This document shows, in pieces, positions 1-40,147 of a stretch of DNA of 40,147 nt. The notes beneath the pieces were generated by a model. It did no database searches and was not told the DNA's origin. It worked only from the letters and a program-made list of their open reading frames with translations. Position 1 is the stretch's first letter. Each line of letters opens with the position of its first letter. The position numbers and the translations under genes were made by a program. This stretch comes from a virus. The stretch covers positions 1 to 40,147 of IMG/VR virus record IMGVR_UViG_3300044695_001575; one strand, written 5' to 3'.

Positions 1-771
1 AGGTGGCATGTTTTCTACATGTTGACTTGCCCAAAGTTTTAAAGAGTCTGAATCAATCTCTCCAGAACTTAACTTTCTATGTGAAAAAAACCCTTGACCC
101 ATAATTGTATATACACGATTTCTAACTTCTGTTTCTGTCATTTCAAGAGATATGACTAGTGGCTTTCTTCCATTTTTCCATGCTTGAACAGCCATAAAAA
201 GTGCAAGCCAAGACTTACCAATAGCAGGATAAGCAAGAAGAATGCCAAACTGGCCAGGAGTAATGCCTGACGGAAGATAGTTATCAAAACCTGCAAGACC
301 TGTTTTAATACCATAGTTACCTTTTTCATTTAACTCCTTTATATGTTTAAAATGTGCAATAGCATCTTCTATATCAGTAGCATCAATGTCTCTAATGTTA
401 ACAGTAATCTTTTTTAATTCAGAAGTTTTTCCAATTAAATTGTTTAAAGCATCATTTGGTTTATTATCTTGAAGTTGTTTGGCTGTAGATATTAGAACAC
501 TGCTAAGACTATCTTGTAAAAAAGAAGTTCTTAATTCTTCAAGATGATATTTGGTATTTCCTATTTCTCCAACTGGACTAAAGTCTCTAAATTTTTCTAC
601 TACCAAAGGTATTGATGGGACTGTTGAATTTTGTTCACTATACTGTTTAATAAAATCCCAAACATCTTTATGGGTTCTAAATAAACTATCTGGATTCGCT
701 TGTAATAATACGTGCAGTTGTTTATCTTTAAGTACCGCTGAAAGTACCTTTGCTTCTAATTCTGCAGACAT
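1..771 (-). CDS. DnaB-like replicative helicase, partial (3' end outside window)
   Basis: The frame starts at ATG 769-771 and stays open to base 1, giving the first 257 residues. The N-terminal part (about 1-100) is helical and resembles the DnaB N-terminal domain (VLSAVLKDKQLHVLL near the start). The C-terminal part has the DnaB ATPase start: GLAGFDNYLPSGITPGQ, then a Walker A region ending IGKS with the lysine near residue 186, then LVISLEM, the conserved SLEM stretch of DnaB. The protein should unwind DNA ahead of the phage replisome. Walker B and the later motifs lie beyond the window. It overlaps the upstream gene by one base (TAATG), so the two are probably translationally coupled. The family assignment rests on motifs read by eye. 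Confidence 0.85.
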   Translation of the reverse strand, partial: MSAELEAKVLSAVLKDKQLHVLLQANPDSLFRTHKDVWDFIKQYSEQNSTVPSIPLVVEKFRDFSPVGEIGNTKYHLEELRTSFLQDSLSSVLISTAKQLQDNKPNDALNNLIGKTSELKKITVNIRDIDATDIEDAIAHFKHIKELNEKGNYGIKTGLAGFDNYLPSGITPGQFGILLAYPAIGKSWLALFMAVQAWKNGRKPLVISLEMTETEVRNRVYTIMGQGFFSHRKLSSGEIDSDSLKLWASQHVENMPP

Positions 772-1115
772 TAATTTTCCAACCATTCTTTTGCTTGCTT
801 TCTAAGTAATTCTCTTATTCTATCATCTTCTTTTTTTAATTGCATAGCCTTATAAAAAGATTCTGAATTTCTTACAAAGTGATCCCAATTTGGAGATCTA
901 TAAACTTTGAAGTAATATTCTACAAGTTCTTTACATTCCTCTACACCGTATGACTCATATAATTCTTTAACAAAAAACTTTGCTTTGTTCTTGTTATACT
1001 TTTCATATATGCTTTTTTCTTTTTGTTTTTTTGTAAACAACCTAAATATTTCATCTACATCCCATATAGGCTTTTCTGAAAAAATATTTTTTAATTCTTT
1101 TTTAGGTGCTGTCAC
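771..1115 (-). CDS. Small basic helical protein upstream of the helicase, function unknown
   Basis: This 114-residue protein is rich in Lys, Glu and aromatic residues and looks entirely helical, with no Cys motif, signal peptide or membrane segment. I do not recognise a family. It sits immediately before the DnaB-like helicase and overlaps it by one base, and it overlaps the upstream gene by one base as well, so all three are probably translated together. A small helical protein encoded next to a phage helicase is often a helicase loader or replisome accessory factor. That role is suggested by position only. Confidence 0.6.
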   Translation of the reverse strand: MTAPKKELKNIFSEKPIWDVDEIFRLFTKKQKEKSIYEKYNKNKAKFFVKELYESYGVEECKELVEYYFKVYRSPNWDHFVRNSESFYKAMQLKKEDDRIRELLRKQAKEWLEN

Positions 1116-1315
1116 TACTCTAGTTCTTTCTTTGCCTCATCTACTTTTGCAATAACTTGTTCTTCAACAAATTTATAAACACGTTGCATTGCAGTGTCCA
1201 TAGTTTCACCTTCACGAAGAAAGTCTGTGCACCCAAGATCTACTCTTAGACTTTGAAAATTTCCTAGATTTAATGTATAGCCAAGCGTTGCTGATACTGT
1301 TGTCTTGTCAGACAT
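1115..1315 (-). CDS. Small conserved-looking protein of the replication region, function unknown
   Basis: This 66-residue protein has a beta-rich first half (TVSATLGYTLNLGNFQSLRV) and a helical second half (about 40-66) ending in an acidic/basic helix. A single Cys lies in DLGCTDF. No enzymatic motif is visible. The clean beta-then-helix pattern and the tight packing (one-base overlap with the next gene, 3-base gap after the previous stop) support a real gene. Its position before a helicase suggests a DNA-replication accessory role, but no function can be assigned. Confidence 0.55.
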   Translation of the reverse strand: MSDKTTVSATLGYTLNLGNFQSLRVDLGCTDFLREGETMDTAMQRVYKFVEEQVIAKVDEAKKELE

Positions 1316-1318
1316 ATT

Positions 1319-1864
1319 TCACCACGTTTCTTCTGCCCAGACAGGGATGAATTCCCCATCTTTGTTTTGCGTATATAACATTATATCCTTTCCTATCAAA
1401 GAACGCAACTCTTTTTCATTAGGAACATCTTTTCTTGGATTTATCCTTCCATCAGCCCTTGGCCTTCCTGAGTGAATTGTAGCCATGCCTTCTCTAATTT
1501 TAAATAGATCGTCTTCTGAATAGTAAGACATCTTCTGCCATTGTCTTTGCCCACCAATAGTTGCCCCAGTTGGAAGAGGTATTATTCCAGCCTTAATCAT
1601 TCTTTCAAATTGCATTCTAGATCTTCTAAATATCTTAGTAGTATTTGTAAAAGTGTATGCATTTTTTCTATGCTTCTTAAAATCAGACAAAATCATACTC
1701 TGTTCTTTATCTTTAATATAGTTATAAAATATGCAAATATTATTTGCCCTATTACTTTGTATAACCCTTACCAATTCATTATTTATAAAAAAAATAACGT
1801 TACTTGGATTTACAGAGGGCTGCCAGTTTTTTTTGCTCTTGTCTTCTCTACTGACATTATCCAT
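1319..1864 (-). CDS. Putative DNA-binding protein: MerR/excisionase-like HTH plus AT-hook-like motif
   Basis: The protein has 181 residues. Residues about 22-68 form a small domain (NVIFFINNELVRVIQ...YNYIKDKEQ). Residues about 69-130 look like a MerR/excisionase-type winged helix: YTFTNTTKIFRRSRMQFERMI is a recognition-helix-like stretch, followed by a turn with Gly-rich and Trp residues and the helix YYSEDDLFKIREGM. Residues 132-140 (SGRPRADGR) contain the GRPR core of an AT-hook, which binds the minor groove of AT-rich DNA. The start at 1864 keeps the N-terminal domain but forces a 55-base overlap with the upstream zinc-ribbon gene; the next Met (residue 57) would cut that domain. Likely a regulator or replication-site binding protein; the targets are unknown. 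Confidence 0.6.
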   Translation of the reverse strand: MDNVSREDKSKKNWQPSVNPSNVIFFINNELVRVIQSNRANNICIFYNYIKDKEQSMILSDFKKHRKNAYTFTNTTKIFRRSRMQFERMIKAGIIPLPTGATIGGQRQWQKMSYYSEDDLFKIREGMATIHSGRPRADGRINPRKDVPNEKELRSLIGKDIMLYTQNKDGEFIPVWAEETW

Positions 1865-2019
1865 CTTATTCTCTCATTAAACTTGTCAACGCCATGATAC
1901 ATTTCTCTCTTTCCACACCTTAAACAATATAACTCTAAGTGATCATAAGATAAAAAAACTCTATCAACAAACATTTTAGCAGAACATTTACCGCATGTCA
2001 ATGCTTCTTTTATATTCAT
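1810..2019 (-). CDS. Small zinc-ribbon protein
   Basis: This 69-residue protein has two CxxC knuckles: C9/C12 (CGKC) and C32/C35 (CLRC), about 20 residues apart, the spacing of a four-Cys zinc ribbon. The C-terminal third is basic (KTRAKK). Such ribbons in phages usually mediate nucleic-acid or protein contacts, but no specific function is evident. Its 3' end overlaps the 5' end of the DNA-binding gene by 55 bases in another frame. It is the first gene after the structural block in the direction of transcription. Confidence 0.65.
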   Translation of the reverse strand: MNIKEALTCGKCSAKMFVDRVFLSYDHLELYCLRCGKREMYHGVDKFNERIRWIMSVEKTRAKKTGSPL

Positions 2020-2040
2020 GATTAGAAATTATACCAAACT

Positions 2041-2463
2041 CTATGATATTCCGATTGCAATAAGATTTATTTGCATCGTTACTGAACCAGTTGATCCAGA
2101 TGGAAACTTAATGATACCGTCTACTCTATCTTTTGTTACTGATGTTAAAACTGCAGTAGCAGCATTTCCTCCAGAAACTGTACTGGTAGAGTTTGTAAGT
2201 CCCACAACTGCTATTGGGGTTGAGGTATAGTTTGGATAGGTAAAGAAAAACTTTTCTTCTGGCGAAGTTGTTATGTTATTAATAGTGATAGATTTTGTCT
2301 CTGCATAAAATTTTAAAGAACTACTATTTGCCGCTACCCCATTTACTCTTGATTGGGTAGATGTTATTTGTGAATTTTGTAAATCACTGACAGCCTCAAC
2401 TAAAGATGAAATCAAAGTAACATCTAAAGGTTGACCACGGGTTGGTGAAATTATAGTTGCCAT
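2041..2463 (-). CDS. Probable virion or tail-appendage protein
   Basis: This 140-residue protein is rich in Ser, Thr, Asn and Val. Residues about 10-50 are helical (LISSLVEAVSDLQN), and from about 55 onward the sequence alternates as beta strands (KSITINNITTSPEEKFFFTY... TSTPIAVVGLTN). A short helical stalk followed by a beta domain is common in phage fibre-tip or appendage proteins. It is the last gene of the long tail block. No enzymatic motif was seen and the specific role is unknown. A GGAG ribosome-binding sequence lies just upstream of the ATG. Confidence 0.55.
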   Translation of the reverse strand: MATIISPTRGQPLDVTLISSLVEAVSDLQNSQITSTQSRVNGVAANSSSLKFYAETKSITINNITTSPEEKFFFTYPNYTSTPIAVVGLTNSTSTVSGGNAATAVLTSVTKDRVDGIIKFPSGSTGSVTMQINLIAIGIS

Positions 2464-2481
2464 ATCATCTCCATTATATCA

Positions 2482-2937
2482 CTATAGGCTAATTGTTGGG
2501 GTTTCAAATATTTTAAATAGATTACTTTCTTCTGGAGGGGAAGGGTATGAAGGAAGTTGAACCTTAAAAATAACAGTAGACGCTATAAATGGAGCAATAA
2601 CCCTTATTGAATTCCCCGTAGATTTTCCAAAATATTCAAATCCATCAGAGTAGTCCCATCTTACAAAAATATCATGAGTATTTTGATCTACTGAGGAATG
2701 AGGGTCTTCCCATGATAGGTCTACCATTTTTCTTCCTGATGTACTGGTTGATACATTGTATGAGTACTGGGCACTTGCACCTACTTGAATTACTTGTCCT
2801 GTGCTATCTAGTAAAAATACTGGAGACCATTCTGAAATTTCATTATAATCTTTTGTTGTAATTCTAAATCTTACTTTATGCTTTCCATCATTACCTGGAT
2901 ATGGTAGTTTTTCTAAAGGAACTATAACTTTTGCCAT
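2482..2937 (-). CDS. Tail-tip or appendage protein with fibronectin-III-like domain
   Basis: The 151-residue protein begins with VPLEKLPYPGNDGKHKVRFRI and continues with SEWSPVFLL, a pattern typical of fibronectin-type-III-like modules in phage tail proteins. A second beta module (about 60-150) includes VDLSWEDP and HDIFVRWDYSDG. It overlaps the upstream tail gene by one base, so it is co-translated with it. Such proteins decorate tail tips or fibres and bind carbohydrate or other virion proteins. The precise role is unknown. Confidence 0.55.
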   Translation of the reverse strand: MAKVIVPLEKLPYPGNDGKHKVRFRITTKDYNEISEWSPVFLLDSTGQVIQVGASAQYSYNVSTSTSGRKMVDLSWEDPHSSVDQNTHDIFVRWDYSDGFEYFGKSTGNSIRVIAPFIASTVIFKVQLPSYPSPPEESNLFKIFETPTISL

Positions 2938-4049
2938 TAAGAAACTCCAATACCAAATCTATATTCAATGTAGTTGTTTGTATTTTCTGACTTAAGAATA
3001 GGAAGTCCATCATCTGTAGATATAATATTGTATCCAACAAGTGCGTAAAGTGGATTTATTGCACTAACATTATCTATTCTCAAACCATCAAATAAAATAA
3101 AATAATCATCTGTAGGAGATCCACTAACTAATGTTGAAGCATATATTCTTATTAAATTAATGTTTGCCCATGAAAAATTTTCATCTGTACTAAACTCAGA
3201 TATTTTTTTAGTAACTATCCTATACCTATTTCCAGATATATCTGCTCCTGGTATATCTATCCTTGCTGTAGCACTTGGAGGTGTGACTGCAGAATTACTT
3301 ACGTTATTAATAAGTTTTAAAACTATCCTTGTATTAGTTGGAGGAGATCCATTACTTGCTATTCTACTTACAATACTAAATGCTAATTTTATTTCATCGG
3401 TTGGAAGATTTTGGCTTAAATCTATAGACACAGAAGAATTTTCTAAATACTTAGATCCAGGGTTTGCAAAAAAACTACTTGTTAAAAATGAAGAACTACC
3501 AGAGACTAGCAATGCTCTATTTAAATATCTTGGTGGCTCTTGTCTATTTTGTCTACTTTCATTATTAAACATTGTAGAATCTGAGTTTATAAATAAAAAT
3601 TCTTCAGTACTACTATTTATGCTTGCTGTAGTGTTACCTTGATCAATAGGCAAGTTAGGATAGGGAACAGTTGAAGCACTAGTACCATCTACATATGTCC
3701 ATGGCTCTGCTGAAGAAAAGGTTAAAAGTAATTTACTATCATATCTTCCAGCAACAGCATTGTTAGATCCTGGGAATAAACCTACTTCAGATATCTTATA
3801 TCTTTGATCATTAGGCATTTCTGCTTTAAATACTAATTTTTCTACCCCGTCTTCTTTTATAAAACCTTTAGAAAGAATGGGAACACGAAATACTTCAAAG
3901 TCTAAAGACTGTTTGGTTGGTGAAATTGATGCTGATGCCCCAGTTAAAAGTGGTTCTGGGCCAATACCTGCTGCTATATGTGATGCAAATGTTGGTGCTT
4001 GACCAAGCATAAATTTGGCTATAATCTGTTTGCCATCATCAGTAATCAT
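2937..4049 (-). CDS. Tail fibre / receptor-side tail protein
   Basis: In this 370-residue protein the N-terminus (MITDDGKQIIAKFMLGQAPT) followed by HIAAGIGPEP resembles the N-terminal module of phage tail-collar and fibre proteins that attach to the baseplate. The region 70-110 (KLVFKAEMP, YKISEVGLFPG) continues that module. The remainder (about 150-370) is Ser/Asn-rich beta sheet, resembling a carbohydrate-binding sandwich. It is packed between two other tail genes with one-base overlaps on both sides. Role inferred from position and composition: part of the host-contact tip. Confidence 0.6.
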   Translation of the reverse strand: MITDDGKQIIAKFMLGQAPTFASHIAAGIGPEPLLTGASASISPTKQSLDFEVFRVPILSKGFIKEDGVEKLVFKAEMPNDQRYKISEVGLFPGSNNAVAGRYDSKLLLTFSSAEPWTYVDGTSASTVPYPNLPIDQGNTTASINSSTEEFLFINSDSTMFNNESRQNRQEPPRYLNRALLVSGSSSFLTSSFFANPGSKYLENSSVSIDLSQNLPTDEIKLAFSIVSRIASNGSPPTNTRIVLKLINNVSNSAVTPPSATARIDIPGADISGNRYRIVTKKISEFSTDENFSWANINLIRIYASTLVSGSPTDDYFILFDGLRIDNVSAINPLYALVGYNIISTDDGLPILKSENTNNYIEYRFGIGVS

Positions 4050-4744
4050 TAGTCCCTCACTTCTACAATTGTACCATTTGTGTCTATTTCTATCTCAATC
4101 AATTCATCAGAGGTTATGTTATCTAGTTCTATAATAAGGTTTCCATCTACATCTATATAGATATAACTATCTAGACCTCTATCTGCCAAGTATCTATCCC
4201 CAGGTATTTTTGTGTTTAATTTTATAGAAAATGCATTTAATAATGAGGTGTCTGATTTTTGAGAAGATATTATGTCTGATGGGTCAAATTCTTTTTTAAT
4301 AGCACTTAGATTAGAAATAATGTTGTAGTATGGATTAATACCTTCTACCGTATCATTTCTTGTAAACTTAGTTAATTCTACCGCTCCTAATTTTTCAAAT
4401 ACTAAGGCTGTAATAGTAGCCTCATCAATATTGTTATTATTAAGGGCTATAACATTATCTTTATCTGGAATTTTAATAGATGTTGTTGGATTAGAAACAA
4501 TTTCTGTTGATTCTAAAGATACTGTAGTAGCATTTATTTTTACTGCATATTGTGGATGTCCTCCAGAAAGAACAAATGCTGATGGTGCTTCAACCCATGG
4601 ATTAACGGGATTTTTTACTTGACCTAAAGTTTGTGCAACTTGATTTGCTACCTGATTCCAATCAGTTCCAGGAATATTTTGTGGATTGTAACTTACTGGA
4701 GTATTGATAGGTCTATCTATTAAATACTCTTGATATCTTGACAT
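4049..4744 (-). CDS. Tail-tip protein, function unknown
   Basis: This 231-residue protein has an N-terminal segment rich in Pro, Asn and Gln (RYQEYLIDRPINTPVSYNPQ, then DWNQVANQVAQTLGQVKNP). Beta-rich sequence follows, ending in an acidic strand pair near the C-terminus (DVDGNLIIELDNITSDELIE). No catalytic motif, membrane segment or signal peptide is present. It lies between the tail-hub protein and the fibre-like protein, directly abutting both, which supports a virion role. Confidence 0.55.
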   Translation of the reverse strand: MSRYQEYLIDRPINTPVSYNPQNIPGTDWNQVANQVAQTLGQVKNPVNPWVEAPSAFVLSGGHPQYAVKINATTVSLESTEIVSNPTTSIKIPDKDNVIALNNNNIDEATITALVFEKLGAVELTKFTRNDTVEGINPYYNIISNLSAIKKEFDPSDIISSQKSDTSLLNAFSIKLNTKIPGDRYLADRGLDSYIYIDVDGNLIIELDNITSDELIEIEIDTNGTIVEVRD

Positions 4745-7700
4745 TTATACCTCCACAACCTTTATAACACTAGAAGGACCTTGCTCATTTCTAGCATATT
4801 GAATTTCAGATACAATAAATTGTTTTTCAACATCTACATACTTATCATTATTTGGCATAGTATAGTCTATTGTAACAATATCTCCAAGTTGAACATGAGG
4901 TATTCCAAAGACTTCTAACATAATTATTTTTCTTGGATCTATAGTTTTAGAGATTAACCATTCCATTATTTTATTAGCCTGATCTTCACTTTGTATATAT
5001 ATAGAATCTAAACTAAAATCTCTTCTTCCGTACTTAGACCTACTAAGTTTTACATTTTGATATATTTTATCTTGTCTAGATGGAGAAAGTATTGCATTGT
5101 TTACTAAAATTGGATCTGAAAAGTTTGATCTATTTTGAAAATATTTATCAACAGTAAGTGTATTTGAAGTATTTTGAGTAAATGTTATTCCTATAATTTG
5201 TAAATAGTTCCCAGATGTTTCATCAATATTAATTAGTTTATCTGTAGAATTAAATATTAAGAACTCTGCACCATAAGCGTCTGCATAAAATCCAGAAGAT
5301 GTGTATGTCTTTTCATTATTAAAAGTAGGTTTTAATATTGCTCTAAATGCTGGATATGCTTTATCGTATCTAACATTAAAATATGCACACTCTCTAAATA
5401 TAGTTCCAAACTCTTCATAGTACATATTATACTTAGGAGCATTTTGTGCACTAATTCCTGATAGATAGGTTGCTTGAACAAATCCAGATACGGCATACTT
5501 CTTTAAAGCGTCAGATGAATTTATTTCATTTGTACCAAAGGCTTGGCTTACATTTTCAATAATTGTATTCTTACTATCTTGTGAATATTGATCTTTTAAA
5601 GCATATACATTTTCAAACATACATTTGCTACCCCCTCTTACAAAAAGAGCCATTGAGTTATATTTATTTGGAAGGGGCACAATATCATCTACTGTAGCAA
5701 TTTGATCTCCATTAAGGTATAGATAAAATCTTCTTACTGATCCTATTTCTTTATATTCAACTGCTAAATCATATACGGTAGGATTTTCTTCTTGACTAAT
5801 CCTATCTTGTCCAACAAACCTACCCTCATCAACAAGAATTTTAGATAATCCTCCCCATAATTTATGAGGAACTGCTATTTCATTTCCATTTTGTAGTGCA
5901 GTTCTTACTTTATAAAATAAAATATTGTGTAAAGAAGAAGTCTCTTCTCCAGTATCTTTATCTACTAAATTATAATTTTCTAAATTATCTGAACTTAATG
6001 TACATATTTCAAAGTAGTATCCAGTTACTCCATTTGGGTCTAGCATGAATGCAATACCACCAGATCCTCCTGTGAGGGTAGTGTTTTGATCTCCAGTTTC
6101 TGAAGGAACTACATAATACTCAGTTGCATTATTTGCAACTTGAATTCTGTCATTAGATTCTTTTTTACCTATGACTCTCATTCTTGTACCAAAATGTTTA
6201 TAGTCAGAATCTAAAGTTTTTCTTACATGAGATATTTGATTCTTATCAATATTTGATGCTGGTCCAGTAAATACTAAAGCAGATGATTGAACAGTTCCTT
6301 TTGATGTAGTTTTTTGAGTTTTAACTATATCATCTGAAGGAATTGTTTCTCTTAAAAAGTTTGCTATAATTCCATTTCTTGTAGACTGTTTTGCAATATC
6401 TTTTCCAGCCTGCCATAATTTATTAGAGGCAGTTGCTGTTGGTGGAGTTGCAATATTATCTGTTGGGGTAGTTGTAAATAGATAACTTGAATCCATTTTA
6501 AATCCATCCACGTTATCATTATTGGACCAGAAGTCACTTAGTCCAGCGTCATGCTGTGTAATTAATGTTCCAAACTGTGCTCTACCACCTTTATTGATTT
6601 TTCCATTTTTAAAAACTGTAACAAACTCTCCAGAATTATTTAAAATATCTTCATAGTAAGGCTCAGAATAAATTCTAACTAATCCAGTTGGGTACATCTT
6701 CCCATTAAAAGGTAGTTCTCCAAAATATTTTTGATACTCTATTTCGTCAGATATCCAAACGTTTCCTATTAAAGGAACGGTATATTCTACTGCATCATAT
6801 TTAATTATTTCTCCATTAGCATACAAATATCCTTGAAGTTTTGGAAGCCAATAAACATTTTCTCCTATATCAATAATGTTATTAACAATAGAATTATTTT
6901 CTACGTAAGGATGCAAGTTATTAAGAGTGGTGTTTAAAGCAACAGCACCTAAAGTAAAAGACCCTGTTTTTGATTTTTCATTAATGGTCTTGCTATTGGT
7001 TTGTCCTGGAACTTCCCACAAAACAACTGGTTGATATCCATAAGTTCTATCCTCGTCAACGTATATAGCCTGCTGTAGTGATCTAGGTGCCCTTTGAATA
7101 TATCTAGTAGTGTAGTCAATCTTTCCATCATTAATAACCTTTGTTTCACCACTTTTTATTTCAATAATATTTGGTAGGCTAGTACCTTCCTTTTGACCAT
7201 ATAGTGTAATGTCTGTAATTCTATCGTTATCACCTGGTAACAAATACTCTTTTGACATTACAACAAAGTTATTATATTCATCAAAAAACATTGATGACTG
7301 AGTTGCTACGGCAATTCTTTGTAGTACTTCTGCGATGTTTGCATCTGGTTCAATAAATAGATATGGAATTACTTCTTCACTTTTATCTTGAACATTTTTA
7401 AATACATAGTTACTAAATCCTATATTATCTAACAATACTGCAACTGCATATGTTACTGACACATTTTGTAAAAATAATGGAGGGCATGACTGTGTTTCAA
7501 GTCTAAAAAACAAATCTCGAAGGTTTACTGTTATATCCTCTAAAGCACTACCTGCTTTTGGAAAGTCTTCAATATACATGCTTTTTATAGGAACAAACTT
7601 ATCAAACTCATTCACATTTTTTATAACCTCATAAAAATCAACCCTTATATTAGGATTTAATAAATCAGATATAATACTTCCTTGATCATTTTCTAATACA

Positions 7701-9061
7701 TTTTGTTCACTAAATGCAAAGTCATGATTCATCAAAGACATGGTTCCATTAGAAGCAATAAGGCTACCAACTGGTACTCCAGCGGTATTGTTAGGTATAG
7801 ACTTTGTAATTTCAAATCCTACAATATAGTTTGATAGATCTGCTTTTAATCTAGGAGATAGTTCAATTAAATCAAAGGTAGTATCTGGGGCAAACATAGT
7901 ATCTACCTTGATTCTTAATCCTTTTAAAAATACTATGTCTCTATATATTTTATTACCACCAGATATAAAGTAATCTGGATCTGTTAAAGAATCTATAACT
8001 CCAAGTTTTCTAGTATCATTATCTTCTAATAGTTGAAATCCATATTCTGCATCATATGTTTCCCATTCTTCATTTTCTGAATTCCAGATATGCAAGATTC
8101 CTGGGTTGTTTATAGATGATCCTATTAAGTATGATTCTCCATTAGTAGCAGATATAGGTCTTTTATCTACCCCGTCTATTTTGTCAACAAGGTAAAAATA
8201 TTCTTTATATTTGTTTGGGACCTTTATTCCATAATAAAGTTCAGCATAGCCATCCCAATTAAATATTGGAGATGCGTCTCTTCTTCCAGAATCTTCATTA
8301 AAACTAATTCCCGTAACCCAATTATTATTACTATCTAGATATTCTATAGACCATCTTTTAGGGATACTTGATTTAAATCTATTAAATAGTGGATCGTCAA
8401 TAACATTATTATTTACATCTCTTATTACTTCCCCTTGAGATTCTGCTAAGTTTGTTTGTATTTTTACAACAATTCTATTACTTGGAACAGAGTCTTTATA
8501 AACAACAAAAGGACAAGCATCTGATATTTTATATCCAGTTTCATTTGAGTCTGTTCTATCAGACCTACCTCGCTCTACACCTTCTTCTGTTCTAAACGAA
8601 TTCCAATATTTAAAATAATCATTTCTTGATGCCATGTAGTACCTTGGTCTTCTGGCAGATTTTATGTTATCAATATACTTTCCTGTTTCAAAAAATAAAG
8701 GTTTGTTAATTCCAGATCTTGGTCTGAATGAATTAAAGCATTCTTTTAAATCATAATATAGTTGTCTATCAATTTCTTCAGTACTAAAAAGCAATGATGC
8801 TTGGTCATCATCAATCAAAGTCTCTGAATCAATATTGGAAATTAATGCATCTGTATAATAATTTCCTAAATCGAGGGGATCATATGAATTGGGTAAATTA
8901 AAATAAATAGAAGATGCAGCATCATTAGGTCTATATCTATAGTTTCCATAGTTTAAAATATTATCAAAACTATTCAAATTCCATTCTGCAACAACAAAAG
9001 ATTCTGATTTTAAAGTATTGGTAGTTTGTATATGTTCTAATAAGTTTTCATCAACAAACAT
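4745..9061 (-). CDS. Large tail hub / minor tail protein with lectin-like insert
   Basis: This 1438-residue protein encoded two genes after the tape measure is in the position of the tail-tip hub. Regions around 450-660 (FEITKSIPNNTAG, then SVTYAVAVLLDNIGFSNY and NIAEVLQRIAVATQSSMFFDEY) resemble the hub part that contacts the distal tail ring. Residues about 950-1130 (FGTRMRVIGK... GIAFMLDP... YYFEICTL) resemble a concanavalin/LamG-like jelly roll. The C-terminal 100 residues (YIQSEDQANKIMEWLI... VQLGDIVTIDYTMP) match the general pattern seen at the end of siphovirus hub proteins. It probably initiates tail assembly and receptor binding. Domain limits are approximate. Confidence 0.7.
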   Translation of the reverse strand: MFVDENLLEHIQTTNTLKSESFVVAEWNLNSFDNILNYGNYRYRPNDAASSIYFNLPNSYDPLDLGNYYTDALISNIDSETLIDDDQASLLFSTEEIDRQLYYDLKECFNSFRPRSGINKPLFFETGKYIDNIKSARRPRYYMASRNDYFKYWNSFRTEEGVERGRSDRTDSNETGYKISDACPFVVYKDSVPSNRIVVKIQTNLAESQGEVIRDVNNNVIDDPLFNRFKSSIPKRWSIEYLDSNNNWVTGISFNEDSGRRDASPIFNWDGYAELYYGIKVPNKYKEYFYLVDKIDGVDKRPISATNGESYLIGSSINNPGILHIWNSENEEWETYDAEYGFQLLEDNDTRKLGVIDSLTDPDYFISGGNKIYRDIVFLKGLRIKVDTMFAPDTTFDLIELSPRLKADLSNYIVGFEITKSIPNNTAGVPVGSLIASNGTMSLMNHDFAFSEQNVLENDQGSIISDLLNPNIRVDFYEVIKNVNEFDKFVPIKSMYIEDFPKAGSALEDITVNLRDLFFRLETQSCPPLFLQNVSVTYAVAVLLDNIGFSNYVFKNVQDKSEEVIPYLFIEPDANIAEVLQRIAVATQSSMFFDEYNNFVVMSKEYLLPGDNDRITDITLYGQKEGTSLPNIIEIKSGETKVINDGKIDYTTRYIQRAPRSLQQAIYVDEDRTYGYQPVVLWEVPGQTNSKTINEKSKTGSFTLGAVALNTTLNNLHPYVENNSIVNNIIDIGENVYWLPKLQGYLYANGEIIKYDAVEYTVPLIGNVWISDEIEYQKYFGELPFNGKMYPTGLVRIYSEPYYEDILNNSGEFVTVFKNGKINKGGRAQFGTLITQHDAGLSDFWSNNDNVDGFKMDSSYLFTTTPTDNIATPPTATASNKLWQAGKDIAKQSTRNGIIANFLRETIPSDDIVKTQKTTSKGTVQSSALVFTGPASNIDKNQISHVRKTLDSDYKHFGTRMRVIGKKESNDRIQVANNATEYYVVPSETGDQNTTLTGGSGGIAFMLDPNGVTGYYFEICTLSSDNLENYNLVDKDTGEETSSLHNILFYKVRTALQNGNEIAVPHKLWGGLSKILVDEGRFVGQDRISQEENPTVYDLAVEYKEIGSVRRFYLYLNGDQIATVDDIVPLPNKYNSMALFVRGGSKCMFENVYALKDQYSQDSKNTIIENVSQAFGTNEINSSDALKKYAVSGFVQATYLSGISAQNAPKYNMYYEEFGTIFRECAYFNVRYDKAYPAFRAILKPTFNNEKTYTSSGFYADAYGAEFLIFNSTDKLINIDETSGNYLQIIGITFTQNTSNTLTVDKYFQNRSNFSDPILVNNAILSPSRQDKIYQNVKLSRSKYGRRDFSLDSIYIQSEDQANKIMEWLISKTIDPRKIIMLEVFGIPHVQLGDIVTIDYTMPNNDKYVDVEKQFIVSEIQYARNEQGPSSVIKVVEV

Positions 9062-9651
9062 TATACTTCCTCAAGTTCTACTGAGATATTCCAAAAATCA
9101 AAATTAGATCCACCACGTTTTACTATATTAAAATTAAATGAAGAAAAATAAACTTCAACAATATCATTGTATTGATTAAGATGATCATATTCATCGTTTT
9201 GTCCATCAAACTTATCATGTCTATCGTATGCCATAAACATATAGAATGACCCAGGATGCTCTTCATACCACTTTACTATATCTACACCTCCTGCACCACC
9301 GTCAGCGGTATATTCAGTTAAACCAGATACTGGATTTCCATAAGCATTATAATTTGGATTACCACTATATGATCTAGATGGAAGCATTTCCCAATCCCAA
9401 GAAATAGCAAGTTTATCTGCTATATGATATGAACGCATATTTCCATTAATCATTCTTTTTCTATTTTCAATTCTATTTTGAGACATTGATATTTCTCTAC
9501 GATTATGATCTGACAATATAATAAAATCTTCAAATTCATTACCCTGTGGAACTACGATTCCACCACTAACACTTCCACTATTGTTTGACCACGCAATAGC
9601 CTGGGGTCTACTATAAGCCCATCTATTTTGCATATATACGCTTGTTGCCAT
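9061..9651 (-). CDS. Probable distal tail protein or minor tail protein
   Basis: This 196-residue protein lies directly after the tape measure, the usual place of the distal tail (Dit-like) protein, and shares one base with each neighbour. It starts MATSVYMQNRWAYSRPQAIAW. Its middle is basic and polar (ILSDHNRREISMSQNRIENR) and its end is beta-rich (VEVYFSSFNFNIVKRGG, WNISVELEEV). These are consistent with a ring-forming beta-barrel protein linking tube and tip. No catalytic site is visible. The role is inferred mainly from gene order. Confidence 0.55.
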   Translation of the reverse strand: MATSVYMQNRWAYSRPQAIAWSNNSGSVSGGIVVPQGNEFEDFIILSDHNRREISMSQNRIENRKRMINGNMRSYHIADKLAISWDWEMLPSRSYSGNPNYNAYGNPVSGLTEYTADGGAGGVDIVKWYEEHPGSFYMFMAYDRHDKFDGQNDEYDHLNQYNDIVEVYFSSFNFNIVKRGGSNFDFWNISVELEEV

Positions 9652-12600
9652 TAGTATCTATTTCCCCTTACGCCTCTATCTTGGGTCATTTTAATTTTAT
9701 TAATAACCACATTTGCTATTTCATTTGCAGAAGAATTAGTATCTGCAACATTTACATTGACACTATAATTATACATTGGTGCACTTATATTTGAAACGTT
9801 TGATGTGGCTAATACTGGAGATGCATCCATATCACCAGAATTCATATTTGGAAACACATTTCCATTTAAAGCCTCTAGAAGAGGCAAATTAGCCTGTGTA
9901 ACAGATTTCCTTACTACGAACTCACCTGGTGTTAAAAGTGCTGGTACCTTGTCTGTAATGCCTACTCCAGGCACCATAGAGCCAACTGCGTACTTCTTCA
10001 TCTTTCCACCATAGTTCATTCCTGGTGCTTGCTCTTTAGACCCTTTATAATTTACCATTCCACCCATCATATATTTCATAATGCCACCATACATTGCATT
10101 TCTAGTTGGAACCTTTGCTCGGTCAATTACCTTAAGTGCATTATTTTTTGCATTTTCTATATTAGAAATACCAGTTGCAATAGCATCTTTTGCAGATTTA
10201 AAACTTGCATATATATCTGCACCTGCTGCTACAAGGCCTGTTTTTCTATCTCCCCATAATGAAGATATGCCACTCATAAATGATAAAGAGTTAGATGCTT
10301 CAGTTTCTGCTTTTTTAAACAATGCTGCAGATAGTTTGAAAGAATTACCAACTGATTGTGTATGGCCTGCTAATTCTTGTATTGATTTTTGAGATGTTTG
10401 AACTGCTGATGTTATTTCAACTGAAATTGTTGAAAGGTCAATACCTAATTCTTTAGATAATCCACTAAATGCTCCAGCACCTTGTATGTTAGATACGCCA
10501 AGGGTTGTACCCATTGATTGTGCTTGAGTTAATAGCATATCTCTTTGAGTTCTATTGGCACTATTTCTTATCTGGCCAACAACGGACATTAATTGAGACA
10601 GTGTTTGAATTTTAAATTGTTTTTCTGCCAATGCGGTTTTTTCTTTTTCAAGTTCTACAAGTTTTTCTTGTTGTGCATTTATTTGATCTTGTATTTGAAC
10701 TCTTGTCATTAATTTTCCATTTATTTCTTCTGTAATATTGTTAATGTCTATTTGTTGTTGTTCTTCTAATGCTAGTTTTGCATCTTCTAATTGATACCCC
10801 GCTGCTGTTGAAGTCATCTCTGCTGCTGCCTTTGCGGCTGCACCAAAGTCTCCAGATGTTAAAGCACCTGCTAAATCTACTTGATTTTTTTGTTGTTGTG
10901 CAACTCTTGCATTTACTCTTTGAACTTCATCAAGAACTTTTACCCTATCTTCATATCTTTTATTAATAACACTTTCTTTATCACTTATTTTCTTTAAAGA
11001 CTTTTCATAATCATTAATTTTATCTTGAATTGGTTTAATGCTAGTTCTTTCTAATTGTTTAATTTGTGATTCAATAAGTGACGAAGATATATTAAGTGTA
11101 TCTGCTAATCTTTGATTTTCATCTTTTAATGTTTCAGTAGTCATTGCAGCAATTCTTTGTTCTTCATTAAGTGCCTTAATTGATTTTATTTGTTTTCCAA
11201 TTGCTTGCTCACTTAATTGAACTGCCTCTAATTGATCTAGTTGTGCGGCTGCTGCTGGGTCTAATCCTTTCATCTTAAGTTCTAGCAATGCTTTTAAATA
11301 TTCAAGTGCACTTACAGATCTTTGTTGTTCCTCATCGTCACCTTTTGGAATAGTTGTGTCTGATATAACATTTCCAGCAGGTATCAAACTTTTTCTAATA
11401 TCTGCTGCTTGATCTTTTAATTTATTGTACTGCACTGCCTCATAATCTTTAATTCCGCCCACTTCAAGTGCTTTTATTTCTGATTCTATATCATCAAGTT
11501 CTGTTGATGCTGTTGAAAAAGTTGCTATAAAATTAGCAACCTTTGTTGGGTCTCCAGATATTTTTGACCACAGTATTGCAAAATTTGCCAAATCTTCTTG
11601 ACCAATAACTCCAGAATTTACCATAAAACTATACTGCTCATCTAGAGAACCAAGTGATTTTAATTTTTTCTCTAATGCGGTAATTTGTAAAATATCTGTT
11701 TTATCAATTCCTTCAACCACAACTTCTTTACCTATAACGTCTGGAAATGTATTTATAGCCTCTAGCCCTAACTTATAATTTTTTAATTCTTCATCAGTCA
11801 TACCTACAGTATTAATATCAAGAACTACACTTATTAAACTAGGTATGTTTTGTACTTGACTTAGTAAAGGTATTAATCTTTTTACTTCGGTAGCACCTAT
11901 TTCTTCATATACAAGTTTAAATGTTTTTTGTTGTGTTTCATCCATACTTAAAAATGTTTGACCAATTTCTAAAGCAGTTTTTTCACCAAGCAATGAAAAA
12001 TCAAGATTAAATATCCTATCATAAATAATTTGTCCTCCTGCAGTACCCCTCATTTCTTGTGCTAAAATTCCTGCAATTCCTGGATCTATTGCACCAGTTG
12101 CTACAGATATTCTAAGGTTTGCGTTTGCAGTAGTTCCTTTTTTTGTTGCTTCTAAAAATGCTTTAACATATGGATTGTCTCCATATAAAGAAGTAATTTG
12201 CACTCCTAATGCTTCAAAAGAATTTTGCTGTACACGGTTAAACTGTTCTATGTCTGCTACATTGTTTTTTAATCTAGATTGCAATGTTATCAATTGCTCA
12301 TTTAATCTTTTAATGTCTCTTTCAGCATTTCTAAACATAGTTCCAGAATTTCCAGTACCACCCTGATTTCTTTCCATTACTATTTTTTGTCTTTCAATTT
12401 GTTCTTGAATTCTTTTTATTTGATCTTCTGTTTGAGTTTTTTGTCTATCTGAATAACTTCCAGTTGCTGGAGCGTAATCTTGTGCAAATTTCATTCTTTG
12501 CTGTTCTAACTTTTGTTCAAGTATAGATGTTTTACTTGCTTTTGCTTGTTCTAATTCTGCTGCTCTAGAAAAATCTTTTGCATCTTTTGCTTTTTTTATT

Positions 12601-15600
12601 AAGGCATCATATTGTAAACTTACAGTTGCAAGGTTTTGTTTTTGTGCTTCAATAGAAGCAAGATTAAACACTGTAAGTTCTCCGATAGCACGTTTTGCTT
12701 CATCGGCACGACCAGACCAAAATTCAGAAATTTTTCCAAGGGATGTCGACAACTCATCAACTCTATCTTGTGCAATTGCTACCTGCTTTTCCGCATTACT
12801 ATTTAACTGAAGTGCAACTTCTAAAGGATCTTTAGATAGATTTTCTCCATTAGGTCCAACTATTCCAGTCATTCTTGCATATATAGAAACACCAAGTTCC
12901 ATATCTTTTAAGTTTTCTCCTAGAGCATAAGCAATTGACTGTGCTTGATCCTGTGTCATAATTCCACTAGCAACGGCTTGTGCTAATTTTGTTGCCACCA
13001 AGTCTCTTGTTCTAGCAGAGTTTCCTTTTGCATCTTTTCTAATTTTTTGAACTTCATCAACAAAGACTTTGCCTTGTTCTGACTCTAAAAAGTTTTTTCC
13101 TTCAGTAAGCATTTTACTCATAGGGGCAGTTGCCTCACCCATGTTCTTTACCATTTTTTCATAATTACTTTTTGTTCCAAAATAAGAACCTAATTCTTTA
13201 ATTGTTTTTGCAGTAAAGGTCATGGCATTTCCTAATTCAACACCCTTTTTAACCTGTGCTTCGTTTGATTTATGTACTGCATAAAGTGATCCAACAACTG
13301 CTATTCCTGCTACTGCTATTAAAGATTTTGTTCCAACAATCATACTTGAAGCCATACTTATTGCTAATCCAGCATACATAAATTTATTTGCAAGTTCATT
13401 TCCTCCACCAGACATAACTGCGGCCATCATTGCAACACTTCCCATTGCACCAGACGCCACAGATGTTCTTCCTGCAAATTTAGCAATAGAATTTGTTGCT
13501 TTATTTGTTTGAATAGCATAAGACTCTGCGGCTTTAGCAGCAACTATGTTTGCTTTTACTGCTATGTTTTCAGCAGCAAATTGACCCCTAGCGTTTCTAA
13601 ATCTAACTTTTCCAGAAGGATCTTGAGTAATTCTATATCCTGGATTCATGTCTTTTTGTTCATATGCATTAAGTCCAGTTGCGTATTGTGCAACCGCACC
13701 TTTATTTATGCTTTGTAAAAATGGTGCATATTTTTGAGAAGCATCTTTATTAATAACAAATTCTCCAGGAGTTAGCAATGCTGGAACAGTATCTCCATTT
13801 CCAGATCCAGGAACTTTTCCACCCTTGGCCATTTTTTTAGGATTAGTTCTTACTGCTTTTTGTGCGTTTAGTGCTGGCCTCATTTGTGATCCTATAGATG
13901 AAGCAAGTCTTTGTTGATAACCTAAAGCAAGAACTAACTCTGAATTCATCAATTTTAATTGTCTTGTAACTGAAGGAAGTATTCCTGCTTGTGCTCTAAG
14001 TGCGGTGTTAGCAGAATCTGTAGAAATTGATAATTGTTTTGCTGCGTCAGCAGATTTTAATTCTTCTAAACTTGCATAATTTGCTGATTGACCAATAAGT
14101 TTTAATGCTTGAGGTAATCCCCCAGTAAGCATTCCTTTTCCAACTAATGCAAAATTTTGACCAAATTTAAGAAGTTGTCCTATAAGGTTAAATAGTAAAC
14201 CACTAAACATTAAGAATGTAGGAACAATAAATCCTACAATGATAGTTCCCAATCCTAATATTTTTTTAATACCATCTGGAAGATTCATAAATGCATTAGC
14301 AACTGCTGTTGCAAATTTTACAAATGGAGTTGCTATTCTAACAAACATTTCTCCAATAGGGGCTATTGATAATTTAAATTCTTCCATTGCGGCTTTTAAT
14401 TTAGTTCCATATGCCTCTTCAATTCTTGATAATTCTCGTGCTGATAGATTTGCAAGTTCAGCGGTAGAATATCCCATAAGGTTCATAACCTGTGCTGCTT
14501 GAGAACCTTCTCTTCCAATGTTTTCAAACAATGCACCTAGTCTTGCGTATTGATATTTTCCAAATACTTTTTCTAATGCTTGTTGTCTAGAAAATTGATC
14601 TAATCCTTGCAACGCTTTTCCAAAATCCATAACTAGGCCCATTAAATCGCCTCTATTTTTTTGAATAATAGAGTCTAAGTTTATATTAAATGAACCTAAA
14701 GTTTCAGTCGCTGCTTTGGTTGGATTAACTAATGATGCCAATCCTGACTTTAATGCGTTAGCACCTTGTTCTGCAGATACTCCGCCTTCTTGCATTGCTG
14801 CTAAAAATACTGTTAAATCTTTTACATCTCCACCAAGTCCTTTAATAACTGGTGCAACACGAGGTATGGCTTGAGAAATATCTTCTAAACTTACTACTGT
14901 TTGGTTTTCTACTGCGTTTAAAAAATCTATTGTTGAAGCAAGTTCATTTCCACTAATTCTAAAAGCACTTTGTAAAGCAATGGTTGCTTTCAATGCTGTA
15001 TTTTGTTCCATTTGACCAAGAGTTGCTAACCTTGTTGCTTGAATTACTGCATCTCTTAATTCAACATCTTGTCTACCCGCTGCTGCTACTTGTCCAGCCA
15101 ATGCAATAGTATCTTTTACTGCTATACCATATTTTGTAAATCCTTGTGCTAATTCCATTACTGAATCTAAGTTTTTTTGAGTTTCTGCTGTTGTTGTAAA
15201 AACATCTCCGTATACTCTTTTAAAATATACTAACTGTTGTTCTAGTTCTATAAAAACTTTTGAAGCAGTGCTTCCCAGTATTACTAAAGGAACAGTAAAT
15301 CCAACCATTAACTGTCTTCCAGCCCACTGGGTGTTTTTACCAAAATTTACTAGTTGCGTTGTTCCTTGTCTAAATAAATTACTTAAAAGTTGTTGTCTTT
15401 GTGCAGCAATTTGAATTTGATCATTGAATGCGGTTACGTTACTAATTCTTAATGATTCTTGAAAGCCTTTGCTTGATTTTCCAGCAGTAACCAAACTACT
15501 AGATAGGACCCTTGCTCTTTCGTTTGCTAAATCTAAAACTCTACCCGCACTAGTTCCATTTTTTACAAATTTTGCATCAAAGTATTGAGATAAAGTTCCT

Positions 15601-15854
15601 CTTCCTCTTTGTAGGGTTTTGTCTAAAATAGAAGCACTAGTTCTAACTTTTTCAAATTCTGCTGAAAAAAGTTTTGTTTGTGATGCTGCAGCCTGCAAAT
15701 CGTTTGCAATATTTTTTATACCAGAAAGTTGTCTTCTGTTTGATAAATTTGCAGCAGCATTAAAAGCATTTAATTGTTGGGTTAAACCTTTAATAGCATT
15801 TTTAGCCTGAACAACATCGGCATTAATATGTATATTGGCGTTTACATCAGCCAT
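9651..15854 (-). CDS. Tail tape measure protein
   Basis: At 2067 residues this is the largest gene of the window. Residues about 170-500 show the phage tape-measure core (FIELEQQLVYFKRVYGDV... ALAGQVAAAGRQ... AVENQTVVSLEDISQAIPRVAP... GVSAEQGANALKSGL). Hydrophobic stretches occur near 540-570 (IIVGFIVPTFLMFSGLLF) and 800-870. Long coiled-coil-like stretches lie between about 1080-1250 and 1480-1760. VPALLTPGEFV occurs twice, near residues 685 and 1975, each after a Gly/Lys-rich stretch. Tape measures set tail length and are ejected into the host envelope. The ribosome-binding site GAGGAGGT lies upstream of the ATG, inside the end of the chaperone frame. Confidence 0.93.
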   Translation of the reverse strand: MADVNANIHINADVVQAKNAIKGLTQQLNAFNAAANLSNRRQLSGIKNIANDLQAAASQTKLFSAEFEKVRTSASILDKTLQRGRGTLSQYFDAKFVKNGTSAGRVLDLANERARVLSSSLVTAGKSSKGFQESLRISNVTAFNDQIQIAAQRQQLLSNLFRQGTTQLVNFGKNTQWAGRQLMVGFTVPLVILGSTASKVFIELEQQLVYFKRVYGDVFTTTAETQKNLDSVMELAQGFTKYGIAVKDTIALAGQVAAAGRQDVELRDAVIQATRLATLGQMEQNTALKATIALQSAFRISGNELASTIDFLNAVENQTVVSLEDISQAIPRVAPVIKGLGGDVKDLTVFLAAMQEGGVSAEQGANALKSGLASLVNPTKAATETLGSFNINLDSIIQKNRGDLMGLVMDFGKALQGLDQFSRQQALEKVFGKYQYARLGALFENIGREGSQAAQVMNLMGYSTAELANLSARELSRIEEAYGTKLKAAMEEFKLSIAPIGEMFVRIATPFVKFATAVANAFMNLPDGIKKILGLGTIIVGFIVPTFLMFSGLLFNLIGQLLKFGQNFALVGKGMLTGGLPQALKLIGQSANYASLEELKSADAAKQLSISTDSANTALRAQAGILPSVTRQLKLMNSELVLALGYQQRLASSIGSQMRPALNAQKAVRTNPKKMAKGGKVPGSGNGDTVPALLTPGEFVINKDASQKYAPFLQSINKGAVAQYATGLNAYEQKDMNPGYRITQDPSGKVRFRNARGQFAAENIAVKANIVAAKAAESYAIQTNKATNSIAKFAGRTSVASGAMGSVAMMAAVMSGGGNELANKFMYAGLAISMASSMIVGTKSLIAVAGIAVVGSLYAVHKSNEAQVKKGVELGNAMTFTAKTIKELGSYFGTKSNYEKMVKNMGEATAPMSKMLTEGKNFLESEQGKVFVDEVQKIRKDAKGNSARTRDLVATKLAQAVASGIMTQDQAQSIAYALGENLKDMELGVSIYARMTGIVGPNGENLSKDPLEVALQLNSNAEKQVAIAQDRVDELSTSLGKISEFWSGRADEAKRAIGELTVFNLASIEAQKQNLATVSLQYDALIKKAKDAKDFSRAAELEQAKASKTSILEQKLEQQRMKFAQDYAPATGSYSDRQKTQTEDQIKRIQEQIERQKIVMERNQGGTGNSGTMFRNAERDIKRLNEQLITLQSRLKNNVADIEQFNRVQQNSFEALGVQITSLYGDNPYVKAFLEATKKGTTANANLRISVATGAIDPGIAGILAQEMRGTAGGQIIYDRIFNLDFSLLGEKTALEIGQTFLSMDETQQKTFKLVYEEIGATEVKRLIPLLSQVQNIPSLISVVLDINTVGMTDEELKNYKLGLEAINTFPDVIGKEVVVEGIDKTDILQITALEKKLKSLGSLDEQYSFMVNSGVIGQEDLANFAILWSKISGDPTKVANFIATFSTASTELDDIESEIKALEVGGIKDYEAVQYNKLKDQAADIRKSLIPAGNVISDTTIPKGDDEEQQRSVSALEYLKALLELKMKGLDPAAAAQLDQLEAVQLSEQAIGKQIKSIKALNEEQRIAAMTTETLKDENQRLADTLNISSSLIESQIKQLERTSIKPIQDKINDYEKSLKKISDKESVINKRYEDRVKVLDEVQRVNARVAQQQKNQVDLAGALTSGDFGAAAKAAAEMTSTAAGYQLEDAKLALEEQQQIDINNITEEINGKLMTRVQIQDQINAQQEKLVELEKEKTALAEKQFKIQTLSQLMSVVGQIRNSANRTQRDMLLTQAQSMGTTLGVSNIQGAGAFSGLSKELGIDLSTISVEITSAVQTSQKSIQELAGHTQSVGNSFKLSAALFKKAETEASNSLSFMSGISSLWGDRKTGLVAAGADIYASFKSAKDAIATGISNIENAKNNALKVIDRAKVPTRNAMYGGIMKYMMGGMVNYKGSKEQAPGMNYGGKMKKYAVGSMVPGVGITDKVPALLTPGEFVVRKSVTQANLPLLEALNGNVFPNMNSGDMDASPVLATSNVSNISAPMYNYSVNVNVADTNSSANEIANVVINKIKMTQDRGVRGNRY

Positions 15855-15859
15855 TTATT

Positions 15860-16199
15860 TTATACCTCCTCATAGTCAAGACCTTCACCTATTCCAAAAC
15901 CAGCACGCTTTGCTGAGTGCCCTTGTAATGAAACGATGTCTTCTGGGTCAGACGTCTTGCCTTTGCTAAACGCTTTAGCCTTTATTCTTTCCCACTCTTC
16001 TTGACCCTTAGAAGAATTCTTATCAAGGTCTACACCTTGCATCGCTGCTAAGAATTTTTTATCTTCATACTCAGATTTTCTTTTTGATCTAAGTACCTCA
16101 AATAATTCTGGCATTGATAGAGACTCTTCTAAGTCTTGATAGTCTTTCCAGTTTCCTAGTAAGAATATCTCTGACTCTACCTCGGCAAGTTCTAAATCT
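15860..16199 (-). CDS. Tail assembly chaperone, -1 frameshift extension (gpGT-type)
   Basis: This frame has no good start of its own close to the chaperone gene; read back from 16114 it stays open up to the end of that gene. Read through a -1 shift at the lysine codon near 16198-16200 it continues DLELAEVESEIFLLGNWKD and then PELFEVLRSKR and FLAAMQGVDLD. This is the pattern of the second half of actinophage tail chaperones. The fused product would be about 222 residues. In lambda the fused protein (gpGT) recruits the tape measure and tail tube subunits. If an independent product is made, the first ATG is at 16112-16114. The extension ends 6 bases before the tape-measure ATG. Confidence 0.85.
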
Positions 16200-16527
16200 T
16201 TCCAGGACCTGCCGTTAGAAGGTTTGGGGAGTCACCGTTAAAGGTAATTCCAGATGCTACTTCAATTATTTTATAAATTGATGGTAGATCAATTACATCT
16301 TCTAACTTTTCCTTATCTTCTGAAAGTTCTGGTTTGTATTGCTTCATTGCCACCTGTACGCATTCTAATAATACGTCCATTGATTTAACATTATCTTCTG
16401 CTACGTCACTAATTTTTTCAAATGTCTTCATAAATTCACGAAGAATCGAAATCTTTAAAGGACGTAAACTTAGTTTTGTTCCATCCAATAACTCTATATT
16501 TACTATCTCATAAACACTTGTTGCCAT
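16192..16527 (-). CDS. Tail assembly chaperone (gpG-type)
   Basis: This protein of about 111 residues is encoded between the major tail protein and the tape measure, the standard place for the chaperone. It has a beta start (VYEIVNIELLDGTKLSLRPL) and then helices (ILREFMKTFEKI, LLECVQVAMKQYKP, LPSIYKIIEVASG). I place the start at ATG 16525-16527 rather than the preceding TTG because AAGGAGG sits 6 bases upstream of the ATG. The stop TAG at 16192-16194 follows a slippery-looking GGA AAG pair, allowing a minority of ribosomes to enter the -1 frame. An extended -10 promoter and a terminator lie just upstream, so dosage may be set separately from the major tail gene. Confidence 0.85.
   Translation of the reverse strand: MATSVYEIVNIELLDGTKLSLRPLKISILREFMKTFEKISDVAEDNVKSMDVLLECVQVAMKQYKPELSEDKEKLEDVIDLPSIYKIIEVASGITFNGDSPNLLTAGPGKI
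16198..16204 (-). other. Probable -1 ribosomal frameshift site of the tail chaperone genes
   Basis: On the minus strand the bases read T GGA AAG (zero frame GGA AAG, then ATT TAG). Lambda uses G GGA AAG at the same place. The AAG codon can re-pair as AAA after a -1 slip, but the GGA codon would re-pair on TGG with a first-position mismatch, so the site is weaker than lambda's. The two frames flanking it encode the two halves of the chaperone, which makes the slip position almost certain even though the heptamer is not canonical. Confidence 0.7.
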
Positions 16528-16555
16528 CAAAAGCCTCCTTAAGACTCTAATAAAA

Positions 16556-16564
16556 ATTATAGCA
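16556..16564 (-). promoter_or_regulatory. Extended -10 promoter before the tail chaperone gene
   Basis: Read on the minus strand this is TGC TATAAT, a perfect -10 hexamer with the TGn extension. No good -35 hexamer lies at the usual distance, as expected for extended -10 promoters. It lies just downstream of the terminator that ends the major tail protein transcript and about 30 bases before the chaperone ATG, so it would restart transcription into the chaperone and tape-measure genes. Confidence 0.5.
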
Positions 16565-16565
16565 C

Positions 16566-16591
16566 AAAACCCACCCTCAAACGAGAGTGGG
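16566..16591 (-). terminator. Rho-independent terminator after the major tail protein gene
   Basis: On the minus strand CCCACTCTC and GAGGGTGGG form a 9-bp stem (one G-U pair) around a four-base loop GTTT, followed directly by TTTT. The pairing is complete only in minus-strand RNA; the plus strand would have a C-A mismatch, which fixes the direction. It starts about 20 bases after the stop of the major tail protein. Confidence 0.75.
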
Positions 16592-16611
16592 TCAAGTGTT
16601 TATGCTTTGGT

Positions 16612-17259
16612 TTAGATTGTACGATCTACAATCTTTCCATATGATCCATTTGATGCTGAAAGTAAACGGAATGTTACTTCGAACATTGATGGTTCATCAC
16701 GCTTTGCTGAAACTGTTACGTTTTCAATTGATAACGCACGGTTAGCAACGTAGACACGTTCTTTAGTGATTTGTGGGTCACCAGTGCCTGGACCAACTGC
16801 AACGAGAGCACGTTCAACTGGAACATCTCCGATATCTCCAGAAAGGATTTCTAGTGTATCGACTGTTCCATCAGTTGTTAGGTCTGCATCGTCTGCTGCA
16901 ATTGCAGTAACTAGGTTGTCCAAAGTTGCTTCAGCAAATGCTGTTACTAAACTTACGGACATTCCTTGCTTGTACAGACGTGCAACGTCTAGTAATTGAT
17001 CTACTTGAACTTCGCCAAAGTCTGGTTGGAATTGTAATTCCAAACCATTCATGGTGTATCCAACATTTGTAAATGCTGAACAAGCACTCATTACTGTTTT
17101 GAAGTCTGTTGCTCCTGAGAATGCTGGAACACCAGTAGTTGATGCAGATGAGAATCTGTATCCATTAACTGGTGCAAAGTATTCTAGTGAGTCGTCTGCA
17201 ACGAATAATGCTGCTGCACCTACGATGATTTTTTTAGAATCTCCACGAGTATATGCCAT
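16612..17259 (-). CDS. Major tail protein (tail tube subunit)
   Basis: This 215-residue protein begins with AYTRGDSKKIIVGAAALFV. Its beta-rich body contains SSASTTGVPAFSG, YTMNGLELQFQPDFGEVQVDQ and a C-terminal strand region (LSIENVTVSAKRDEPSMFEVTFRLL). Position (after the neck genes, before the chaperones), size and strong expression signals agree with the tail tube protein. A strong GAGGAGG ribosome-binding site precedes the ATG. Codons are visibly richer in C and G than in the surrounding genes, as for the capsid gene, which fits high expression. A terminator follows. Confidence 0.82.
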   Translation of the reverse strand: MAYTRGDSKKIIVGAAALFVADDSLEYFAPVNGYRFSSASTTGVPAFSGATDFKTVMSACSAFTNVGYTMNGLELQFQPDFGEVQVDQLLDVARLYKQGMSVSLVTAFAEATLDNLVTAIAADDADLTTDGTVDTLEILSGDIGDVPVERALVAVGPGTGDPQITKERVYVANRALSIENVTVSAKRDEPSMFEVTFRLLSASNGSYGKIVDRTI

Positions 17260-17307
17260 ATTTTTTTTCCTCCTCTTTTTTTAAAAGTGGGGGCGTTCCT
17301 CAATACA

Positions 17308-17313
17308 ATTATA
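17308..17313 (-). promoter_or_regulatory. Possible -10 box upstream of the major tail protein
   Basis: The minus strand reads TATAAT here, in the 64-base gap before the major tail gene and about 50 bases from its ATG. No convincing -35 hexamer or TGn extension is present, so this is a weak call in an AT-rich sequence. A dedicated promoter would fit the abundant product and the terminator downstream. Confidence 0.3.
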
Positions 17314-17323
17314 TATCTTATTT

Positions 17324-17890
17324 TTATGTAAGACTATCTGGGACTACCTTGTGAAAATCGTACTTTATAACAAAATCTGTGCTAAAAACGCTTCTTTGGA
17401 CATCTAAGTTTGTAGCATCTTCCATGTATGTTACTTGATATAGGTTTATACAATGTAGGAAAAATTTATTGTTTACCCCGTACAATTGTTGAGCGTACTG
17501 GTTTATTTCATCTGCCGCTACATCTTCTCTATCTAGTAAGTCATACATTAATGTTCTTAGGTTTAAAGATCCTACTATTGTTGGGGCAGTAACCTTGATT
17601 AAAGCCTGCATACTCTTTATAGGATAAAAGTATTTCATAGAACCAGTTCTTTGTTTAATAAAGTCATCATATGTAATTAATACATTGTTTGTATCCCATG
17701 AAAAATTGCTAGTATTTTTTGCTACAGATATAGGAAAGATAGGGATGATATTGTATGGTGGCTCAGAATTGTTTTCTTGATTTTGTAATTCTGGATATTC
17801 TGTTTTAGCCTTGTCCCAAAAAAACTTACAAATTGTCAGGGTAGGAGAATCTATCGCTGCTGCGGTGGCATTTGTATCATAAGTAGTCAT
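17324..17890 (-). CDS. Probable tail terminator / tail completion protein
   Basis: This 188-residue protein lies just before the major tail protein in transcription order, where siphoviruses encode the tail terminator. It contains PTLTICKFFWDKAKTEYPEL near the start, a middle region YFYPIKSMQALIKVTAP that fits the mixed alpha/beta fold of this family, and VFSTDFVIKYDFHKVVPDS at the end. It overlaps the preceding gene by one base. The assignment comes from order, size and fold pattern rather than a diagnostic motif. Confidence 0.55.
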   Translation of the reverse strand: MTTYDTNATAAAIDSPTLTICKFFWDKAKTEYPELQNQENNSEPPYNIIPIFPISVAKNTSNFSWDTNNVLITYDDFIKQRTGSMKYFYPIKSMQALIKVTAPTIVGSLNLRTLMYDLLDREDVAADEINQYAQQLYGVNNKFFLHCINLYQVTYMEDATNLDVQRSVFSTDFVIKYDFHKVVPDSLT

Positions 17891-18348
17891 TAGTAGGTTA
17901 CCTCATTTTGTTTTGGAGATCTTTCAATATAGCCTCTATAAAATTTTATTTCGTGGGTATCTCCATAGGAAGCAACAAAGGTCTTTATTTCATATTGAAC
18001 ATTTTTATCTTTAACATCTTTAGTAACAACCTTTCCATTAGAGTCTTTTATGTTAGTAATCAATATTTCGGTAATAGGATAGAATGTTCCATTCTTTTTT
18101 GATTGAACATTGTCGTTTGTTCTTAATAGCATATTTGAGGTAAATTGAACTAGGGAGTTATTTGACTTTAGTTCTCCAGTAAGTGTTTTATCTGACATAG
18201 CAGATATGATTGAGCATTTAATTGTTCTATCGTATACCCAGGATTTTTCAATTACCCCGATAGCATTTTGCTTGCTTTCTGCATAATATATGTCTGCTGA
18301 CATTGGATAATATATGCTATCTAGTTTAGAACTATTTTTTAAAAACAA
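17890..18348 (-). CDS. Probable head-tail stopper protein
   Basis: This 152-residue beta-rich protein is encoded between the adaptor and the tail terminator, the usual slot for the head closure (stopper) protein. It contains DIYYAESKQNAIGVIEKSW and, toward the end, HEIKFYRGYIERSP. No enzyme motif or membrane segment was found. Stopper proteins bind under the portal-adaptor ring and hold packaged DNA. The call depends on gene order. Confidence 0.55.
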   Translation of the reverse strand: MFLKNSSKLDSIYYPMSADIYYAESKQNAIGVIEKSWVYDRTIKCSIISAMSDKTLTGELKSNNSLVQFTSNMLLRTNDNVQSKKNGTFYPITEILITNIKDSNGKVVTKDVKDKNVQYEIKTFVASYGDTHEIKFYRGYIERSPKQNEVTY

Positions 18349-19221
18349 TTAGAACACCCCAGGAAGAATAGGTTTTTGATATCTCTCCAGGATTCTATCT
18401 ACGACACGGTTGCCTGTGCTTGAAGTCCAATTTTTAGAAAATTTAATCTTAAAGTCATCATTATCAAATGATTCAATATATCTGTTAACATATCTTAAAC
18501 TATCGTTTGCTATGTCTTGAACTAGTAGTTCTGAGGCATCTTGAATATCTTGAGGAATAACCTTCCAACCAAAATCTCCGTCTACAACATATTCGTATCC
18601 ATTGAAAAAGTCTATATCTAAGAATCTATCTCTCCAGATTTTAGGGTAGTCTACTCTATTTCCTTCTGGAATATCAAGTACTATTGCATTTAATTGTCTA
18701 TGAATTTTATAATCTGATTCATTATTTTCTGAGGTAGAGTCATACATCAATTCCCCATTTTCATATAACTTATATAGTTTATGTATATTCTCATCAATCA
18801 AAAGTTGATCTGATCCATCTCCAATAAATTCTTTTTCTTTTCTAATAAAAGAAAATCCACCTGTGTGTGAATCTATAATGTATCTTGCTAGTCTTTCATA
18901 TTCGGTTGCTTCTGATACCTTTATTGATAAAGCAGTAGCAATAGTATTTGGATTTGAATATGGTCTTACTATATCTATATTTGTAATATTTACTAAATCA
19001 TCGTTTTGATCTTTTACTGATGCTGAAAGAGATCCAGTGTAAGTTAAGTAATGATTTGGCATTACGAATGACACAACTCCAGATCCATTTGCTGTTGCAC
19101 TTGCTGAATATGAAGTTCCTATTATTAAATCATCTAATTCTATAGTATATGAAGAACTTGCTGTTAATCCAGAAAAGGATGCAGATAAACTAGTTGTGTT
19201 ATTTAATCTTAAAAGTTCCAT
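18349..19221 (-). CDS. Head-tail adaptor with N-terminal Ig-like beta domain
   Basis: This protein has about 290 residues. I place the start at ATG 19219-19221 rather than the TTG just before it, because AGAGGTG lies five bases upstream of the ATG. Residues about 1-90 are Ser/Thr-rich beta strands (SLSASFSGLTASSSYTIEL... GSGVVSFVMPNH) like an Ig or fibronectin-type sandwich. From about 95 on the protein is helical and polar (LSIKVSEATEYERLARYII... DIQDASELLVQDI... DDFKIKF) and ends in a helix and basic tail, as in head-tail adaptor proteins that dock to the portal. The extra N-terminal domain is unusual for an adaptor and may be exposed as a neck decoration. A terminator separates it from the capsid gene. 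Confidence 0.6.
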   Translation of the reverse strand: MELLRLNNTTSLSASFSGLTASSSYTIELDDLIIGTSYSASATANGSGVVSFVMPNHYLTYTGSLSASVKDQNDDLVNITNIDIVRPYSNPNTIATALSIKVSEATEYERLARYIIDSHTGGFSFIRKEKEFIGDGSDQLLIDENIHKLYKLYENGELMYDSTSENNESDYKIHRQLNAIVLDIPEGNRVDYPKIWRDRFLDIDFFNGYEYVVDGDFGWKVIPQDIQDASELLVQDIANDSLRYVNRYIESFDNDDFKIKFSKNWTSSTGNRVVDRILERYQKPILPGVF

Positions 19222-19254
19222 CAATGCACCTCTAAATTATTATATCATTTATAA

Positions 19255-19287
19255 ATAAATAAGAGGGGAACATTTCTGCTCCCCTCT
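19255..19287 (-). terminator. Rho-independent terminator after the major capsid gene
   Basis: AGAGGGGA at 19262-19269 pairs with TCCCCTCT at 19280-19287, an 8-bp GC-rich stem with a 10-base loop in otherwise AT-rich sequence. In the minus-strand transcript the stem is followed by TTATTTATTT. It lies about 20 bases after the capsid stop codon, so it should end part of the capsid transcript and leave the neck genes less expressed. Confidence 0.75.
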
Positions 19288-19307
19288 ATAATTAGTTGTT
19301 AAGGATA

Positions 19308-20291
19308 TTATCCTTGTGCAACTGCGATAGCACTGGTTTCTTCGATTTGAACGCCGAAACGTAAGAATACAGTATATTCTACTGTGTCTTTCTTAGGTTG
19401 GAATTCACGATGAACTGTGACATCTCTTTGGAAACCCCAAATACGATTTTCAGGGAATGTTAGAGATACACGGTTTGCAGGCATCAAAGGAACTTCCAAT
19501 AAAGGAAGACCTAGTACACGGTACTGCAATGGAGCACCGAGGATTTGTGGTTCTTGACCAGCAACAACTCTTTCAACGATTCTTTCGCTGTTCAGGTTAC
19601 CTGAAGAGCCAAGGCCGTTGATAATGTTTGATACTGTTTCTGTGTCTGCATAGAACTTCATTGCTGAACGTGAAGCACGATATTTACGAGGCATTGCAAG
19701 CACAAGTGCTTGTAAGTCTTCGATATCTGTACCGAATGTTGCAGTGTTTGTAGAAGTGTTTTCTTTTGCAACAAAACCTTCCATGATGTTCAAGAATGCA
19801 TTTGAACCAGAACCTACTCCGTTGATTGCGAGATCTTCGAGATCGTTTGCGAAAGCACGAGTCATTGTACGGACCAAGTGGTCTTCCAATCCTGCACCTT
19901 CCAAGTTGTCTTCGATTGCTTCGGTTGATACTTCCCAGTCAAGACGAATCTTCTTTGTAGAGATTTCTACCTTTGTGAAAGTAACACCAGCGTTTGTGTA
20001 AGTTGCATCTGCTTGTGCAGCGGCACGGATTACACGTTCTCCAACGTTAAGTTTTTCAAGTTCTGCAGCGTTTGTACGCATTGTTACTCTGCGTCCATCT
20101 CTTGCTAGTACTTGTTGTTCGAATATGTATTCGATAAATTGGCGTGATTGCTCAGGAGCAAGAATACCGCCATCATTAGCGGAACTTCCTGCAACACCAA
20201 GGTCTCCTGCGGCTGGGGTGCTTACACCTCCAATACCACCAGAAACGATAGATCCTGTAGCAGCAGCCTTTTCTAAAATTTCTTCTGCCAT
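19308..20291 (-). CDS. Major capsid protein, HK97 fold
   Basis: This 327-residue protein follows the protease-scaffold gene. A Gly/Ala/Ser-rich N-terminal arm (about 1-45) precedes ILAPEQSRQFIEYIFEQQ. The body has AFANDLEDLAINGVG, a typical HK97-like spine-helix pattern, then ALVLAMPRKYRASRSAMKFY, GLPLLEVPLMP and VSLTFPENRIWGFQRDVTV. These match the P-domain and A-domain order of phage capsid proteins. The ribosome-binding site GGGAGGTG lies upstream. Codons are richer in G and C than in neighbouring genes. The capsid protein forms the icosahedral head shell. Confidence 0.9.
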   Translation of the reverse strand: MAEEILEKAAATGSIVSGGIGGVSTPAAGDLGVAGSSANDGGILAPEQSRQFIEYIFEQQVLARDGRRVTMRTNAAELEKLNVGERVIRAAAQADATYTNAGVTFTKVEISTKKIRLDWEVSTEAIEDNLEGAGLEDHLVRTMTRAFANDLEDLAINGVGSGSNAFLNIMEGFVAKENTSTNTATFGTDIEDLQALVLAMPRKYRASRSAMKFYADTETVSNIINGLGSSGNLNSERIVERVVAGQEPQILGAPLQYRVLGLPLLEVPLMPANRVSLTFPENRIWGFQRDVTVHREFQPKKDTVEYTVFLRFGVQIEETSAIAVAQG

Positions 20292-20315
20292 AATTATTTC
20301 ACCTCCCAGTGAATG

Positions 20316-20903
20316 TTAACGATATAGGTCAGCGGAATTGAGGAAACGCCCGCCCCACATCGATTTTCTTGTTATTTGTGTTTCCTGAACGACCCCGCCT
20401 AGGTCGCCAGACTTACGGACAGCAGTGTCGTCTTCTAATTCATCGACACGCTTTCCAAACTCGTCTACATTGCCCTTAATTCCTTTAATTTCCTCTTGTG
20501 CGGAAGCAATGCTCTTTTGTAGTTCTGCCATTTTGTCATTTAGTGACTTTACGGTTGCCACCAAGTCTCCAAGTGCTGAAGCAACTGTATTTTGAACCTC
20601 ATCAATAGATTCTTGTACTGTATCAACAGCCTTTGCTAAATCAGCAGGTGCTTCTTCAGCAGGAGTGGCGGCATCTTGTGCTGGGGCTTCTGTTTCTTCA
20701 GCAGGTGCTGCTTCTTCAGCAGGTGCTGCTTCTTCAGCAGGTGCTGCTTCAGCAGGTACTGCTTCTTCAGCAGGTGCTACTTCAACAGGTGCTGTTTCTT
20801 CAGCAGATACTGTTTCTACAACAGTGGCTGCTTCTTCAGTTCCCTCAGACTTTACAATGTTTTCTTCAGCAACAATTGCTGGTTCTACATTTTCTTTTGC
20901 CAT
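20316..20903 (-). CDS. Nested capsid scaffold protein from an internal in-frame start
   Basis: Within the protease-scaffold frame the ATG at 20901-20903 (Met262) is preceded at 7 bases by AAGGAGGGG, one of the strongest ribosome-binding sites in the window. The product would be 195 residues: MAKENVEP, then Ala/Pro/Glu repeats, then a coiled coil and a short basic end. This mirrors lambda, where scaffold Nu3 is translated from inside protease gene C. Producing more scaffold than protease is the known reason for such nesting. The start site is seen in sequence; its use is inferred. Confidence 0.65.
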   Translation of the reverse strand: MAKENVEPAIVAEENIVKSEGTEEAATVVETVSAEETAPVEVAPAEEAVPAEAAPAEEAAPAEEAAPAEETEAPAQDAATPAEEAPADLAKAVDTVQESIDEVQNTVASALGDLVATVKSLNDKMAELQKSIASAQEEIKGIKGNVDEFGKRVDELEDDTAVRKSGDLGGVVQETQITRKSMWGGRFLNSADLYR

Positions 20904-21686
20904 TATATTCCCCTCCTTATCAGGATTTTCAGCCTTGGTTACTTTATCACCAAGTCTATTTTTCTGTGATTCAATTAATCCTTTTACCACAGAATTCTTT
21001 TCGGTATCATTAGATTCAACAAAGCCTATATTTATCATGCCTTTATCGCATGATGGGCAACATGAATCTTCGTCTTGAGAAAGTCTAACGATGGAATCAG
21101 ATTCGCACCAATAAACATTTTCAAGATCTACCTTACTAATAATACCATCAAATTTATTTTGTCCATCAGCCATTTTTTCAATTGAAATAATATTTGCAAA
21201 TTGATTGGCTGGATTGTCTACTAACGAAAGTTCGTGGAGTTCATAGTCTTTAATAACACGAATTGACTTATCCATCTCGGCATTGTATACCTGGTCAGAT
21301 TCTTTAATACTACCACCAATAGAAAAGCCAGAAAGAGTGCCATCAAGGACCTTTTCCCAAGTATCTTGAGCACCTTTAGAAATATATGCATTTACAAAAA
21401 CTCCATTATAAAATTTGTCTTCTTCTTGATTATAAAACTTGTCTGATTTAAATGACATTACCCTGCCGACTGCAATAGGCATGTGCATTTCACGAAGGTT
21501 TCCTCTGAATCTCTCAAAGGCTTTTACACTTACATCTGTTGGAACAATGTCTGACTGCTTGTCAATATTGTCCAATGTAGCAAACCCAGAAACGGTACGT
21601 TTCTCTTTGTCGATTTTTGCAATTGGCATCGATAACTTAATGTTATTTTCTTCTGAGTGCCAAAATGCTTTGGATAAATTAGTCAT
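20316..21686 (-). CDS. Prohead protease fused to capsid scaffold
   Basis: The protein has 456 residues. Residues 15-170 are an HK97-type (U35-like) prohead protease: strand VSGFATLDNIDKQSDIV, MHMPIAVG with probable catalytic His68, LSGFSIGG with probable Ser122, and ELHELSLVDNPAN with probable acidic residue Glu152. Residues 190-215 carry four Cys (194, 209, 210, 213). Residues about 270-350 are Ala/Pro/Glu-rich repeats. Residues about 355-440 are a coiled coil (DTVQESIDEVQNTVAS... LQKSIASAQEEIKG), as expected of a scaffold. The enzyme should cleave scaffold and capsid arms during maturation. An internal in-frame start (Met262) with a strong ribosome-binding site may make the scaffold alone. 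Confidence 0.85.
   Translation of the reverse strand: MTNLSKAFWHSEENNIKLSMPIAKIDKEKRTVSGFATLDNIDKQSDIVPTDVSVKAFERFRGNLREMHMPIAVGRVMSFKSDKFYNQEEDKFYNGVFVNAYISKGAQDTWEKVLDGTLSGFSIGGSIKESDQVYNAEMDKSIRVIKDYELHELSLVDNPANQFANIISIEKMADGQNKFDGIISKVDLENVYWCESDSIVRLSQDEDSCCPSCDKGMINIGFVESNDTEKNSVVKGLIESQKNRLGDKVTKAENPDKEGNIMAKENVEPAIVAEENIVKSEGTEEAATVVETVSAEETAPVEVAPAEEAVPAEAAPAEEAAPAEEAAPAEETEAPAQDAATPAEEAPADLAKAVDTVQESIDEVQNTVASALGDLVATVKSLNDKMAELQKSIASAQEEIKGIKGNVDEFGKRVDELEDDTAVRKSGDLGGVVQETQITRKSMWGGRFLNSADLYR
20692..20812 (-). repeat. In-frame repeats coding for Ala/Pro/Glu tract of the scaffold
   Basis: An imperfect unit of about 15 to 18 bases built on TTCTTCAGCAGGTGCTGC (plus strand) repeats roughly six times. 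On the minus strand it encodes EEAAPAEEAAPAEE and related variants. The tract is probably a flexible acidic linker between protease and coiled coil. Its copy number is likely to vary among relatives. Confidence 0.75.
20911..20918 (-). promoter_or_regulatory. Ribosome-binding site for internal scaffold start
   Basis: The minus strand reads AAGGAGGG ending 7 bases before the in-frame ATG at 20901-20903. In the protein this stretch codes for DKEG, so the purine-rich run sits inside coding sequence, yet it matches the anti-Shine-Dalgarno core fully. Confidence 0.65.
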
Positions 21687-21708
21687 GCTACCTCTATTAT
21701 AATAAGTG

Positions 21709-21737
21709 TTTATAGGTACTTTATAATATTATAACAA
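21709..21737 (-). promoter_or_regulatory. Sigma70-like promoter upstream of the protease-scaffold gene
   Basis: The minus strand has TTGTTA at 21732-21737 and TATAAA at 21709-21714 with a 17-base spacer. It occupies the 52-base gap between the portal stop and the protease ATG. The gap is very AT-rich, so chance matches are possible, but the spacing is ideal. Confidence 0.45.
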
Positions 21738-21738
21738 A

Positions 21739-22851
21739 TTATTGTTGAGATCGACCTTCACCCTGTGGATTTCTCCCAGTAGTGGTTGAGGCTGAGTCAG
21801 ACGCATTGTTAGTTCTCTCTTGGTCCCTATTTCTATTTCCAGTTGATTGTGCTACCTGTTCAGCCCTTGCTTGTGCCCCTAATACTATAGGTTCAGATCC
21901 GCCTGGTCTTACTGGGTAGTTCAATCTTTCACGAACTTCATTTGGGACAAGAACCTGCATACGCAAGTATCTCTCATCTATTTGACTTTGAGTTTGCTCA
22001 TCTGTCAATGTTAGTTCGTTAAATTTAAGGGAAAGCATATCTGTCTTTTCTTTAACAATCTTGTTAATAGTTTTTTCCAGATTTCTTTGTGCTGGTCTTG
22101 CAACCTGCTCCTTAAATGTTCTATCTGCCACCAATGCTGATGCGATAGAAATTCCTGCACCACCGCCAACCTTTGAATATGGAACTTGATGAGCCATCAA
22201 GATATCATCACGGTTTGCTTTTCGATATCTATCAAATGATCCATCTTGAATACCATTCTCAATAGGTTCTAATTTAAAATCTACTTTATTATCTGGTCCA
22301 TCTCCAGGAAGAGGGATGTAAAGAGTTCTATGATTTTGACCTTTTAAGCCTGCTTGCATAAATCTAAAGAATTTATCCTCTGCATCTGAACTGAGTTTGG
22401 CACCTTTAACTATTGCAATGTATCTAGGAACTGCCTTATTTTCAAAATAGTCAACATTATACTTGGCTGCAAGTTCATTTCCAACCATAGATGTTGCTGA
22501 TGCCACTGTATCTGGAACTCCATAATAAGAGTTCTTTGGGGAATACTTTTTGATATGGATTAGTTCGTTTGGTCTATTATCGCTTGTAACAGGGTTAATA
22601 TTTTTTTGTTCTTGGAAGTTTCTAAAATATACTACCTTTTGATTTACTATTTGAATATACCCGTCACGCATACGGCGTACACGAATTGTGGTTGCTGGGA
22701 TATGACCAATATAACCAATATCTCCATTAATCTTTCTACCTATTTCAATATATCCATTTCCTACTGTTTCAACATCTGTGTATACCTTTTCTAATACGTG
22801 AGTAAAAGTATCTTCATCATTTAAACTTCTGACTTTGCTCTTTGTATTTTT
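21739..22851 (-). CDS. Portal protein, C-terminal part (frame -1 relative to N-terminal part)
   Basis: This frame is open from 22875 to the stop at 21739, but the first ATG (22671) lies well inside the conserved portal sequence. Read from the junction it gives SLNDEDTFTHVLEKVYTDVE, then TVGNGYIEIGRKINGDIG and GHIPATTIRVRR, the conserved core of siphovirus portals. Later sequence includes SPKNSYYGVPDTVASATSMV and the C-terminal Gln/Asn-rich tail. The two parts together would be about 512 residues, a normal portal length. The portal ring is the DNA entry and exit channel at one head vertex. See the N-terminal entry for the frame change. Confidence 0.85.
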   Translation of the reverse strand, partial: KNTKSKVRSLNDEDTFTHVLEKVYTDVETVGNGYIEIGRKINGDIGYIGHIPATTIRVRRMRDGYIQIVNQKVVYFRNFQEQKNINPVTSDNRPNELIHIKKYSPKNSYYGVPDTVASATSMVGNELAAKYNVDYFENKAVPRYIAIVKGAKLSSDAEDKFFRFMQAGLKGQNHRTLYIPLPGDGPDNKVDFKLEPIENGIQDGSFDRYRKANRDDILMAHQVPYSKVGGGAGISIASALVADRTFKEQVARPAQRNLEKTINKIVKEKTDMLSLKFNELTLTDEQTQSQIDERYLRMQVLVPNEVRERLNYPVRPGGSEPIVLGAQARAEQVAQSTGNRNRDQERTNNASDSASTTTGRNPQGEGRSQQ

Positions 22852-23276
22852 CTTTGTGCTCTCATTAAAGAAGTGTCATCTGGTGCCTCTTCTAATTTAG
22901 CAACTGTAGAATCTGTCATATTAAATGAATATCCAAGGCCTACGATGTTAGCAACCTTTGCTTGAATAGCAGCATGGTTAGCAAATGAGTTTTCATAAAA
23001 ATAAGCCAACTCGTCCAAGTTGTATGGTGGCAATACGACATCAAAAAGTCCGTAGGCCGTAACCATATCCATTTCTGGGAATAGTTGTTTTGATCTAGTA
23101 TCATCAACACCCATAAATGCTTTATTTACTGTTCTAGAAATTTTACGTTTAAAGTTTTGATGTATGCCATCATAAGACTTAATAAGTTCTCCATCAATAT
23201 TAAATGGGTCTACCTTTTCTTTTTTTTCTACTTTATCAAGATTATCAATCTTGGCTATTGATCCGTTATCTTCCAT
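22821..23276 (-). CDS. Portal protein, N-terminal part, ends at a frame change
   Basis: The 151-residue frame includes FGLFDVVLPPYN-like portal sequence (AYGLFDVVLPPYNLDELAYF), then AAIQAKVANIVGLGYSF, typical of the portal N-terminus. It stops at TAA 22821-22823 after SLMRAQRKIQRAKSEV. Portal homology continues without a gap in the -1 frame. The frames can be joined at the A5 run 22847-22851 (minus strand GAAAAAT): one extra A would give QRKNTKSKVRSLNDED. Explanations are a one-base assembly or sequencing error, a natural mutation, or a -1 slip at A AAA A. The start overlaps the preceding gene by 11 bases. Confidence 0.8.
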   Translation of the reverse strand: MEDNGSIAKIDNLDKVEKKEKVDPFNIDGELIKSYDGIHQNFKRKISRTVNKAFMGVDDTRSKQLFPEMDMVTAYGLFDVVLPPYNLDELAYFYENSFANHAAIQAKVANIVGLGYSFNMTDSTVAKLEEAPDDTSLMRAQRKIQRAKSEV

Positions 23277-23631
23277 GTTTTCTCATTCCTTCTTGGGCAA
23301 GCATCCATGCTCCAATATCTGTTTCGCTAGGAATTAATCCTTCTTTCATTCTAGTAATTTGATTCTCATGTTCTTGATCTGAAACTCTATTGACTCCAGC
23401 CATAAATTGTACCTTTCCTGGTGGTGCATTATAGTGTTGGGCAGCCTGTCTTATTTTTGACATCTTTTCTAAGTCATATGGTCTACCAGGTATATTCATA
23501 ATGTTTCCATTGCCATCGCCAAAAGGCTTACTATCTTGATCGCACATCCACACATATATGCCCCAGTCAGACTGTTTTTCTATCACAGTTATCTTTGGCT
23601 TACCACCATTTTTTAATTTTCTTGGATTCAT
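23266..23631 (-). CDS. Hypothetical protein encoded upstream of the portal
   Basis: This 121-residue protein has a basic N-terminus (NPRKLKNGGKP), a beta segment ITVIEKQSDWGIYVWMCDQD, and then helical sequence (YDLEKMSKIRQAAQHYNAPP, PSETDIGAWMLAQEGM). It overlaps the portal gene by 11 bases and probably is translated with it. I do not recognise a family. Its position between a large appendage gene and the portal suggests a head or packaging-related role; no motif confirms this. Confidence 0.6.
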   Translation of the reverse strand: MNPRKLKNGGKPKITVIEKQSDWGIYVWMCDQDSKPFGDGNGNIMNIPGRPYDLEKMSKIRQAAQHYNAPPGKVQFMAGVNRVSDQEHENQITRMKEGLIPSETDIGAWMLAQEGMRKHGR

Positions 23632-23649
23632 GTCAACAAGTATACCATA

Positions 23650-26600
23650 TTATACTGGTTTTACAATAATTGTGTCCCACACTACGTCAGAAATTAAATC
23701 AACACCATCAGAATTTAACTCTACTACAGCATTATCTTCTGAAACTATACTTGAATTGCCCAAATAAGATGACATTATTGCATTTCCGTCTATTGTGTAG
23801 GTTATATAGTTAGTTAATGAGTATACAGAAGACCAGTTTAATGGAAGCCAGTCTTCCCATTGATACTGGATATATACTGAACCATCCTCTGTTATAACCT
23901 CTGCCGTTCTTATGTCTTGCCAGGATCTTGCATCTACACTTTGTCCAAGTATGTCGGTTGACTTTTCATACACAGCAAAGTTGTTGTATAAAAATCCTTC
24001 ATAAAATTCTAACTGTCCTGAAGTTGAATTTAATATAATTGTGTCCCCAAATGAAACTATGATAGATGTCCATATTAGTGGCTCCACTATTGGGTTTTTG
24101 ATAATTTGTCCATTTTGATAAAAAACTGTAAATGGATTCTCTAAACCAGTCTCTGAGTCAAATACTCTTACTAGTCCACGTTGTCCATCATCTATTGGTT
24201 CTAAATAAAAATCATAAGATCTATCTTGTGTTGATACTCTTGCTATCTTTTTAACAGAGTCAATAGTTAAATCTTTATTATACATACCCCAAAATTGAAA
24301 TCCACCTAGTGAATAGTCTTGAACCTTTTTAGAATTTATAGGTATAGAAATACCTCTTGTACTATTTGAAGGGTATGGCAAAATTGATATTCCAGAATCT
24401 GAAGTTAAATATAGGTAAGGGGTAGAGTCTTTATATATAGCAAATGGGTTCTTTTCTTTATAAGAGTATGATCTTTCATATCTAGTTATAGGGTATATCT
24501 TATTTCCAGTCCTAGTGTTTATTTCAAAGAAGTTGTTTTCATCAGATACTATTGAAGATAGGCTCATTCTTTTAATTCTAATAGGCTTTGTATTTACCCC
24601 CTTTGATTTTATTTCTAAATGTATGTTTATATAATAGTTTGAAAAGTCTACTAGTTCTTTAGGTGGAAATATTATTGTGCCATCGGCTATCTCAAATTTT
24701 GTATTAATAACATCTACAGTATTGTCAAAATCAATAACCTTGGTAGAAGATAGTTTCTCTATATTTGAATAATTTGAGTATGATACAAGTCCTACCTCGT
24801 CTATATTTTGAAGTGTCATATAGGCTTTAACATTTATATCATCATAGTAAGAAGGGCTTGAAGATGGGTCTGTAAGAATTTGAGAAGGGTATTCTAGGTT
24901 AAACTGAATCATGTCTAGATCATAGTATTCTAATCCACTTTTATCTTTTACTCTTTTTCCAAAATAAGATAATGGAAGAGAGTCTTCCCAATACCCTGCA
25001 GAACTAACATCTAGGATCAAAGAAGAAGAGTCTACTACTGGCTTAAGGGTATAATTTCCAACATAACTAAAGTATTCTGGTGGGGTTTCAGGGTTAGCAA
25101 ATCCATTAGAATCAAAATACGATCCCATATCTTTTTGATTAAAAAAACTGTTATTAAATGTTAAACTATAAAATTTTCCTAAAAATGTAGAAGTAGAGTA
25201 TCCCATAAAACTTAATGATATGTTTTTTGGATTAGAGAAAAAATTTCCTATGATGTTGGAATAGTTAATGTTTAATTTATCAATGTCTATTCCTGCAGCA
25301 AATTTAGAACTTGCTGAAACTGACTCAGTATTTAATAGTATATCGTTATATAAGTATTTTAATCCACTTGAGTCTATGGTTATTTTTAAGTTGTTATTGT
25401 TCAAAGAATTGTAAAAATACATAAGAGTTTGAGGTGTAGCATCTAGGCTTGTTGGGGCTTCAAATACTCCATGTATGGAGGCCACCCTATCTGATATTGG
25501 ATTTATTGAATCAAACTCTAAAGATCCATCTATATTAAGGTATGCATTATTTGGTCTAATCTTTAAAAATGGATAATCAATATTACTTTGAATTAAAAAA
25601 TTATCTGTATATATGTCTGAAACTTCTTCTGTAATTACTCCAGACCATGATTGTGCTATCCAATCTATCCAATCTTGCTGATCAAACTCAGTCCATGTTC
25701 TTGGATTTGCAGATGATGTAAAAACTGTTTCCTCTCCAAGAAATCTAAAATTTGGAAGTTCATATTCTTTAACACCTATATATTTTGAATTAGAATCTAG
25801 ATTATTAAAGTATCCAGAGTTCCACGGATTCATATCTGGATAATTTATTGTAGATGCATAATTAGCAAATGGAAAATCGATAGGAAGAAATTCTCCTAAA
25901 AAGTTATTAGATACTGCTTCAATATTTTGAACTCCCTGTGCATAGATAAACCTTCTTTTTGCAACTTGATCTGGAACAACGTATGGATATATTGCTAAAC
26001 AGTCTATTTCAAAAGGTTTTATGTCCTCATGACCATAAAAACCTATCCAATCATAATTATTTCTTGCAAAATTAATATTTGATATGTCTATGTCTAATTC
26101 AATAACAACGTCTCCATTTATTAATACACTAACTATATTAGGAGTATACCTAATATCGATAAGCATTGGTCTATACCATTTACCTACAAAATAAGACTTA
26201 CTATATTTTCCAACCTTTAAAGTTAAAAATTCATAGTCAACATATAGGCCATCTTTTGATGATAGTGGCCCAAATATTTTTGTTTCATCAGTTAAACCTG
26301 GATTAAGTCTCATCCAAAATTCTGCAGTTATATTTGAGTATTGTCCATTCTTATTTAAAAATCCTTTACCTGGAAAAATTGCAGCAGGCATTTCTGGAGT
26401 AACTGGTGCAACTATCTCAGTTATATTTCCAGCACCATATATCATTGGCAAATTATTATTATGAGCAAGCATTCTGTTTCCATCTATAACAAAGTATCCA
26501 GTGTCTGAATCGTTAAAGCCATAAGCATCTATTGGAAAAATTTTAACTGGAACGTCTGGAATTAAATCAGTAATATCATTAATTTGCAAAAGAGAGCCTA

Positions 26601-27195
26601 GAGTTCCAGAACTTATGCCTGTGTATAATTCAGGCCAGTGTCCTACTGAAACTCCGTTAATCATTACGTCATAATCTGGAAGAGATCCTCCAGGAAGATA
26701 ATTAATCTTTATAAATGGCCTAGCGTTTGTTATTCCAGATGGTATTGTTGACCTATATTCAAATTTTTGCCATGATCCCAGTCCAGCAGAATTATAAATT
26801 GTTTTATCTACACTTCCATTAGAATATATAAATCCTATTTCATAATTGTCTATTAAATCTCCATAGGCGTAGGCAAATGCTGTTACTGATATTGTTTCTT
26901 TTTCTGAATCAAAAGAAGATACTGGTATTGCTGTTGGTCTTATCTCTGTATAAGATACACTTGCAGATGAAGTTTTTCTTAATACACCCCTTGGCTCTTG
27001 ACGTAGTGGAATAGCCCTAGGTGAAATATATGAGTTTGTCCATTCTCCGTGGCCATTAATTATTGTCCAGTTTTCTACATCTATAGTTTCTGGAGACAAA
27101 AGAGAATAAAAATATGCTTCATCATCTAATGACCATAGTGCTATTGGATGTTCTGCAAATACTCTAGAAGCATAAAGATTAGAGAAATTGTACAT
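23650..27195 (-). CDS. Very large tail or appendage protein with LamG-like domain
   Basis: This 1181-residue protein is rich in Tyr, Ser, Asn and Ile, with repeated beta patterns throughout and no catalytic signature. It begins YNFSNLYASRVFAEHPIALW. Residues about 295-390 (EFWMRLNPGL... VGKYSKSYFVGKWYRPM... VSVLINGDVVIELDID) look like a LamG/concanavalin-type jelly roll. A second such region occurs near 590-680. These folds bind carbohydrate in phage appendages. The ribosome-binding site AGAGGT precedes the ATG. It lies upstream of the portal, away from the main tail cluster, which is unusual for a tail protein. Confidence 0.6.
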   Translation of the reverse strand: MYNFSNLYASRVFAEHPIALWSLDDEAYFYSLLSPETIDVENWTIINGHGEWTNSYISPRAIPLRQEPRGVLRKTSSASVSYTEIRPTAIPVSSFDSEKETISVTAFAYAYGDLIDNYEIGFIYSNGSVDKTIYNSAGLGSWQKFEYRSTIPSGITNARPFIKINYLPGGSLPDYDVMINGVSVGHWPELYTGISSGTLGSLLQINDITDLIPDVPVKIFPIDAYGFNDSDTGYFVIDGNRMLAHNNNLPMIYGAGNITEIVAPVTPEMPAAIFPGKGFLNKNGQYSNITAEFWMRLNPGLTDETKIFGPLSSKDGLYVDYEFLTLKVGKYSKSYFVGKWYRPMLIDIRYTPNIVSVLINGDVVIELDIDISNINFARNNYDWIGFYGHEDIKPFEIDCLAIYPYVVPDQVAKRRFIYAQGVQNIEAVSNNFLGEFLPIDFPFANYASTINYPDMNPWNSGYFNNLDSNSKYIGVKEYELPNFRFLGEETVFTSSANPRTWTEFDQQDWIDWIAQSWSGVITEEVSDIYTDNFLIQSNIDYPFLKIRPNNAYLNIDGSLEFDSINPISDRVASIHGVFEAPTSLDATPQTLMYFYNSLNNNNLKITIDSSGLKYLYNDILLNTESVSASSKFAAGIDIDKLNINYSNIIGNFFSNPKNISLSFMGYSTSTFLGKFYSLTFNNSFFNQKDMGSYFDSNGFANPETPPEYFSYVGNYTLKPVVDSSSLILDVSSAGYWEDSLPLSYFGKRVKDKSGLEYYDLDMIQFNLEYPSQILTDPSSSPSYYDDINVKAYMTLQNIDEVGLVSYSNYSNIEKLSSTKVIDFDNTVDVINTKFEIADGTIIFPPKELVDFSNYYINIHLEIKSKGVNTKPIRIKRMSLSSIVSDENNFFEINTRTGNKIYPITRYERSYSYKEKNPFAIYKDSTPYLYLTSDSGISILPYPSNSTRGISIPINSKKVQDYSLGGFQFWGMYNKDLTIDSVKKIARVSTQDRSYDFYLEPIDDGQRGLVRVFDSETGLENPFTVFYQNGQIIKNPIVEPLIWTSIIVSFGDTIILNSTSGQLEFYEGFLYNNFAVYEKSTDILGQSVDARSWQDIRTAEVITEDGSVYIQYQWEDWLPLNWSSVYSLTNYITYTIDGNAIMSSYLGNSSIVSEDNAVVELNSDGVDLISDVVWDTIIVKPV

Positions 27196-27224
27196 TTTGA
27201 CCTCTAGTCTATTTTAGCATGTTG

Positions 27225-29165
27225 CTATTTGGTAATATCAACTATTTCGCATACCCCAGCAACGCATGAAAGTTCTTGCGTTCCAGTGGTTCCGTCTTCT
27301 TTTTCGTAAATTGAAAGCATTTCCCATTGAATATTAGAAGGAGACTTCTTTACCCATTCCTCATACTCATCTTTAGAAATTTCTTGATATGGGGCTTGCT
27401 TATAAGTATGCTCACTCGCTGGTAAGAAAGATACACCACCAATTGAATCAAAGTTATCAAAAACCCATGCACCTACTCTTAGCCATTCATTTTCGTGAAC
27501 ATTAATTGTAACGCTAGGGTTATGTTCTGTCCAGTAAGTTCTATAAATCTTCCACATTTCCAAATGATCTATGGCTGTTAAATCTTTTGTTATTATTGCA
27601 TTCTTTGGAGCCTTTTGAGGAAAGTAAAATACTGTTGTTTCATCAGGCTTCATTACATCTGGTTCATTTGGAACTCCTGAATCTTTTAAGAATTGTGTTA
27701 ATGGATCATTGTTTGACCCACGTACGCTTCTAATATAATATTCTGAATACCACGGATGAATTCCGCTAGACACCCCGACCAGTTGACTTACAGTGCCAGA
27801 AGGCTTAACACAAGTAATTGATACAGAAGGGTTTATATTTAATTTCTTTGCTTCGTGATCATTAACCCTAACTGATTCTAATCTCATATCAGTCAACAAC
27901 TGCTCTAATGCTTTACCTGCTGTTGAAGTTATCTTGTTACCGTATATTCCAGTTAAAGATACTCCTAGCAATCTTTCTTCTTCACAATTATCTTTCCATG
28001 TTTTACGAAGATATTTAAAATTAGTTAATGTTGATTGCCAAGTTCCAAGAATTGTAGCAAGTTTAACTTTTTCCATTAAATCTTCTCTTGTATCTTCTGC
28101 AGAAATAACTACCTCTGTTAAATTACAAAATTCATTAGGACGAAGTATGATTTCTCCACAAGGATTTGTTCCAGAAACTAAAGAAGCATCTCTTCTTCCA
28201 AACGATTCTACGTGCTTACGCACTGAATCAATATTATAAATTCCTCTTTCTCCAGATTTTGATTCATAGAGATTTCTCCATTCACGCAAGAATTGTGCAG
28301 TGTTTGGCTTGGCATTATAAACTGCTGAGTTATTTGCTAAAGATCTTTGTGCTTGAGTTTCCCACCAAGATCCACTCTTTGCTTTTGCCATTTCAAAATC
28401 ATCAAGATTAGAAAGACTTATCAAGGCACTACGGCGTACTCCACCAACTACAACTACTTCTCCAACCTTACACATTAAGTCATGTGCTTCAATTGGTTTT
28501 AATCTACGGCCTGCAGCGTTTCTAAAAGTATCTGTTGTGAATGTAAATAATGCACTAAGCGGTCCAGGTCCAGAAGCACGTCCACCAAAAGTTTTTAGTC
28601 TTGCTCCAGCAGGACGTACTTTTGACATATCCCATTCTGGAATTTGACCTTGTGACAATAGTGCAATTAATTCTTTAAATGCTTTTGCCCATCCAAGTTT
28701 AGAATCTTCTACAACAATGGTTGTTGCTGTTTGATTAAATGATTCTGAAATTATTGGAAGTTCATCAACATATTTTGATTCTACAGAAAATCCTACTCCA
28801 GTACCATTCATTAATACATACATTGCTTCATCAAAAGCACGCAGACTGTCTACTGCAATAAAAGAACAATTGTATGCCGCAATGTGGTCACGCTCTAGGG
28901 CTGGACCTGCTGTCATCAATGCTCTCATTGAAGGCATAATTTTATGATTTAAGATTGATTCTTTAACTTCGTCAAAAATTTTAGCATTTGGACTATAGCC
29001 ATAGTTTAATACCAGATGGTCTTTCATAAAGTTTATATATCGCTCTACTGTTTCTACCCAGGTTTCCCTACGGTTTTTGCTTTCTATCCACCTTGCATAT
29101 CTTGAGATATGAATAAAGTTTTTGTATGGATCTGTAATTGACCCGTTTTCGTTAATAAATGACAT
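27225..29165 (-). CDS. nrdJ: Class II (adenosylcobalamin-dependent) ribonucleoside-triphosphate reductase
   Basis: This 646-residue enzyme converts ribonucleotides to deoxyribonucleotides for phage DNA synthesis. Visible signatures are MPSMRALMTAGPA (78-90), YNCSF with C100, TNPCGE with N334, C336 (thiyl radical Cys) and E338, C347 eleven residues later, and a C-terminal CVAGVC pair (C634, C639) that would re-reduce the active site. The C336/C347 and C634/C639 spacings equal those of the monomeric Lactobacillus enzyme. The distance from C100 to C336 (236) is shorter than the 289 residues I recall for that enzyme, so a loop or insert is reduced. Class II enzymes need vitamin B12 and work with or without oxygen. 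A consensus promoter lies directly upstream. Confidence 0.93.
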   Translation of the reverse strand: MSFINENGSITDPYKNFIHISRYARWIESKNRRETWVETVERYINFMKDHLVLNYGYSPNAKIFDEVKESILNHKIMPSMRALMTAGPALERDHIAAYNCSFIAVDSLRAFDEAMYVLMNGTGVGFSVESKYVDELPIISESFNQTATTIVVEDSKLGWAKAFKELIALLSQGQIPEWDMSKVRPAGARLKTFGGRASGPGPLSALFTFTTDTFRNAAGRRLKPIEAHDLMCKVGEVVVVGGVRRSALISLSNLDDFEMAKAKSGSWWETQAQRSLANNSAVYNAKPNTAQFLREWRNLYESKSGERGIYNIDSVRKHVESFGRRDASLVSGTNPCGEIILRPNEFCNLTEVVISAEDTREDLMEKVKLATILGTWQSTLTNFKYLRKTWKDNCEEERLLGVSLTGIYGNKITSTAGKALEQLLTDMRLESVRVNDHEAKKLNINPSVSITCVKPSGTVSQLVGVSSGIHPWYSEYYIRSVRGSNNDPLTQFLKDSGVPNEPDVMKPDETTVFYFPQKAPKNAIITKDLTAIDHLEMWKIYRTYWTEHNPSVTINVHENEWLRVGAWVFDNFDSIGGVSFLPASEHTYKQAPYQEISKDEYEEWVKKSPSNIQWEMLSIYEKEDGTTGTQELSCVAGVCEIVDITK

Positions 29166-29183
29166 TAGTAATACAACTCCTGA

Positions 29184-29212
29184 TTGTTTGATTTGTGAGA
29201 TAATAGTATTCT
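29184..29212 (+). promoter_or_regulatory. Possible promoter for the small cysteine protein gene
   Basis: TTGTTT at 29184-29189 and TATTCT at 29207-29212 are separated by 17 bases on the plus strand. The -10 overlaps the -10 of the opposite ribonucleotide reductase promoter, so the two would exclude each other. Both hexamers deviate from consensus. Confidence 0.35.
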
Positions 29213-29236
29213 ACACTACTTTAAGAGGTGCGTCAA
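29208..29236 (-). promoter_or_regulatory. Sigma70-like promoter of the ribonucleotide reductase gene
   Basis: On the minus strand TTGACG (29231-29236) and TAGAAT (29208-29213) are separated by exactly 17 bases. Each hexamer matches five of six consensus positions. Transcription would start about 35 bases before the reductase ATG, with an AGGAG ribosome-binding site between. The leader is too short for a cobalamin riboswitch. Confidence 0.7.
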
Positions 29237-29464
29237 ATGTTGTTATCAGCCAAAGAGGTTCACTTTTATAACGATTTATCAAACCAAGGATTAGTGAAAA
29301 AAATCACATGTCCTTTTGGTGAAGACGATGTTATTGTTACAAAAGTAAATGAGTTAGATGAGGTTTACTTTGAGTGCATAACCTGTGATTCTAGTTTTAA
29401 TCCAGGAATAAATATTATTCAAAATATTAAATTATCTATTGACAAATTTAAATCTAACCTATAA
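29237..29464 (+). CDS. Small three-cysteine protein, possible degenerate zinc ribbon
   Basis: The frame could begin at GTG 29228, but AAGAGG (29223-29228) sits about 8 bases before ATG 29237, so I choose that start (75 residues). Cys25 in TCPFGED and Cys47/Cys50 in FECITCDS resemble a zinc ribbon lacking one ligand (CPFG instead of CPxC). The end is a basic amphipathic helix (IIQNIKLSIDKFK). It is divergent from the reductase gene and its start lies beside the reductase -35 box. The function is unknown. Confidence 0.6.
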   Translation: MLLSAKEVHFYNDLSNQGLVKKITCPFGEDDVIVTKVNELDEVYFECITCDSSFNPGINIIQNIKLSIDKFKSNL

Positions 29465-29677
29465 AATTAAAGGGTGGATGGGAAGGGAATAGATTAAATA
29501 TAATAATAATTAAATAATAATATTATTAAATATATTTAAAGATATACACATATACACCAATAGCACATAATATAATAAATGTCAAATATAACAATTGTTT
29601 ATAAATAGTTGATTTTCTGGAATAAAAGGGTTATACTAGTAAGGTATCTAAAAATGGCTTCTTCAAGGAGGTAACTT
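29465..29677 (+). other. AT-rich intergenic region with palindrome; possible replication or regulatory site
   Basis: These 213 bases hold no credible gene. After GGGTGGATGG (29471-29480) the sequence is almost pure A and T, with a perfect 14-base palindrome TAATAATATTATTA at 29515-29528 and several short repeats of AATAT and ATATAC type. The region ends with a promoter (29609-29637) and a strong ribosome-binding site for the next gene. Low melting stability and an intergenic setting would suit an origin or protein-binding region, but no repeated iteron is clear. Confidence 0.5.
29609..29637 (+). promoter_or_regulatory. Sigma70-like promoter of the transglycosylase gene
   Basis: TTGATT (29609-29614) and TATACT (29632-29637) are separated by exactly 17 bases. 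Transcription would start near 29644, with CAAGGAGGTAAC just before the ATG at 29678. The only gene served is the lysis-type gene, consistent with its own timing. Confidence 0.65.
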
Positions 29678-30187
29678 ATGAAGAAAGTATTATTAGCATT
29701 AATGTTATTTATTGTTGTTGGAACGTATATTAATAGACTGGATAGATCGTATATTCAATACCCCGCAGAACCGTTAGTGGTCGTCCCCGAAGGACAGACC
29801 ACTTCAAGTGTTTTAGGGGCCGTACAGACCGCCAGAGAGGCTTATAGCACTACTGCAGCAAGATCTAGGGCAGTCTTTGAAAACCCTAAATCAAATAAGG
29901 CTATTGCAGCATATCAAGAGTATTTAAAAGATATAGTTCCAGACCAAGAAGAAACTTGTTATTTTAATATTATTGATAGAGAAAGTGATTGGAACCCTCT
30001 TGCTCAAAATCCAACATCTACAGCATTTGGAATAGGTCAATTCTTAAATAGTACTTGGGGATTGGTAGATTCTAAAAAGACTAAAAACCCATATGATCAA
30101 ATTGATGCAATGGTCGTATATGTTAAATTAATTTATGGTGATGGATGTAATGCCTGGCACTTTAAAAGTCAACGTGGCTGGTATTAA
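29678..30187 (+). CDS. Membrane-anchored lytic transglycosylase (lysozyme-like fold), probable cell-wall lysis protein
   Basis: The protein has 169 residues. Residues 3-17 form a hydrophobic signal or anchor segment (KVLLALMLFIVVG). Residues 28-90 are a Ser/Thr/Pro-rich linker and helix. From 94 the sequence matches the lysozyme-like domain of actinobacterial transglycosylases: DRESDWNPLAQNPTSTAFG with probable catalytic Glu102, GIGQFLNSTW, and an end GDGCNAWHFKSQRGWY. C94 and C157 can form the usual disulfide. The protein should cleave the glycan strands of peptidoglycan from outside the membrane, in lysis or entry. A strong ribosome-binding site and promoter are present. Its stop overlaps the stop of the convergent glycosyltransferase gene (TTAA). 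Confidence 0.82.
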   Translation: MKKVLLALMLFIVVGTYINRLDRSYIQYPAEPLVVVPEGQTTSSVLGAVQTAREAYSTTAARSRAVFENPKSNKAIAAYQEYLKDIVPDQEETCYFNIIDRESDWNPLAQNPTSTAFGIGQFLNSTWGLVDSKKTKNPYDQIDAMVVYVKLIYGDGCNAWHFKSQRGWY

Positions 30188-31275
30188 AGTTCTTTAATTT
30201 CTTTATAAACATTGTCCCAATCATTTCCACGGCTTTCCATTGTGTGAAATTCTTTAACTAGTTTATAATTGTTTTGTCTTTCTATATTTCTTGTTTTAGG
30301 ATTCTTTAATTCTTCTAAATGAGATAGCCATTGATCTTCAGTTTTTGCTACCCTTCCTATTCCGTACTCACTGTATAGGTATGAGTACTCTTCCATATCT
30401 TCTGCAATAAATGGAACTCCTGCAGCAGCATATTCTAAACCTTTGATAAATGACTTAGCCCTATTAAATTCAACTTCTCTAAGTGGTACCAATCCTATAT
30501 CAAGTCTATTAAATAATTCACCATAAGTAAGAATTGGTTTCATTGGTTGAGAAGAATAACTCTTTACTGGAATACTCATTTGTTCTTGAACTGTTGGAGC
30601 ATTTAAAATAGCACCAGAGTGATGAAATCTTAAGTTATTTTTTTCAATAAAGTTACCAACAAATGGGCTAAGTGTTTCTAAGTCACCAGATCGCCAAGGT
30701 GTTGCACCTACCCAACCAACTGTAGGAAAAGCACCAGACTTATCTTTTCTCATTTTAAAATATTCTAAATCTATTCCATTTCTTACTAAGTATATTGGTT
30801 TACTTGGGTATTTTTGTTTATAAAAGTCTTTTAAAAATGGAGTAGATGTAATTAATGCATCAGCCATCTCCATAGATCTAAAGTAGTGATCTCTGTTATT
30901 TTTTGCATTTGTTTTAGGGTCTGTGGCAATATATGCCATATTTGTTTTTTCTAATCCAGCATGATGATCATCAATGTCAATAACTATTTTTTGTCCTACC
31001 GCTTGTGCTTTAGGAATTTGATCAACTATTCCTTCAAGCATCATTAATTTTAATACTACAATGTCCCAACCGTGAATTGCTTTTTTATCTGGAATCAATA
31101 ATCCAAAACCGTGTTCTTCGTGAAAGCCAGGAAAACCCATACCAACTTCCCAACCTTTTTTCTCTAACTGTTTCATTGGTAGTAAACATCTATACCAAGC
31201 ACATCCATTAGGTTGCAAAGGCTTAGTTCCCCATGACCAGTCATAGGTTAAGAAACAAATTGTTGGTTTTGCCAT
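30184..31275 (-). CDS. GT-B family glycosyltransferase (GT4-like)
   Basis: In this 363-residue protein the N-terminal half (about 1-165) has a Rossmann-type pattern with KIVIDIDDHH and a helix before LITSTPFLKDFYKQKY. The hinge region LVRNGIDLEYF (163-173) is the typical linker. The C-terminal half has VGWVGATPWRSGDLE (186-200), then IGLVPLREVEFNRAKSF and KGLEYAAAGVPFIAED (279-292), the E-x(n)-E region that contacts the nucleotide-sugar donor. It should transfer a sugar from an activated donor to an unknown acceptor. In a phage this can be virion glycosylation, host surface modification or DNA modification. It lies beside a sulfotransferase and oxygenase genes. Confidence 0.85.
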   Translation of the reverse strand: MAKPTICFLTYDWSWGTKPLQPNGCAWYRCLLPMKQLEKKGWEVGMGFPGFHEEHGFGLLIPDKKAIHGWDIVVLKLMMLEGIVDQIPKAQAVGQKIVIDIDDHHAGLEKTNMAYIATDPKTNAKNNRDHYFRSMEMADALITSTPFLKDFYKQKYPSKPIYLVRNGIDLEYFKMRKDKSGAFPTVGWVGATPWRSGDLETLSPFVGNFIEKNNLRFHHSGAILNAPTVQEQMSIPVKSYSSQPMKPILTYGELFNRLDIGLVPLREVEFNRAKSFIKGLEYAAAGVPFIAEDMEEYSYLYSEYGIGRVAKTEDQWLSHLEELKNPKTRNIERQNNYKLVKEFHTMESRGNDWDNVYKEIKEL

Positions 31276-31294
31276 TGGTTACTTTCTTTTAGAA

Positions 31295-31322
31295 GGGTGG
31301 ACAGTAATTAAACCATCCACCC
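31295..31322 (-). terminator. Hairpin between the holin-like and glycosyltransferase genes
   Basis: GGGTGGA (31295-31301) pairs with TCCACCC (31316-31322), a 7-bp GC-rich stem with a 14-base loop, 15 bases after the holin-like stop. The following bases in minus-strand RNA (TTCTAAAAG) contain only a weak T-run, so it may be a partial terminator or an RNA-stability element rather than a strong stop. Confidence 0.5.
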
Positions 31323-31337
31323 AGTAATTAGTAATTG

Positions 31338-31577
31338 TTATTTCTTTTTGGAATCCTTTGGTGTTACTGCACCAATTCCAAATTTTGTATCTTTTGGATT
31401 TACAGCACGAATTACAACCCATGATGCTGCTGCAACTGCTGAGTTTAGGATTGTGCTTAAAGCATCTCCTGTTAAAGCAGTTACATCTGCACCTGAGTCA
31501 ACGAATTGTGTAACTAGTGCAATTACGAAAGCGTTTAGAGCAGACTCTAATACTTTCTTGTTTAGTAATGTTTCCAT
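31338..31577 (-). CDS. Putative holin-like small membrane protein
   Basis: This 79-residue protein has moderately hydrophobic segments at about 13-26 (ALNAFVIALVTQF) and 42-57 (TILNSAVAAASWVVIRAV), and a Lys-rich charged tail (PKDSKKK). Size, two segments and the basic C-terminus fit phage holins, which form membrane lesions to let lysis proteins act. It lies in the same island as the transglycosylase but on the other strand. A strong AAGGAGGA ribosome-binding site and a TTGACA promoter precede it. The first segment is short, so a different membrane or virion protein is possible. Confidence 0.5.
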   Translation of the reverse strand: METLLNKKVLESALNAFVIALVTQFVDSGADVTALTGDALSTILNSAVAAASWVVIRAVNPKDTKFGIGAVTPKDSKKK

Positions 31578-31602
31578 TTGTCCTCCTTAAGAACATATAT
31601 AT

Positions 31603-31632
31603 ATTGTACAGTATTGCAAATGAGTATGTCAA
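31603..31632 (-). promoter_or_regulatory. Consensus promoter of the holin-like/glycosyltransferase unit
   Basis: The minus strand has a perfect TTGACA (31627-31632), an 18-base spacer and TACAAT (31603-31608). It is the best -35 match in the window. Transcription would start about 20 bases before the holin-like ATG. Confidence 0.7.
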
Positions 31633-31642
31633 GTGATATACT
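31614..31642 (+). promoter_or_regulatory. Promoter of the sulfotransferase gene, overlapping the opposite promoter
   Basis: TTGCAA (31614-31619) and TATACT (31637-31642) are separated by 17 bases on the plus strand. The -35 of the opposite promoter lies inside this spacer. The predicted RNA start (about 31649) falls on or beside the first codon of the sulfotransferase frame. Confidence 0.6.
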
Positions 31643-31648
31643 AATATT

Positions 31649-32428
31649 TTGAAAGGATATACTATAACTCCTCAAATATATCATTATCATATACCCAAGA
31701 CTGGTGGTATATATATAGTAAATAATCTAAAAGAGTCTGGATTTTTTCATACCCCCAATTTGTCAATGTATCAAGGAACCGAGAAAGCAAACTTTGATTA
31801 TCTTGATTATAAAACTATGAAGTTATCTAATTATATACATGGTCATTTTGGAATAGAGCCTTTAGACATCATAGATAATCTATTATCATATACTACGCTA
31901 AGAAATCCTGTTACTAGGGTTATTAGTCATTTTTCAATGATCCACTTTCCAATAAAGACTAGCAATATTATGAAGTTATTTAATGAATGGGTTCATAATG
32001 ATAGCATTGACTATCTAGTTAAGAATAACCTACAATCAAGATTTTTAACAAACCCCCTTTCAAAAGAATATATAAAACAACATTACGATATTCGTTTTTC
32101 CACACATGTAGAAGAAGATAGACAATACTGGAGAGATGGGTTTGCTATAGACACAAAAGATCCAAGATACGATGATGCAAAAAATAATTTAAACAAAATA
32201 TCCATAGTTGGTAAAATGGAAAATATGGATGAATTTATGAATAGGCTATATATGTTTATTAATGAAAACTTTAAAACTAGCCTAAAGTATAACAATATAG
32301 CAGAGCCTAAAAAACATAAAAGATTTTCTAAACTTAGCAAACATATTCAAAACAATATTCAACCATACGAGGTTAAAAAAATCATTGATTTAAATACTAT
32401 AGATATGAATTTATGGGAAAGTTTATAA
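31649..32428 (+). CDS. PAPS-dependent sulfotransferase-like protein
   Basis: The protein has about 259 residues. HIPKTGG (14-20) is the 5'-phosphosulfate-binding loop of sulfotransferases, and LRNPVTRVISHF (84-95, with R85, R90 and S93) is the 3'-phosphate-binding motif. IVGKMENMDEFMNRL near the end matches the later helix of heparan-sulfate/carbohydrate-type sulfotransferases. It would move sulfate from PAPS to a sugar or other hydroxyl. The start is uncertain: an in-frame stop lies at 31634-31636, the first possible start is TTG 31649, and the purine-rich GAAAGG lies after it. The first ATG (residue 40) would remove the PAPS loop. Its 3' end overlaps the convergent oxygenase gene by 6 bases. 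Confidence 0.78.
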   Translation: MKGYTITPQIYHYHIPKTGGIYIVNNLKESGFFHTPNLSMYQGTEKANFDYLDYKTMKLSNYIHGHFGIEPLDIIDNLLSYTTLRNPVTRVISHFSMIHFPIKTSNIMKLFNEWVHNDSIDYLVKNNLQSRFLTNPLSKEYIKQHYDIRFSTHVEEDRQYWRDGFAIDTKDPRYDDAKNNLNKISIVGKMENMDEFMNRLYMFINENFKTSLKYNNIAEPKKHKRFSKLSKHIQNNIQPYEVKKIIDLNTIDMNLWESL

Positions 32429-33037
32429 TTTTTTATACCAAAATCCAGGAGACATATACTTTGTTCCCCTTTTTATTATTTTAGACTCATGAAGATATGG
32501 CATATTTGAAGGAAAAATAACCATACTTCCAGCACTAGGCTTTATAGTTACTCTTTGATTTTTAAAATATAACTCTCCACCCTCATAGTCATCATTTAGA
32601 TATACCACAATTGACAATGTTGGAGATATTTGATCTTTTCCATTGTCATTATTGTCATAAGAATCTACATGAGGGCCCATACCTTTTCCCATATAATACT
32701 TACTTATAGACAAAGGTGTTAAGTATCCAAGTTCAATTTTATGCTCTTCTGCATACCTAGTTGAATATTCATTAATAACGTCTTTAATTTCTTTATTTAT
32801 AAATAATAATAAATTATCAGTTTCATTATCCATATTACCAAGTACCCATTTTTGTTCTCCAAATACATACTCGTCATTACTTGCTGACCATTTTTTCCAT
32901 TTTGTTATACTTGTATGCTCATCAAGATAACTATCGGTACTTTCTATTACATCAATTAATTTAGATGGATTGCTTATTACGTTTTTATAGTAATGAATTT
33001 TGTCATATTTATATACTTCTACATCAATATTAGACAT
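32423..33037 (-). CDS. 2-oxoglutarate/Fe(II) oxygenase, prolyl-4-hydroxylase type (paralogue A)
   Basis: In this 204-residue enzyme the iron ligands are H123 and D125 (PHVDSY) and H183 (YLHESK), and the 2-oxoglutarate anchor is K193 (RGTKYM). Between them lies the family stretch VVYLNDDYEGGELYF. Such enzymes use oxygen and 2-oxoglutarate to hydroxylate a substrate, often a peptide proline. The N-terminal 50 residues are nearly the same as those of the next gene upstream (YDKIHYYK), so these two arose by tandem duplication. It is the last gene of the oxygenase operon and overlaps its upstream neighbour by 8 bases. The substrate is unknown. Confidence 0.87.
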   Translation of the reverse strand: MSNIDVEVYKYDKIHYYKNVISNPSKLIDVIESTDSYLDEHTSITKWKKWSASNDEYVFGEQKWVLGNMDNETDNLLLFINKEIKDVINEYSTRYAEEHKIELGYLTPLSISKYYMGKGMGPHVDSYDNNDNGKDQISPTLSIVVYLNDDYEGGELYFKNQRVTIKPSAGSMVIFPSNMPYLHESKIIKRGTKYMSPGFWYKKL

Positions 33038-33674
33038 TTTGTTTCAACCCCAAATAACTTATTATTTCTGGTTTAAACCAAGACTGCAAAACCATATATT
33101 TTGTACCCATCAATATTTTTTTAGACTCATGATAATATGGAGGAGTTGCTGGAAATATAACTAAACTTCCAGCCTCTGGCTTAATATCTATATTTTGATT
33201 TTTAAAGCATAGGCTTCCCCCATCGTAGTTATCATTAAGATACATAACTGTAGTTAATATTGGTGAATTATCGTCTCCAAATGAATCAACATGAGAAGAA
33301 AGTTCTGCATTTGTAAAATATTTATTAATAGTTAAAGGTCTTTGTCTTGTGTTTAGTCCATACATAAAATCTTTTGATACTTGAATATCATGTGTTTTAC
33401 TATAGTGATCCATTGTTGATATAAGCCCATCTGATATTGTTTTATTTATAGAAATCAACAAACTATTTGTTTCATTCTTTATTAAATCAGAGACTGGTTT
33501 TATTTTTCCATAGTTGTCTTCTGGTCTTCTCCACCATTTCCATTTTTCTATACTTGTTGACTTATTTAAAAACATATCTGTATCTTCTATTAGATCTATC
33601 AAGATACTTGGATTTTCAATAACTCCCTTATAGTAATGAATTTTATCATATTGAATTATTTCAAAATTATGCAT
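33030..33674 (-). CDS. 2-oxoglutarate/Fe(II) oxygenase, prolyl-4-hydroxylase type (paralogue B)
   Basis: In this 214-residue enzyme the iron ligands are H128 and D130 (SHVDSF) and H182 (YYHESK), with K192 (GTKYM) as the probable 2-oxoglutarate-binding residue. The core VMYLNDNYDGGSLCF is present. It shares YDKIHYYK, the IEDTD/IESTD region, the KW-rich stretch and HESK with the following gene, showing recent tandem duplication followed by divergence. It overlaps the neighbours by 8 bases on each side, so translation is coupled. No signal peptide is present, so it acts in the host cytoplasm. Confidence 0.87.
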   Translation of the reverse strand: MHNFEIIQYDKIHYYKGVIENPSILIDLIEDTDMFLNKSTSIEKWKWWRRPEDNYGKIKPVSDLIKNETNSLLISINKTISDGLISTMDHYSKTHDIQVSKDFMYGLNTRQRPLTINKYFTNAELSSHVDSFGDDNSPILTTVMYLNDNYDGGSLCFKNQNIDIKPEAGSLVIFPATPPYYHESKKILMGTKYMVLQSWFKPEIISYLGLKQNV

Positions 33675-34344
33675 TTTTATTACCTTTATCCCATTCAGCC
33701 TTTTGTTTTTCTTGTTGCTTTCTTACCTCTTCCTCTTCTTTTTTCCATCTATCAATAGTTTCTTGATCATACTCTGCATCTGCATAATCCCAAAATGAAA
33801 CCATTGTGTATCTAGTTCCTTCTAATATTTCTTTTACCCCATGAATATTTTCATGACCTCCAGGAAACATTATGTATGAGAAAACTGGTGGTTTAAATTC
33901 AATGCTATGATCTGGAAAGTATAATTCTCCGCCTTTATAGTTATCATTTAAATATAAAATTCCTACATATTTATTAATTTCAAAAGCATTTGGGACTCCA
34001 TCGTGATTTGAGTTGTCCGAGTGTGGTGCAGCAAATCCCCCAACATCCCATTTCTGAGCATGAGAAGTGTTTGGTCTTAATTCTCTATCAAACATAAGTT
34101 CTACTGCTTGTTTAAATCTATCCCTTATATTTTTAAAATATTCTGGCTCTAAATTAAATTGAAGTAGTCTAGAATCACTGTCTGCAAATCCCATTCCCTT
34201 AGAACCATAAAAGGCAACGTCTCCCCAAATACTAGCCATAGACTCAAAGTAATCAATCATGTCTTTTGCTTGATTAGGATTTACAAAATTATCAATTCTT
34301 GCAATGTCTTCTTTATAATACACTAAATCATTCTTCGTATACAT
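33667..34344 (-). CDS. 2-oxoglutarate/Fe(II) oxygenase, prolyl-4-hydroxylase type, with charged tail
   Basis: In this 225-residue enzyme the ligands are H108 and D110 (PHSDNS) and H168 (NIHGVKE), with R178 (GTRYT) as the 2-oxoglutarate anchor. The core GILYLNDNYKGGELYF is intact. Residues 195-225 form a charged helix (RWKKEEEEVRKQQEKQKAEW) that the other copies lack, perhaps for oligomerisation or partner binding. The first base of its ATG overlaps the previous stop, and it overlaps the next gene by 8 bases. It is closer to the upstream oxygenase (HGVKE, Arg anchor) than to the two downstream copies. Confidence 0.87.
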   Translation of the reverse strand: MYTKNDLVYYKEDIARIDNFVNPNQAKDMIDYFESMASIWGDVAFYGSKGMGFADSDSRLLQFNLEPEYFKNIRDRFKQAVELMFDRELRPNTSHAQKWDVGGFAAPHSDNSNHDGVPNAFEINKYVGILYLNDNYKGGELYFPDHSIEFKPPVFSYIMFPGGHENIHGVKEILEGTRYTMVSFWDYADAEYDQETIDRWKKEEEEVRKQQEKQKAEWDKGNKNA

Positions 34345-35006
34345 TATTTACCTCTATGTTCTAATATTGTCCAAAAGAATGGAATAACATATCTTATTCC
34401 ACTTTTTATTTCTTTTACCCCATGTAAATAGTTTTTATCACCTGGAAAAAAATATGCAGACCCTGCTTTAGGTTTAAACTCAATATCATGTTGAGGGAAA
34501 TAAAGTTCTCCACCTTCATAATCATCGTTTAAATAAAATAAACCTGCAATGTCATAATATGGAAAATCATTTGGAAGTCCTTCATTATCACCCTCATGAA
34601 GTTCTTTGTCAGCATGTGGCAACTGATACTGGCCAGGCAGCCATCTAACTATTGCTGGATTTGTTGGAAGAGCATCAACATTATAAAACTCATCTACTTC
34701 TTTTTTAAGTCTTTTTACAATTCTATCTATACTATTAACAATTGTTAGATTTTGAGATATTATGGTATCTCTTGTTGCTACTCTATCTTTCCAATACTCT
34801 GATTCATAAATAATAGTTCCATCTTCATTATAATGAGTCTCTGTTACATCCCAAACCTTTATTGAACTAGCAAATGTATATAAACCATTTAACTCGGTAG
34901 GTTTCATAAAATTTTCTCTAGACTGAATCATGTCAGGAGAATTTCCAAAAAATCCAGAAGGGGTTATAGAAAACCTATCGTTTACAAAATTATTAGCATA
35001 CTTCAT
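34344..35006 (-). CDS. 2-oxoglutarate/Fe(II) oxygenase, prolyl-4-hydroxylase type
   Basis: In this 220-residue enzyme the ligands are H131 and D133 (PHADKE) and H195 (YLHGVKE), with R205 (GIRYV). The core LFYLNDDYEGGELYF is present, and VRWLPGQYQLPHAD matches the strand before the first ligand pair. Length and motif spacing fit the single-domain phage members. It shares one base with the following oxygenase gene and is 18 bases from the upstream unknown gene. The substrate is not evident; peptide, nucleotide or small-molecule substrates all occur in the family. Confidence 0.87.
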   Translation of the reverse strand: MKYANNFVNDRFSITPSGFFGNSPDMIQSRENFMKPTELNGLYTFASSIKVWDVTETHYNEDGTIIYESEYWKDRVATRDTIISQNLTIVNSIDRIVKRLKKEVDEFYNVDALPTNPAIVRWLPGQYQLPHADKELHEGDNEGLPNDFPYYDIAGLFYLNDDYEGGELYFPQHDIEFKPKAGSAYFFPGDKNYLHGVKEIKSGIRYVIPFFWTILEHRGK

Positions 35007-35024
35007 ATAGATATCCTATCATAT

Positions 35025-35759
35025 TTACTCATAAGATCTTTTTTCCCATACTTCATTTTTATATACCCCACCATCTTTAACTCTATATTTTTTACTATTT
35101 TTATAATTTTTCATATTAAGGTTCTTAGGTTCTTCTATCACAATTTCAGATTCCCAGTTTTCTCTTTTAAATGGAAATAGTTGAGCATACGGTGTTCCAG
35201 CAGGAATGGTTCCAGTAAAACCTTGTATTACAAAAAATGGAAGGGATCCAGATAAATTAATTTTATCATTATCTATTATGCCAACGGTATTAATAAAAGG
35301 TAAATCAAATCTATTCATAGGAGTCAAATATAAAGCACTATATCCTTCTGGAAGAATAATTCCCCAATCAATAAACCATGCAAAATGATCTAAATAACAA
35401 TTGTCTGGTTGATAAAATTGTTCCATAGGCGGCCTTGGTGTACAAAAATCTTGATAGTTTGGATCATCAATCCTACAAGATATTTTTTGATTTTCATCTA
35501 AATAAAAATGTACATCACAAGGTGTTTTTAATAAATATCCACTAATCATGGTATCAAACACAGCAGGACATGCTTTCCAGGTAGGCATCTTGCCACCGTC
35601 TTGTCCAATAACAAATTCTTCAGTATGTGGATTTTTTACAAATCTATCTGCTTTCTTATACCAATCTGGCATAACCTTATTTGCAGCAACTGGAGTAGAA
35701 ATACTTTCTTTAGTTAACCAACTTCTATTACTAATAAATTTTATATTTTTTTTATCCAT
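35025..35759 (-). CDS. Beta-rich phage protein of unknown function, associated with oxygenases
   Basis: The protein has about 244 residues; the ATG at 35757-35759 is preferred to the TTG before it. It begins KKNIKFISNRSWLTKESIST, then VMPDWYKKADRF, ACPAVFDTMISGYLLKTPCD and FAWFIDWGIILPEGYSALYL, ending with a basic polar tail. I recall proteins with the same WLTKE...PDWYKK...GYLL pattern as common, uncharacterised genes of aquatic phages beside oxygenases. The repeated short strands and the G-x-P turn (PAGTPYAQLFPF) suggest a jelly-roll. No Fe ligands of the HxD type are seen. It overlaps the upstream gene by 8 bases. Confidence 0.6.
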   Translation of the reverse strand: MDKKNIKFISNRSWLTKESISTPVAANKVMPDWYKKADRFVKNPHTEEFVIGQDGGKMPTWKACPAVFDTMISGYLLKTPCDVHFYLDENQKISCRIDDPNYQDFCTPRPPMEQFYQPDNCYLDHFAWFIDWGIILPEGYSALYLTPMNRFDLPFINTVGIIDNDKINLSGSLPFFVIQGFTGTIPAGTPYAQLFPFKRENWESEIVIEEPKNLNMKNYKNSKKYRVKDGGVYKNEVWEKRSYE

Positions 35760-36462
35760 CAATATTCCTATTGTCTTTTATTTTTAACTTTAAAGACTTT
35801 ACTTCATGATTTCCAATAGATTTACCATCATAATCTATAGCATCCCTATACCAATCTGTCCAATTTCCACCTTTAATTATTTCTGCACTTACTTCATTTC
35901 TTTTATTATGGTAGTCAAAATATGATTGAGGTAATTCATAATTGTTTAATTCTAATTCAACATTAGACATATCTGTTAAAGATATAGGTAATAATGTTAC
36001 AATTGGGTCCCCTGCTTTTATTGTTATCTCTTCATTTGCTTTAGTTATCTTTATAGCAACTGGAAAAAATGAATCATAAAAAGAAGTAGATATTATACTA
36101 GTAAAGGCTTGATACGAATTGCTAAAATAATTGGGTACAGGCATGTGCAACATACTTATATTTTTTTCTGTTTTAAAAATAATTCCAGAATTAAAACTTA
36201 GTGAGGCATTTGCTCTTTCTGCATAACACCATCTGTTTCCATTTAAAATCTTAACATGATCAGCAGATGAATTATCCACACCATCCCATATAAATGTTAT
36301 ATCTTCGGGTGCAGATAACTCGTATCCAATAGAGTTAGCAAGACTTATTGGAAAACAATGATACGCATGTGCATCGTATGTATTATCCATCCAATTTCTT
36401 TTAACTCTTGTTTGTTTAATGCTTAACGCATCTTTAGTTAGATATGCATTAATTACTGACAT
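35752..36462 (-). CDS. Beta-rich protein of unknown function, DUF6065-like
   Basis: This 236-residue protein contains RVKRNWMDNTYDAHAYHC, then FPISLANSIGYELSAPEDIT and FIWDG, a pattern I associate with the DUF6065 family, although this name is uncertain. Later sequence (EEITIKAGDPIVTLLPISL) parallels the TIPAGTPYAQLFPF turn of the next gene, so the two are probably distant paralogues with the same fold. It is nested tightly between an oxygenase gene (one-base overlap) and its paralogue. A substrate-binding or accessory role for the oxygenases is a guess from context. Confidence 0.55.
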   Translation of the reverse strand: MSVINAYLTKDALSIKQTRVKRNWMDNTYDAHAYHCFPISLANSIGYELSAPEDITFIWDGVDNSSADHVKILNGNRWCYAERANASLSFNSGIIFKTEKNISMLHMPVPNYFSNSYQAFTSIISTSFYDSFFPVAIKITKANEEITIKAGDPIVTLLPISLTDMSNVELELNNYELPQSYFDYHNKRNEVSAEIIKGGNWTDWYRDAIDYDGKSIGNHEVKSLKLKIKDNRNIDG

Positions 36463-37142
36463 TAATTTCCAGTTTCTGAATAAAACTGTGGAAGGTGAAA
36501 TTTTTCACTATAATCAAGCATTGTCACTATAGAATATTTTAATCCAGAAGTTACCTTTTCTGCAATATGTGGATACATATAATTTGATGGAAATACATAT
36601 ACGTCTCCAGCCCTAGGCTTTACTTTCAACCCCTGAAGTCTAAAGGAAAGTTCTCCACCTTCATAAGTATCGTTTGGATATGCAACTAAAGAAACTGTGC
36701 AGTTATATGAAAACCCATGATCATGATGCTCCATAAAATGTTGGCCTTCACCATATCTAATAAAGTTAAATGACTCCCAATATCTTAATTCACCAATTTT
36801 AAAAATTGATCTATAGTGCTCTACTACTGGGAATTGTCTATCAAAACAATCTTGCCACAAACTTGCTAATTCTTCATATGCCTTACTTCCATCATTATAA
36901 AGATCAGATTTTTTATATTTAAAATCTACGCAATCTCTATAATCTTTCATTACTTGACTATATCCCACCATGGCTTGTTGCCAATTATATGGGTTATTAT
37001 CTTTCATAACATTTTCAATTCTATTAATAATATCTAAAGATTCTGGTAAAACATCTCTATAAACATATATACCAGACCCTAAATCTTCAAAACTAGACCA
37101 TGTTTGACCTAAATTTTGAGATACTAAATCAGCAGCCTTCAT
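36462..37142 (-). CDS. 2-oxoglutarate/Fe(II) oxygenase, prolyl-4-hydroxylase type (first gene of operon)
   Basis: In this 226-residue enzyme the ligands are H139 and D141 (HHDHGF) and H192 (YPHIAEK), with K202 (GLKYS) as the basic anchor. The core VAYPNDTYEGGELSF replaces the YLND of the other copies with YPND, so this is the most divergent of the five. The RYGEGQHFMEHHDH stretch resembles viral and bacterial P4H-like enzymes. A promoter (TTGCTT, 16 bases, TATAAT) and an AAAGG ribosome-binding site precede it, making it the lead gene of a unit that continues to 32423. Confidence 0.88.
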   Translation of the reverse strand: MKAADLVSQNLGQTWSSFEDLGSGIYVYRDVLPESLDIINRIENVMKDNNPYNWQQAMVGYSQVMKDYRDCVDFKYKKSDLYNDGSKAYEELASLWQDCFDRQFPVVEHYRSIFKIGELRYWESFNFIRYGEGQHFMEHHDHGFSYNCTVSLVAYPNDTYEGGELSFRLQGLKVKPRAGDVYVFPSNYMYPHIAEKVTSGLKYSIVTMLDYSEKFHLPQFYSETGN

Positions 37143-37162
37143 AATAACCTTTCGACATAAAT

Positions 37163-37190
37163 ATTATACAGGAAACTTAAGAAAAAGCAA
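37163..37190 (-). promoter_or_regulatory. Promoter of the oxygenase operon
   Basis: The minus strand has TTGCTT (37185-37190), a 16-base spacer and a perfect TATAAT (37163-37168) in the 48-base gap after the Hint-domain gene. Transcription would begin about 14 bases before the first oxygenase ATG. Confidence 0.5.
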
Positions 37191-38090
37191 CTATTTATTA
37201 TGAACTAGCATATTTCCAGCAATAAACAAGTCTGTATCTTCTACGGATATTGCATATACGGTCCTAGGTCCGCCTTCATCTATTGTTATATTAGTTATTT
37301 CAGTTTCTTCAAAAGAATCAGACATTGGGTTATATTTTATAATATAATCACCTATCGCAGTTTGGTTTGTTTCTAAATACTGCCAGTTTTCACCACTAGG
37401 CTTTAATAACATTAATTGATTAAATGACATCCTAGTTCCTGAGTCATTATTAAAATACAAAGTTTGTTTTACACTAGGAACTGCACTTACAACAGTTGTT
37501 TTTATTCTAGACATATTTGTTAACATTTCTGCTTCCCACTCTTCTGGGCTTTGTACACTTTCATCTGTATACTCAGTATATGTTGGTGCCCAAATTATGT
37601 CACCAACTAAAAGATCTTCTGCTTTTTTGGTTATAATTGTGTCATTTTCTCCAACTACCGATATTAAAGTTTGTGAGTCTATACACCCCATAAATCTTGG
37701 AGGTATCCATGGGAACCAAGGTCCAAAACTTGGTGGGAAGAACGGTGGGAAGAATGGTGGAAAGAACGGTGGGAAGAATGGTGGTGCTACTGGAGTAGCA
37801 GAATTACTTGCTGCAGAAGGTGTTGATGTTGAAACTCCATTTCCTAATGTAACTGTAAATGTATAAGCAGTTCCATTAGATAATCCACTAACAGTGATTG
37901 GAGATGTTGAACTTGTTCCAGTAATTCCACTAGGGTTTGATGTTGCTGTATAAGTTGTTCCTACTGGTTTTCCTAGATAGGTTGGTGCAGTAAAAGATAC
38001 GGTACACTGTGCATTTCCAGCATTTGCTACACCTATTGTAGGAGTTCCTGGCTGTATTCCACCAGCACCTAATCCAAGAATTAAAGGCAT
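37191..38090 (-). CDS. Fibre-associated protein: fibronectin-like domain, (FFPP)4 linker, C-terminal Hint domain
   Basis: The protein has 299 residues. Residues 15-100 look like a fibronectin-III module (AQCTVSFTAPTY... GLSNGTAYTFTVTLGNG). Residues 103-120 are PPFFPPFFPPFFPPFFPP, followed by an aromatic/proline stretch to 133. Residues 136-298 are a Hint (intein/hedgehog-type) domain: C136 starts GCIDSQTLISVVG, KKAEDLLVGDII follows, and the end is TVYAISVEDTDLFIAG then LVHNK. Inteins end in HN plus Cys, Ser or Thr; here HN is followed by Lys and the stop. The usual TxxH block looks like SFNQ, without the His. Autocleavage before C136 could free or modify the N-terminal part. It sits at the end of the fibre block. 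Confidence 0.75.
   Translation of the reverse strand: MPLILGLGAGGIQPGTPTIGVANAGNAQCTVSFTAPTYLGKPVGTTYTATSNPSGITGTSSTSPITVSGLSNGTAYTFTVTLGNGVSTSTPSAASNSATPVAPPFFPPFFPPFFPPFFPPSFGPWFPWIPPRFMGCIDSQTLISVVGENDTIITKKAEDLLVGDIIWAPTYTEYTDESVQSPEEWEAEMLTNMSRIKTTVVSAVPSVKQTLYFNNDSGTRMSFNQLMLLKPSGENWQYLETNQTAIGDYIIKYNPMSDSFEETEITNITIDEGGPRTVYAISVEDTDLFIAGNMLVHNK
37733..37784 (-). repeat. Tandem 12-base repeat coding for FFPP
   Basis: On the plus strand a unit like GGTGGGAAGAAC or GGTGGAAAGAAT repeats four times. On the minus strand each unit encodes Phe-Phe-Pro-Pro. The alternating variants suggest an ancestral 24-base unit duplicated once. Confidence 0.8.
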
Positions 38091-38093
38091 TTA

Positions 38094-39083
38094 TTAAGCC
38101 GCCAAATCCCCAAGAACAACCCATGTGTCTGTTGCTCTTTTTACTAGAGTAGCAGCAGACCATTGTGCTCTTAGTTTTAATCCAGGAGTGCCATTAACGG
38201 TAACTCCAGCACCTGCAACAATTGTTGTTTGTCCAGAACCAGTTTGTAAAATTGTAACTTGAGAACCTATAGGCCAAGCAACTGTTGAGTTTGCTGGAAC
38301 TGTTAAATTATTTCCTGATGCAACATTCATTTCTACGACTTTACCAACATCTGTTAGTGCTAATTCATAAGAGGCTGATCGAGCATTTGCTGGGATTCTA
38401 ATATCAGATACTCCTGTTCCTGTAATGTTAATAGCAGAAATATTTCCAACTGCTTCAAGAGATCCAATTTTTAATGAATCATATGTTGCTCCAGTAAAGT
38501 CTACTTGAGTTGATGGAGAAGCACTTATGTTAGAGAATAATTTCCAAACTGAATCAGTATCATCTCTAACAAATCCTGTATATCTAGTGCTTGCACTTTC
38601 TACATATTTTCCAGAAAGACCAATATCTACTAGATTTGCATTATTATTTGATGCCAATAAAATTATTGGATCAGTCACTGAAACAGATTGAGTGTTAACA
38701 AAAGTTGTTGATCCAGATACATTTAAATTTCCAGTAACAGATAAATTACTTCCAACAGTTAAATTTGTTGTAATTGCAACACTATCTGGAAGTCCAATTG
38801 TAATTGATCCTGTTGAAGCAGAAACATTTACTTCATTTGCAGTTCCTGTAATTGTATTAACATAATCTTCTATTTCTACTAATTCTAATCTATTGTTAAT
38901 ATCAGCAAGGTGTGCGTGAACACTGTCTGCTGCTGGTGGCTCTGTGCCATCATAATCATCAATTCCATAATGATAAAGTTTAAAAGCCTCAACGATATTT
39001 GCTTGATCGTTTAATGAGGGAATCTTTGTATCGAATTCGGTGGCATTATACCCCGATGCATCGCTTACTAATTGACCTGCCAT
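38094..39083 (-). CDS. Tail fibre-like protein
   Basis: This 329-residue protein has an N-terminal region with a short helix (ADSVHAHLADINNRLELVEI), then beta repeats rich in Ser, Val, Thr and Asn (TTNLTVGSNLSVTGNLNVSG, a pattern typical of trimeric phage fibre shafts). A C-terminal beta domain follows (GQTTIVAGAGVTVNGTPGLK, then WSAATLVKRATDTWVVLG), resembling fibre tips or head-fibre proteins. It is likely an appendage for host contact. It is spaced 3 bases from the Hint-domain gene, so the two are co-expressed. Confidence 0.72.
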   Translation of the reverse strand: MAGQLVSDASGYNATEFDTKIPSLNDQANIVEAFKLYHYGIDDYDGTEPPAADSVHAHLADINNRLELVEIEDYVNTITGTANEVNVSASTGSITIGLPDSVAITTNLTVGSNLSVTGNLNVSGSTTFVNTQSVSVTDPIILLASNNNANLVDIGLSGKYVESASTRYTGFVRDDTDSVWKLFSNISASPSTQVDFTGATYDSLKIGSLEAVGNISAINITGTGVSDIRIPANARSASYELALTDVGKVVEMNVASGNNLTVPANSTVAWPIGSQVTILQTGSGQTTIVAGAGVTVNGTPGLKLRAQWSAATLVKRATDTWVVLGDLAA

Positions 39084-39102
39084 TTAGTTCACCTACTTTA
39101 AA

Positions 39103-39678
39103 TTATAACACAATACTAAGAGAGATATTGAAGTCAATATTCCCAGTTAGATCAGTTGTGCTACCTGCTATTTGTTTAGCCTTTACTACAAAAAATAACT
39201 GTCTACTTCCTGATGTAATTATACCTTTATTTGATATGGAATATGCGATAGCCTCAGAATGTTCGGGGGTAAGTTGAATAGATATATTATCTGATAATAA
39301 TGTTATAGGGGCATCTTGATAAAAATCACTAATAGGAATAGATACACTTGCACTACCCCCAGAAAATGTTAATTCTTCTATTGTTGTATATAATATTGGT
39401 TGAAATTTTAATATAGATTGCCATTCATTACCGCCTGGAACTGTGTTGTATTGATAAACAACACCATAGTCACCACCAGCATCAGTTCTAACATATAGGT
39501 CACTTATTTGTGGGGCTTCGTTTACGAAGGCTCCTGCGTTGCTATTTGGGTCTCCAGAGCCAGAATAAATTAAACTGCCACGATCACCTTCGGGACCTAT
39601 ATCTAGGCCTATTTCGATGCTTTCTGGCGGTCCAAATACTGTAATAGAGTCAGTCTGTAGCACAGAGTTTATAGCCAC
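39103..39678 (-). CDS. Virion appendage protein, possibly with collagen-like segment
   Basis: In this 191-residue protein residues about 25-40 include a short Gly-rich stretch (GPEGDRGSLIYSGSGDP), as in the phage collagen-like/fibre start modules. The rest is beta-rich (SVSIPISDFYQDAPITLL... RQLFFVVKAKQIAG) with a C-terminal strand. It directly abuts the preceding gene. A fibre or baseplate accessory role is inferred from composition and position. Confidence 0.55.
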   Translation of the reverse strand: MAINSVLQTDSITVFGPPESIEIGLDIGPEGDRGSLIYSGSGDPNSNAGAFVNEAPQISDLYVRTDAGGDYGVVYQYNTVPGGNEWQSILKFQPILYTTIEELTFSGGSASVSIPISDFYQDAPITLLSDNISIQLTPEHSEAIAYSISNKGIITSGSRQLFFVVKAKQIAGSTTDLTGNIDFNISLSIVL

Positions 39679-40029
39679 TTATACTGCCCTTCCTGTTACA
39701 TCCTGAACCACTGTAATTGCACCAGTTAGAAGTGTGTATTTTGTTGAAGCAGATGTGTTATTAATTTGAACATCATAAACATAATTGTTTGCAGACATTA
39801 AATCTCCAAGTGCTGGAGTAATCTTGCATGTAAGACTTGTTGAACCAGTAACTACTGTTCCTGTTCCTATCAGAGTTCCTGATGAACCACGGGCGGTAGC
39901 AACTGTAAATAAATTTGAATTATAAGATGTTAAATCAAATGCTGTACCATTTGCATTTTTGGGGTATATAACAAATTCATAACTATCACCTCGATAGTAG
40001 TTAAAGTTATATGTTGCTGGGAATGCCAT
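39679..40029 (-). CDS. Small beta-sandwich protein, baseplate upper-domain-like
   Basis: This 116-residue protein begins YNFNYYRGDSYEFVIYPKNA, then FDLTSYNSNLFTVATARGS and CKITPALGDLMSANNYVYDV. The RGDS-x-FVI opening and the DLTSY strand resemble the N-terminal domain of BppU-type baseplate proteins of siphoviruses, which dock fibres to the baseplate. The AAAGGTG ribosome-binding site precedes the ATG. An extended -10 promoter lies upstream. Confidence 0.6.
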   Translation of the reverse strand: MAFPATYNFNYYRGDSYEFVIYPKNANGTAFDLTSYNSNLFTVATARGSSGTLIGTGTVVTGSTSLTCKITPALGDLMSANNYVYDVQINNTSASTKYTLLTGAITVVQDVTGRAV

Positions 40030-40049
40030 TTATTTAATCACCTTTATTT

Positions 40050-40058
40050 ATTATATCA
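40050..40058 (-). promoter_or_regulatory. Extended -10 promoter before the fibre block
   Basis: The minus strand reads TGA TATAAT, a perfect -10 with TGn extension, about 20 bases before the ATG at 40029. No clear -35 is present. It would drive the four-gene fibre block ending with the Hint-domain gene. Confidence 0.45.
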
Positions 40059-40067
40059 TTATGAAAG

Positions 40068-40147
40068 TTATGTTAGATATCTAATTATTACTATACCGCT
40101 ACCGCCGTTACCACCATTTGCAGCCTGACCTGCTGAACCAGATCCTC
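40068..40147 (-). CDS. Glycine-rich fibre protein, C-terminal end only (partial)
   Basis: The minus-strand frame entering at the right edge reads GSGSAGQAANGGNGGSG and ends IVIIRYLT with the stop at 40068-40070. Glycine-rich runs ending in GSGIVIIRY are a recurrent C-terminal signature of phage glycine-rich tail and fibre proteins. Only 25 residues are visible, so the rest cannot be judged. It is part of the same fibre block. Confidence 0.7.
   Translation of the reverse strand, partial: GSGSAGQAANGGNGGSGIVIIRYLT

Follow-up and report, generated by a model that had tools for sequence, protein, structure and literature searches.

A conserved internal start predicts a scaffold protein nested in the capsid protease gene of phages related to Streptomyces and Rhodococcus phages

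Introduction

Where is the scaffold protein encoded when a single gene fills the interval between portal and capsid? The question is raised by the window analyzed here, which is an IMG/VR virus record taken as one stretch of 40,147 bases. Its gene order is portal gene, protease open reading frame (ORF), 24 nt and capsid gene, and no gene other than that ORF was found in the portal-to-capsid interval of the window (Table 1). The capsid protein matches the TIGR01554 profile only from position 104 onward, and the missing stretch lies, by length, where the delta domain of HK97 would be. According to the accessible part of the source, the HK97 delta domain consists of 102 residues, is part of the capsid protein and serves as the scaffold (PMC8508860). 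Therefore, a separate scaffold is expected in the present phage, which is probably a tailed phage of actinobacteria, the host being judged from relatives that are phages of Streptomyces and Rhodococcus.

A sequence-only reading of this DNA had placed the scaffold inside the protease gene and had proposed that an in-frame ATG (Met262) with a near-perfect Shine-Dalgarno (SD) sequence separates the protease from an Ala/Pro/Glu-rich (A/P/E) and coiled-coil scaffold, exactly as Nu3 lies within lambda C. In this study, we compare the gene with its relatives and arrive at a reading to which we assign a probability of about 0.88: one gene would supply a sparingly made and probably near-leaderless protease-scaffold protein together with a bulk of SD-led scaffold, the two would copolymerize, and their tail would hold the capsid protein.

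Materials and Methods

The genes were drawn from 121 relatives on viral contigs, 17 GenBank phages (15 annotated and two without annotation) and the window, which together gave 124 full-length genes. The 53 representatives are full-length genes below 90% nucleotide identity, and Streptomyces and Rhodococcus phages are among them. Pairing energies were calculated against an assumed anti-SD tail, which may not match the 16S rRNA of the host. Because the linker is of low complexity, the protein alignment misplaces codon 262; therefore, the start codon served as the reference point of the codon tests. Spacings between the SD and the start codon were counted from the end of the five-base core.

Table 1. 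Features of the protease-scaffold locus in the window.
Feature	Position	Strand	Basis
Protease-scaffold fusion ORF, 456-aa full-length product	20316..21686	-	PHROG 9427 and Pfam Peptidase_S78
Protease domain, residues ~8-160	21207..21665	-	AlphaFold2 model, structural matches, invariant columns
Predicted nested scaffold reading frame, 195 aa (residues 262-456)	20316..20903	-	Model, composition shift at start
A/P/E-rich stretch, residues 263-347, predicted disordered	20646..20900	-	pLDDT <50 over scaffold-model residues 1-83
Single 78-residue helix, coiled-coil candidate, residues 348-425	20412..20645	-	Scaffold-model helix 87-164, block pLDDT up to 96
Conserved C-terminal tail RKSGDLGG...WGGRFL..ADLYR	20319..20411	-	Invariant K425, S426, D428, G446, F448 (52 members)
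Internal Shine-Dalgarno AAGGAGGGG	20910..20918	-	SD kept in 124/124 full-length genes
Internal start codon ATG, Met262 of the long form	20901..20903	-	GTG in 12/53 representatives
Predicted -10 box TATAAT, ends 9 nt before protease ATG	21696..21701	-	Conserved position
Major capsid protein, 327 aa, without HK97-type N-terminal delta stretch	19308..20291	-	PF05065; own SD GGGAGGTG

Results

A protease joined to a scaffold-like half

PHROG 9427, "head maturation protease", was matched over residues 3-453 of the ORF in a PHROG profile search (E 4e-131), and Peptidase_S78 of Pfam was matched over residues 106-172 at 30.6 bits (cut-off 21). The HK97 equivalog of NCBIfam, TIGR01543, scored 26.4 on the ORF, which is under its cut-off of 59. 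Four residues of the protease domain, H68, S122, E152 and D157, are invariant among 52 aligned members, and we take H68 and S122 to be the catalytic His and Ser. The AlphaFold2 model shows a beta-rich protease domain, and its best match among solved structures is T4 gp21 (5jbl_C, Z 12.5, rmsd 3.1, 132 aligned). The herpes assemblins follow at Z 5-6.6; a Z below 8 counts for little alone, and the run of herpes proteases fits an assemblin fold. When the whole model was searched with Foldseek, no match to the PDB was returned at E<=0.001, and a search of a viral library found 80 at the same cut-off, including many prohead proteases. As modeled, the protease is S78-like and has the fold of T4 gp21 and the herpes assemblins. 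Three cysteines that follow the domain, C194, C210 and C213 (residues 194-213, ~21048-21107), are conserved in the close clade, where they may form a metal site, and are not among the invariant columns of the 52 members.

Two observations concern the upstream neighborhood. In the Streptomyces relatives, an extra gene, annotated as a membrane protein in several of them, lies between portal and protease and is absent from the window (21687-21738). Moreover, the portal gene is frameshifted in the window record (21739-22671 and 22821-23276, minus strand) and forms one intact ORF of ~520 residues in other contigs, including L002, whose protease is identical to that of the window.

The composition of the protein changes at the internal methionine, with A/P/E content rising from 18% in the 40 residues before the start to 51% in the 80 residues after it, and a rise is found in 53/53 representatives. 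In profile comparisons, the long helix matched solved coiled coils weakly. The search for homology to scaffold families returned PHROG 9427 itself and coiled-coil noise when 36 scaffold members were scanned against PHROG, and the Pfam and NCBIfam matches to this half were coiled-coil noise below the cut-offs. The scaffold half is assigned by its position, its helix and its tail, without a scaffold-family match, and the tail may be the capsid-binding end. The division of the protein at Met262 into a protease and an A/P/E-rich and helical half, as originally proposed, agrees with the fold, the composition and the helix model, and the peptide that follows the methionine is AKENVEP, as had been read.

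The start of the long form

The protease has a start that is almost without an SD. The mean pairing energy with the assumed anti-SD tail is -2.9 kcal/mol at the protease start (range -6.8 to +2.0), compared with -12.8 at the internal start and -13.4 at the capsid start (47/53 representatives). In the window clade, a weak GAGGT (-6.7) precedes the protease ATG. Upstream of the ATG, TATAAT ends at a distance of 9-10 nt in 105/124 genes. In the 42 non-Streptomyces representatives, the -10 hexamer ends 9 nt before the ATG in 29 and 10 nt before it in 10, and the others are L122 and L137, at 6 nt, and the Rhodococcus phage Dorin (L071), with TATACT at 9. A pyrimidine-purine step occupies positions -4/-3 in 39 of the 40 representatives with TATAnT, as expected of an initiation site, and the transcript of the window is predicted to start at ~21689 (purine at -3). 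In 11/11 Streptomyces representatives, the distance from the end of TANNNT to the conserved start is exactly 6 nt, and none of the other spacings between 0 and 24 has the motif; for three of the 11, the conserved start was taken as the second in-frame ATG in place of the annotated one. The promoter pattern had 22 matches in the records of 12 relatives (12 in the reversed control), and the -10 element does not appear to be a phage-wide signal because the protease site accounts for about 10 of the 22.

Because the -10 box stands at a fixed distance and the ATG has almost no SD, a near-leaderless protease message is predicted. According to the accessible part of an earlier survey, a TANNNT whose first T lies about 12 nt upstream of the start codon is taken as the mark of a leaderless gene and applies to ~20% of Actinobacteria genes (PMC3160421). 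This distance equals 12 nt in every one of the 11 Streptomyces representatives and 15-16 nt in 39/42 of the others, which is 3-4 nt beyond that criterion; in the window, it is 15 nt, and the weak GAGGT is also present. A near-leaderless message for the protease is therefore probable.

A different account accepts the nested scaffold and attributes protease translation to ordinary read-through from, or coupling with, the operon upstream, with the -10 box being no promoter. We consider this account possible, although rather doubtful. No clear -35 box was found upstream of the protease start, and some Streptomyces relatives have an ATGA-type overlap with the upstream gene; in L066, L068 and L074, the end of that gene and the protease ATG share bases, and therefore coupling could replace leaderless initiation there. 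However, the account leaves the fixed position of the -10 box, the pyrimidine-purine step and the near absence of an SD at the protease start without a role.

Two further elements were recorded. The one other near-leaderless -10 arrangement of the window, TATAATGGAGATGATATG, is at 2461-2478 (minus strand), before the gene at 2041-2463. In addition, CTCAATAATTGAG, as a palindrome or a near copy, occurs ~30-45 nt upstream of the protease start, and upstream of the promoter, in L094, L097, L099, L128, L131 and others.

The internal start

The internal ATG is preceded by a near-perfect SD, AAGGAGGGG, as the sequence-only reading had it; the spacing of seven that it gave is corrected to 6 nt after AAGGAGGGG (8 nt after the AAGGAGG core). 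The arrangement AAGGAGG-N5-9-ATG occurs three times in the window, and 0.41 occurrences are expected from shuffles. Pairing at this start amounts to -11.6 kcal/mol in the window and to between -8.9 and -16.0 in 53/53 representatives, which are related and hence not independent samples of conservation. Elsewhere inside these 53 genes lie 567 more in-frame start codons, with a mean of -2.5, and just two of them reach -9, a comparison in which choosing the internal start of each gene as its best-SD start codon favors strong pairing. The best-pairing start codon inside the gene falls at the junction between the protease and the A/P/E stretch in 53/53 representatives, and the position of the junction is the same in all relatives, even those with an upstream insertion.

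An SD and start at -8.9 or stronger are present in 124/124 full-length genes, and the relatives that keep the SD with ATG or GTG reach down to ~32% protein identity. Among 15 partial copies, seven cover the site and have it (L050, L054, L056, L061, L111, L116 and L117), seven stop short of it, and one (L057) lacks it. The fusion frame is broken in two contigs: in L054, the break is within the scaffold, and in L057, it spans the linker and the internal start is lost; an assembly error is possible in both. Six relatives (L101, L102, L113, L115, L116 and L119) have ~75-120 extra residues between the protease and the internal start, with the SD and start intact. A further candidate start inside the gene, at the C-terminal MWGGRFL (AAAAGGATCGATG), occurs in some clades only and is absent from the window, and we attribute it to chance.

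At first sight, the SD-like sequence might be a by-product of a Lys-Glu-Gly peptide; only the full-length protein would then be translated, and self-cleavage of the linker would free the scaffold. The peptides KEG and KEV do give an SD easily, and synonymous shuffles with the peptide fixed reach the observed energy in 1727/26500 trials (6.5%). Therefore, a single gene is weak evidence for an internal start, and the strength of the case lies in conservation. A cut between protease and scaffold also has a precedent in the herpesvirus UL26 protein, according to the accessible part of the source (PMC12474303). However, the peptide at the site differs among clades (KEG, KEV, KEA, EGG and GGA), whereas the SD and the start codon persist. 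The SD core occupies two codon frames and lies at spacings of 6 (one representative), 8 (six), 9 (37) and 11 (nine), which indicates that the DNA, and not one peptide, has been kept. Codon usage points in the same direction, although anchoring on the best-SD start makes these tests partly circular: GAG encodes 37/37 of the glutamates at -4 (gene-wide, 859/2709), AAG encodes 35/36 of the lysines at -5 (gene-wide, 1226/2059), and where the start codon, ATG in 41 representatives, encodes valine, it is GTG in 12/12, compared with 29/419 among the other Val codons of the same 12 genes. Translation of the long form alone would also fix protease and scaffold at 1:1 before cleavage. We regard this explanation as improbable. 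The region of the internal start is less paired (0.60 vs. 0.43, sd 0.10) in 27/53 representatives.

It is still less credible that the site is an unused relic of the fusion of two formerly separate genes. Out-of-frame stops such as TGATAA do stand directly before the SD in the window clade. However, a relic would decay, and this site is present in every full-length gene, although nucleotide identity falls to ~55% even within the Lys-Glu group and the start codon switches between ATG and GTG. By this pattern of conservation, the internal start is under selection, and we conclude from the comparison that a 195-aa scaffold is probably made by internal initiation.

Discussion

In the reading favored here, the gene would yield two 3′-coterminal proteins in the same frame. 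The 456-aa product would be a maturation protease tethered to a scaffold, and its synthesis would be low because its own start is nearly without a ribosome-binding site; its message would probably be near-leaderless, with the -10 box of its promoter placed 9-10 nt upstream of the ATG (6 nt in the Streptomyces relatives). The free scaffold, consisting of residues 262-456, would be made in bulk from the strong internal SD. If the full-length protein and the free scaffold copolymerize by means of the helix common to both, and if the capsid protein is held by the conserved tail, a few proteases would be carried into the prohead.

The leaderless part of this scheme is less sure than the nested scaffold. 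That the actinobacteriophage family sets the ratio of protease to scaffold by a leaderless protease start and a strong SD-led scaffold start in one frame is a tentative proposal, for and against which we find the arguments nearly balanced. If it is true, the leaderless protease start would fire only from a promoter that abuts its ATG. Messages that read through from upstream would then give scaffold and little protease, and the protease would therefore be switched by its own promoter. The gene offers a clean test of leaderless versus SD-led initiation in the setting of protein ratios within one actinobacteriophage gene.

The finding also bears on annotation. The scaffold gene is unannotated in the records examined of a well-sampled phage group, in which 127 Streptomyces phage records match: none of the records of 15 annotated relatives (12 Streptomyces and three Rhodococcus) lists a nested scaffold, and the protease is entered as one protein. 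The annotation would be corrected, since the one listed protein is probably two. In the literature, we found no account of a leaderless capsid protease or, for this phage family, of a nested scaffold, an absence that weighs little because subscription journals were thinly covered. The nested layout is already known from lambda and Mu. As far as our searches show, its combination with an assemblin-type fold in phages, and with the division between leaderless and SD-led starts, is undescribed.

With its single frame and an internal start that has its own SD, the locus would belong to the class of nested in-frame protease and scaffold genes of the lambda C/Nu3 and Mu I/Z kind. Close annotated counterparts are the "capsid maturation proteases" of the Stanwilliamsviridae, which are full-length relatives with 39-44% identity and the same gene order of portal, (membrane protein), protease and capsid. 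The proposed identity with lambda was only partly correct. The layout holds, as lambda also has an in-frame scaffold nested in the protease gene in the portal-capsid interval (annotated at 4418-5737 and 5132-5737). However, lambda C carries an S49 peptidase annotation, whereas the best families of the window protease are S78 and PHROG 9427, outside S49. Moreover, the order of SD strengths is reversed: in lambda, the C start has a strong SD (-12.0) and nu3 a weak one (-6.9). Lambda also differs from the window in having the decoration gene D before the capsid gene.

In Mu, the nested protease and scaffold genes are named I and Z. According to the accessible part of the source, an in-frame scaffold start with an SD inside the protease gene has been described for Mu and predicted for PaMx73, where it is Val177 with the SD ACGAGGA, and that part makes no mention of a leaderless protease in either phage (PMC4378225). 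The likeness to T4 gp21 lies in the protease fold. The scaffold of T4, gp22, is encoded by a separate gene. HK97 gp4 resembles the window protease in its S78/HK97 family domain match, and, in contrast to the nested scaffold predicted here, that of HK97 forms part of the capsid protein as its delta domain (accessible part of PMC8508860).

The herpesvirus pair UL26/UL26.5 joins an assemblin-type protease fold, the likeness being one of structure, to a scaffold. The short form of the herpesviruses has its own gene, UL26.5, which starts inside UL26 and has its own promoter, whereas the short form in the window would arise by internal translation from an SD. For the two scaffolds, the parallel is one of layout. 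In the accessible part of the source, the shorter, 3′-coterminal herpesvirus protein is identical to the C-terminal part of the longer one (PMC12474303). A layout like that of UL26/UL26.5 is thus joined in these phages with the same protease fold, and UL26/UL26.5 is a closer parallel than lambda C/Nu3.
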